Source: Chitinophaga pinensis
Lineage (GTDB): Bacteria; Bacteroidota; Bacteroidia; Bacteroidales; GCA-2748055
Assembly: GCA_945863035.1 (NCBI GenBank)
Contig: CAMAZH010000016.1
Span: 1-44,570 of the forward strand
Direction: 5' to 3'
Length of the DNA stretch: 44,570 nucleotides
Shown one piece after another: positions 1 through 44,570 of the stretch. How positions within the stretch are numbered: the first letter of the stretch is position 1; each line of letters starts with the position of its first letter. The notes below the pieces were generated by a model. It saw only the letters and a program-made list of their open reading frames with translations. It was not told the origin of the DNA and did no database searches. The position numbers and the translations under genes were made by a program.

Positions 1-77
1 GAAATTAGAAATATATTTTTAAATATCAGTATTTTGTGAAATTCTTTTTGGAATTATAAACAAAAACTTTAATGCCA

Positions 78-1745
78 TCATTTATAAGAGTCCAAGTGTA
101 CGCTTTTCACCGAGCGGCCTGAAGGGTCCGGGTTGTTTCTGAACGAAGCGTCCCAAGCCAGAGCCTCAGGAGTGCTGCATGCCACAGAAGGCACGGAAGG
201 CACACATGAAGCTGCTGAATCGGAGGGGAAATGCTCGGCAAAGATGGTACGGTAATGGTACTCCTCTTTCGACATGGGAGGATTTATCGGAAAGCGGAAC
301 TTTGAATTTGCCAACTGTTCATCGCTTACTTTTTCGATTGCAACCTGCTTCAGGGTATCAATCCACGAATATCCCACCCCATCGGAGAATTGTTCCTTCT
401 GGCGCCAGGCAACACTTGCCGGCAGGTAATCCTCAAATGCTTTTCTCAGCACCCATTTCTCCATTTTGCCATCGATAGCCATTTTATCCTTGGGGTTCAA
501 GCGCATGGCAACATCCATAAATTCCTTGTCGAGGAATGGCACCCTTCCCTCCACTCCCCATGCAGCAAGCGATTTGTTGGCCCTGAGGCAGTCGTATAGG
601 TGAAGCTTGCTGATTTTACGAACCGTTTCTTCATGAAACGCCTGAGCATTAGGAGCTTTGTGGAAATACAGGTATCCCCCGAAAATCTCGTCGGCACCCT
701 CCCCCGAGAGGACCATTTTTACTCCCATCGACTTTATGACGCGAGCCATGAGGTACATCGGAGTGGATGCGCGGATGGTTGTGACGTCGTAGGTTTCGAG
801 ATGATAGATTACATCGCGTATTGCATCAAGTCCCTCCTGCACTGTGAAATTGATTTCATGGTGGATGGTACCGATATGATCGGCAACTTTTCGGGCAGCC
901 GCAAGATCCGGTGATCCGGTAAGCCCAACGGCAAAGGAATGGAGCTGTGGCCACCATGCGTCTTTCTGATCCTGGGTTTCAATGCGCCGGGCTGCATATT
1001 TTTTGGCAATGGCAGAAATAACCGATGAATCGAGCCCGCCGGAAAGAAGCACCCCGTAAGGAACATCCGACATCAATTGACGGTGAACAGAGGCTTCCAG
1101 GGCAATTTTGAGATCGTTCAGATCGGTGGTGTTGTCCTTTACAGTATCATAGTCCATCCAATCGCGGGTGTACCAACGTTTCATAACCCCGTCCTTGCTC
1201 GAAAGTATGTGTCCCGGAAGGAACTCCTCGATTTTGTTGCAAACGCACTCGAGCGATTTGAGCTCCGATGCGACGTAGAAGTTGCCAAATTCGTCCCAAC
1301 CCATATATAAAGGAATCACTCCAATGGAATCCCTCGCAATCAGGTACTGGTCTTTTTCGTTGTCGTACAAGGCAAATGCAAATATCCCATTGAGGTCTTC
1401 GATGAAGTCGTCGCCCTTCTGACTATAGAGCGCAAGAATTACCTCGCAATCCGATTGTGTGAGGAACTCGTACGAACCGTTAAGGTTCTGCCGGATTTCC
1501 TGATGATTGTATATTTCACCGTTTACCGAAAGAATAAGGTTTCCGTCCTTGCTCTTCAAGGGCTGTCCTCCCGACTGCGGGTCAACAATGGAAAGCCGCT
1601 CGTGGGCCAGAATCGCTTTCTCACCGCACCAGATTCCTGACCAGTCGGGCCCGCGGTGACGCACTTTTTTAGACATCTGAAGGACTTTGGGGCGCAAATC
1701 CGCCGATTTCTGCTTTAAATCAAATACTCCTACCACTCCGCACAT
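78..1745 (-). CDS. asnB: Asparagine synthase B, glutamine-hydrolysing
   Basis: Makes asparagine from aspartate, glutamine and ATP in the cytoplasm. The 555-residue protein begins Met-Cys-Gly, so Cys2 becomes the N-terminal nucleophile of the class II glutaminase domain (about residues 2-190). RGPD at 31-34 and the NGEIYNH segment near 75-81 are typical of this domain. The synthetase domain follows with the PP-loop SGGLDS at 235-240 and a later SGEGADE motif. The C-terminus, with a PSVACSTPEA-like stretch and DPSGR, matches the AsnB type and shows the protein is full length. It is transcribed leftwards as a single gene; a possible promoter lies at 1800-1829. The start is fixed by the need for Cys at position 2. 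Confidence 0.96.
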   Translation of the reverse strand: MCGVVGVFDLKQKSADLRPKVLQMSKKVRHRGPDWSGIWCGEKAILAHERLSIVDPQSGGQPLKSKDGNLILSVNGEIYNHQEIRQNLNGSYEFLTQSDCEVILALYSQKGDDFIEDLNGIFAFALYDNEKDQYLIARDSIGVIPLYMGWDEFGNFYVASELKSLECVCNKIEEFLPGHILSSKDGVMKRWYTRDWMDYDTVKDNTTDLNDLKIALEASVHRQLMSDVPYGVLLSGGLDSSVISAIAKKYAARRIETQDQKDAWWPQLHSFAVGLTGSPDLAAARKVADHIGTIHHEINFTVQEGLDAIRDVIYHLETYDVTTIRASTPMYLMARVIKSMGVKMVLSGEGADEIFGGYLYFHKAPNAQAFHEETVRKISKLHLYDCLRANKSLAAWGVEGRVPFLDKEFMDVAMRLNPKDKMAIDGKMEKWVLRKAFEDYLPASVAWRQKEQFSDGVGYSWIDTLKQVAIEKVSDEQLANSKFRFPINPPMSKEEYHYRTIFAEHFPSDSAASCVPSVPSVACSTPEALAWDASFRNNPDPSGRSVKSVHLDSYK

Positions 1746-1799
1746 AACAATAGCTTTAAATTAAATTTCTTTTAGCGGACTCGTTTTATGAATCCGCCA

Positions 1800-1829
1800 C
1801 GAAAATAGGCATTATTTTTAAAATTGAAA
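1800..1829 (-). promoter_or_regulatory. Possible asnB promoter
   Basis: On the minus strand TTTC (1829-1826), an 18-base spacer and TATTTTCG (1807-1800) resemble the Bacteroidota consensus TTTG-N19-TAnnTTTG with one mismatch in each box. It lies 54 bases upstream of the asnB start. The match is imperfect, so this is tentative. Confidence 0.35.
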
Positions 1830-2006
1830 CATAAATCGAAAAATAAATTACGAAATGAAAGTAAATAATCGAAATTATTTACAAATATGCAATTTATAGC
1901 TTGGAATTGAACGGTATTGTCAAAACCGGATCGATTTTTCCGGGAGGGCAAAAAAGTCTTCGGGCAGCAAGGTTGATGAATCGGAAGTGGTCCGTGAATG
2001 GGGAAT

Positions 2007-3899
2007 TTAACCGGAGATCTCGTCCAGTTCAATCCATCTGAGTTCCTTCTCGTCGAGAAGACTGATAATTTCCGCAATTCTTGTGGCCATTTCCTGTAGT
2101 TTCGAATAATCGTTCTCGCCGGAGTTCAGGATTTTTTCAAGATCCGATTTTTCTTTTTCGAGGGATTCGATTTCCTTTTCAAGCTTCTCATATTCCTGCT
2201 TCTCCTTGAAACTGTGTTTTTTCTTTTCCGGGGGATTTACCTTAACCACAGGGGTTTCCGATGTCTTTTGCGGCGCGGCAGCGGACTTCTCGACTTCGGC
2301 TGTTGTTTCCTTCGAGAGGCGGTATTCGGAGTATGAGCCGGTAAAATCGGATATTTTGCCATCCCCTTCAAAAACGAAAATATGATCGACCAGTTTGTCG
2401 AGGAAATAGCGATCGTGTGTGGCGAGTATCAGGCATCCACCGAATCCGGAAAGAAACTCTTCTATTTTATTTAGGGTAATTATATCCAGATCGTTGGTTG
2501 GCTCATCGAGAATCAGGAAATTGGGGTTTTTGATCAGCACGGTGAGCAGGTACAGTCTGCGGCGTTCTCCCCCACTCAGCTTCGAAACATACGAATACTG
2601 CATCTCGGGCGGAAACATAAAATGCTGCAGGAATTGCGAGGCAGTAAGGCTTTTGCCTTCGTTCAGCATAATAACCTCGGCGATATCTTTAACTACATCA
2701 ATCACGCGCTTGTCATTGTCGAGAATTATCCCATCCTGCTTGTAGAAGCCGAAAACAATGGTCTCGCCACTGTCGATTGAGCCCGAATCGGGGTTGTCGT
2801 TTCCGGTTATAAGGTTCAGAAAGCTGGATTTGCCCACCCCATTTTGTCCTATGATTCCGATCCTTTCGCCCCGCAAGAAGGAATAGCTGAAATTCTCAAG
2901 TATTTTAATACCCGGGTAGGATTTTGATATCTTTTTAAGCTCCAGGATTTTCCCTCCCATCCGGTTCATCTTGATATCCAGCTTGAGCTCTGAGGTCTTC
3001 TTGCCACTGTTGGCTTTATCTTTCGTCTCGTAAAAGGCGTCGATTCTGGATTTCGACTTCGTAGTGCGGGCTTTGGGCATTCTTCGCATCCATTCGAGTT
3101 CAGACTTCATAAGTTTGCCGGCCTTCTCGATTTCAGTGTTTTCGGCGGCTTCGCGCTGTTCCTTTTTCTCGAGGAAATAACTGTAGTTCCCAAGATGGAG
3201 AAAAAGTTTCGCGTCGCTTATCTCAAGAATCCGGTTGCACACCCGATCGAGAAAGTACCTGTCGTGGGTAACCATCAGGAAGGTTATATTGGCTTGCTGC
3301 AGGTATTTTTCAAGCCATTCTATCATACTGATGTCCAAATGGTTTGTGGGCTCATCCAATAAGAGAAGATCGGGACTGTCGAGCAAGAGCAGCGACAGCG
3401 CAAGTCTTTTTTTCTGTCCCCCGGAGAGTGTATTGATTTTCTGTTCGAGGTTAGTGATATTGAAACGGTCGAGAATCTGAACCATCCGTCGCTCGTAATC
3501 CCAGGCGTGAAGGTGGTCCATTTTTGCACTTGCCAGCACAAGGGCTTTCTCTGTCTCAGGGGAATGATTGGACATTTGTCCCTCGAGAGCTTCCTTGTAT
3601 TCCCGAATAACGCCCAAAACATCAGAACCGGCCGACTTCACATATTCCGAAACGCTAAGCTCAGTATCCATAACCGGATCCTGCTCAAGAAAACCCAGTC
3701 GAATGCCTTTCCTCAAGGCTACTTTCCCCTCGTCGGGCGAATCTTTGCCAGCCAGAATGCGAAGGATACTGGTTTTACCGGCTCCGTTTGCGGCAACCAT
3801 AGCCATCTTGTCACCCCGGTTTAGCCCCAGGCTTATGCCATCAAAAAGTACTCGCTCCCCAAAAGATTTGGCCAGGTTCTCAGCCGAAAGAAAATTCAT
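2007..3899 (-). CDS. ABC-F family ATPase (Uup-like)
   Basis: A soluble duplicated ABC ATPase without membrane segments, 630 residues. The first Walker A is at 38-43 (NGAGKT), followed by signature LSGGQKKRL and Walker B LLLDEPTNHLD. The second half has Walker A GQNGVGKSS near residue 355, signature LSGGERRRL and LILDEPTNDLD. The charged C-terminal 80 residues look like the coiled-coil arm found in Uup-type ABC-F proteins. Known ABC-F proteins act on the ribosome or, for Uup, in genome maintenance; the exact role here cannot be read from sequence. The gene starts 37 bases after the lysozyme-like gene ends, and its likely -7 box overlaps that gene's stop codon. Confidence 0.93.
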   Translation of the reverse strand: MNFLSAENLAKSFGERVLFDGISLGLNRGDKMAMVAANGAGKTSILRILAGKDSPDEGKVALRKGIRLGFLEQDPVMDTELSVSEYVKSAGSDVLGVIREYKEALEGQMSNHSPETEKALVLASAKMDHLHAWDYERRMVQILDRFNITNLEQKINTLSGGQKKRLALSLLLLDSPDLLLLDEPTNHLDISMIEWLEKYLQQANITFLMVTHDRYFLDRVCNRILEISDAKLFLHLGNYSYFLEKKEQREAAENTEIEKAGKLMKSELEWMRRMPKARTTKSKSRIDAFYETKDKANSGKKTSELKLDIKMNRMGGKILELKKISKSYPGIKILENFSYSFLRGERIGIIGQNGVGKSSFLNLITGNDNPDSGSIDSGETIVFGFYKQDGIILDNDKRVIDVVKDIAEVIMLNEGKSLTASQFLQHFMFPPEMQYSYVSKLSGGERRRLYLLTVLIKNPNFLILDEPTNDLDIITLNKIEEFLSGFGGCLILATHDRYFLDKLVDHIFVFEGDGKISDFTGSYSEYRLSKETTAEVEKSAAAPQKTSETPVVKVNPPEKKKHSFKEKQEYEKLEKEIESLEKEKSDLEKILNSGENDYSKLQEMATRIAEIISLLDEKELRWIELDEISG

Positions 3900-3931
3900 T
3901 TGCTTGTGGATTGTTATTTGAAAAAGAATCG

Positions 3932-3939
3932 CAAAGTTA
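3932..3939 (-). promoter_or_regulatory. -7 box for the ABC-F gene, overlapping upstream stop codon
   Basis: The minus strand reads TAACTTTG, an exact TAnnTTTG box, 32 bases before the ABC-F start. It overlaps the TAA stop (3937-3939) of the preceding gene. No good -33 TTTG is seen at the usual distance, so this may be a weak internal promoter. Confidence 0.45.
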
Positions 3940-4641
3940 TTTTTTTTTGCTTAAAATCAGCGGTAAATCATTCTGATAGAAATACAGGGATATTTCACTG
4001 TATTTGTACCTTGGGGTATTGTTTTTCCCATTCATGGGAAAAAACGCTTTGTCCGAGTATTCAATTATTTCATCTTTACCCGAAAGAAACCCGTGGTTGA
4101 ATGCGGTACTTGCAAATCGAATTTGAAACTCCTTACTTAACTTGAAAATAGAGGGATGGAGGATTTTCAGAATATCGTACATACAATTGACGTACGCTAC
4201 CTGGTATTCGAGTTTCTTAAGGCGTTCAAGCCGTTCCTTTCGGATTTCGGTTGGAGGCCAGTCGTCTGGAATCAATAAACTGTCATACTTTGACAAGGCC
4301 TGCGGGTAACTGGAAATCGATTGCTCCAGATTTTCAGCAAAAGAAGGTTTCATCTGAAAATAGCCTATAGAGAAATCTGTTGAGCCAGAGTAAACATAAA
4401 CCAATTCAAGCGACTTTGTTTCCAGATAATCGCTTACAATGGAATAGCGGATGGCTTCGGGAAAGAGCACAGGCATAATGATTTCCGGATCTGTGTCATA
4501 TGCGGAAGAGTAGTCGAAAATGAGATTGGCGTTTTCGGAGATAAAATCCAAGGCATCGGCATAATTGTCCGAAAACGCTTTTTTATAATCAATCGACTCA
4601 AAAAACAAAGGGGCAAGAAAAACTATCAGAATCCGAAGCAT
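3937..4641 (-). CDS. Exported protein with a lysozyme/transglycosylase-like fold
   Basis: A 234-residue protein with a short hydrophobic N-terminus (about residues 2-15), probably a signal peptide or anchor. Its layout recalls soluble lytic transglycosylases: a Glu in a FPEAIRYS segment (Glu62) where the catalytic acid would be, then GYFQMKPSFAE at 93-103, resembling the 'G-x-x-Q' region of the SLT fold, and an FNHGF motif near the end. This is inference from motif order; it is shorter and more divergent than standard SLT domains. If the assignment holds it would act on periplasmic peptidoglycan. It lies upstream of the ABC-F gene in the same direction and may share its transcript. Confidence 0.6.
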   Translation of the reverse strand: MLRILIVFLAPLFFESIDYKKAFSDNYADALDFISENANLIFDYSSAYDTDPEIIMPVLFPEAIRYSIVSDYLETKSLELVYVYSGSTDFSIGYFQMKPSFAENLEQSISSYPQALSKYDSLLIPDDWPPTEIRKERLERLKKLEYQVAYVNCMYDILKILHPSIFKLSKEFQIRFASTAFNHGFLSGKDEIIEYSDKAFFPMNGKNNTPRYKYSEISLYFYQNDLPLILSKKK

Positions 4642-4804
4642 CTTTTCTCTCCAGAACGTTTAGGTTAATAAAAAGCAATAAAAACAATTCTGCAGTCAGA
4701 ATCGGCTAAGGGAATGAGTTCCTCACAACAGTTACGGGATCAGAATACACATTCTTTTAGGTGGACAAGTTACGATTGCAAAGACATGAAACCAAATTTT
4801 CAAA

Positions 4805-5428
4805 CTACTTAAGTTTGTCGCTATAATTAATCCTGAATTTCTCGACTTTCGGGCGGATTACATAGCTGCAGTAGGCTTCATTGGGGTTTTTGGCAAAATA
4901 ATTCTGATGATACTCCTCGGCCTTGTAAAAGGCCGTAAACTCATCGATTTGAGTTACAATGGGTTTAGCGAAAACCGACTTTGTCGTAAGCTCTTTAATG
5001 ACCTCTTCGGCCTGGGCCTTTTGAAAGGGACTGTGATAAAAGATTACGGAGCGATATTGGGTCCCCACATCGGCACCCTGCTGGTTTGGGGTTGTCGGAT
5101 CGTGCGAACCGAAAAACACTTCCAGAATCTCCTTGTAGCTTATCACGGAAGGATCAAAACGAATTTGCACAACTTCGGCATGTCCGGTTGTGCCGTTGCA
5201 AACTTCACGATATGAAGGGTTTTTCACGAATCCCCCTGAATAGCCTGACTCAACAGAACTAACGCCCTTTACTCCCTCGAAAACAGCTTCAGTGCACCAA
5301 AAACAACCATTACCCAAGGTCGCGATCTCATTTTTTTGTTCAATATTCATATTTTCAGGGGATTTTTTGATTTGAACTATTCCCGGAAGCAAAAATAAAG
5401 ACAGGCTAACAGCTAAAATAGTTATCAT
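4805..5428 (-). CDS. msrA: Peptide-methionine (S)-S-oxide reductase MsrA, exported
   Basis: Reduces S-epimers of methionine sulfoxide in proteins. The family motif GCFWCTE lies at 41-47, with the catalytic Cys at 42. Typical downstream blocks are present: GYSGG, the [11 protein letters not shown] segment, [23 protein letters not shown] and [12 protein letters not shown] hydrophobic stretch at residues 2-20 precedes the domain, so the enzyme is probably exported and repairs envelope proteins. No MsrB domain is fused. It is divergent from the radical SAM gene, with 114 bases between them. Confidence 0.95.
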
Positions 5429-5480
5429 CTTGATTTGATCAACGGATTTATAATGCTTCTATAACAATGCTATAAAGAAT

Positions 5481-5511
5481 TTTGTTTAGGTTTATTTCTG
5501 AATTAACTTTG
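5481..5511 (+). promoter_or_regulatory. Bacteroidota promoter for the AmmeMemoRadiSam operon
   Basis: TTTG at 5481-5484, exactly 19 bases, then TAACTTTG at 5504-5511. This matches both boxes of the Bacteroidota consensus without mismatch. The start codon of the radical SAM gene is 31 bases downstream, leaving a short leader. Confidence 0.82.
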
Positions 5512-5542
5512 TTCCAACCGCATACTAACCGAAAAGGATCGT

Positions 5543-6556
5543 ATGACAGAAGCTCTTTTCTATACCAAGCTTTCAGAAAACAGGACAAACTGTTTGCTTT
5601 GTCCTCATAATTGTATTGTGGAAGAAGGTAAACGAGGTGTATGCGGTGTACGGATTAACAGGGAGGGAATATTGTATTCAGAGGTGTATGGGAGACCGGT
5701 TTCTCTTAATTCAGATCCTGTCGAAAAAAAGCCTCTGTACCATTTTTATCCGGGACATCAGGTACTTTCCGTCGGAACCCTGGGTTGCAACCTCAAATGC
5801 AGCTTTTGCCAGAATTCCGGGATTTCCCAGTCAAGCGGAGAAGATCAGGGTTTTGTGGTTAAAAGGAGCCTTCAGGAAATCATCCTGCTTGCCCTTGAAA
5901 AGCAAAAAAACATCGGTCTGGCTTACACCTACAATGAGCCGGTAGTTTTTTACGAATACATGTCTGACCTGGCCACGGAGGTACACAGGCATGGCATGAA
6001 AAACATAATGGTATCCAACGGATTCATCAACCCGGAACCTCTTTCAAAACTTTTACCCTTAATCGACGCATTCAATATTGATCTGAAGTCATTTGAAGAC
6101 GATTTCTATAAAAAGCACACCAAATCACGGATCGAACCCGTTTTAGAAACCATCAGGACTGTGTCAGGAAGCGGGAAGCACCTTGAGCTGACATTTCTGG
6201 TAATCCCGGGAATCAACGATTCCCTTGATGTATTTGATAAGATGACCGACTGGATTCTTGAAGTAACGGGCAGAAAAACGCCCTTGCATATTTCGAGGTA
6301 TTTCCCTCATTACAAAATAAACCTTCCCCCGACTCCAATAAAGACACTTGAAGGATTTTACCATCATGCAAAGGAGAAGCTCGATTATGTTTACCTGGGA
6401 AATGTTCCCGAAAGTCTTGGGATGGACACCTACTGCCCCGTGTGTAAATCCTTATTATTAAAAAGGAATGGGTATTACACCCTGAAGGAAGGCCTTGACA
6501 GCAATGGAAGTTGCACCAAATGCCATGAAAAGGTAATTAACTTTATGACAATCTGA
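5543..6556 (+). CDS. amrS: AmmeMemoRadiSam system radical SAM enzyme (AmrS)
   Basis: A 337-residue radical SAM protein distantly related to pyruvate formate-lyase activating enzymes. The 4Fe-4S site is CxxxCxxC at Cys82, Cys86 and Cys89 inside a GTLGCNLKCSFCQN block. An N-terminal Cys cluster (17, 20, 24, 34) precedes it, and a CPVC...CTKC zinc-ribbon-like end follows at about 305-330. This arrangement is characteristic of the AmmeMemoRadiSam radical SAM family rather than of PflA. It is first in a three-gene operon; its stop is one base before the Memo gene. The substrate of the system is not established, so the reaction is unknown to me. Confidence 0.92.
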   Translation: MTEALFYTKLSENRTNCLLCPHNCIVEEGKRGVCGVRINREGILYSEVYGRPVSLNSDPVEKKPLYHFYPGHQVLSVGTLGCNLKCSFCQNSGISQSSGEDQGFVVKRSLQEIILLALEKQKNIGLAYTYNEPVVFYEYMSDLATEVHRHGMKNIMVSNGFINPEPLSKLLPLIDAFNIDLKSFEDDFYKKHTKSRIEPVLETIRTVSGSGKHLELTFLVIPGINDSLDVFDKMTDWILEVTGRKTPLHISRYFPHYKINLPPTPIKTLEGFYHHAKEKLDYVYLGNVPESLGMDTYCPVCKSLLLKRNGYYTLKEGLDSNGSCTKCHEKVINFMTI

Positions 6557-6557
6557 T

Positions 6558-7397
6558 ATGACTGCTATTCGAAGAGCTCAGGTAGCTGGTCGGTTCTACC
6601 CATCAGATCCTGAAGAGTTAAAGTTGCTGATAAAGCAATTGGCAGATAAAGAACGGGCAAAGGTCAATTTCTCTCTTTCGGAGAAAACAATACTTGGAGC
6701 GATTCTCCCCCATGCTGGCCACATTTATTCCGGGTCCGAGACTGTGCATTTTTTCGAAGTGTTGAAAAGCTCGAAGCAGGTTTTCGACACGTGGATAATT
6801 ATTCATCCCCTGCATAATGGCAGCGAAACCGACTATGCCGCAGAGGACAGCGAATATTGGACCACCCCCCTAGGAAGTGTTCGAATCGACAAAGATTTTA
6901 TAAGTCAAATGGGGATACCTGTTTCAAAGGTGGCACATGTGCACGAGCATTCCTCGGAGGTAATCCTTCCCTTTATACAGAGCTATTGCGAAAATGACTT
7001 TTCCTTCGTTTCGATAGGGATGGCCAGGCAAAACCCGGTTTTAGCCAGGGAATTATCTGGGGCAATAGTGCAGGCAGCAAGATCGGCAAATAAAAAGATT
7101 TGTTTGATCGCATCTTCGGACTTTTCCCATTATGTGAGGCCGGAAGAAGGAAAAATGCTGGACCAGAAAGTGTTGGAATGCATTTTGCGTAAGGATGTTT
7201 CCGGCATTTATGATGAAGTGGTTGACCACCAGCTGTCTGTCTGCGGATATGGACCTATCATGGTATTATGCGCAGTGCTTAACACATTGCATCCCGAAGC
7301 TTTGCCCGTGGTACTCTCCAGAGGGCACTCGGGGGAGGTTCATCCCTCCGATTCCGTTGTGGATTATATCTCTCTCCTATTTTATAAGAACCCTTAA
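6558..7397 (+). CDS. amrB: AmmeMemoRadiSam system protein B (Memo family)
   Basis: A 279-residue Memo-family protein, in the same fold group as extradiol dioxygenases. Candidate metal ligands are visible: the HAGHIYSG block with His52 and His55, VHEHSSE at 127-133, an SSDFSHY block and GHSGEVHPSD near the C-terminus. Human MEMO1 is a homologue of this family; in bacteria the protein occurs with AMMECR1 and a radical SAM enzyme. One base separates it from the radical SAM gene, and the AMMECR1 gene follows after 12 bases. The catalytic role is undefined. Confidence 0.93.
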   Translation: MTAIRRAQVAGRFYPSDPEELKLLIKQLADKERAKVNFSLSEKTILGAILPHAGHIYSGSETVHFFEVLKSSKQVFDTWIIIHPLHNGSETDYAAEDSEYWTTPLGSVRIDKDFISQMGIPVSKVAHVHEHSSEVILPFIQSYCENDFSFVSIGMARQNPVLARELSGAIVQAARSANKKICLIASSDFSHYVRPEEGKMLDQKVLECILRKDVSGIYDEVVDHQLSVCGYGPIMVLCAVLNTLHPEALPVVLSRGHSGEVHPSDSVVDYISLLFYKNP

Positions 7398-7409
7398 ATA
7401 AATAAAGTT

Positions 7410-7982
7410 TTGGGAAAGCAGCAAACAGCTCCAGATTCGGAGGAAAAGGCAATTTTGCTTCGTTTGGCAAGAAACGCTATTCAAGGCGCCTTAACCGGCA
7501 CTTCAATAAAACAGCATACAAATTACAAAGGTTGGTTGTCGACCCGGCAAGGGGCTTTTGTTAGCATTCACAAAAAAAGCGGGGAATTACGAGGTTGCAT
7601 AGGCAGATTCAGGAGCCGTTCGCCCCTGTACAGACTTGTTGAAGAACTGGCCATAACTGCGGCTACCCGCGATCACAGATTTGCCCCGATTAAAAAGGAA
7701 GAACTCGACGATATTGTCATTGAATTATCCATCCTGTCAAAACTCCAACGGATTCAATCCCTCGACGAAATTGACACTTGCAGGCATGGTATTTATATAA
7801 TCAGGGATGAAAAAAGCGGCACATACTTGCCCCAGGTATTGAGGGAAAACGATTGGGATGCGGAGACCGCTGTGAGAAAGTGTTCGCACGACAAGGCAGG
7901 CTTAGGGTATGAAGGTTGGAGAGAGGCTGAGCTCTACGTGTACACAAGCTTAATAATAAGCGAAATGAGCGACAGTCAGTGA
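7410..7982 (+). CDS. amrA: AmmeMemoRadiSam system protein A (AMMECR1 domain)
   Basis: A 190-residue AMMECR1-domain protein. The signature LRGCIGRF is at 60-67, followed by the family blocks AATRDHRFAPI, IELSIL and a C-terminal YEGWREAELYVYTS stretch. The start is a TTG at 7410, chosen because no ATG in frame precedes the conserved domain and the spacing to the Memo gene is only 12 bases. AMMECR1 is often fused to Memo in other genomes; here the two are separate but adjacent. Biochemical function is unknown. Confidence 0.92.
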   Translation: MGKQQTAPDSEEKAILLRLARNAIQGALTGTSIKQHTNYKGWLSTRQGAFVSIHKKSGELRGCIGRFRSRSPLYRLVEELAITAATRDHRFAPIKKEELDDIVIELSILSKLQRIQSLDEIDTCRHGIYIIRDEKSGTYLPQVLRENDWDAETAVRKCSHDKAGLGYEGWREAELYVYTSLIISEMSDSQ

Positions 7983-8159
7983 TTTACTTTTCCCCGAGTT
8001 GCCCTTTTACCGGGTTTGAATATCGACAAAAGTATTATCCCCTTTTGTAACTAAAAGCCAGGTTGATTTGATCCACAAAGTTTTTGGGATCAGTATAATT
8101 AAAAGTAAGTTGATGTTATTATCTTAGAGCTCCAAAAATTCACAATTAAATAACTAACC

Positions 8160-9617
8160 ATGGTAAAAGAAAATGTAAAACAAAACAAGGCATTAGTTGT
8201 CATAATAGCCGCCATTGCTGCAACCGGAGGATTGCTCTTTGGCTTTGATACAGGGGTGATTTCAGGAGCCATCCCGTTTTTTCAAAAATCTTTTGGCCTT
8301 TCTGACAGTTGGATTGAGATTATCACGACAGCGGGTCTCGTGGGAGCCGTAATAGGCGCTATGTTCAGTGGCAGGCTGGCAGATGTGATTGGTCGCAAGA
8401 AAGTCATTCTTGCCTCGGCAGTGATTTTTGCAGTAGGCGCAGTATGGTCAGGTGCTGCACCAAGTGCCATGAACCTGGTATTTGCCAGACTTTTTCTGGG
8501 GATTGCCATTGGTGTTTCCTCTTTTGCTGTTCCCTTGTACATTGCTGAGATATCACCAACCAAAACCCGTGGAACCATGGTATCCATGTTTCAGCTGCTT
8601 ATAACCATCGGGATTATGGTTTCCTACCTGAGCGATTCAATGTTTGCTGTTCCTGACGGACATCCGGATTACGAGAGCTGCTGGAGGCCGATGTTTTATG
8701 TTGGTGTAATTCCCGCAATAATTATGTTTGTCGGAATGATATTCCTGCCTGAGACCCCAAGGTGGCTTATCAGTAAGGGTCACGAGGACAAGTGTCGCGA
8801 CGTGCTGCAAAAAGTCGAGGAACCCCATTTGGTTGAAGAGGTTATTTCGAAGATGAAAGCCGATCTTGAATCAGACAAGAAAAACAAAGTAACCTGGAGG
8901 CTGATTTTCAAGAAATGGCTCAGAGTGCCCCTTATGATCGCCGTGGGTATTATGTTTGTCCAGCAGTTCACAGGTATCAACACCATAATATATTATAGCC
9001 CGAAGATTTTCCTTATGTCGGGATTTGCCGATGCACAAGCAGCCGTATGGGCATCCGTGAGTGTTGGTGTTGTAAATGTTGCCTTCACTATACTCTCTTT
9101 GTTTATGATCGACCGGTTAGGCCGCAGGAAGCTTTATTTCATAGGTTTAACGGGCATGGTTGTTTCCCTTATCGCAATGGGGACCTTCTTTGCTTTCCAG
9201 GCCACACTTGGTGATTCAATCAAATGGGTAACGATTTCTTTGGTTTGGGTTTATATTGCTTTCTTTGCTATCAGCCTCGGACCTTTGGGATGGCTTATTA
9301 TTTCCGAAATTTTCCCGTTGAGTGTGAGGGGTATCGGATCGAGCATAGGAGCGCTTTCCAACTGGCTGTTCAACGGTGTTGTTGCATTTACATTCTTTAA
9401 AATCGTAAAAGGATTAACCATGCCGGAAAGCTCAATAATACTTAAGGGGGAAGACCTTGGGAATCCTGCCGGGGCTTTCTATCTTTATGCCCTTGTAGGT
9501 ATCCTGGGTATTATCTGGGGATATTTTTATATCCCTGAAACCAAAAATGTTACTCTGGAAAAAATTGAAGACCACTGGAGACAAGGTAAAAGACCTAATG
9601 AATTAAAACAGGGCTGA
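8160..9617 (+). CDS. Sugar porter family MFS transporter (XylE-like)
   Basis: A 485-residue inner-membrane protein with about 12 hydrophobic segments. Sugar-porter signatures are present: GFDTGVISGA in TM1, GRLADVIGRKK in the TM2-3 loop, the PLYIAEISPTKTRG block after TM4, PETPRWL before the central loop, QQFTGINTIIYYS in TM7, DRLGRR in the TM8-9 loop, and a PETK motif at the C-terminus. It resembles proton:xylose and glucose symporters; which sugar it carries cannot be told. It is a single-gene unit ending in a strong terminator. No sugar kinase or isomerase gene is adjacent. Confidence 0.92.
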   Translation: MVKENVKQNKALVVIIAAIAATGGLLFGFDTGVISGAIPFFQKSFGLSDSWIEIITTAGLVGAVIGAMFSGRLADVIGRKKVILASAVIFAVGAVWSGAAPSAMNLVFARLFLGIAIGVSSFAVPLYIAEISPTKTRGTMVSMFQLLITIGIMVSYLSDSMFAVPDGHPDYESCWRPMFYVGVIPAIIMFVGMIFLPETPRWLISKGHEDKCRDVLQKVEEPHLVEEVISKMKADLESDKKNKVTWRLIFKKWLRVPLMIAVGIMFVQQFTGINTIIYYSPKIFLMSGFADAQAAVWASVSVGVVNVAFTILSLFMIDRLGRRKLYFIGLTGMVVSLIAMGTFFAFQATLGDSIKWVTISLVWVYIAFFAISLGPLGWLIISEIFPLSVRGIGSSIGALSNWLFNGVVAFTFFKIVKGLTMPESSIILKGEDLGNPAGAFYLYALVGILGIIWGYFYIPETKNVTLEKIEDHWRQGKRPNELKQG

Positions 9618-9640
9618 TCGTTTTGAAATTCACATTTAAA

Positions 9641-9670
9641 GAGGCTACGGGTTTTCGTAGCCTCTTTTTT
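9641..9670 (+). terminator. Rho-independent terminator of the sugar transporter gene
   Basis: A perfect 9-bp stem (GAGGCTACG 9641-9649, CGTAGCCTC 9656-9664), 6-base loop and six T residues. It lies 24 bases after the transporter stop codon. Confidence 0.93.
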
Positions 9671-9756
9671 GTTAAATATAACTTAAATACCTCTGAAGAT
9701 TCTTTAAATACAATGAATTCAGGTACTTTTACCGCGTTTATAAACGATTTTTTGTT

Positions 9757-10209
9757 ATGGTAAAGATTTGCCCGATATCCGACCGGAATGTTAACGAGAA
9801 TGTAAGCCGACTCAATTCTTTTTTCACACTTGTTTTCGCAGTTTTGTTTATTGTCAGCGGAAGCTTTTTGTTTCTTGGAGTAATGCTGATCGATTTTGCA
9901 TTGCGGCTTTTTTCCCAAGGTAAAATGAGTCCTGTGATCCGTCTTAACAGCTATCTGCTTGAAGTTTATAAAGCCAAAAAAGTGATGATTAATGCCGGTC
10001 CCAAAATATTTGCAACTCGTATTGGACTGCTGCTTATAACGGTTTCCCTCCTTTTAGTGATTTCCGGATTCACAGCGGCAGGAGCAATAACAGCTGGCAT
10101 TCTGGCTTTTTTCTGCTTCCTGGAATTCACTTTTGGCCTTTGTGTAGCCTGCAAAATTTATCCTTACGCTTTAGTCTTAAACGATTTATTGCCCGAAAAA
10201 AGCAAATAG
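9757..10209 (+). CDS. DUF4395 family membrane protein
   Basis: A 150-residue protein that begins with the DUF4395 hallmark CPISDRNVNENVSRLN, has two pairs of hydrophobic segments (about 22-48 and 88-125), a GPKIFATRIGL block between them and ends with a Cys-containing GLCVACKIYPY segment. The conserved Cys residues near both ends are typical of this family. No function is established. It has its own short unit between the transporter terminator and the repeat-protein gene. Confidence 0.82.
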   Translation: MVKICPISDRNVNENVSRLNSFFTLVFAVLFIVSGSFLFLGVMLIDFALRLFSQGKMSPVIRLNSYLLEVYKAKKVMINAGPKIFATRIGLLLITVSLLLVISGFTAAGAITAGILAFFCFLEFTFGLCVACKIYPYALVLNDLLPEKSK

Positions 10210-10363
10210 CATCCAATTGCTAATCAGTTTAATAATTCTGCACCGGCGAGCCTAACAAGCGAGTTGGAAAACAATCCCGTAATAATTATTTCCTTTTAAT
10301 AAGTTTTGGCCTGGAATTTGGATAGTGGCTATCAAGAGTATTCACAATCTAAAACCTGAAGTC

Positions 10364-11575
10364 ATGAAAAAGCACATAATCATAATCGTGATGTTGGTGT
10401 TTGCGCTTGGATTAAATGCGCAGACCACCGACAGAAACACCAGAACCGCGCCTGCTGGCGGCACTACCAAAAGCGCTGCTGAGGAAAGGAAATCCAATCC
10501 GGCTGAGGCAGAGACCAGAACCCGCGAAGCGGCTCCCGCCCGAACCGTTGCACCTGCTGAAAACAGACAGGAAACCCCCGCAAGGACTGTTGCCCCTGCC
10601 GAAAACAGACAAGCTGCTCCTGCGCGCACCGTTGCCCCTGCCGAAAACAGACAAACAGCCCCGGCAAGAACAGTTGCACCCGCTGAAAACAGGCAAGAAA
10701 CGCCAGCCAGGACAGCTCCCACGGAAAGAAAAACCGAACCGGTTTATAACGAATCGCGAAACAGGGAGACCCCTCCGGCCAGGACCACAACTACTACACG
10801 GACTGTTGAAACAACAAAAACAGTGGCCCCTGGTAACCGCTCAGTTGATCAGGAACGCCCACGTACCGTAAACGATGGCAACCAGAATCCCCCGAGAAAA
10901 GCAGGAACTGCAACAACTCCTGCAAGAGAAAACGATAATCGGAACTCAACAGGCGTAAGACCACAGGGTGGCGATCGCAGCGTTGGAAACGCCCGGGAAA
11001 CAGATGTTAACCGCAACCGGGAATATGTTCCCCGAAACGAACAGGTTTATGTTGAAAAGAGGCAAGCATACAGGACCCCTGAACGCCCACGTACCGTTAG
11101 AACAGTAAACACGAGTACCAATTACGTTCATCACCCTGTTGAATACAGGAAAACCTACTATCCCTACGCAGAGCCCCGAAGGTTGGAAATAATCTGGGAC
11201 ATAAATATGTACAACGAATACAGGTATATGTACCCGCAATACGATTATTGGTACTATCCTTACGGCTACAGAATCCATACAATATCGGCTTACGATGCCG
11301 ACCGCTATGTAGGTGAAATAGCCAGGATTTTCGGCAAGGTATCGGATGTATGGTACGAAAGAAATACCGACGAGTACTTCCTTTTCTTTGGCGCACCCTA
11401 TCCTTACCACGATTTCAGCGTGATCATTTCAGGTAAAAACGCAAGAAGATACAGCCACCGCCCAGATCGTTACTTCATCAACAGAAACATTGCAGTGACG
11501 GGTTTGGTAAGTATCTGGGACAATCGTCCGGAAGTACTTGTAAGAAAAAGAAGCCAAATAGAAGTTTATTTCTAA
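10364..11575 (+). CDS. Secreted protein with 14-residue repeats and an OB-fold-like C-terminal domain
   Basis: The open frame extends to a GTG at 10325, but ATG 10364 is the better start because it begins a signal peptide (MKKH, hydrophobic core, cleavage after Ala-Gln). That gives 403 residues. After the signal comes a low-complexity region rich in Ala, Pro, Arg, Thr and Glu, with four tandem copies of a 14-residue unit reading roughly PARTVAPAENRQxx. A basic linker with several RPRTV motifs follows, then a Tyr-rich stretch. The last 90 residues (IARIFGKVSDVWY... to the end) resemble the single-strand OB-fold-like domain seen at the C-terminus of some Bacteroidota secreted nuclease-type proteins. 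No catalytic residues can be assigned. A strong terminator follows. Confidence 0.75.
   Translation: MKKHIIIIVMLVFALGLNAQTTDRNTRTAPAGGTTKSAAEERKSNPAEAETRTREAAPARTVAPAENRQETPARTVAPAENRQAAPARTVAPAENRQTAPARTVAPAENRQETPARTAPTERKTEPVYNESRNRETPPARTTTTTRTVETTKTVAPGNRSVDQERPRTVNDGNQNPPRKAGTATTPARENDNRNSTGVRPQGGDRSVGNARETDVNRNREYVPRNEQVYVEKRQAYRTPERPRTVRTVNTSTNYVHHPVEYRKTYYPYAEPRRLEIIWDINMYNEYRYMYPQYDYWYYPYGYRIHTISAYDADRYVGEIARIFGKVSDVWYERNTDEYFLFFGAPYPYHDFSVIISGKNARRYSHRPDRYFINRNIAVTGLVSIWDNRPEVLVRKRSQIEVYF
10535..10702 (+). repeat. Four 42-bp in-frame tandem repeats
   Basis: Copies start at 10535, 10577, 10619 and 10661; each encodes PARTVAPAENRQ plus two variable residues. The copies differ mostly at silent positions, so the array is not a very recent expansion. 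Copy number could still vary between strains. Confidence 0.88.
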
Positions 11576-11658
11576 ACCGTTCAGAAGCAGTAACAATTGA
11601 CAAACAGAAAAAAGAAGATTTTGAAGAAAAAAACAGACAATAGGGTTTCAAAACTCCG

Positions 11659-11698
11659 GAGGCGGCAGAACTGAAAATTCTTCCGCCTCTTTTGTTTT
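11659..11698 (+). terminator. Rho-independent terminator after the repeat-protein gene
   Basis: Left arm 11659-11670 and right arm 11678-11689 pair over 12 positions with one mismatch. The loop is 7 bases and the tract TTTTGTTTT follows. It sits between the convergent repeat-protein and pgl genes. The T tract favours the plus strand. Confidence 0.9.
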
Positions 11699-11721
11699 AG
11701 GGATTTTCAGGGGATTTTCAA

Positions 11722-12480
11722 TTATTTCTCAAGCCCCTCTACTGCTTTTGCATCCAGAAACCACTTCAACTCCCCCGATGTTGCCTTGACATAAGAGGCC
11801 GGAAATTTTTCGAATCCGCTTTTATGACTCAAAATATCTCCGACAATTTTTGCTTTGGACGCACCGGTTACCAGAAAAATGATCTTCCTCGAATTATTGA
11901 TTAGTTTAAGCGAAAAACTTATTCGTTTTTGTTTTGTTTGGGGATGGGTTGCAACATAGCACAATTCATCGCTTGTAATCATGTCAAGGGAATCAGGGAA
12001 GATGGAGGCTGTGTGCCCATCCTCGCCGAGTCCGAGCAAAACAAGGTCGAAAAGAGGAAGTCCGTTCATCACGGGTGGATATTTCCTTAAAACCTCGGAG
12101 TACCGAAGACTTTCTTTGTTGGGATCAGCCTCGCCATGAATGCGGTGAATATTCTCCGGTGGGATATCAATTAACCTCAAGAGGGTTTTCCATGCATTTC
12201 CATAATTGCTTTCCGGGTCGTCTTTGGGCACACAGCGCTCATCCCCCCAATAAATGTGTAGAAAATCCCATCGGATCCTTCCAAGTGGCATCCTGGCAAG
12301 ATATTCGAATATCCTAAGAGGGGTGCTCCCTCCCGAAAGAGCGATATGATAAGTTTTTTTTCCCGCAAGAGCAAGGGTAAATTCGTCGACGAGAATGTCG
12401 AAGAATGCAGCGGTCATTGCTTCAATATTTCCGAAGACAAAAATCCCCGGGGCATTTTCAGAGTTCGCAATAGATTCCAT
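11722..12480 (-). CDS. pgl: 6-phosphogluconolactonase
   Basis: Hydrolyses 6-phosphogluconolactone, the second step of the oxidative pentose-phosphate pathway, in the cytoplasm. The 252-residue protein is of the DevB/SOL type: ALSGGSTP near residues 48-55, the IYWGDERCVP block near 90, and LLGLGEDGHTASIFPDS near 150. Its start overlaps the 3' end of zwf by 23 bases in a different frame, so the two are translationally linked. No gnd gene lies nearby. Confidence 0.95.
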   Translation of the reverse strand: MESIANSENAPGIFVFGNIEAMTAAFFDILVDEFTLALAGKKTYHIALSGGSTPLRIFEYLARMPLGRIRWDFLHIYWGDERCVPKDDPESNYGNAWKTLLRLIDIPPENIHRIHGEADPNKESLRYSEVLRKYPPVMNGLPLFDLVLLGLGEDGHTASIFPDSLDMITSDELCYVATHPQTKQKRISFSLKLINNSRKIIFLVTGASKAKIVGDILSHKSGFEKFPASYVKATSGELKWFLDAKAVEGLEK

Positions 12481-13981
12481 CGTCTGTAAGGTTTTTGCAA
12501 GGGTGGCGCCACTTCAGCCAGGGTTCTTCTATCAGAGAGTCGGCAACATCAGGTCCCCAGGTGCCGGAAGGATAGCCATAAAGCGGAATTCCGGAATCTT
12601 CCTTCCATGCTTCCAGTATCGGATTAATGAACTCCCATGTGGTTTCAACGGTATCGCCGCGGGCATAAAGTGTTGAATCGTTGAGCATGCAATCGAGCAA
12701 GAGACGCTCATAGGCCTCGGGAATTTTCTTGTCGGTTAAGGAGGAATAGTGAAAATCCATATTGACATTGTGTACAGTAAAACCTGCGCCGGGCACTTTC
12801 ATGCCAAACTTCATAAGCAGGCCCTCGTCGGGTTGTATTCGAATAACCAGCTGATTGGAGTCGTTCGGGAGTCCAAGGGTATTGCAGAACAAATGATGAG
12901 GGGGTTGCCTGTAATGGATAACAACCTCCGTAACACGCGTAGGAAGCTTTTTACCTGTTCTCAAATAGAAAGGCACCCCACTCCACCGCCAGTTGTCGAT
13001 AAAGAACTTCAAAGCTGCATAGGTTTCTGTTTTCGAATCGCGCCGAACCCCTTCCTCATCCCTGTACGACAGTACTTTTTCGTTATTTATGGTTGAATGG
13101 AGATACTGTCCGCGAATGATATCATTTCGGATGTTTTCCCGACTTAGCGGTCGTAAGGATTTGAAAACTTTAAGGGTTTCGTTTCGGATATTCACAGAGT
13201 CGGCCAGAATGGGCGGCTCCATGGCAATAAGCCCCACAAGCTGAAGAAGGTGGTTCTGCACCATGTCGCGCAAAGCACCGGAATTGTCGTAATAACCTCC
13301 CCGTTTCTCAACCCCGATGGATTCCGCGCTGGTAATCTCCACATGGTGAATGAAATTCCGGTTCCATATGGGCTCGAATATGTGGTTGGAGAACCTCGTA
13401 ACCAGAATATTCTGTACGGTTTCCTTTCCAAGGTAATGATCGATCCTGTAAATCTGATCTTCCCCGAAAAAATTCAGAAGCTCACGGTTCAATGTTTTGG
13501 CGGAGTCAAGATTGTTGCCGAAAGGCTTTTCTATAATCAGTTTGTGGGTTTTCCGGTTCAGCCCCTGATTGGCGAGAAACGCAGGAATCTTGTCATATAG
13601 GTTAGGGGGAGTTGCCAGGTAGAAAATGATATTGTCATTGAGCTTGAAATCGGAATCCAGACGGTCAACCTTATGCTTCAGGGACTCGTATGCTTCGGGC
13701 TTAAAGGTGTCGATGGCGCAATAAAACAGAAGAGAGAGAAACTTTTCCAGAACCTCCTTGTCTTTTGCCGATTGGATCTCGGAAAAGGTAGCCAGGGCCG
13801 ATTTCATTTCTTCCCTGAAACTATCGTCGTTCATTTCGGTACGACCGACTCCCAATACCGCAAAATTCGAAGGCATCAGGTTCTGCTTTAGAATGTTGAA
13901 AAGAGCCGGAATAAGTTTCCGACGGGTAAGGTCGCCCGAGGCTCCGAAGATAACAATGAGATGATTGGGAGTTACTTGCAT
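12458..13981 (-). CDS. zwf: Glucose-6-phosphate 1-dehydrogenase
   Basis: Oxidises glucose 6-phosphate with NAD(P)+. The 507-residue protein has the nucleotide-binding GASGDLTRRK at 13-22, EKPFG at 151-155, and the substrate and catalytic block RIDHYLGKE at 179-187. Length and motif order are normal for the bacterial enzyme. It is the first gene of the zwf-pgl pair. Confidence 0.97.
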   Translation of the reverse strand: MQVTPNHLIVIFGASGDLTRRKLIPALFNILKQNLMPSNFAVLGVGRTEMNDDSFREEMKSALATFSEIQSAKDKEVLEKFLSLLFYCAIDTFKPEAYESLKHKVDRLDSDFKLNDNIIFYLATPPNLYDKIPAFLANQGLNRKTHKLIIEKPFGNNLDSAKTLNRELLNFFGEDQIYRIDHYLGKETVQNILVTRFSNHIFEPIWNRNFIHHVEITSAESIGVEKRGGYYDNSGALRDMVQNHLLQLVGLIAMEPPILADSVNIRNETLKVFKSLRPLSRENIRNDIIRGQYLHSTINNEKVLSYRDEEGVRRDSKTETYAALKFFIDNWRWSGVPFYLRTGKKLPTRVTEVVIHYRQPPHHLFCNTLGLPNDSNQLVIRIQPDEGLLMKFGMKVPGAGFTVHNVNMDFHYSSLTDKKIPEAYERLLLDCMLNDSTLYARGDTVETTWEFINPILEAWKEDSGIPLYGYPSGTWGPDVADSLIEEPWLKWRHPCKNLTDDGIYCEL

Positions 13982-14594
13982 GGGGACAGTGTAGGTTTAT
14001 GCAAAGATCAAAAAAAGGGAAGAACAATTTCAATAAAAGCAGAAATTATTTAAGATACAAGCTGGAGCAGTCGGAAATTTTAGTTTGCCATTGGGGAAAG
14101 ACCATGAAGCATAGAAAAACATGGGATATCTGCACCCGAAATTGGATGGTGTCAGATCGAATTCTTCCTATTTCCTGATTTATGCCCGTGTGCGTTGTGA
14201 AGTAATCCAGTGAATATCCTCCATTGATTTTTCTTATTGCAAATAATTGATTTGCTGATTTTTACTCATATTTTACTACGCTCAGACGTATCGGATGGCA
14301 CACCATCTTTTTTAATGGACCCTGAAAATATCCGACTTGCAGAGATGCTCCATGAGATTAACGGACTCTTCTTATATCATACCCTCCCGTCCTCAGACCC
14401 TTTTGCCACTGCGGAACACATGTCTGAACCGGAAAAAGTTTTCAGGGGAATTTTTTTATTTCAATCCAATGACCTTTGACGGTCAATCGAGATCGATGCA
14501 GAACTCACATATTGTTTATCTTACTGTAAATGGGGAGATCTTTGACCGGATCGACCGAAGAAGGAGAATATTTGCGTGAGTTTTCCTGATGTTC
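13982..14594. other. Gene-free stretch between zwf and the DUF4249 gene
   Basis: A 613-base gap. I see no RNA gene, strong promoter or terminator. The only open frame of note is a weak plus-strand one, listed separately at 14315-14479. Confidence 0.5.
14315..14479 (+). CDS. Doubtful small open frame of 54 residues
   Basis: From ATG 14315 the plus strand reads MDPENIRLAEMLHEING and continues to a stop at 14479; the frame is open further upstream to 14237. The composition is protein-like, but there is no ribosome binding site and no recognisable family. It could be a gene remnant. Confidence 0.15.
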   Translation: MDPENIRLAEMLHEINGLFLYHTLPSSDPFATAEHMSEPEKVFRGIFLFQSNDL

Positions 14595-15464
14595 TTAATT
14601 CGATTCAGGTGCAATAACCCCTGCCCTCCTGATATTCACCCCGGCAAAAAAACCTAAGGCGCCATTGGTGAGGTTGGTGGTGATGTTTGCCGGGGGACCG
14701 CTAAACAGAGGATTTGAACCAAATAGTTCTGTTTGGGCCTGAACGATGAAATTGTAATATCCGGCTGTGATGCCATACATTTCGAAAACGATGGTGTCGC
14801 CTGGCGAGACTTTTTCTCCGGGCTTATCATCGTCAAGGAATTGCACGGAAACTCCATTGGTATAATTGCCGTTGAATAGCAGGTCGTTTTGCACAAAAAT
14901 CTCAGGTAAGGAGTCGGTTTGCTGAATTCCGTTTTTCACAACTTTAAAAGCATAGAAATCTTCGGTCTCAGCCGGGTCTTTAGCGAAAAGGAGTATCTCA
15001 CTTCCTGTGAAAAATGGATAGTTTGCATAATTGAGCTTTATGCTGTCGGGCGCAGCCATAAACGGGAGCTCCGAACTAGCCGAATAAGTTTCGCTTGTAC
15101 CGTCTCTGTTGATATCAACATTATTGATTGTAAGGGAATATGACCTTCCGGGAACCCCATAATAATTAGATTCAGTTTGGTACGATCCTGGCTCAGTTAC
15201 GCTTTCAGAAAGGGTGATCTCTTGTACACCATCACTAATTCTAATTATGGCCCCGGATACCCCTTCTGCAGGCAGATTATAAAAATAGTCGGCAGACCGG
15301 TTAAGCCTGATTTTATGCACAGTTGTATCGGTAGATATTTCCCCATAAACAATAAGGCGGGCATAGCTGTTGTCGAGTTCAATTTCAATAGGCTCCGTAC
15401 AGGATTGCATGATTGGAAATACTATGAGCAACAAAAAGCCTAGGTATAAAAATGTTTTTTTCAT
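14595..15464 (-). CDS. DUF4249 lipoprotein, partner of a TonB-dependent receptor
   Basis: A 289-residue lipoprotein: a signal peptide ends in a lipobox with Cys22 (PIMQSC). The mature part follows the DUF4249 pattern, with an opening 'RLIVYGEISTD' strand, repeated beta-rich segments and a C-terminal GLAV-like 'GALGFFAG' region. DUF4249 proteins accompany TonB-dependent receptors in Bacteroidota and are presumed surface-exposed partners in uptake; the ligand is unknown. The upstream receptor stops 3 bases before this start, so the two are one transcript. Confidence 0.8.
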   Translation of the reverse strand: MKKTFLYLGFLLLIVFPIMQSCTEPIEIELDNSYARLIVYGEISTDTTVHKIRLNRSADYFYNLPAEGVSGAIIRISDGVQEITLSESVTEPGSYQTESNYYGVPGRSYSLTINNVDINRDGTSETYSASSELPFMAAPDSIKLNYANYPFFTGSEILLFAKDPAETEDFYAFKVVKNGIQQTDSLPEIFVQNDLLFNGNYTNGVSVQFLDDDKPGEKVSPGDTIVFEMYGITAGYYNFIVQAQTELFGSNPLFSGPPANITTNLTNGALGFFAGVNIRRAGVIAPESN

Positions 15465-15467
15465 GGC

Positions 15468-17816
15468 CTAAAATTTGAAATTATAGGTTATGGAAGGAAT
15501 GTATGAAAAGAGGTAGGTTAATTCGGCCTTAGTGATGTTCGGGTCGTTTTCATCCTGAACGAAATTAATAGCCCAAGCATTGTGTCTTCCATAAGCATTG
15601 TAGAGCGAGAAATTCCACTCGCTTTGCCATTTCTTGTTGGCTTTGGGTGGTTTGGAATAGGTAAGTGACAGATCAAGTCTGTGATAATCGGGCATCCGAT
15701 AAGCATTCCTTTCACTGTAAATGGGGAGTACCGCTCCTAAAATCTCATATCGCCCGGTGGGAAAGGTTACCGGATTTCCGGTAGAATAGACCCAGTTTGC
15801 ACCGGCATGAAGGTTTTTGGTAATCGGATAGTTCAGCACAACGGAAATATTGTGAGGCTTATCGTAAGGTGCAGCATAGGGTTTGTTGTTGTTTATGCCC
15901 TTAATGGTTCTTTCTGTTCTCGACAAGGTATATCCAACCCATCCGTTCAGCTTTTGGAGGTTAAGAGTTACCAGAAATTCAACACCTCCCGACCATGATT
16001 CGCCGATTCGAGTCTCTCCCTCCAATTTGGGGTTGAGCAAAAGCGCCGCATGATCCTTGAAATCGATGGTGTTTGTCATTTTCTTGTAATAAGCTTCAAT
16101 AGAGGTCTCGATGGAATTTTCCGCGAAGTTTCTGAAAAGTCCCAGAGAAATCTGGTCGGAGACCTGAGGCTTGATATTTTTACTTGCTGAGAACCAGATA
16201 TCCAAAGGGGTTCCTGCGGTGGAATTCTGTGCCAGTTGAATATATTGCCGGGTTCGCGCATAGGAGGCTTTAATTGATGTGTATTCGCCGAGCATATAGG
16301 TTATGCCCAACCGGGGCTCAAGGCCCGAAAAACTGTTGTAAAAGTCCAAAGATTCATATACGGTAGAATCGATTGAATTGTAGTCTTCATCGAAATTATA
16401 AACCGTTGCCTTTCCGACGTTCTGGAATATCGACATTCTCAGCCCATATTTCACAGATAGGTTTTTCCCGATCTTGTTCTCTGAAAGGGCATAAATACCA
16501 TGTTCAAGGGCGAAGTTATCGGGCAGCACAAACTCCGAGAAAAGCGATTCGGATCCGGTTCCGCGAGCCGATCCGGGCAGAAAGTGGTGATAGGTAGTTG
16601 CACCGCCAAATTTGATGATATTACCGGGACTTAAATAATAAGTAAAGTCGGCCTTTACTGAATGATCCTCCAGGTTTGATTTCCACTCAAAACCATCCGG
16701 GCGTTCGGCCTGGGTCCCCAATTCGTAATCGTAGTTGGCACGAATAAAACTGAAATTGCTGAATAAGCGCTTGCTGAAAAGGTGATTCCATCGCAGGGTT
16801 ATTGTGTTGTTGCCATAATCCATTCCGGCAAATTCGTTTTTGAACACATCCCTCCCTGCATAACCGGAAATAAAGATTCGGTTATTGTCATTAATAATAT
16901 GGTTAACCTTGGCGTTCAGATCATAAAAGTGGAGCTTATTGTTTTTAAGGTCCTTGTTCTTAGCCAGGGGGAGGAAAATATCAGCATACATGCGTCTTCC
17001 CGATATCAGGAAAGATGTTTTATCCTTAATAATAGGGCCTTCAAGGGTAAGCCTGCTCGAGATAGAGCCAATTCCGCCCGTTGCCGAGAAGTTCTTGGAA
17101 TTGCCATCTTTCATCCGTACTTCGAGAAGTGAAGAAAGCCTCCCTCCTGCGCTCGCCGGTATGTCGCCCTTGTATAGCTTGGCGTCTTTGATGGCATCGT
17201 TGTTGAATACCGAGAAAAATCCTATGAGGTGAGACGCGTTATAAACCGTAGCTTCATCCAGCAATATGAGGTTTTGATCGCTTGCCCCTCCCCTGACACT
17301 AAAACCTGATGAACCTTCGGAAGTTACGGCAACACCGGGAAGCAACTGTATTGCTTTAATAACATCTACCTCGCCCATAAAAGCAGGTATTCGACGGATG
17401 GACTCAATTTGAAGCTGACTGGTTCCGGTTTCCAGTGAACTAACATTATTGTTCTTCTTTACACTGCTAATAACAACTTCCTCGAGTTGCCGGGCCTCCG
17501 GTGTCAACTCAATGTTTAAGATCAAATCGCCATTCAGATCAAGCTTTTGTTCAAAAGTATTATAGCCAATGTAGGAAACACCAAGGGTGTACGTGCCCTT
17601 GTTCAGGCCGATAGAATAAAACCCGTAAGGATTAGTTACGGTACCGGAGCCCAGTTCTTTTATGTATACGCTGGCTGCAATCAAAACCTCCCCTGTAGTG
17701 GCATCTTTGATATATCCCGATACAGAAAAGGATTTTTGTGGTTCATCGTTGCTAATTGGTTTAGCTTCCGATGAAACAACTGAAAATAATAGAGATAGGA
17801 TTAAAATTAAACGCAT
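15468..17816 (-). CDS. TonB-dependent receptor with carboxypeptidase-regulatory-like domain
   Basis: Outer-membrane active-transport receptor. The frame opens at 17864, but Met at 17816 begins a clear signal peptide (MRLILILSLLFSV), giving 782 residues. A CarboxypepD_reg-like beta-sandwich follows (about 30-110), then a plug domain with VIKAIQLLPGV and GFSVRGGASDQNLILLDEATVYN blocks, then a 22-strand-type barrel ending in an aromatic C-terminus (YNFKF). It is paired with the DUF4249 lipoprotein and lacks SusD, so it is not a classical SusCD polysaccharide system. Substrate unknown. Confidence 0.9.
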   Translation of the reverse strand: MRLILILSLLFSVVSSEAKPISNDEPQKSFSVSGYIKDATTGEVLIAASVYIKELGSGTVTNPYGFYSIGLNKGTYTLGVSYIGYNTFEQKLDLNGDLILNIELTPEARQLEEVVISSVKKNNNVSSLETGTSQLQIESIRRIPAFMGEVDVIKAIQLLPGVAVTSEGSSGFSVRGGASDQNLILLDEATVYNASHLIGFFSVFNNDAIKDAKLYKGDIPASAGGRLSSLLEVRMKDGNSKNFSATGGIGSISSRLTLEGPIIKDKTSFLISGRRMYADIFLPLAKNKDLKNNKLHFYDLNAKVNHIINDNNRIFISGYAGRDVFKNEFAGMDYGNNTITLRWNHLFSKRLFSNFSFIRANYDYELGTQAERPDGFEWKSNLEDHSVKADFTYYLSPGNIIKFGGATTYHHFLPGSARGTGSESLFSEFVLPDNFALEHGIYALSENKIGKNLSVKYGLRMSIFQNVGKATVYNFDEDYNSIDSTVYESLDFYNSFSGLEPRLGITYMLGEYTSIKASYARTRQYIQLAQNSTAGTPLDIWFSASKNIKPQVSDQISLGLFRNFAENSIETSIEAYYKKMTNTIDFKDHAALLLNPKLEGETRIGESWSGGVEFLVTLNLQKLNGWVGYTLSRTERTIKGINNNKPYAAPYDKPHNISVVLNYPITKNLHAGANWVYSTGNPVTFPTGRYEILGAVLPIYSERNAYRMPDYHRLDLSLTYSKPPKANKKWQSEWNFSLYNAYGRHNAWAINFVQDENDPNITKAELTYLFSYIPSITYNFKF

Positions 17817-17911
17817 AGCATTTACAATAGCAACATTTATAAAATTGATACCGCAACGGATCAATATCTATGCCATGTTGAAGGATTCGATGTTAAAGAA
17901 TTACCAAATCG

Positions 17912-20389
17912 TTAAAAGCCTCCGGAACCGTCGTCCATTTTTATGTCAGAATCCTCCGACTTGCGGGTCTGGGCCTTAAAGTTATTGAGTTTATAGCTGA
18001 GTGTTAGGGTAACGACCTGATGCTCCCGTTCAAATTTCATGGTGTTGTTCAAACTCTGGCTATAGGTGCTGAATTCGTGTTTCATGGTACCAAAAATGTC
18101 CTGAACCGAAAGCGTAGCCGAAAGCTTCCTGTCGAGGAAATCCTGACGGTAAGCCAGGTTTGCAAAGAAGAAAGATCCCCTGTCGCCTTGAGCTGTTACT
18201 GAAGGACCATTGTACATTACATTTGCCTGGATTCTTGATTTTGCGGACAGGAAAAAGGAAGTGTTTAAACGTGTGTCCCAGTTATTTGACGTTCTGTTGA
18301 TGTCTTCACCATCAATTACTCCATCAAGCCAGTAGCGGTATACATTAACAGTGGCATTTACATTTAGCCACTTTTTTACTGCGAGGTTAAGCATGAACTC
18401 ACCCCCAAGAGAATTGTCGCTGTTGATGTTTTTGGAGGTCATAATCACCACATCGGGAAGCGTAGGATCCTGGTACATCATTCGTGTGATGAGGTTCTGT
18501 GTGTTTCTGTAGTACGATTCGAGCACAAAAAACGACTTCCCGAAATTTTTCTGATAGCTAAGCTCGATGGAGTTGACATATTCGGGTTGCAGATCAGGGT
18601 TCCCTTCTCTTAGGGTGTAGGAATTCATATAGGAGCGGAAAGGCTCCAAATCGCCTCCTCCAGGGCGGTTAATCCTTCTGCTGTATGAGGTAAGAACCTG
18701 TTGCTCGCCAGCAAATTGCCGGCTTATATGGAAACTAGGGAAAAAATCAATACGATTCAGGGTATATGGATCAACATCCTCCACTTTGCTGATGCTCCGG
18801 TTGGTGTACTCCCCTCGCAATCCCAGCATGTATTCGAATTTCCCGTATTTATCGGAATAAGTTGCATAAGCAGCCTGAATGTTCCGGTTGAAATAATTGC
18901 CGCTGCTGTAAAGAGGATTGTTTATCCAATTGTCGGTATCAGGATCAAAATCCTCAAAAATGTAATCTTCCGTTTCATCATCCAGACGCATCTGGTAGCC
19001 GGTTTCAAGCATTCCGTTTGAAGCAATTGGTCGTGTGTAATCAATTTTTGCCCGAAACTCTTTCTCGTTGCCAAGCTCGGTTTGCCTGACCCTGATGGCT
19101 GAATAAGGCAACATGAGTTGGTACAGTTCGTTTGTGGGATACTCGTTTTCCTCGTCGGTATCGTCGCTTTTCTCCCCCTGGTAAGAAAATGATGCTAACA
19201 GTTCGTGTCGGGGTTTATCGAACTTTTTAGAGTAGTTCAAATTGAGTGAGAAATAATCCCCTCCGCGCGATCCCAATCCCTCGGCAATATTAAAAGTGTC
19301 GTACGAGGCCGGGTTGGTGTATGAGTGCATATTGGTGCGCATTTCGGAACCGTTGCCTTGGTTCCCGATATCGGCGGAAAATGAAAGGGTTGTTTTTTCA
19401 TCAAGGTAAAAATCAACACCGGATTTAAAAACCAGGCCTTCTCGCATCATATTGCGACTGCCGTCAATCAAAACCAGAGTCGATAAGGGTTCGTTGGGAC
19501 TCATCTCCCTCAGGGAGTTAATTGAACCGAAGTGTTTTTTGTTCTGGTAATCCAATCCCCCGAAAACAGAATATTTTTTGGCTTTGTAACTCAGAAGAAA
19601 GTCACCCGAGTATTTCTCTCCGGTTCCCAAAGAGGTGTTGAAGATACCGGAAATCCCCTGAAGGGTATTCTTCTTCATTACGATATTAATAATGCCTGCC
19701 ATTCCATCAGGGTCGAACTTTGCTGAAGGATTGGTTATAATTTCAATATTCTGGATTGAAGTAGCAGGAATCTGCTGAAGTGCGTCGTTCCCCGACAAGG
19801 GTGAGGGACGCCCGTCAATAAGCACGGTAAAGTTACTGCTTCCTCGGAGGCTGACGTTTCCGTCAATATCAACGGTAACGGAAGGTGTATTTTGAAGAAC
19901 GTCAACCGCTGAGCCTCCTGCTGCATTTAAATCCTGGGAAACATTGATAACCTTCCGGTCGATTTTGTATTCGACGCGGTTCTGGGTGGCCACAACCTCT
20001 ATTTCCTCGAGGGATTGGACGGCAGGCTTAAGTTTGATAACACCAAGGTCAACGGCGAAATCCTTATCCGACAAAACAATTTCGTTCACCGACGATTTCT
20101 CATATCCCATGAAGTTCGCAATCAGGTAATAGTTGCCGAAGGGAATATTCTTGATCGAAAAGGATCCGTCGTGCGCCGAAATGGTTCCGGTCACGAGGGA
20201 GGAATCAGCCGCTCGGTATAAGGCCACACTGGTGAACTCCATGGGTTTGGAAATCCCGGAATCGAAAACCTTTCCTCTTATAGATGCTTCTTTGGGGATT
20301 TCCCCAATAGGAAATGCGGGTACCAAAGGTTGAGCAATAACTGGAACTACAAGTACAAGTAAAATTAATAGGACGAAAAAATATTTCAT
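17912..20389 (-). CDS. Outer-membrane beta-barrel receptor (OMP_b-brl_3 type)
   Basis: An 825-residue TonB-receptor-like protein. It has a signal peptide (residues 1-19), a carboxypeptidase-regulatory-like domain (about 35-120), a plug with VDVLQNTPSVTVDIDGNVSL, FTVLIDGRPSPL and a SAKFDPDGMAGIINI segment, then a long barrel with the YSRRINRP and LREGNPDLQPEYVNS blocks typical of the 'outer membrane beta-barrel family protein' group. This group is often found without a lipoprotein partner, as here. Ligand unknown. The next gene in the same direction, the other receptor, begins 95 bases later, so the two may be separately transcribed. Confidence 0.87.
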   Translation of the reverse strand: MKYFFVLLILLVLVVPVIAQPLVPAFPIGEIPKEASIRGKVFDSGISKPMEFTSVALYRAADSSLVTGTISAHDGSFSIKNIPFGNYYLIANFMGYEKSSVNEIVLSDKDFAVDLGVIKLKPAVQSLEEIEVVATQNRVEYKIDRKVINVSQDLNAAGGSAVDVLQNTPSVTVDIDGNVSLRGSSNFTVLIDGRPSPLSGNDALQQIPATSIQNIEIITNPSAKFDPDGMAGIINIVMKKNTLQGISGIFNTSLGTGEKYSGDFLLSYKAKKYSVFGGLDYQNKKHFGSINSLREMSPNEPLSTLVLIDGSRNMMREGLVFKSGVDFYLDEKTTLSFSADIGNQGNGSEMRTNMHSYTNPASYDTFNIAEGLGSRGGDYFSLNLNYSKKFDKPRHELLASFSYQGEKSDDTDEENEYPTNELYQLMLPYSAIRVRQTELGNEKEFRAKIDYTRPIASNGMLETGYQMRLDDETEDYIFEDFDPDTDNWINNPLYSSGNYFNRNIQAAYATYSDKYGKFEYMLGLRGEYTNRSISKVEDVDPYTLNRIDFFPSFHISRQFAGEQQVLTSYSRRINRPGGGDLEPFRSYMNSYTLREGNPDLQPEYVNSIELSYQKNFGKSFFVLESYYRNTQNLITRMMYQDPTLPDVVIMTSKNINSDNSLGGEFMLNLAVKKWLNVNATVNVYRYWLDGVIDGEDINRTSNNWDTRLNTSFFLSAKSRIQANVMYNGPSVTAQGDRGSFFFANLAYRQDFLDRKLSATLSVQDIFGTMKHEFSTYSQSLNNTMKFEREHQVVTLTLSYKLNNFKAQTRKSEDSDIKMDDGSGGF

Positions 20390-20679
20390 TTCAGTGTTGA
20401 ATTTTTAGTGACTACGAGTTTAGACAAATGCAGTCAGGGATATATTCAACACATTATGTTAAAAATTGTTTAAAAACAGAAAATATTGATGATCTGAAGG
20501 CCGACCTAAGGGTTTGATAAGGCAACCATCGGCGACAAAGCTTCGATGGCCGATGTATAGCAAATTTAAAAATCGCGTAACGATTGAGAAAATATATTCT
20601 TCACATCACCTTCTCACTGAGAAATTGAATACATTAGTTTTGACCTCTGAACTTTGCGCTTTGGATTTTTAATTATGGA
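20390..20679. other. Gap upstream of the beta-barrel receptor with alternative hairpins
   Basis: 290 bases without a gene. At 20526-20555 two overlapping hairpins are possible: CCATCG (20526-20531) with CGATGG (20544-20549), or CATCGGC (20527-20533) with GCCGATG (20549-20555). No clear terminator T tract is attached. Confidence 0.4.
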
Positions 20680-22179
20680 TTACTGCACCTGGCTTAGCGC
20701 ATCGATAAATGCTTCCACAGAAGCTGTTATGATATCTGTGGAGGCTGAAAATCCATAATACATTACCCCTTTGCTTTCGACCTGTACATGAACTTTACCC
20801 AGATCATCGCTGCCGCGGGTAATAGCCTGTATAAGAAATTCCTCGAGTTTGGCTTTTTTGGTTACAATCTGCCTCACAGCAGCAAACGCTGCGTCGATGG
20901 GGCCGTTTCCGGTAGCACTGGCAGTATGCTTCTCTCCCAGGATGTTCAGGGTCACGGTAGCCATTGGCACAGTGCCTTTTCCCGACAAAACCTGAAGCGC
21001 AAGCAGGGAAATGGGCAACTCCTCGGCTTTGACTTCTTTACCGGCAAGGATTTTCAAATCGTCATCGGTGATGTCTTTTTTACTATCGGCGAGAGTAATA
21101 AACTGTTCATAAATGTGTTCAAGTTTTTCTTTGCTGAATTTGTAGCCAATACGCTCAAGCCTGTGCTTCAAGGCTGCGCGGCCGCTTCGGGCAGTAAGAA
21201 TGATCCCGGATTCGTTTACACCAACTGTTTTGGGGTCGATGATCTCGTAATTCTCGCGATTTTTGAGGACCCCGTCTTGATGAATACCCGACGAATGCGC
21301 AAATGCATTTCTCCCAACGATGGCTTTGTTAGGCTGAACCGGCATGCGCATAAGGGTGGAAATCAGCCTGCTGGTGCGGTAAATTCTTTTTGTATTAATC
21401 TCGGTATACAAACCCAGGTGCTTGCGACTCTTGAGAATCATTACCACTTCCTCGAGGGAGGTGTTTCCGGCTCTCTCACCTATACCATTTATGGTTACTT
21501 CAACTTGTCTGGCACCGTTTATAACTCCGGAGATGGTATTGGCAGTGGCCATCCCCAGATCGTTATGACAATGGGTGGCGATAATCACATCGTCGATCCC
21601 TTCAACATTATCTTTAAGATATTTGATCTTCTTTCCAAATTCTTCGGGGAGGGTGTAACCGGTTGTGTCGGGAATATTAATAACGGTGGCTCCAGCCCTG
21701 ATTACTTCCTGCACCACCGTTGCAAGGAATTTGTTATCCGTCCGACCTGCGTCTTCGGCATAGAACTCAACATCGTCGACAAAATTCCTGGCGTATTTAA
21801 CCGCTTCAACTGCACGCTCGATTATCCCTTCAGGAGTACTCATCAGCTTATGATAAATATGATAGTAAGAAGTTCCTATCCCTGTGTGTATCCTGCCCCT
21901 TTTGGCATATTTAAGGGCTTCAGCCGCAACCTCGATATCTTTCTTAACAGCGCGGGTAAGGGCACAGATAATTGGATTTGTAACTGCTTTGGATATTTCC
22001 ACAACGGAATTAAAATCCCCTGGACTCGAAATCGGAAATCCAGCTTCAATGATGTCCACCCCCAATGCTTCAAGCGCTTTTGCAACTTCGATCTTTTCAA
22101 CCGTATTAAGCTGACATCCGGGAACCTGTTCGCCATCCCTAAGGGTGGTATCAAAAACATATACTCTGTCTTTTGCCAT
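20680..22179 (-). CDS. leuA: 2-isopropylmalate synthase
   Basis: Condenses acetyl-CoA and 2-oxoisovalerate, the committed step of leucine biosynthesis. The 499-residue protein has [12 protein letters not shown] from residue 10, the metal and catalytic block HCHNDLG at 203-209, and a C-terminal LeuA regulatory domain (about 360-499). Length and regulatory domain favour isopropylmalate synthase over homocitrate synthase; citramalate synthase cannot be fully excluded. leuB, leuC and leuD are not in the window. The product's precursor, 2-oxoisovalerate, is also a substrate of the oxoacid dehydrogenase encoded just upstream. Confidence 0.93.
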
Positions 22180-22539
22180 TTCGATTAATATTTATTTAAA
22201 AAGGGTGATAGTTTTCACAAAGAATTATCTCACTAAATTAAATCCTAATGCAAAACAAGTAATAATTATTATATAATGACACATGATTCACTGATTATTT
22301 ATTGACGAAATAGAGGTTTACTTACATATCGTAAGTTATTGCATCAATTTAGATAGGATATGTTACGATTTGATAGTTTGAGGGGTTATTGACCATAAAA
22401 CAAATCGCTTGAAAAGAACGGTTTTTGTTTTGTGAAATTAATTCAGGGATTATTTATTTTATTTCAGCGGCTCAAAACCAAGTAAAAATCACATCTTATT
22501 TAAGTTCTTCCAACAAGGAATTGCAATGGTAATTGTAAA
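22180..22539. other. AT-rich leuA upstream region
   Basis: About 360 AT-rich bases between leuA and the flavodoxin terminator. An inverted repeat ACTTAC-N5-GTAAGT lies at 22320-22336. No leucine-rich leader peptide or clear promoter match was found. Confidence 0.4.
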
Positions 22540-22569
22540 GAAAAAAAAAGAGTCTGCCAGCAGACTCTT
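22540..22569 (-). terminator. Rho-independent terminator of the E2-E1-flavodoxin operon
   Basis: On the minus strand a perfect 9-bp stem (22569-22561 with 22556-22548), 4-base loop CTGG and a run of eight T residues. It lies 44 bases after the flavodoxin stop. Confidence 0.93.
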
Positions 22570-22612
22570 AATAATCAAAACAATCCCTAACAAATCAGCC
22601 GGAGCAGCTCTG

Positions 22613-23119
22613 CTAATCAAACTCCTTGCGAAGTTGCTCAACCCAGGCAGCAACTCTCTCCTTGTTTTTTGTGCCCTGGTTCTCATAATCGATTGCCAAA
22701 CCAGCGAATTGGTTTCCCCTTTGCGCCTGTGAAGACTCGAAACGGTATCCTTCAGTTGAAGTGTATCCAACTACCGTACCGCCGCATTCCTCGATGATTG
22801 TAGCCATAATGCCCACGCCATCGATAAAGTTCTCCCCATAGTTGACCTGATCGCCCAGGCCAAAAATAGCGATTTTCTTGCCCTTAAGATCGAGGTCTTC
22901 AAGATCGGGCCTGAACTCATCCCAGTAATTTGGCAATTCGCCGTCGAACCAGGTTGGCACCCCGAGAATCAGGTTGTCGAAGGAGACGAATACCTCAGGG
23001 GTAATGTCTTCTGCATTAAGCATATCAACATTTTCAGACGAAAAGGCATCCTTGATTTTCTCCGCTATCTTTGACGTTTTAACAGTATTAAAACTATAAA
23101 TAATTCCTATTTTCTTCAT
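22613..23119 (-). CDS. fldA: Flavodoxin
   Basis: A 168-residue long-chain-type flavodoxin, a soluble FMN electron carrier. The FMN phosphate loop SFNTVKTSKIA is at 9-19, the first isoalloxazine loop is the VPTWFDGELPNYW region (about 59-71), and the second contains GLGDQVNYGENF (about 92-103). It begins 12 bases after the E1 gene ends, with a terminator behind it, so it is the third gene of the E2-E1-fldA transcript. That context is unusual because oxoacid dehydrogenase complexes pass electrons to NAD+ through E3, not to flavodoxin. Confidence 0.94.
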   Translation of the reverse strand: MKKIGIIYSFNTVKTSKIAEKIKDAFSSENVDMLNAEDITPEVFVSFDNLILGVPTWFDGELPNYWDEFRPDLEDLDLKGKKIAIFGLGDQVNYGENFIDGVGIMATIIEECGGTVVGYTSTEGYRFESSQAQRGNQFAGLAIDYENQGTKNKERVAAWVEQLRKEFD

Positions 23120-23131
23120 GGTTGAATTCGG

Positions 23132-25174
23132 TTAATAGTTGATCAATTCGATTGCTGCGGCAACAATCCTGTCGGTGTTCGGAAGAATTGCTTTTTCCAG
23201 GATTCTGTTAAAGCCAACAGGAGTGTAGGGTGAGCCAACCCTTTTTACAGGAGCGTCGAGGTATTCAAAAGCCTTTTCGGTTATTAGTGCGGCGATTTCG
23301 CCCCCGAATCCCCCGAAAACCTTATCTTCATGCACTACAAGAACCTTTCCGGTTTTTTTGGCTGTGGCGAGTATGGCTTCTTCATCCAAAGGACTGAGGG
23401 ATCGAAGATCGACCACTTCGATGCTTATGCCTTTCTCCTTCTCAAGCTTTTCAGCAGCTTCGACACACATATGCGTGGTGTTTCCATAAGTAATCATGCT
23501 CAGGTCGGATCCTGCCTTTCTTACTTTTGCCTTACCAAAGGGAACTTCAAAATCATCAGGAATTGGAGCTGCTGCTTTTGGGCTGTTGTAAAGCGCTTTG
23601 GGCTCAAGAAACAAGGTAACTCCTTTGGAACGCATAGAGGTTCGCAGCAGTCCTGCCGCATCATCTGCATAGGAGGGATACACGACCCGGATCCCGGGGA
23701 AGGTGGTTAGGGTGCCCTCGATGGTTTGGGAATGGTAAAGCCCTCCCCCGATATACCCGCCTGAAGCAAGTCGGACAGTGATATTTGGCGAGAACTGCCC
23801 ATTCGAACGCCAGTAATCGTGAGAAGTGTCGACAAGCTGCTCCATTGCAGGCCAGAAATAATCGGCAAATTCAGCTCCCTCGACAACAATGCGTATTTTT
23901 TGGCTAAATCGTGACATCCCGTTGGCGGTTCCAAGGATAAAGTCCTCAGCGATGGGCGCATTAAAAACCCTCTCAGGTCCGAACTCCTGCTGAAGTCCCT
24001 TGCTCACGTTAAAAATTCCGCCCTTTTCTTTATTGGCCATATCCTGTCCCCAGATAAATGTGTCGGGGTTGTGCCTGAATTCGGCTTTCAGTGTTTCATT
24101 TAGGCCTTCAATGAGTTTTTTGGGTTCACCCTGATAATTGTGCAGCCCGTCGGGATACTTTTCGGAAACATAGGCTTCCGGAATAACAAAATCATAAATC
24201 GAATTTGGATCCGGATCCGGGGCTGCCATTCCGTGTTTGTGGGCTTCCTTTACAATTTCCTTGGTCTGACTTTCGATTTCAAGCAATTCCTCTTCGGTAA
24301 ACCTTTTATACCGAATAAGCAATCTGCGATACTTGGCAAGGGGATCGTATGCAAGAACATAATTCATCTCGTAATCATCGCGATAAAGCTCATGACGGTC
24401 GGAATTGGAATGCGAGTGTATCCTCACGCAGTTTGCATGCACAATAGCAGGTGTGCCGTTTTTTTCTATGTATTCTCTGGCTTCAGCCATGGTATTCATA
24501 GAGTCGAAAACGTCTTTTCCGTTACAGTGAAAAATCTTCAGGTTTTTAAACCCGGAAAAATTATTAGCTACTTTACGGTTTGCTGTCTGATCTTTTTTGG
24601 GGACTGATATGCCATAGCCGTTATCCTGAAACACAAACAATACAGGTAGTTTCTCGTTGGAAGCGCCGTTAATAGCCTCGTAAACATAGCCTTCGGAAAC
24701 GGACGATTCGCCCTGAGAGGTAATAACAACCCCTTTTACCCCATATCTTTTGAAAGCCCTGGCTGTTCCAACGCCTTGCAGTGGATGATTGCCTGTGCAG
24801 GATGATGAATTATGGATGTTCCATTCAGGTTTGGCGAAGTGGTTCGACATGTGCCTCCCTCCGCCTGCCACATCTGTGGCTTTTGATATGCCGTTCAAAA
24901 CAATTTCATTTGCTGTAAGGCCAGCAGAAAGGGTTGTAAGCATATCCCTGTAATAGGGAAATAAATGATCTGTTTCTTTGTCGAAAGTTTGACCTATAGC
25001 CAGCTGAATCCCGTCGTGCCCGGCATAAGGAGCATGGTACGACCAACCAATAGCCTGCTTGAGGTAATTTGGAGCCCTGTCATCGAGTGCTCGCCCGAGG
25101 GTCATCAGGCCATACCATTTTTTAAGTATTTCTTTATCCGTTGTTTTAATATGGTATCTTCTTTCCTTAATCAT
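23132..25174 (-). CDS. 2-oxoacid dehydrogenase E1, alpha and beta fused (branched-chain type)
   Basis: Thiamine-diphosphate-dependent decarboxylase component of a 2-oxoacid dehydrogenase complex. Residues 1-335 are the alpha part, with the cofactor motif beginning at Gly155-Glu156 and ending in the Asn-Gly of QDNGYG (185-186). Residues 355-680 are the beta part, containing the NAPIAED, PAMEQL and GGGLYHSQ blocks. The 680-residue fusion is a known arrangement in Bacteroidota and usually annotated as 2-oxoisovalerate dehydrogenase; pyruvate or acetoin use cannot be excluded. It follows E2 by 27 bases. Confidence 0.9.
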   Translation of the reverse strand: MIKERRYHIKTTDKEILKKWYGLMTLGRALDDRAPNYLKQAIGWSYHAPYAGHDGIQLAIGQTFDKETDHLFPYYRDMLTTLSAGLTANEIVLNGISKATDVAGGGRHMSNHFAKPEWNIHNSSSCTGNHPLQGVGTARAFKRYGVKGVVITSQGESSVSEGYVYEAINGASNEKLPVLFVFQDNGYGISVPKKDQTANRKVANNFSGFKNLKIFHCNGKDVFDSMNTMAEAREYIEKNGTPAIVHANCVRIHSHSNSDRHELYRDDYEMNYVLAYDPLAKYRRLLIRYKRFTEEELLEIESQTKEIVKEAHKHGMAAPDPDPNSIYDFVIPEAYVSEKYPDGLHNYQGEPKKLIEGLNETLKAEFRHNPDTFIWGQDMANKEKGGIFNVSKGLQQEFGPERVFNAPIAEDFILGTANGMSRFSQKIRIVVEGAEFADYFWPAMEQLVDTSHDYWRSNGQFSPNITVRLASGGYIGGGLYHSQTIEGTLTTFPGIRVVYPSYADDAAGLLRTSMRSKGVTLFLEPKALYNSPKAAAPIPDDFEVPFGKAKVRKAGSDLSMITYGNTTHMCVEAAEKLEKEKGISIEVVDLRSLSPLDEEAILATAKKTGKVLVVHEDKVFGGFGGEIAALITEKAFEYLDAPVKRVGSPYTPVGFNRILEKAILPNTDRIVAAAIELINY

Positions 25175-25201
25175 GTCAAATAATATTTATTTTTTATTTA
25201 A

Positions 25202-26527
25202 TCAAATGGTTCGGTTGGTATCAAATGCCTCTATATAGTCTGCTACTTTTCGCAAATACATTCCGCCGAGTGAGCCATCGATAATCCTATGGTCGTATGT
25301 GAGCGAGAGGAACATTTTATGACGAATAGCGATTACATCTCCCTGAAGTGTTTCCAGTACTGCAGGCTTTTTCTCGATGCTTCCGATGGCGATAATGGCA
25401 ACTTGTGGTTGGTTGATTATCGGTGTTCCAATACTGTTTTTAAAAGAACCGAAATTGGTAATGGTAAAGGTGCCATCCTGAATCTCCTCAGGTTTAAGCT
25501 TATTGCTCCGGGCTGCATTTGCAAGTCGGTTCAATTCCTTAGTTAGACCTGCAAGATTCAGAAAATCAGCGTTCTTGATCACGGGAACAATAAGATTGTA
25601 ATTTGGTAATGCCACTGCTATTCCCAAATTGATGCGCTTTTTGATAATTATTTTATCTCCATCAACCGAAGCGTTAATCATGGGGAAATCCTTAAGTGCT
25701 TTGATAATAGCTTCCAGAAAAATTGGGAGAAAAGTTATTTTATCGCCTTCCCTTTTCTCAAATTCATCTTTAACCCTGTTTCTCCAATTCACAACATTGG
25801 TAACATCCGCTTCAAGCATATTGGTAACGTGGGCAGATACCTGCTGGGATTTGATCATGTGTTCGGCAATGATCTTGCGCATTCTGTCCATCTGAACGAT
25901 TTCATCCCCACCACTGACCGATACGGGCACGGGTGATGATGGTTTCTCTGTTGAGGCTTCGCTTTTCTGAACCGGCGGGGATACGCTGGCGGCTGTTTGC
26001 GCAGCTGGTTTTTGGATTTTGCTGTTTTCAAGGAAGGCAATAATGTCCTGTTTCTGAACCCTACCCTCTCTACCGCTTCCGGGAATGGTATCAAGCACAG
26101 ACTGTGAGATATGCTCCTCATTGGCGATTTTTCGAACCAAGGGGGAGTAAAACCTGCCGGACGAAGATGAAACAGTTTCACTCACCGCAATTTCCTGCTT
26201 CAGCTGGGTGGTTGGCTGGTAAGGGGCTGAAACCACATCAACTGCTTTTTCTGTCTTTTCATTACTGCTCTCCGGGACCGTATTGGAATCCAGATCAATA
26301 ACAGCAATAACCGAACCTACAGGAACAACCTCGTCCTGTTGGTATAACAATTTTGTCACAACACCTTCAACCGGGCTTGGAATTTCGGAATCGACTTTAT
26401 CGGTTGCGATCTCAAGCAACACGTCATCTTCGATAACTTTGTCACCGACTTTAACAAACCATTTGGTTATTGTTGCTTCTTCGATACTCTCTCCCATTTT
26501 GGGCATTATGACTTCATACTGTGCCAT
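25202..26527 (-). CDS. 2-oxoacid dehydrogenase E2, dihydrolipoamide acyltransferase
   Basis: Core acyltransferase of the same complex. It has one N-terminal lipoyl domain with the modified Lys44 in ATDKVD, an E1/E3-binding domain (about 125-170, ending GREGRVQKQDIIAFLE), a proline/serine-rich linker, and a C-terminal catalytic domain with His413 and Asp417 in the HRIIDG motif. 441 residues is normal. It is the first gene of the operon, behind a promoter at 26549-26579. No E3 (lipoamide dehydrogenase) gene is adjacent. Confidence 0.94.
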   Translation of the reverse strand: MAQYEVIMPKMGESIEEATITKWFVKVGDKVIEDDVLLEIATDKVDSEIPSPVEGVVTKLLYQQDEVVPVGSVIAVIDLDSNTVPESSNEKTEKAVDVVSAPYQPTTQLKQEIAVSETVSSSSGRFYSPLVRKIANEEHISQSVLDTIPGSGREGRVQKQDIIAFLENSKIQKPAAQTAASVSPPVQKSEASTEKPSSPVPVSVSGGDEIVQMDRMRKIIAEHMIKSQQVSAHVTNMLEADVTNVVNWRNRVKDEFEKREGDKITFLPIFLEAIIKALKDFPMINASVDGDKIIIKKRINLGIAVALPNYNLIVPVIKNADFLNLAGLTKELNRLANAARSNKLKPEEIQDGTFTITNFGSFKNSIGTPIINQPQVAIIAIGSIEKKPAVLETLQGDVIAIRHKMFLSLTYDHRIIDGSLGGMYLRKVADYIEAFDTNRTI

Positions 26528-26548
26528 ACTTGAATTAATTTAGGGATG

Positions 26549-26579
26549 CAAAAATAGTAAAAAATGAGTTTTATTTAAA
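26549..26579 (-). promoter_or_regulatory. Promoter of the E2-E1-flavodoxin operon
   Basis: Minus strand TTTA (26579-26576), 19 bases, TATTTTTG (26556-26549). The -7 box is exact and the -33 box has one mismatch to TTTG. It lies 21 bases before the E2 start. Confidence 0.7.
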
Positions 26580-26693
26580 CTAATTCTAAATAAAAATTAC
26601 CGTTCTAGGTATTTTGGAGTCAGAATTAAAAATATACGGTGCAATAACAAAATATCTCCAGAATTGTTTAAAATGGTAATGATTTCAGGGCTA

Positions 26694-27647
26694 CTAGTCG
26701 CCTTCCTCGGGAAGGAACTCAACAGAATAAACCAAAGGTTTACAACAGGGTGTTCTTTCAAATATAGAAGCTCCAGATCCCTGGCTGATTCGAACAACAC
26801 TAATATCAGGATATCTTGCAGCTAGCAGCAGTGCCAGCAGTGTGAGGGTTTTAGGTCCAATTGGGGCCACAATGACATTGTATCTGGATCTGAGGGAAAG
26901 ACAAAGATCTGTAAGAATTTCATTCGTTCTGTCGAGGTTGTCAAGTGGGAAGCTGAACAGGTTCCGTACTCCGGTTTGCTCGATAATTTCCTGGTTGTTT
27001 TGAAAAACCCTCTCCACATACTTTATATCATTTGAGGGATCGGCATAGAGTAGGGTTGTTAATTCCGGTTTTATATTTTTGAGTAGGAATTCAGACCGTG
27101 AATAATCCAGTCCAAGTCCGATGATTAATGCAGTTGGCTTGTTTGAATCGGCTGGTTTTCCTGAAGGGAATGAAATAAGCTTATTGAATCTCACAGGGCC
27201 CGCTTTTTTTGGCTCGTTGTATATTGCAGGTGTATAGGAAAAATGAACAGTAAGTTTCTTACGCAAGGTTTCATCCCTGATCAGAAAATTCAGAATCCCT
27301 GAATACCAAACTTTTGTCATACTTGAGTAATCAACCAGAATAAAAAGCTCTTCTTTTTCTGATCCTTGCGATAATTGGGAGAATATCGGGCTCATTTCAA
27401 CACTTTGCTCCCCCGAAAACGTCATGAAATCGAAACCTTTCCCGATAAGCAGCACATCATTATTTCTGCGTTGCGATTCTTTTGATTTTTCCTCAAAAGC
27501 AAGAGCAAGCTTTACATCCGCTTTGATACTGAAATCGACAGCAAGATAGACGCTTCGCAGTTCATAACCGGCGGCTAGTATAAAAAGGTCATAATCGGTT
27601 CGGTTCAGATTTTCGTGAGAAATCTGCATTGCGCTGTGAAATTCCAT
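26694..27647 (-). CDS. Unrecognised 317-residue protein with two Rossmann-like halves
   Basis: I do not recognise this family. It has no signal peptide or membrane segment and looks cytoplasmic. The N-terminal half contains LFILAAGYELRS (about 20-31) and a strand-helix ELFILVDYSSMTKVWYSGIL (about 99-118), followed by YTPAIYNEP. The C-terminal half opens with ALIIGLGLDYSRSE and later has YNVIVAPIGPKTLTLLALLLAAR, both strand-loop-helix patterns typical of nucleotide-binding folds. A CC pair lies near the end (TPCCKP). It is followed 100 bases later, in the same direction of reading, by the region upstream of no other gene on its left; on its right the serine hydrolase gene ends 100 bases away and may be co-transcribed. 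Confidence 0.7.
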   Translation of the reverse strand: MEFHSAMQISHENLNRTDYDLFILAAGYELRSVYLAVDFSIKADVKLALAFEEKSKESQRRNNDVLLIGKGFDFMTFSGEQSVEMSPIFSQLSQGSEKEELFILVDYSSMTKVWYSGILNFLIRDETLRKKLTVHFSYTPAIYNEPKKAGPVRFNKLISFPSGKPADSNKPTALIIGLGLDYSRSEFLLKNIKPELTTLLYADPSNDIKYVERVFQNNQEIIEQTGVRNLFSFPLDNLDRTNEILTDLCLSLRSRYNVIVAPIGPKTLTLLALLLAARYPDISVVRISQGSGASIFERTPCCKPLVYSVEFLPEEGD

Positions 27648-27747
27648 TAAAAAAAGGTTCTCTTCTTACAAGTTCTAAATGTACCATTAAATTCTGAGGA
27701 GGCAAATGAAAAAGTGTCTTAAAACATAAGAGCAAAATTGATCGGCC

Positions 27748-29085
27748 TTACAATTCAGGGTTTAAAACAGGGATTTCGGCCAATTTTGTTCTGGAGGGAC
27801 TTTCTTTAGATGAAAAGAGATCAATTTCGGGCCATTTTGCAGTGCGGTAAACCGATGCAAACATAGTGTAAGACATTTTATTGTGAAGTCTGTTGTGTTT
27901 ATATGCCGAGCTATTTAATAAAATAACCCAATTAATGCCATTTTCCTGACGCATCATCAAGGCTGTAGCACCTGAAAGTGTTCCGGTTCGCCACCAGGTT
28001 CCATGTTTATCCGCACCTCTCCATCCGAAAAGTCCTTTCCCCGCAAGCTCAGGGTTTGTCATCATTAAAATGGTCTCCCGTTTGAGGATATCTTCCTGAT
28101 TATCGAAACCATCGAGAACCGTTAATAATTTGGCGAGTTCGGGAGCTGAAGCCACCCATCCCCCAGCTGCACCAATGAGGTCGAGATCATTTCCCCCGTA
28201 AGATTTGGGAACCATTTTGCCTGAACCGTCAACACTCAAGCAATATGCCGAACCTGGGGGCTCAAAATACTTAACCTCATTTTGGAATTTTTCATGATAC
28301 AAATCACGGCCGATGTGCATATCATAAATACCTGCGGGACGAAGGATGTTAATAACCACAAAATCCTCATACTTCATTTTGCTTTTCCTCTCGATAACCT
28401 TTCCCAGGATAGCATAGCCGAAATTGGAATAGGAGTAACGACTACCCGGCAGATAGCTTAGTTTTTCGTTAAGCATGAATTCGATAATCATATCCAGATC
28501 TGCAGGGACATCCGACTTCATTTTTCGGGCAATATACAAAGAGCTGAACACAGGATCGCCATGTTTTCGGCTCCACCCAGCAGTATGATTGAGCAGATTA
28601 GCAATTGTAATTTGGTTTATCCTGGGATCTTTGAAATTGCTAAACCGTTGGTCGTTCAAAATGCCATTCGGTCCGAAAACGGTATCAGTAAGAGATAGTT
28701 GACCCAACTCGTAAAGCCGCATGATTGCAACTGCGGTAATGAGTTTAGAAATGCTGGCTATGCGAAAAAGGTGACCAGGCTGAACCTTCTCATCGGTTTC
28801 ATCATTTGCAACCCCAAATCCCTTGGCATATACAAGCTTTTCGTGCCTGGTGATGGCAACAGACGCTCCTGAAAGATTGTTTTTCTTGAGGAATGACTCA
28901 ATAAGTATATCAATACCCTGAGTTTCGGGATGGTCGGAATCTGCATTGTCGAGTTGCATCGCAAAGGGAATCCTCTCGTCAGGTTTGTAGAGCCCTTCTT
29001 CCTTTTTAACAGAAAAGCTAATTGCTGTTTCCAGAAAAAAAAAGAGCAACACACATATGGCTATTAACCAAATTTTAAAGGGCAT
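27748..29085 (-). CDS. Exported serine hydrolase, beta-lactamase/PBP4* family
   Basis: A 445-residue protein with an N-terminal membrane segment (about 4-25), so exported and possibly anchored. The class C beta-lactamase-like active site is complete: SISK at 111-114 (nucleophile Ser111, Lys114), YSN at 219-221, and RTGTLSG near residue 370 in the position of the KTG box. This family includes esterases, D-aminopeptidases and peptidoglycan carboxypeptidases; true beta-lactamase activity is unlikely to be its main role. A promoter is seen just upstream. Confidence 0.87.
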   Translation of the reverse strand: MPFKIWLIAICVLLFFFLETAISFSVKKEEGLYKPDERIPFAMQLDNADSDHPETQGIDILIESFLKKNNLSGASVAITRHEKLVYAKGFGVANDETDEKVQPGHLFRIASISKLITAVAIMRLYELGQLSLTDTVFGPNGILNDQRFSNFKDPRINQITIANLLNHTAGWSRKHGDPVFSSLYIARKMKSDVPADLDMIIEFMLNEKLSYLPGSRYSYSNFGYAILGKVIERKSKMKYEDFVVINILRPAGIYDMHIGRDLYHEKFQNEVKYFEPPGSAYCLSVDGSGKMVPKSYGGNDLDLIGAAGGWVASAPELAKLLTVLDGFDNQEDILKRETILMMTNPELAGKGLFGWRGADKHGTWWRTGTLSGATALMMRQENGINWVILLNSSAYKHNRLHNKMSYTMFASVYRTAKWPEIDLFSSKESPSRTKLAEIPVLNPEL

Positions 29086-29120
29086 TCTTAAAAAAAATTA
29101 AATGAATGGGATTAACACGA

Positions 29121-29151
29121 CAAAATTAAATGAATTATTCCTGGATAGAAA
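29121..29151 (-). promoter_or_regulatory. Promoter of the serine hydrolase gene
   Basis: Minus strand TTTC (29151-29148), 19 bases, TAATTTTG (29128-29121). The -7 box is exact and the -33 box has one mismatch. It is 35 bases before the start codon. Confidence 0.65.
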
Positions 29152-29396
29152 ATCATTGATTTCAACAAAAAACGGGTTTATTAACAATCCTTCACGAAAC
29201 ATCTATTAACAGTGTGATTCAGAGAACTTATCACGAATGCGAATGTGTTGGTAAATAGACTGAAATGCGCTTATTCGCATCCGTTTGAGAGCGTTCATGG
29301 GGCAATTTTGGAGAGCTTATGTAAAAAAACAGAAGTTTGATCAAATGGGAAGAAAAGCGGCTTTGCGTTTTTCACAACCCAAGGGGTACAAAAGCA

Positions 29397-29432
29397 AAAT
29401 GGGAACTTAATCGTGAGATTAAGCTCCCATTT
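29397..29432 (-). terminator. Hairpin ending the cryptic minus-strand transcript
   Basis: A 16-bp inverted repeat with one mismatch and a 4-base loop (29397-29412 with 29417-29432). On the minus strand it is followed by a T-rich tract containing TTTTGCTTTTG. The preceding hairpin at 29433-29464 abuts it directly. Confidence 0.7.
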
Positions 29433-29464
29433 CATTGTTTAGATACCGTAGCATCTAGACAATG
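29433..29464 (-). other. Second abutting hairpin
   Basis: Arms 29433-29446 and 29451-29464 pair over 14 positions with two mismatches, one of which can be a G-U wobble in RNA. The loop is 4 bases. It touches the terminator hairpin with no gap, so both could form at the end of one RNA. Confidence 0.65.
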
Positions 29465-29492
29465 CCAAGCTACTGTTATTATGGCCAGTTCG

Positions 29493-29696
29493 TCATTCCC
29501 GGTCGTTCCATACCGGTTCAGAGAGGAACCCTGACGAGTTCATTTTTCGGGTTTCCCCGATTCTGAACTGCCCCCGTTGAACCATCAGGCAGATTCGGGT
29601 CTTACGATCCTCCTCTGGCTGCTGTGAAAAATTCCGGATGCCGGTTAAGGCTTCTTTCCTGTTTTCTGCCCTTCGGGCCAACCACTCAATGAACAT
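29493..29696 (-). CDS. Candidate small protein of 67 residues, or 3' part of a frameshifted gene
   Basis: Starts MFIEWLARRAENRKEAL and is rich in Arg, Glu and Asn, with no signal peptide. Its ATG overlaps the last 11 bases of the 20-residue frame upstream. The same frame remains open for about ten codons before the ATG, so it may instead be the downstream part of one longer gene broken by a single-base shift. I do not recognise the family. Confidence 0.35.
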   Translation of the reverse strand: MFIEWLARRAENRKEALTGIRNFSQQPEEDRKTRICLMVQRGQFRIGETRKMNSSGFLSEPVWNDRE

Positions 29697-29748
29697 CTTT
29701 CGATAATTCCCGGCGTTGGTTGAGCACTACTCGAAGTATCTTGCTCAT
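29686..29748 (-). CDS. Candidate 20-residue leader frame with a strong Shine-Dalgarno
   Basis: The minus strand has AAGGAG five bases before an ATG at 29748. The frame encodes MSKILRVVLNQRRELSKDVH and stops. A strong Shine-Dalgarno is uncommon in this phylum, which makes the start noteworthy. It overlaps the 67-residue frame and could couple translation, or be the 5' piece of a frameshifted gene of about 85 residues. Confidence 0.4.
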   Translation of the reverse strand: MSKILRVVLNQRRELSKDVH

Positions 29749-29774
29749 TTTAACTCCTTAAACGTTGAAGTTTC

Positions 29775-29818
29775 GCCTCGCGGCTCTATCTTCCGGGTAG
29801 CTTCCACTAAGCCGAGGC
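29775..29818 (-). other. Hairpin in the leader of the cryptic transcript
   Basis: GCCTCG (29775-29780) pairs with CGAGGC (29813-29818), and after a 2-base bulge GCT (29783-29785) pairs with AGC (29810-29812). It lies between the promoter at 29876 and the small-frame start at 29748. Confidence 0.5.
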
Positions 29819-29875
29819 TTTGCTTTATCTGATCCCCGTTTTTCAGAGCGACCTTTTATCGCTTACTTGGTCTTA

Positions 29876-29906
29876 CAAATATATTCCGGAAACCATAAAA
29901 AGTCAA
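29876..29906 (-). promoter_or_regulatory. Promoter of the cryptic minus-strand transcript
   Basis: Minus strand TTGA (29906-29903), 19 bases, TATATTTG (29883-29876). The -7 box is exact. A start site near 29869 would give a leader of about 120 bases before the small frame. Confidence 0.6.
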
Positions 29907-30205
29907 GCAAAACGCATCAAAACTCTGAACAAATTTTCGACATAGGTTATCAACAATATGTTGAAAACGGTGATCATTAACAACTACAGTTGTTTCAGGA
30001 TTTTTGAGTGAGCAATTACTGGAGTTATTAACATCCGGCTTAACGCAAAAGAAAATAAATTATTAAAGATGGCCTGGATAAACTCTGCTTTATTTTCTGA
30101 GAACGGGCTGTTTTAATTCTCTAGTGGAGGGATCCTTCTTGAACGTGCATACTGCTGGGGTAGAACCCTCCTTCGCACTGCGGACTACGGAGAGTGAAAA
30201 AGTAA

Positions 30206-30306
30206 GGTCCAGACGATAAAAATTGCATCTTCACAGATGCTTGCCTGAAAAAGAACCTAATAACCAAAAATAACTAAACCTAAAACTACGATTTATTGTC
30301 TGGACC
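30206..30306. repeat. 101-bp element with 15-bp inverted termini
   Basis: GGTCCAGACGATAAA (30206-30220) and its inverse at 30292-30306 match at 14 of 15 positions. An internal hairpin GCATCT-N4-AGATGC lies near 30225-30240. No target-site duplication is obvious at the edges. It could be a small non-autonomous element or a structured RNA. Confidence 0.6.
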
Positions 30307-30489
30307 TCATATCTTAAACAAGTAAGTTTAGGAATTGTTTGATTCGGATAAAAAAGAGTTGTCTTTATTGCGAAATCAGGACGTTTTTACAAGTAATGGG
30401 GGCTCCCGCAATCTGCAATTGAATAAATATCAATAATATACGATTAAAGTAAACTATTTTTCAAAATAAGGTCTAAATAAAAACCCGAC

Positions 30490-31215
30490 TTAGAAAAGTT
30501 TGGGGTTCTGAGTATATTCCACCTTTTCTATTAAGGATTTATCGAAGGGGTCAGGTCTCTTTTCTGATAATTTCCGTGAAACGGTGTAGGCCTCCATCGA
30601 GTTTTCGGGGTACGGCTTTAACAACTCATTGACTCTTTCTTTTGAGGCGGAGGGGTCGATCCATTCCTCTTCCCGACCGCAGGGAAGGATTACAGGCATT
30701 CTTTTCTTCAGGTTATGGATTTTCTCCATCAGGGGATTTGCAGCTGTGGTGAGAATTGAAAAGGTCCGCACAATCTCACCGGTTTCGGGGTTGTTCCAAC
30801 TATCGAATATCCCGGCGAAGGCAAAGATTTCATTGTCTTTTAGACGGATATAGTAAGGGATTTTTATTTCCGGGCTTGTGTGGTACTCGAAAAATCCATG
30901 TGCAGAAACCAGACATCGGCCGTGCTGGGCAGCCTTCCTGAATGCGGGCTTATTCCAAACCGTTTCCGACCGGGCGTTAAATGCAGAGTAGCTGTTTTTT
31001 TCGGCGGCAACTTCGCTACGGGTCCAGTGCGGTATTAATCCCCAACGAAACAATTGCACCTCGCCCCTGTTCTCGCCTGTTATTACCGGCATATAGGGCT
31101 TATTGAATGCCGATTGAAAGAACGAAGGTGTATATCTCGGATCCTCGGGGAATTTAACGTTAAACCGCTTTTCGAGTTCCTTACGCTGAATGTTGTGTTC
31201 CACGAAATAGCACAT
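30490..31215 (-). CDS. SOS response-associated peptidase (SRAP/YedK family)
   Basis: Forms a covalent bond with abasic sites in single-stranded DNA to protect them. The 241-residue protein has the required Cys2 (MCYF), Asn80 and Glu84 in NARSE, Glu110 in HGFFEY and His167 in the IHNLKKRMP block. Their spacing parallels the Cys2, Asn75, Glu105 and His160 of E. coli YedK. It is transcribed away from the LON-domain gene. Its position beside a LexA-like repressor and two damage-tolerance polymerases supports a repair role. Confidence 0.94.
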   Translation of the reverse strand: MCYFVEHNIQRKELEKRFNVKFPEDPRYTPSFFQSAFNKPYMPVITGENRGEVQLFRWGLIPHWTRSEVAAEKNSYSAFNARSETVWNKPAFRKAAQHGRCLVSAHGFFEYHTSPEIKIPYYIRLKDNEIFAFAGIFDSWNNPETGEIVRTFSILTTAANPLMEKIHNLKKRMPVILPCGREEEWIDPSASKERVNELLKPYPENSMEAYTVSRKLSEKRPDPFDKSLIEKVEYTQNPKLF

Positions 31216-31399
31216 TGGGTTAAGAGTTTAATGGATATGGATGAATCGGCTTTCCGCTGTCCTGTTGGTGCAGTATTGTCTTTTTGGGGAGCTGTCGCTT
31301 CTCTCCGCAATAGCAATCCGGGCAAAATCAGTATTACTAAAACATTTACAGACTTCGTTTGTTTTTACTATGAGTTTACGAACTACAATTTACAAAGAA

Positions 31400-32002
31400 A
31401 TGAGTACTACCGAAAAAATATTGCCCTATTTTCCTTTGAATATTTCTCTTTTACCGGGGGAGGATCTTCCATTGCGTATATTTGAACCCCGGTATAAACA
31501 ACTGATCAACGAATGTGAGGAAAAGGGCTTAAGCTTTGGAATACCCTACGTGAAAGGCTCCCAAATGCAGAGTTTCGGATCGGAGTGCATGGTTAAGCAG
31601 GTTTTGGCTACCAATTCAAAAGGTGAAATGGTAATCGTTGCCGAAGGCATAGCTGTTTTCGAGGTGCTCAGCTTTCAGAATCCCATGCCGGAGAAACTAT
31701 ACGGCGGTGGGAAGATAAAACTCTTTGAACCGGATCAGGAGGTGAAAAACCCCGAATTGATGCGACTTCTAATCCACTATACTGATTACCTTGATCCTGA
31801 ATTTCTTAAAACCGTAAATGGAAACGAAATCAGGGTGAACGATGTGGCAAAAGCGCTAAATCTCTCTTCCGAAGACAAACACCAATTCATCAGCCTTCAG
31901 TTCCAACAAAAGCAGGAATCTTTCCTGATCGGTCAGATGAAGTACCTCTACAAGCTCAGGGAGCAGGAAAAACTTCTGAAGAACGATTACTTTCTCAACT
32001 AA
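31400..32002 (+). CDS. Stand-alone LON substrate-binding domain protein
   Basis: A 200-residue protein resembling only the N-terminal domain of Lon protease: FPLNISLLPGEDLPLRIFEPRYKQLINEC at the start, then a GTEAVV-like barrel and a helical C-terminus. There is no AAA+ or protease domain. The open frame extends to 31241, but ATG 31400 is preferred because the domain begins right after it and the upstream residues are not conserved-looking. Function of such solo domains is unclear. It converges with the repressor gene, with only 2 bases between their stops. Confidence 0.85.
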   Translation: MSTTEKILPYFPLNISLLPGEDLPLRIFEPRYKQLINECEEKGLSFGIPYVKGSQMQSFGSECMVKQVLATNSKGEMVIVAEGIAVFEVLSFQNPMPEKLYGGGKIKLFEPDQEVKNPELMRLLIHYTDYLDPEFLKTVNGNEIRVNDVAKALNLSSEDKHQFISLQFQQKQESFLIGQMKYLYKLREQEKLLKNDYFLN

Positions 32003-32004
32003 CC

Positions 32005-32811
32005 CTACCCCCTCATTTCCATCTTGTTTTTCAGTGTTTCCATGTCCTGTTTAAGATTTGCCACCGTGCGGTAAAGCTGGTCTTTCGGGATTACAGGATC
32101 GGGAATTTCCGAGCTGATGTAATGCACAAAACTCCATACCTCCCGGATATCATGTACATGCACCTTAAAAGGTTCATAAATGGTATTCAGGGAATACAAA
32201 GTCATGAATCCGTCCTCCCGGATGTGGTTATCTGCAATCTTAAAAACAATACCTTCGTTCATCGTCAGAATAATATAGGCGTCACCGCTTAGAATATTAT
32301 TCCAGTCCTGCACAAACTCTCCCGTAACCCATGATTTATCGGGTATTGGCAGCATCGAGTCGCCGTTGAGCTGGAAGGTGCGGTACTTCTTGCTGTCGGA
32401 CAAAAAAGGCAGGCGAAAAACAGGAAGCTCCGAGATATACTCAGGGTCGGAGAATCCATTCGTATATCCGGCCTTAGCCTTTTCAGGCACCAGCTCGATA
32501 TTCTCCTCGTTGCCGGGCGTGACGGTGGTAGCGAGAATTCTGATGGTCTTTCCGCTTATATACACATCCTGACCATTTTCAAGCTGGTACAGCTGGTTTC
32601 CGGTAAGCTTTGACAAATCCACCTTAATAAGGGTATCGATTGCTATACGGAAGTAGGCTGAGAATTTCATGAGTTCGTCAATACCCGGCTGGGCTACGTT
32701 GTTTTCATAACCGCCAAGGGTGGGTCGCTTCATGCCTAGGGCATTTGCAAGATCGTCCTGGGTTTTGCCCCGGCGTTTGCGGAGGAGTTTGAGGTTGGTG
32801 CTGAAATACAT
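32005..32811 (-). CDS. XRE-family repressor with LexA-like S24 self-cleavage domain
   Basis: A 268-residue transcriptional regulator. The N-terminal helix-turn-helix (about 5-60) has the XRE pattern RKRRGKTQDDLANALGMKRPTLGGYEN. The C-terminal S24 domain carries a putative Ala114-Gly115 cleavage site (KAKAGY), the nucleophile Ser152 in LNGDSM and Lys191 in IVFKIA. Ser-Lys spacing of 39 is close to that of LexA (37), so RecA-stimulated autocleavage is plausible. A C-terminal helix with QDMETLKNK may add dimer contacts. It is the second gene after the BRO-N gene, 40 bases apart, and likely represses that operon through the palindromes at 33743-33782. Confidence 0.9.
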   Translation of the reverse strand: MYFSTNLKLLRKRRGKTQDDLANALGMKRPTLGGYENNVAQPGIDELMKFSAYFRIAIDTLIKVDLSKLTGNQLYQLENGQDVYISGKTIRILATTVTPGNEENIELVPEKAKAGYTNGFSDPEYISELPVFRLPFLSDSKKYRTFQLNGDSMLPIPDKSWVTGEFVQDWNNILSGDAYIILTMNEGIVFKIADNHIREDGFMTLYSLNTIYEPFKVHVHDIREVWSFVHYISSEIPDPVIPKDQLYRTVANLKQDMETLKNKMEMRG

Positions 32812-32850
32812 AATTTAGAATTTAGAATTGCTTAATACTTCTGAATTTTT

Positions 32851-33687
32851 TTAGTTTAATTTTTTTGGTTTTTCTGATGTTAGTTTTTTTGCAGAATTAG
32901 GATTTACTACTTTTTTGCCGGTTTTTTCTTCTATTTCTTTTCGGGTATTACCGGCAATGGTGCCTCCTTGTCTGGCAATGGTTTTATTTTCATAAAAGGT
33001 TTTCGGCTTTTTCTCTTTGCTTATTTCGGTAGTTGTGGCTTCGGCAAGCATATTGAGTACCAATTCCAGATTGGACATATTATCCCTCAGGTTTTCTTTT
33101 TTTAAATCCTTGTGTTTTTTATACTCTTTTACTGAAAAGCCGCTCCATGCTTTGGTTATTTCATCGGTGAGTATAGCGTATTCTTGTCCTTTTTTTACTC
33201 CTCTGTTATCCCATTCATTGGTAAGATCCTTGCGAACCTCTATACTTTTCAAGCGTTGATTTACCCACTCCTTGCTATAACCTTTTTTAAGGTAAGTTTC
33301 CATTAAGCGGTCAATTCCAATTTCAGGATCTTCAATTTCATCTATTCGCTCACGAGCAACTTTGGCGATCCATAATTTAAATGGCTCAGCTTTGGGGGAT
33401 GGCACAGATTGAATTAATCGAAATAATTGCTCTGTATCTGCTACATCGGTTAGACGCATTTTACCATCTGCTGCTTTCATTTTCAAACCGTGACAATTCG
33501 TCACGGTTTCATTCCCCTCCTCTTTTAACCGCTGTTTGAGTTTTCTCCAATACGCCTGAGAATCGACACTCTCAGTAAGTATTGTAATAATATCCACAAT
33601 AGAAAAATACCACTTTTCTTTGTCTTCATCCCAGATTGAACGAACTTGTTTTTGTTCAAAGAATTTAATAGCTGTTTCTCTAGTCAT
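32851..33687 (-). CDS. BRO-N domain protein (phage antirepressor-like)
   Basis: A 278-residue protein with an N-terminal BRO domain (about 1-115: WYFSIVDIITILTES, YWRKLKQRLKEEGNE, LTDVADTEQLFRLIQSVPSPKAEPFKLWIA). Such domains bind DNA in viruses and phages. The middle is helical and the last 60 residues are Lys-rich with a TIARQGGTIAGNTRKEIEE segment, a feature seen in chromosomal Bacteroidota members. The gene is more AT-rich than its neighbours, which suggests transfer. It is first in an operon with the repressor, behind a consensus promoter and two candidate operators. Its role in the damage response is an inference from position. Confidence 0.85.
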   Translation of the reverse strand: MTRETAIKFFEQKQVRSIWDEDKEKWYFSIVDIITILTESVDSQAYWRKLKQRLKEEGNETVTNCHGLKMKAADGKMRLTDVADTEQLFRLIQSVPSPKAEPFKLWIAKVARERIDEIEDPEIGIDRLMETYLKKGYSKEWVNQRLKSIEVRKDLTNEWDNRGVKKGQEYAILTDEITKAWSGFSVKEYKKHKDLKKENLRDNMSNLELVLNMLAEATTTEISKEKKPKTFYENKTIARQGGTIAGNTRKEIEEKTGKKVVNPNSAKKLTSEKPKKLN

Positions 33688-33742
33688 AGCATTTACTTTT
33701 TACGATTATTAAAACCCGAAATATTTTTTATTTCTCAAAAAA

Positions 33743-33759
33743 TGATTAAATTATAATCG
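33743..33759. promoter_or_regulatory. Candidate operator O2
   Basis: TGATTA-AATTA-TAATCG: a palindrome with 5-bp perfect arms. Its centre is 23 bp from that of the next palindrome, about two helical turns. It lies downstream of the predicted transcription start of the BRO-repressor operon. Confidence 0.6.
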
Positions 33760-33765
33760 GAAATA

Positions 33766-33782
33766 TGATTAAAAACTAATCA
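33766..33782. promoter_or_regulatory. Candidate operator O1, at the transcription start
   Basis: TGATTA-AAAAC-TAATCA: a palindrome with perfect 6-bp arms and a 5-base centre. It overlaps the -7 box edge and the predicted start site, where a bound repressor would block RNA polymerase. Confidence 0.65.
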
Positions 33783-33812
33783 AATTTACAACAGGAAAAA
33801 TTAATAAACAAA
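33781..33812 (-). promoter_or_regulatory. Promoter of the BRO-repressor operon
   Basis: Minus strand TTTG (33812-33809), 20 bases, TAAATTTG (33788-33781). Both boxes match the Bacteroidota consensus exactly. The start codon is about 94 bases downstream. Confidence 0.82.
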
Positions 33813-33843
33813 TATTTTATGAAAGAATTTAGAATACAATGTG

Positions 33844-34050
33844 GTTTACTTAAGCCTGAAAGGCTTAATTTCAATAACCGCTGGTGCAACCGGCGGTAAA
33901 TGGAGCAAATAAGCTTGAGCCCTGAAAGGGTTCAACCCCCGGGGCTGTGTATTTATCGCATACACTACCGTAGGTTTGCACCCACGTTTATTGAGATGTT
34001 TCCCCTTCGGGGAATTTGAGTAAATTAAAACCTTTCAGGCTTAAGTAAAC
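33844..34050. mobile_element. 207-bp element with perfect 20-bp terminal inverted repeats
   Basis: GTTTACTTAAGCCTGAAAGG (33844-33863) is exactly inverted at 34031-34050. Inside are further short palindromes: CCGCTGGTGCAACCGGCGG, CCCTGAAAGGG and CCCCTTCGGGG. There is no open frame of use, so it is a non-autonomous, MITE- or REP-like element. A lone TAGGTTTG (33971-33978) could act as a -7 box towards dinB, but no -33 partner is clear. Confidence 0.82.
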
Positions 34051-34079
34051 GAAATTGAATTCAACCTTCTACCTTAACC

Positions 34080-35240
34080 ATGGACCGAAACATCGTACAT
34101 ATGGATCTTGACACGTTTTTCGTGTCGGTGGAGCGGCTGCAGAACAGCAAGCTGAAGGGGGTGCCTGTGATTATAGGGGGAGGCTCCGACCGTGGCGTGG
34201 TTGCCAGCTGCAGTTATGAAGCGCGTTCGTTCGGGGTTCACTCGGCCATGCCCATGAAGCTGGCGCGGAACCTTTGCAGGGAGGCCGTGGTGATTCGCGG
34301 CGACATGGAGCTTTACAGCAAGTATTCGGGCATGGTCACCGACATTATCGCGGAAGACGCACCGGTTTATGAGAAGGCATCGATTGATGAGCATTACATC
34401 GATATCACGGGAATGGATCGGTTCTTCGGCTCTCAGAAGTGGACGCATGAGCTCAGGCAGAGGATTATCCGTGAAACGGGTCTTCCTATTTCCTGCGGAC
34501 TCTCGGTAAACAAAACGGTTTGCAAGATTGCCACAGGAGAGGCGAAGCCCAACGGGGAGAAAGAAGTTCAGAGTCCGCTGATAAAGCCATTCCTCTCCCC
34601 CCTGTCGATCCGAAAGATCCCGATGATCGGGCAGAAGACATACGAACTGCTGCGGTCGATGGGCATTGTGAGAATCGGCACTCTCAGTGAAATCCCGCAG
34701 GAGATGATGGAGAAACTCCTGGGAAAAAACGGAATCGAGATATGGAGAAAAGCCAACGGTATCGATAACACACCGGTGGTGCAGTATTCGGAACGGAAAT
34801 CGATCAGCACCGAGCGCACTTTTGAGCAAGACAGTACCGACATCGCCCGCATGCGGGAACTGCTGGCAGTAATGGTTGAGAAATTGTGCTACGAGCTGCG
34901 CAGCAAGCAGCGGCTTACCTCTTGCATCACGGTGAAGATCCGGTATTCGAATTTCGACACCCACACCCTGCAGAAGCGCATACCCTACACCTCTTTCGAC
35001 CACGTGCTTATCCCCATGGCTAAAGAACTTTTCGAGAGAAATTATCAGCGCCGAATGCTGATACGACTCATCGGGGTGAAATTCAGCCACCTGGTGCAGG
35101 GATCACAGCAACTCAACATGTTCGAGGACACGCCCGAAATGGTGAATTTGTACCTGGCTGTGGACAGGATGCGCAACCGATATGGGAAGGATGCGGTGGG
35201 AAGGGCTGTGGGGGTAAAGGATTTTGAAGGTAGAAGGTAG
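34080..35240 (+). CDS. dinB: Y-family DNA polymerase IV
   Basis: Translesion polymerase, 386 residues. The catalytic carboxylates are Asp9 (HMDLDTFF) and Asp103-Glu104 in the ASIDEHYID block; the steric gate is Phe14. The thumb/little-finger region follows, and QLNMF near residues 344-348 matches a beta-clamp-binding motif. The last residues (EGRR and stop) are encoded within the AGAAGGTAG repeat, so the C-terminal tail may have been reshaped by it. dnaE follows 151 bases later in the same direction. Expression by the S24 repressor is possible but no operator copy is seen here. Confidence 0.94.
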   Translation: MDRNIVHMDLDTFFVSVERLQNSKLKGVPVIIGGGSDRGVVASCSYEARSFGVHSAMPMKLARNLCREAVVIRGDMELYSKYSGMVTDIIAEDAPVYEKASIDEHYIDITGMDRFFGSQKWTHELRQRIIRETGLPISCGLSVNKTVCKIATGEAKPNGEKEVQSPLIKPFLSPLSIRKIPMIGQKTYELLRSMGIVRIGTLSEIPQEMMEKLLGKNGIEIWRKANGIDNTPVVQYSERKSISTERTFEQDSTDIARMRELLAVMVEKLCYELRSKQRLTSCITVKIRYSNFDTHTLQKRIPYTSFDHVLIPMAKELFERNYQRRMLIRLIGVKFSHLVQGSQQLNMFEDTPEMVNLYLAVDRMRNRYGKDAVGRAVGVKDFEGRR

Positions 35241-35290
35241 AATTTAGAAGGTGGAATTTGCGAAAATCGAATTCTACCTTCTGAATTCTA
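35238..35290 (+). repeat. Inverted repeat containing the dinB stop codon
   Basis: Arms 35238-35258 and 35270-35290 are inverse complements at 19 of 21 positions, with an 11-base loop. The dinB TAG stop is the first three bases of the left arm. It lacks a T tract, so it may attenuate or stabilise rather than end the transcript. Confidence 0.7.
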
Positions 35291-35389
35291 AATTTTAAAT
35301 TTTCTTAGCAATTCTAATTCTACCTTCTGAATTCTAAATTCTAAATTTTCTTAACAATTCTAAATTCTACCTTCTAAATTCTAAATTGG
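35271..35389. repeat. 46-bp tandem repeat, about 2.6 copies
   Basis: Copy 1 is 35271-35316, copy 2 is 35317-35362 and a partial third copy is 35364-35389. The two full copies differ at two positions. The sequence is built from AATTCTAAATT and CTACCTTCT words, and reaches up to the dnaE start. Confidence 0.85.
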
Positions 35390-35391
35390 AA

Positions 35392-38328
35392 ATGTACCTG
35401 AACACACACTCATATTACAGCCTTCGCTATGGCACCATGGAACTTGAAAAGCTTGTTGAGCAGGCAAAGGAGAACGGAGTCGGGGCCATGGCGTTGACGG
35501 ATATCAACAACACCATGGGAACCCTCGATTTCGTGAAGATATGCCAGGAAAACGGAATCCACCCCATAGCGGGAATTGAGTTCCGGAACGGCGACAGTTA
35601 TCTGTACACCGCACTTGCGCGTAACAACCGGGGGTTTCAGGCGATGAACGGATTCTTATCCCTCGTTAACGAAAAGAAAGAGGACCTGCCTGTTCGTGCA
35701 CCCCGACTTGATGACGTTTGGTTCGTTTACGACTGGAACAACAAACCCGCTGATCTTCGCGACAATGAGTTGGTAGGCATAAAGGCCGGCGACATCAACA
35801 AACTCTTCTCCTCCCCTCTTCGAAACGCACAGCACAAGCTGATTGTATGGCATCCGGTAAGTTTTTCCCAAAAAGAGGAATTCGAAATCCACAGGCACCT
35901 CCGTGCCATCGACCACAACACCCTGCTCAACAAACTGGAGCCGGTTAACCTGGCTTCGGAGCGGGAAATCATGGTTCCCCTCGACCTTCTGCTGATCGCT
36001 TACGGGGATTACCCGGGAATCGTCAGGAACACGGAAAACCTCATTGCCGATTGCCACATTTCGTTCGATTTCAACTCGGTAAAAAACAAACAGTGCTTTA
36101 CCAGCAGCCGCTACGACGACAAGGTGTTTCTGGAGAAGCTGGCCATGGAGGGAATGGAATACCGTTATGGCAAACGAAACAAAGAAGCGCTCAGGCGCGT
36201 GAAGCATGAACTGGAAATCATCGACAGGCTTGGGTTTTCGTCATATTTCCTGATCACCTGGGACATGATCCGCTATTCCATGAGCCGCGGCTATTACCAC
36301 GTGGGTCGTGGAAGCGGAGCCAACTCGGTTGTGGCCTATTGTCTTAAAATCACCAATGTGGACCCGATAGAGCTCGACCTGTATTTCGAGCGTTTCATCA
36401 ACCCGAAACGGACGAGTCCGCCGGATTTCGATATCGACTATTCCTGGAAAGAGCGGGATGACGTGCTGGATTATGTGTTTAAACGCTATGGAAAGAAGCA
36501 TACTGCGCTTATCGGCACCATTTCCACCTTCCGCGGCAGGTCGATTTTCCGGGAGTTGGGAAAGGTCTATGGCTTGCCCAAGGACGAAATCGACCGTTTG
36601 GTGGATGAGCCTTCGCACCCGATGAACCAGAACCGGATCACGGAACAGATATTCAGAGTTGGCAGCCTGATTGCCGATTTCCCCAATATGCGCAGCATTC
36701 ATGCCGGGGGAGTTCTGATTTCGGAGGAGCCGATAACCATGTACACCGCACTCGACATGCCCCCCAAAGGTCTGCCCACCACGCAGTGGGATATGTACGT
36801 GGCTGAAGCGATAGGCTTTGAGAAACTGGATATTCTGAGTCAGCGGGGGATCGGCCATATCCGTGAGGCTGTGGAAATTATTGCCCGCAACCGCGGAATT
36901 GATGTGGATGCGCATAAGGTGAGCGATTTCAAGACCGATCCGCAAGTGCTTCGCCAGTTGGAAGATGGCGAGACGAATGGCTGCTTTTATATCGAGAGTC
37001 CTGCCATGCGCGGTCTGTTGAAAAAGCTGCGATGCAACAATTATATAAGTCTTGTGGCGGCCAGCTCTATTATCCGGCCCGGCGTAGCCCGCTCAGGGAT
37101 GATGAAGGAGTACATCAAACGCTTTCACAATCCCGACAGCTTCGAATACCTGCATCCGGTGATGAAAGAGCAGTTACAGGAGACCTATGGGGTAATGGTG
37201 TATCAGGAAGATGTGATAAAGGTTTGTCATCATTTCGCGGGATTGGACCTGGCCGATGCCGATGTGCTGCGCAGAGCCATGAGCGGAAAGTTCAGGTCAA
37301 AGAAGGAGTTTGAAAGAATAACGGACCGGTTTCATGAAAACTGCAGGCAAAAAGGCTATCCCGATGAACTTACCAACGAGGTATGGCGACAGATAAGCTC
37401 TTTTGCCGGCTATTCGTTTTCGAAAGCGCATTCGGCTTCGTATGCGGTAGAGAGTTTCCAGAGTTTGTATCTCAAGGCCCATTTCCCGCAGGAGTTTATG
37501 GTGGCCGTGATAAATAATTTCGGGGGATTTTACCGCAGCTGGGTGTATGTGAATGAAGCCAAGCGTTGTGGTGCCAATATTCTCCTCCCCTGTATAAACA
37601 ACAGCGAGCAGACGACATGCATCAGGCGAAACGATATTTACCTTGGTTTTGTGCATGTGCAGAACCTGGAAGACAAACTTGTGCAGGCCATACTGGAAGA
37701 AAGAGACAAGAATGGGCTTTTCCTTGATCTTGAAGATTTTGCACGAAGGGTACACATTGGAAAAGAGCAGATTGTGATTTTGATCCGAATCGATGCTTTT
37801 CGTTTCACAGGAAAAACAAAGAAGCAGCTTTTATGGGAAGCCCACATGCTGCTTGGCGAGAATAAGAAAACCGAAACCGGAAAATCACTGTTTGAAATGA
37901 AGCCCAGGAAATTTGTGTTACCCGATCTTGAACAAAGCCGGCTCGAAGATGCCTACGACGAGATTGAGCTGCTGGGTTTCCCGGTAAGCATGAGCAGGTT
38001 CGATCTGCTACAGACAAGTTTCAGGGGGGAGATTATGGCTAGGGATATGATGAAACATCTGGGAAAAAAGGTAAGGATGGTTGGAGATCTCACCTCCCTG
38101 AAAAATGTAATTACAATAAAAAAAGAATGGATGCATTTTGGCGCTTTCGTGGATCCTGAGGGAGAGTTTTTTGATGTGGTGAATTTTCCCGATACACTGA
38201 GAAAATACCCCTATAAAGGCTATGGTGTGTATCTTATTCTGGGCAAAGTGGTCGAAGAGTTTGGCTTTCCAAGCATTGAGGTGGAGAAAATGGCAAAACT
38301 GCCGGTTTTGAGCGACACGAGATACTAA
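35392..38328 (+). CDS. Short DnaE-type DNA polymerase III alpha subunit (DnaE2-like)
   Basis: ATG 35392 is preferred to the TTG two codons earlier, giving 978 residues, shorter than replicative DnaE (about 1160). Domains: PHP (about 1-200), palm with VGRGSG at 304-309 and the catalytic PDFDID at 344-349, a third likely catalytic Asp480 in KLDIL, fingers, helix-hairpin-helix region, and an OB-fold (about 885-970). In the PHP domain the usual His-x-His start reads Asn-Thr-His, so metal-dependent proofreading there is probably lost. Position after dinB and near an S24 repressor suits an error-prone, damage-induced polymerase. A second, full-length dnaE elsewhere is expected. Confidence 0.88.
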   Translation: MYLNTHSYYSLRYGTMELEKLVEQAKENGVGAMALTDINNTMGTLDFVKICQENGIHPIAGIEFRNGDSYLYTALARNNRGFQAMNGFLSLVNEKKEDLPVRAPRLDDVWFVYDWNNKPADLRDNELVGIKAGDINKLFSSPLRNAQHKLIVWHPVSFSQKEEFEIHRHLRAIDHNTLLNKLEPVNLASEREIMVPLDLLLIAYGDYPGIVRNTENLIADCHISFDFNSVKNKQCFTSSRYDDKVFLEKLAMEGMEYRYGKRNKEALRRVKHELEIIDRLGFSSYFLITWDMIRYSMSRGYYHVGRGSGANSVVAYCLKITNVDPIELDLYFERFINPKRTSPPDFDIDYSWKERDDVLDYVFKRYGKKHTALIGTISTFRGRSIFRELGKVYGLPKDEIDRLVDEPSHPMNQNRITEQIFRVGSLIADFPNMRSIHAGGVLISEEPITMYTALDMPPKGLPTTQWDMYVAEAIGFEKLDILSQRGIGHIREAVEIIARNRGIDVDAHKVSDFKTDPQVLRQLEDGETNGCFYIESPAMRGLLKKLRCNNYISLVAASSIIRPGVARSGMMKEYIKRFHNPDSFEYLHPVMKEQLQETYGVMVYQEDVIKVCHHFAGLDLADADVLRRAMSGKFRSKKEFERITDRFHENCRQKGYPDELTNEVWRQISSFAGYSFSKAHSASYAVESFQSLYLKAHFPQEFMVAVINNFGGFYRSWVYVNEAKRCGANILLPCINNSEQTTCIRRNDIYLGFVHVQNLEDKLVQAILEERDKNGLFLDLEDFARRVHIGKEQIVILIRIDAFRFTGKTKKQLLWEAHMLLGENKKTETGKSLFEMKPRKFVLPDLEQSRLEDAYDEIELLGFPVSMSRFDLLQTSFRGEIMARDMMKHLGKKVRMVGDLTSLKNVITIKKEWMHFGAFVDPEGEFFDVVNFPDTLRKYPYKGYGVYLILGKVVEEFGFPSIEVEKMAKLPVLSDTRY

Positions 38329-38567
38329 TAAGAGCTGTGAGTTTGAGTGTGAGTGTACCCGTTTACCCCACCCTGCTGCACTTTTCTAACGCTTTGTGAC
38401 AGTAAAGAAGGGAGCATGCAGAAAAATGATCTTGTTCCTTTTTGGGATTTAGGGTGAAAACAGGCTGATTTTTCTAATCTGCCAAAGTAGAATTAGTCAT
38501 TAATTTTAATTAATTTCGCTCTGAATTTATAATTTTACGTTTTAATAACTTTTTAAACCCGATTGGA

Positions 38568-39779
38568 ATGAATAGCCAGGATTACATTAACAGAGAAGAC
38601 AAATACGGAGCGCATAATTACCATCCCCTGCCCGTTGTTCTTGATAAAGGGGAAGGTGTTTTTGTTTGGGATGTGGAAGGCAAAAGGTATTTCGATTTCC
38701 TTTCAGCTTACTCGGCAGTAAACCAGGGGCATTGCAATCCCACCATTGTGGAGGCCATGATTGCTCAAACCAAAAAGCTTACCTTAACCTCAAGGGCTTT
38801 TTACAATAGCGTTCTTGGCGAGTATGAGGAATTTGTCACAAAGTTTTTCGGCTACGACAAGGTATTGCCCATGAATTCCGGTGCGGAAGGCGATGAAACA
38901 GCCTTGAAGCTCTGTCGCAAATGGGGCTATGAGAAAAAAGGAATTGCCGAAAATCAGGCTAAAATAATCGTTTGCGAGAATAACTTCCACGGCAGAACGA
39001 TCACCATTATTTCTATGTCAACCGATCCTGACTCCTATAGCGGGTTTGGCCCCTACACACCTGGTTTCATCAAGATTCCCTACAACGACATCCCAGCCCT
39101 CGCAAAAGCGCTGGAGGACCCTACAGTAGCCGGATTTCTCGTAGAGCCTATTCAGGGTGAAGCGGGAGTTTATGTTCCGGAAGACGGTTACCTGAAGAAA
39201 GCCTACGAGCTCTGCAAAGCCAAAAACGTTTTGTTCATTGCTGATGAGGTTCAGACGGGTATTGCACGCACCGGCAAATTGCTGGCCTGCGATCACGAAG
39301 GTGTGCGGCCCGATATCCTGATTCTCGGCAAAGCTCTTTCCGGGGGATTGTATCCTGTATCGGCGGTTTTGGCCGATAACGACATTATGATGGTTATCAA
39401 ACCCGGCGAGCACGGCTCAACCTTTGGGGGTAACCCGGTAGCGGCCAAAGTTGCCATCGCAGCCCTCAGCGTAATCCGTGACGAAAAACTGGCTGAAAAC
39501 GCCGAGCGCCTCGGAAAGATTTTCAGGGAGGAACTGAAAAAAGTACAAACCGAAAGGATCGAACTCGTTCGCGGAAAAGGTTTGCTCAACGCTGTGGTTA
39601 TTAAACCCATGAATGGTAAAACCGCCTGGGATGTTTGTCTTGCATTGAAAGAAAATGGCTTACTTGCCAAACCCACCCACGAGCATATTATCCGCTTCGC
39701 TCCTCCTCTTGTAATCACTGAAGCCCAACTACGTGAGGCTATTGAGATTATTACGAAGACGATTCTTGAGTTTAAATAG
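38568..39779 (+). CDS. rocD: Ornithine aminotransferase
   Basis: PLP-dependent transfer of the delta-amino group of ornithine to 2-oxoglutarate, giving glutamate semialdehyde. The 403-residue class III aminotransferase has [13 protein letters not shown] at 103-115, FHGRT at 140-144, the PLP-contacting Asp226 in IADEVQTG, and the Schiff-base Lys255 in GKALSGG. The N-terminal [13 protein letters not shown] block and [13 protein letters not shown] favour ornithine aminotransferase over acetylornithine or GABA enzymes. It is a single gene, with a terminator 170 bases downstream. Confidence 0.93.
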
Positions 39780-39826
39780 GTAATGAGGTAACGGGGTAAC
39801 GAGGTAACGGGGTAACGAGGTAACGG
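39779..39826. repeat. Six tandem 8-bp repeats GGTAACGR
   Basis: Six consecutive units (the first reads GGTAATGA), alternating GGTAACGG and GGTAACGA. The array starts at the last base of the rocD stop codon. It is followed at 39833-39852 by CCCTGAGCTTGCCGAAGGGG, which resembles a dispersed bacterial palindrome. Confidence 0.85.
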
Positions 39827-39950
39827 ACGCCGCCCTGAGCTTGCCGAAGGGGTTAAGGGGTTCGAAAACTGTTAAAACGTTACTCATAAAGCGATTATAT
39901 CCATGCCTGGGGTATATCTCGTTGAGTTTTAAGAATTAATTGAATAAACT

Positions 39951-39994
39951 AACACTCTGTGTAATTTTTCATTATGCAGAGTGTTTAATTTTTG
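39951..39994 (+). terminator. Terminator downstream of rocD
   Basis: AACACTCTG (39951-39959) pairs perfectly with CAGAGTGTT (39977-39985), followed by TAATTTTTG. The 17-base loop can partly pair further. It lies just before the M13 peptidase leader. Confidence 0.7.
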
Positions 39995-40037
39995 CTTTTA
40001 GAACCGGCAAAAAAACTGAACCTGTAATTTCCTTGCG

Positions 40038-42059
40038 ATGAAAAATGTAATCCTGACTTTTTCGGTGTTTGTTTTTATTTGTATTAACTCATGTAGCACA
40101 AAAGATATGGCCATTGACAAAAATAATCTGGATGAAAGCGTTAATCCGGGAGTGAATTTTTACCAGTATGCCAACGGCGGATGGATCAAAAACAATCCTC
40201 TTCCAGCTGAATTCAGCCGGTACGGGAGCTTTGACGCTCTGGCAGAAGAAAACAACGAAAGAGTGAAAACTCTCGTGGAAGAAGTTGCCGCCGGCAATTC
40301 GGAAGAAGGATCCATAAACCGGAAGGTTGGGGATTTCTACAATGCCGGCATGGATTCCGCAAAAATTGAAGCAGAAGGAATCAGTCCCTTGCTGGGCTTC
40401 TTCAACGAACTCGATGCCATTTCGGATGTTGATGGCCTCAAACATTGCCTTGTTAAATGGCAGTCGGAAAATATTCAGATGTTGTTTTATCTCTATGGGA
40501 TGCCCGACAAGAAGAACAGCAGCGTGGTTATTGCAAGTCTCTCTCAAGGTGGATTGGGACTTACCGATGTTGATTACTACCGTTCGGATGACGAGCATTC
40601 AAAAGCAATCCGTGACGAATACCTGAAGCATATTGCCCGGATTCTCCAGCTGGCAGGAACTGATCCGCAAGTATCCGATGCTCAGGCAAGCGAAATCCTT
40701 GAGTTCGAAACCCGTCTGGCGAAATCGTCCATGACACGATTGGAGAGAAGAGACCCTTTCGCACAGTACAATAAAATGAGTGTTGACGACCTGATAAGTC
40801 TTTCGCCAGCAGTACCCTGGAAGCAACTGCTTGCCGATCTTAAGCTTGAGGACCTCAAGGAAATCAATGTCTCTCAGCCCTTGTTTTTTCAGGAAATAAG
40901 CAAAATGCTCAACGACACTGACATAGAAACTTGGAAGATATGGATGAAATGGTCGCTTGTAAATGGGAATTCCGAGCTTCTTTCTTCCCAGTTTGTGAAT
41001 GCTTACTTCGACTTTTACGGAGGCTTTTTGTCGGGTAAAAAGAAAATTCTTCCGCGTTGGAAACGGGTTTTGGCCAGCACCAACAGCGCTATGGGTGAAG
41101 CTATTGGCTTATTGTTTGTTGAAAAGCACTTCCCTCCCTCTTCAAAAGAACGAATGCTAAATCTGGTTGCCAATCTTAAACTAGCGCTGAGTGAACGCAT
41201 TAACCAACTTGAATGGATGAGCGACACAACAAAAATCCAGGCTCTCGAAAAGCTACAGGCAATAAACGTGAAAATTGGTTATCCCGACAAATGGAGAGAC
41301 TACTCCAGCCTTGAAATCGGCAGCACAAGTTATTTTGAAAACGTTAAGAAGGCTTCCCTGTTCAACTATCGGTTTAACATAGATAAAATCGGTAAGCCAG
41401 TAGACAAGAAGGAATGGGGAATGACACCCCAAACTGTTAATGCGTATTACAGCCCTTCCCACAACGAAATTGTTTTTCCCGCTGCAATCCTTCAACCGCC
41501 ATTCTTCTTTCCTGAAGCCGACGACGCTGTGAATTACGGGGCCATAGGGATGGTTATCGGTCACGAGATGACGCACGGCTTTGATGATCAGGGGAAGAAT
41601 TATGACAAAAACGGGAATCTTATGAACTGGTGGACCGATTTGGATACCGAGAACTTCGAGGCAAGAACAAAGGTTTTGATAGATCAGTACAACGAGTTTG
41701 TTATTAAGGGCGATGTAAAAGCCGATGGTCAGTTAACGTTGGGTGAGAATATAGCCGATCTTGGAGGACTCAATATTGCCTATACTGCTCTTCTTAAAGC
41801 CTGGGAGAAAAAACCCCCGGATAAAAAAACAAACGGCTTTACCCCTTCCCAGAGATTCTTTCTGGCTTATGCCCATGTATGGGCGAATAACATCAATGAC
41901 GAGGAAATGCTGAGAAGGACAAGGGAAGACGTGCATTCGCTCGGACACCTCAGAGTTAACGGCCCCGTGCAGCATATGCAAGAGTTTGTTGATGCTTTTC
42001 AGATTTACTCCGACGATCCAATGTTTATCCCCCTTGAAAACAGAGCCAGCATTTGGTAA
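40038..42059 (+). CDS. M13 family metallopeptidase lipoprotein (PepO/neprilysin-like)
   Basis: A 673-residue zinc endopeptidase. The signal peptide ends in a lipobox with Cys19 (INSC), so it is lipid-anchored in the envelope. The substrate-binding NAYYSPSHNEIVFPAAILQPPFF block is at 468-490, zinc site HEMTH at 509-513 and the third ligand Glu570 in ENIADLGG. The M13 N-terminal helical domain begins near residue 36 (NPGVNFYQYANGGW). It converges with the metallophosphoesterase gene, with 21 bases between them. Confidence 0.95.
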   Translation: MKNVILTFSVFVFICINSCSTKDMAIDKNNLDESVNPGVNFYQYANGGWIKNNPLPAEFSRYGSFDALAEENNERVKTLVEEVAAGNSEEGSINRKVGDFYNAGMDSAKIEAEGISPLLGFFNELDAISDVDGLKHCLVKWQSENIQMLFYLYGMPDKKNSSVVIASLSQGGLGLTDVDYYRSDDEHSKAIRDEYLKHIARILQLAGTDPQVSDAQASEILEFETRLAKSSMTRLERRDPFAQYNKMSVDDLISLSPAVPWKQLLADLKLEDLKEINVSQPLFFQEISKMLNDTDIETWKIWMKWSLVNGNSELLSSQFVNAYFDFYGGFLSGKKKILPRWKRVLASTNSAMGEAIGLLFVEKHFPPSSKERMLNLVANLKLALSERINQLEWMSDTTKIQALEKLQAINVKIGYPDKWRDYSSLEIGSTSYFENVKKASLFNYRFNIDKIGKPVDKKEWGMTPQTVNAYYSPSHNEIVFPAAILQPPFFFPEADDAVNYGAIGMVIGHEMTHGFDDQGKNYDKNGNLMNWWTDLDTENFEARTKVLIDQYNEFVIKGDVKADGQLTLGENIADLGGLNIAYTALLKAWEKKPPDKKTNGFTPSQRFFLAYAHVWANNINDEEMLRRTREDVHSLGHLRVNGPVQHMQEFVDAFQIYSDDPMFIPLENRASIW

Positions 42060-42073
42060 GGTTGATTATGGGA

Positions 42074-42109
42074 ATAAGGATTACCTGACCTCCCAGCCAT
42101 AATCCTTAT
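42074..42109. other. Inverted repeat at the convergent M13/metallophosphoesterase boundary
   Basis: ATAAGGATTA (42074-42083) and TAATCCTTAT (42100-42109) are perfect inverse repeats with a 16-base loop. They span the end of the metallophosphoesterase reading frame. There is no T tract, so terminator function is uncertain. Confidence 0.4.
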
Positions 42110-42989
42110 ACTGCCAGCTTACCTGATCATTCTTGATACTGATCTGCATAAATCCTTCTTCGAAACCCTTGTTGGGGCCTTTCCACCATCCACCGCAGAC
42201 TGCACCGGCAGTAATGAAATGGATTCCGTCAACGTAAATGTCTTCTATGGTATGCAAATGTCCCTGTAAAACAAGCTTCAGGGAATGATTGGCAAATAAA
42301 TCAATCACATCCTTGGAGTTTGCCACAACAAGGGACGAGTCGTTCTTCAGGGTTGAGCCATAGTACTTCTGTTCAAAGATCGTTATGAAGGGGATATGAG
42401 TACTGACAACAATTGGCATTTCCTTGTCGGTTTGCGCCAGTTCGGTTTTTAGCCAATCCATCTGAGTACTGTCGATCCACCCGATATAACTGTTTTTGCG
42501 TGTATCTTCAACAGAATTCAGAATCATAAACTTCCATCCCTTGTGCTCGAATGAATAATAGCTTTTACCCAGTTGTTTCTCGAACATCTTCTCACCGTAT
42601 TCCGGGTGCATGGGATCGGCGCCGCTCCTCTTGTAAATCCCATATATTTCATGGTTACCCATGGTGTTGTACACTGGCATCTTCAGATTTGGAATCATCT
42701 CCTCATAAAGTTTGTATAGCGAGTCGGAGCGCCCGTAGCTTTGTCCCAATGCGTCCATTATCAGGTCGCCCCCGGTTATCACGAAATCGGGATTCAGCGC
42801 GTTAACAGAATCCATTGCCTGCTTAAAGCCTTCCGGGGCGTTCTCCTCGGGCTGAAGGTGGATATCGGTCATGAACACAAAGGAGAAATCATTTTCAGAA
42901 CTGCCTGATGGCTTGGTATTGCAGGAATAAAAGCTGATAAGTATAAGCATTACCGATACAGTTAAGGAAATGCTAAAGGGTTTTTTCAT
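42081..42989 (-). CDS. Calcineurin-like metallophosphoesterase lipoprotein
   Basis: A 302-residue protein with a lipobox Cys23 (FYSC), so it is anchored in the envelope. The dinuclear metal site is complete: TDIH (Asp42, His44), GGDLIMD, GNHE, STHIP and QGHLHT. Substrate is unknown; phosphodiester or phosphomonoester hydrolysis fits. A His-biosynthesis gene follows on the right, in the same direction, ending 99 bases before this start. Confidence 0.92.
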   Translation of the reverse strand: MKKPFSISLTVSVMLILISFYSCNTKPSGSSENDFSFVFMTDIHLQPEENAPEGFKQAMDSVNALNPDFVITGGDLIMDALGQSYGRSDSLYKLYEEMIPNLKMPVYNTMGNHEIYGIYKRSGADPMHPEYGEKMFEKQLGKSYYSFEHKGWKFMILNSVEDTRKNSYIGWIDSTQMDWLKTELAQTDKEMPIVVSTHIPFITIFEQKYYGSTLKNDSSLVVANSKDVIDLFANHSLKLVLQGHLHTIEDIYVDGIHFITAGAVCGGWWKGPNKGFEEGFMQISIKNDQVSWQYKDYGWEVR

Positions 42990-43088
42990 AAGAGGGGAAT
43001 TTTTTTAATAAAATTGCAATTTTTACCTAGGGCTTCTATTCACTTTTTTTTTATTTCCACAAATATTTGGAGGGCGCTGTCGCTTTCC

Positions 43089-43685
43089 CTACTTGTTATG
43101 TCTTTCCTCCAGCACGGCCAATACATCCCGGATGTCTTTATCACGGGCTGAAAGCAACACCAGCAGGTGGTATATTAAATCAGCTGCTTCGTTCAGCAGA
43201 AGCTCATCGTTCACATCCATGGCCTCAATAACGAGTTCCACGGCCTCTTCCCCTACTTTCTGGGCAATCTTGTTCATGCCCTTTTCAAATAAGCGGGTGG
43301 TATAGCTGTCGGGGGGCATTTCAAGCTTTCTCTTATGAATCAGATCCTGCAGACTGAGTAAAAACGCAGGTCCATCGTTGTTCGTTTCATTAAAACAGGT
43401 GTCGGCTCCGGTATGGCATACGGGACCGGTAGGTTCAACCTTGATGAGCAGGGTGTCGTTATCGCAATCCGGAATCATCTCAATGATCTTCAGAAAATTA
43501 CCACTCTCCTCCCCTTTTGTCCACAGGCGATTTTTCGTCCGGCTGAAAAAGGTTACCAATCCGGTTTCCACGGACTTATCGAGTGCTTCCTGGTTCATAA
43601 AACCGAGCATAAGGACTTTGTTTGAAGAGTTGTCCTGGATAACAGCAGGAATCAATCCATTGAGCTTGTCAAAATCGAGTTTCAT
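43089..43685 (-). CDS. hisIE: Bifunctional phosphoribosyl-AMP cyclohydrolase / phosphoribosyl-ATP pyrophosphatase
   Basis: Second and third steps of histidine biosynthesis. The N-terminal half (about 1-105) is the HisI cyclohydrolase, with FFSRTKNRLWTKGEESGN and the metal ligands DCDND and CHTGADTCF. The C-terminal half (about 110-198) is HisE, with KVGEEAVELVIEAM and NEAADLIYHLLVLL. 198 residues is standard for the fusion. hisF ends 10 bases upstream, so they form one transcript, continuing the operon outside the window. Confidence 0.97.
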   Translation of the reverse strand: MKLDFDKLNGLIPAVIQDNSSNKVLMLGFMNQEALDKSVETGLVTFFSRTKNRLWTKGEESGNFLKIIEMIPDCDNDTLLIKVEPTGPVCHTGADTCFNETNNDGPAFLLSLQDLIHKRKLEMPPDSYTTRLFEKGMNKIAQKVGEEAVELVIEAMDVNDELLLNEAADLIYHLLVLLSARDKDIRDVLAVLEERHNK

Positions 43686-43695
43686 ATTTTAAGTC

Positions 43696-44451
43696 TTATC
43701 GTATAACAATATTTTGGTTTCGAAGATAATCTTTTAAAACGGGAATGGGGATCTCGTTAAAATGAAAAATGCTGGCGGCAAGCGCGGCGTCGGCTTTTCC
43801 CCGGGTAAAAACCTCCGAAAAATGCTCCATCTGGCCTGCTCCCCCTGATGCAATAATGGGTATCGAGAGGTTTTCCGACAAGATGGCCAAAGCCTCGCAT
43901 GCAAAACCGCTCTTGGTACCGTCGTGGTTCATTGAAGTGAAGAGGATCTCACCGGTTCCCCGCTCCTGCGCTTCCCGTGCCCATGAGAACAGTTCCTTTT
44001 CTGTTCTGATGCGTCCTCCATTCACATAGACCCACCACTTGCCATCGTCTTCGAGCCTTGCATCGATTGCTGTAACTACAAACTGGCTTCCATATCCCGA
44101 AGCAATGTCTTCAATAAGCTGAGGGTTGCGAACAGCAGAGGAATTCACCGAAATTTTGTCGGCACCGGCTGATAAGAGCCGATCGGCATCCGAAATCTCA
44201 TTGATCCCTCCTCCCACGGTAAAAGGGATATTGAGATGGAGTGCGATCCTTTTGACCAAATCGGTAAAAAGTTTTCGCTTTTCGTGCGTAGCGGTTATAT
44301 CAAGGTAAACGAGCTCATCTGCGCCTTCGCGGGCATACTTTGCGCCGAGCTCAACAGGGTCGCCAACTTCCTTGATGTTGACGAAGTTTATTCCTTTTAC
44401 GGTTTGGCCGTCTTTGATGTCCAAACAAGGGATTATGCGTTTTGCAATCAT
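43696..44451 (-). CDS. hisF: Imidazole glycerol phosphate synthase, cyclase subunit
   Basis: Forms IGP and AICAR from PRFAR using ammonia from HisH. The 251-residue TIM barrel has catalytic Asp11 in CLDIKDG, the phosphate-binding VGGGI near residue 81 and SGGAG near 203, and AIDAR with the second catalytic Asp near 130. hisH and hisA are not visible; they would lie to the right. Confidence 0.97.
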
Positions 44452-44518
44452 TTTGGGATTTGTTTTTTACCACAGCGTATATATACTTCCTAAAACATTG
44501 TTGTCCGGTAAAAGATGT

Positions 44519-44546
44519 GAGATTCCTCGCTTTTCTCGGAATGACA
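44519..44546. repeat. Dispersed short palindrome at the window edge
   Basis: Reads GAGATTCCTCGCTTTTCTCG then GAATGACA, with ATTCC (44522-44526) inverted at 44538-44542. This wording is found as a dispersed intergenic repeat in many bacteria. It lies 68 bases upstream of hisF. Confidence 0.5.
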
Positions 44547-44570
44547 AGCTATTTCGAGTTTCAGGAGTTG

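Follow-up and report, generated by a model that had tools for sequence, protein, structure and literature searches.

Only a few large structured bacterial RNAs with an unknown job are on record. Sponge RNAs of the CsrB/RsmZ kind are intergenic, carry repeated hairpins and end in a terminator. Bacterial Y RNAs combine a constant basal stem with a non-canonical loop and a variable remainder. OLE, ROOL and GOLLD are characterized as large RNAs with elaborate secondary structure and poorly understood function (PMC12286853). ModT, the raiA motif RNA, occurs in Bacillota and Actinomycetota (PMC11706538).

The window (the whole 44,570-nt stretch of DNA that was analysed) carries on its minus strand, at 29871–29391, what is almost certainly the gene of a structured non-coding RNA. 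As read from the sequence, the gene appears to stand alone, with its own promoter and intrinsic terminator. It is located between an SRAP gene (30490–31215) and a beta-lactamase-like gene (27748–29085), in a region (29086–30489) that the earlier note had called gene-free and that has no ORF of at least 80 aa. The features of the locus are as follows.

29904–29906, minus strand: -33 element TTG (sequence; kept in relatives)
29876–29883, minus strand: -7 box TATATTTG (sequence; kept in relatives)
29391–29871, minus strand: non-coding RNA gene, inferred transcript of about 480 nt with both ends inferred (comparison with relatives)
29865–29870, minus strand: closing helix P1, 5' strand CCAAGU (pairs with 29465–29470; covaries in 73 members)
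29854–29864, minus strand: core internal loop, 5' strand AAGCGAUAAAA, family form GAGNGAUAAAA (column conservation)
29849–29853, minus strand: helix P2, 5' strand GGUCG (pair counts, 73 members)
29488–29848, minus strand: variable central domain with multiple hairpins (shuffle-tested fold; covarying class alignments)
29493–29748, minus strand: 20-residue frame (29748–29686) and 67-residue frame (29696–29493), incidental and not conserved
29483–29487, minus strand: helix P2, 3' strand UGGCC (pair counts, 73 members)
29471–29482, minus strand: core internal loop, 3' strand AUAAUAACAGUA, family form ANAAUAACNGUA (column conservation)
29465–29470, minus strand: closing helix P1, 3' strand GCUUGG (covariation, 73 members)
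29433–29464, minus strand: 3' hairpin capped by C(UACG)G (compensatory changes, 36 sequences)
29391–29432, minus strand: intrinsic terminator, hairpin (29432–29398) and U-rich tail (sequence; present in relatives)

TAnnTTTG is presumably the -7 consensus of the Bacteroidetes primary-sigma type, to which TATATTTG was assigned. The exact -7 box reported earlier at 29876–29883 is borne out by the sequence, with the TTG (29906–29904) 20 nt upstream of the box (29883–29876) on the minus strand. In all 43 of 43 relatives found by motif, a -7 box with a TTG 18–22 nt upstream occupies one fixed place, the box starting 15–16 nt ahead of AAGT in the 5' motif (43 distinct members, loci L001–L058); at random control places in the same loci, the box alone was encountered 17 times in 1486. 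This count is based on the 43-member set, which was not filtered for the promoter, because the larger set of 73 members required TAnnTTT upstream. For the predicted transcript of 487 nt, the folding energy is -163.4 kcal/mol (z = -5.35), which 0 of 100 shuffles matched. The leader of about 120 nt is present on the minus strand, the two abutting 3' hairpins were found at 29464–29433 and 29432–29398, and the self-contained unit proposed in the earlier note recurs across two orders with a fold better than shuffles.

A DNA search of 61 relatives gave matches in 17 genomes. Apart from the full-length copy in a relative of the same genus (G001; 96% identical over 517 of 521 bases), the matches were limited to the ends of the query, approximately 27–65 and 417–521. 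Each end holds a motif of the family, ACCRAGTRAGMGATAAMAGG on the 5' side and CATAATAACNGTARCTYGGC on the 3' side, with the hairpin and the terminator coming after the latter. The 3' motif with at most one mismatch was found in 43 of the 393 genomes of the window's order, at least three of these matches being due to chance (L032, L045, L057). The 43-member set leaves out these three loci, which are not this RNA, and exact duplicates, as well as L006 and L013 (no 5' match) and L004 (more than two mismatches in the 3' motif). The 73-member set allowed at most two mismatches in the 3' motif and at most four in the 5' motif. Locus L027 is Bacteroidetes bacterium bin_92.

A covariance model of the 3' domain (R1; 36 sequences, 98 positions, 15 pairs) was used to establish the distribution; with strict filters it misses weak members. 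R1 matched 26 of the 28 genomes in the window's family, including 10 of 10 good ones (at least 90% complete, at most 5% contaminated), and in 89 of 393 genomes and 50 of 207 genera of the window's order. Within the same class, it was found in 32 of 291 genomes of the order of G608, which, judging by promoters and proteins, is perhaps Cytophagales. A phylum-wide sample gave 13 matches in 395 genomes at E 0.01, several of them not members. Judged in the same way, the window's own order would be Bacteroidales. The RNA is carried by many Bacteroidales and some related bacteria. Two loci are present in many genomes of the window's family, and tandem pairs occur in L118 (484 nt apart), L139, L145 and L168. 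The remainder of the gene-free region of the window (29980–30489) gave no match to R1.

At the edges of the family, a convincing 5' element is missing from 2 of 44 R1 matches (L142, L149). The weak matches outside the class (L065, L066, L069, L071; E 0.003–0.01) showed no acceptable 5' element and were taken as chance. G600 and G463 have R1 matches at E 2.5e-4 and 5.7e-4 with membership unproven, and no 5' element was found in G600 (L149). A weak antisense match in L131 (29 bits), opposite that locus's own RNA, was left out. In host family f180, the search at three mismatches or fewer gave no 5' element accompanied by a fitting 3' motif; a diverged one is visible by eye in L172 and L173. Genomes of this family of approximately 1.2–1.6 Mb (L171, L172, L173, L174, L179) retain one or two 3' domains of the RNA despite their reduced size. 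The window's RNA had no match in phage or plasmid collections, and five viral contigs from the 3'-motif scan, all at 19.1 bits or less with R1, were rejected as members.

The constant part of the RNA is formed by its two ends. Across the family, P1 is formed by the CCAAGU strand and RCUUGG, the latter lying upstream of the 3' hairpin. Positions 2–6 of this helix are paired in 73 of 73 members, found by a motif search that allowed the observed P1 variants and not every possible one, and the pairs are kept through the exchanges AAG/CUU, AGG/CCU and GAG/CUC. At position 7, 64 of 73 members have a pair; the outermost position (1-31) does not pair, being A/C in most members. Double-changed cells in P1 number 43, against a mean of 15.3 and a maximum of 23 in 1000 shuffles over the 73 members. 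P2 is weaker, with 79.2% of cells paired; it also has 43 double-changed cells (shuffle mean 18.6, maximum 35; 73 members). In the purine-rich 11/12-nt loop GAGNGAUAAAA/ANAAUAACNGUA, 15 of 23 positions carry the same base in 72 or all of the 73 members, a figure inflated inside the motifs since the members were picked by these motifs. The members from host family f128, found first through the 3' model, have the 5' strand with 0 mismatches. The 3' hairpin is usually capped by UACG, and its stem is kept through changes on both sides (36 sequences).

The centre is of a different character: its length varies from approximately 160 to 560 nt overall (216–555 nt between the ends in the 73 members), with short natural versions of 162–210 nt between the motifs in L168, L169, L176 (162 nt) and L178. 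Class-wise alignments were needed because aligning 16 mixed short members together led to a consensus of poor quality (-52 kcal/mol). In class A (alignment A2; nine sequences of the window's own family), 180 pairs are formed with 96.6% of cells paired, and in class B (A3; 10 sequences, including two genomes shown to have the window's gene order) 131 pairs with 96.2%, the class structures having been derived from the same alignments, which favours these two percentages. Double-changed pairs number 37 in class A (16.2 in shuffles, 0 of 500 reaching this number; 5–16 when slid) and 21 in class B (9.2 in shuffles, 0 of 500; 3–4 when slid). Further pair types in class B were not above shuffles, 133 of 500 reaching the same number. 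When the 3' hairpins were removed, the window's RNA folded at z = -2.78 against shuffles, and seven members without the 3' hairpins and terminator gave z between -1.6 and -5.3. The centre evolves fast and forms, inside each class, a deep multi-helix fold built from many short hairpins with tetraloops.

Among 32 representatives, three words are enriched 4 to 8 times over expectation, CGCAAG (27 seen, 4.2 expected), CUUCGG (23 and 2.8) and CGAAAG (37 and 9.5), which are closings of GNRA and UUCG tetraloops. At 5593–6025 of L146, one member contains four tandem modules of approximately 108 nt (CGGGCRYRAAGG ... UGAGACGGGNAACCGCAGAARUGC), recognisable also in L147 and L148.

The structured small RNA that the earlier note had listed among its options is strongly supported by covariation, fold z-score and recurrence across two orders. 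The check that it proposed, covariation on homologous regions, shows that P1, P2, the 3' hairpin and the centres of the classes keep their pairs through double changes. Its reading had caught the structure and missed both the pairing of the 5' end with the 3' region and the wide occurrence.

The gene neighbourhood changes between host families. Three genes on each side are common to the window, L114, L116 and L129; over 40 loci from 23 host families, no neighbour gene occurs in more than five families (rel 5, dnaG 5, floA 3, SRAP 3). A link of the RNA to ppGpp or primase through rel and dnaG was considered, and their recurrence could reflect one. Since no neighbour exceeds 5 of 23 families, preference is given to ancestral gene order, the recurring neighbours being kept positions of a vertically inherited gene. 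In five host families (L124, L126, L127, L142, L144), a RelA/SpoT gene shares the strand of the RNA at a distance of less than 0.7 kb, 45–107 nt downstream of it in three of these, and dnaG is found near the RNA in five other families. In the window, the segment 30490–38328 beside the RNA is a DNA-damage cassette with genes for an SRAP peptidase, an HTH + S24 (LexA-like) regulator, an ImuB-type Y-family polymerase and DNA polymerase III alpha.

The other options of the earlier note, a tiny coupled operon or a small gene with one frameshift at 29493–29748, have next to no probability left. Both frames exist where they were placed, the 20-residue frame preceded by a Shine-Dalgarno-like AAGGAG and overlapped by the 67-residue one. 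However, a 1-nt indel disrupts the latter in G001, which is of the same genus, so both frames are regarded as incidental; no frame is common to the 73 relatives keeping both RNA ends, whose longest ATG ORF has a median of 32 codons, and Pfam gave nothing above the cut-off for the frames. Search of the genome contigs with a 77-codon frame also speaks against a gene with a frameshift: the two matches were the same-genus contig, which is the sole real relative, and a weak one in L028 (Hydrogenedentota), where R1 has no match, and this frame was rejected as a protein gene. There is little more room for a cis-acting leader or attenuator of the beta-lactamase-like serine hydrolase gene 306 nt downstream, a very improbable reading. 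That gene is on the same strand, and the gene order is kept in the four loci named above, but an intrinsic terminator separates it from the RNA, and in other families the neighbours differ and are often in the opposite orientation.

Known RNA families do not account for the locus either. The window has no tRNA or tmRNA and 0 matches in Rfam 15 at gathering score; 20 relative loci gave five matches at relaxed thresholds, all below gathering, and nine had none inside the RNA at E up to 10. The sole match inside an RNA was Chlorobi-1 in L030 (20.3 bits, gathering 50), so the earlier statement that no usual annotated family explains the unit holds in Rfam for the window and these 20 loci. The size of the RNA and its near-universal presence in the family would suit a divergent housekeeping RNA (6S, tmRNA, RNase P RNA or Y RNA), which is nevertheless hardly probable. 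tmRNA is encoded separately (all 11 of 11 relatives have a match, eight of them above the cut-off; in the own genome at G000:C177, E 4e-62), as is RNase P RNA (9 of 11; G000:C3, E 1e-64), and the absence of Ro60/TROVE protein from the family (0 of 28 genomes) argues against a Y RNA. The architecture also differs, we take it, from that of 6S RNA; the 6S model (RF00013) matched 0 of 11 relatives and likewise missed the Bacteroides ihuae control. B. thetaiotaomicron has a 6S RNA of its own (PMC7366714), so the blank for 6S carries no information.

Two trans-acting alternatives deserve somewhat more weight. Titration of an RNA-binding protein by repeated hairpins, of the CsrB/RsmZ kind, is unlikely, though it would fit a stand-alone, terminator-ended RNA with modular repeats and variable length, present in two copies in many genomes and enriched in CCGGAA (33 seen, 7.4 expected; 32 representatives). 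Against it, CsrA occurs in just 1 of 28 genomes of the family and is absent from the own genome, the top enriched words are tetraloop closures and not a shared single-stranded site, and what hardly varies is one internal loop and not the repeats. The lone CsrA gene (L182, G016:C230:8547-8702) may sit on a stray or foreign contig. CsrA and TROVE are not general partners of the RNA in this family. Regulation of mRNAs by base-pairing through exposed seed stretches is a still poorer candidate: the RNA is stand-alone and intergenic, and trans sRNAs are described for Bacteroides (PMC7366714), but the positions constant over two orders lie in helices or in the long-range internal loop, and the centre changes fast. 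The authors of the ModT work take wide conservation as an argument against simple base-pairing (PMC11706538).

The reading that we consider the likelier one is a large structured RNA that acts in trans, of a kind with OLE, ROOL and raiA, and that probably forms a scaffold with the constant core as its dock; for the scaffold role by itself, the chances are even or slightly better. A dedicated protein or a second RNA would dock at the constant base (P1, loop and P2), and the centre would be a modular arm of the scaffold, able to become shorter or longer or to be duplicated. The RNA could thus act as an RNP scaffold or an RNA-only particle, like OLE, ROOL and raiA/ModT, and presumably neither by base-pairing to mRNAs nor as the leader of a neighbouring gene. 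Tentatively, and with rather less assurance, it could be placed in a new class of ancient RNP or RNA-only particle, in which the GAGNGAUAAAA/ANAAUAACNGUA loop, clamped by two helices, would be the core, as a protein dock or active site, and the tetraloop modules would be exchangeable and free to vary in number.

Nearly every genome of the window's family has the RNA, two orders contain it, and a core so constant must do something specific. That many Bacteroidales and some relatives carry it with a promoter and terminator of its own suggests an old cellular RNA machine or scaffold. Its scattered occurrence in the order (89 of 393 genomes, a count that misses weak members) speaks against a function that cells cannot do without. 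For pull-down, probing and cryo-EM, compact targets are offered by the conserved core and by the short natural forms (L168, L169, L176, L178), and with so wide an occurrence it is realistic to look for a culturable host.

The RNA is comparable with CsrB/RsmZ in its intergenic position, repeated hairpins and terminator, unlike which it belongs to a family with CsrA in 1 of 28 genomes. With bacterial Y RNAs it shares a constant basal stem, a non-canonical loop and a variable remainder, in a family with TROVE in 0 of 28 genomes. A literature search, mostly outside subscription journals, gave no description of it, including in the available text of PMC8632094, PMC7366714, PMC12286853 and PMC11706538, and it is apparently undescribed. 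As is the case for raiA/ModT, it is widely conserved and structured, with an unsettled mechanism, but unlike ModT it has no Rfam match, and the members found all belong to a single class of its phylum. It differs from OLE, ROOL and GOLLD in having no Rfam family match at gathering and a centre of such variable length, and ROOL and GOLLD lie in phages or prophages, where this RNA has no counterpart among the phage and plasmid collections searched. Several marks of a large ornate RNA were found, namely a promoter and a terminator of its own, an extensive fold that covaries and the lack of a conserved ORF, and it resembles OLE, ROOL and GOLLD in being large, stand-alone and elaborate in secondary structure (PMC12286853).
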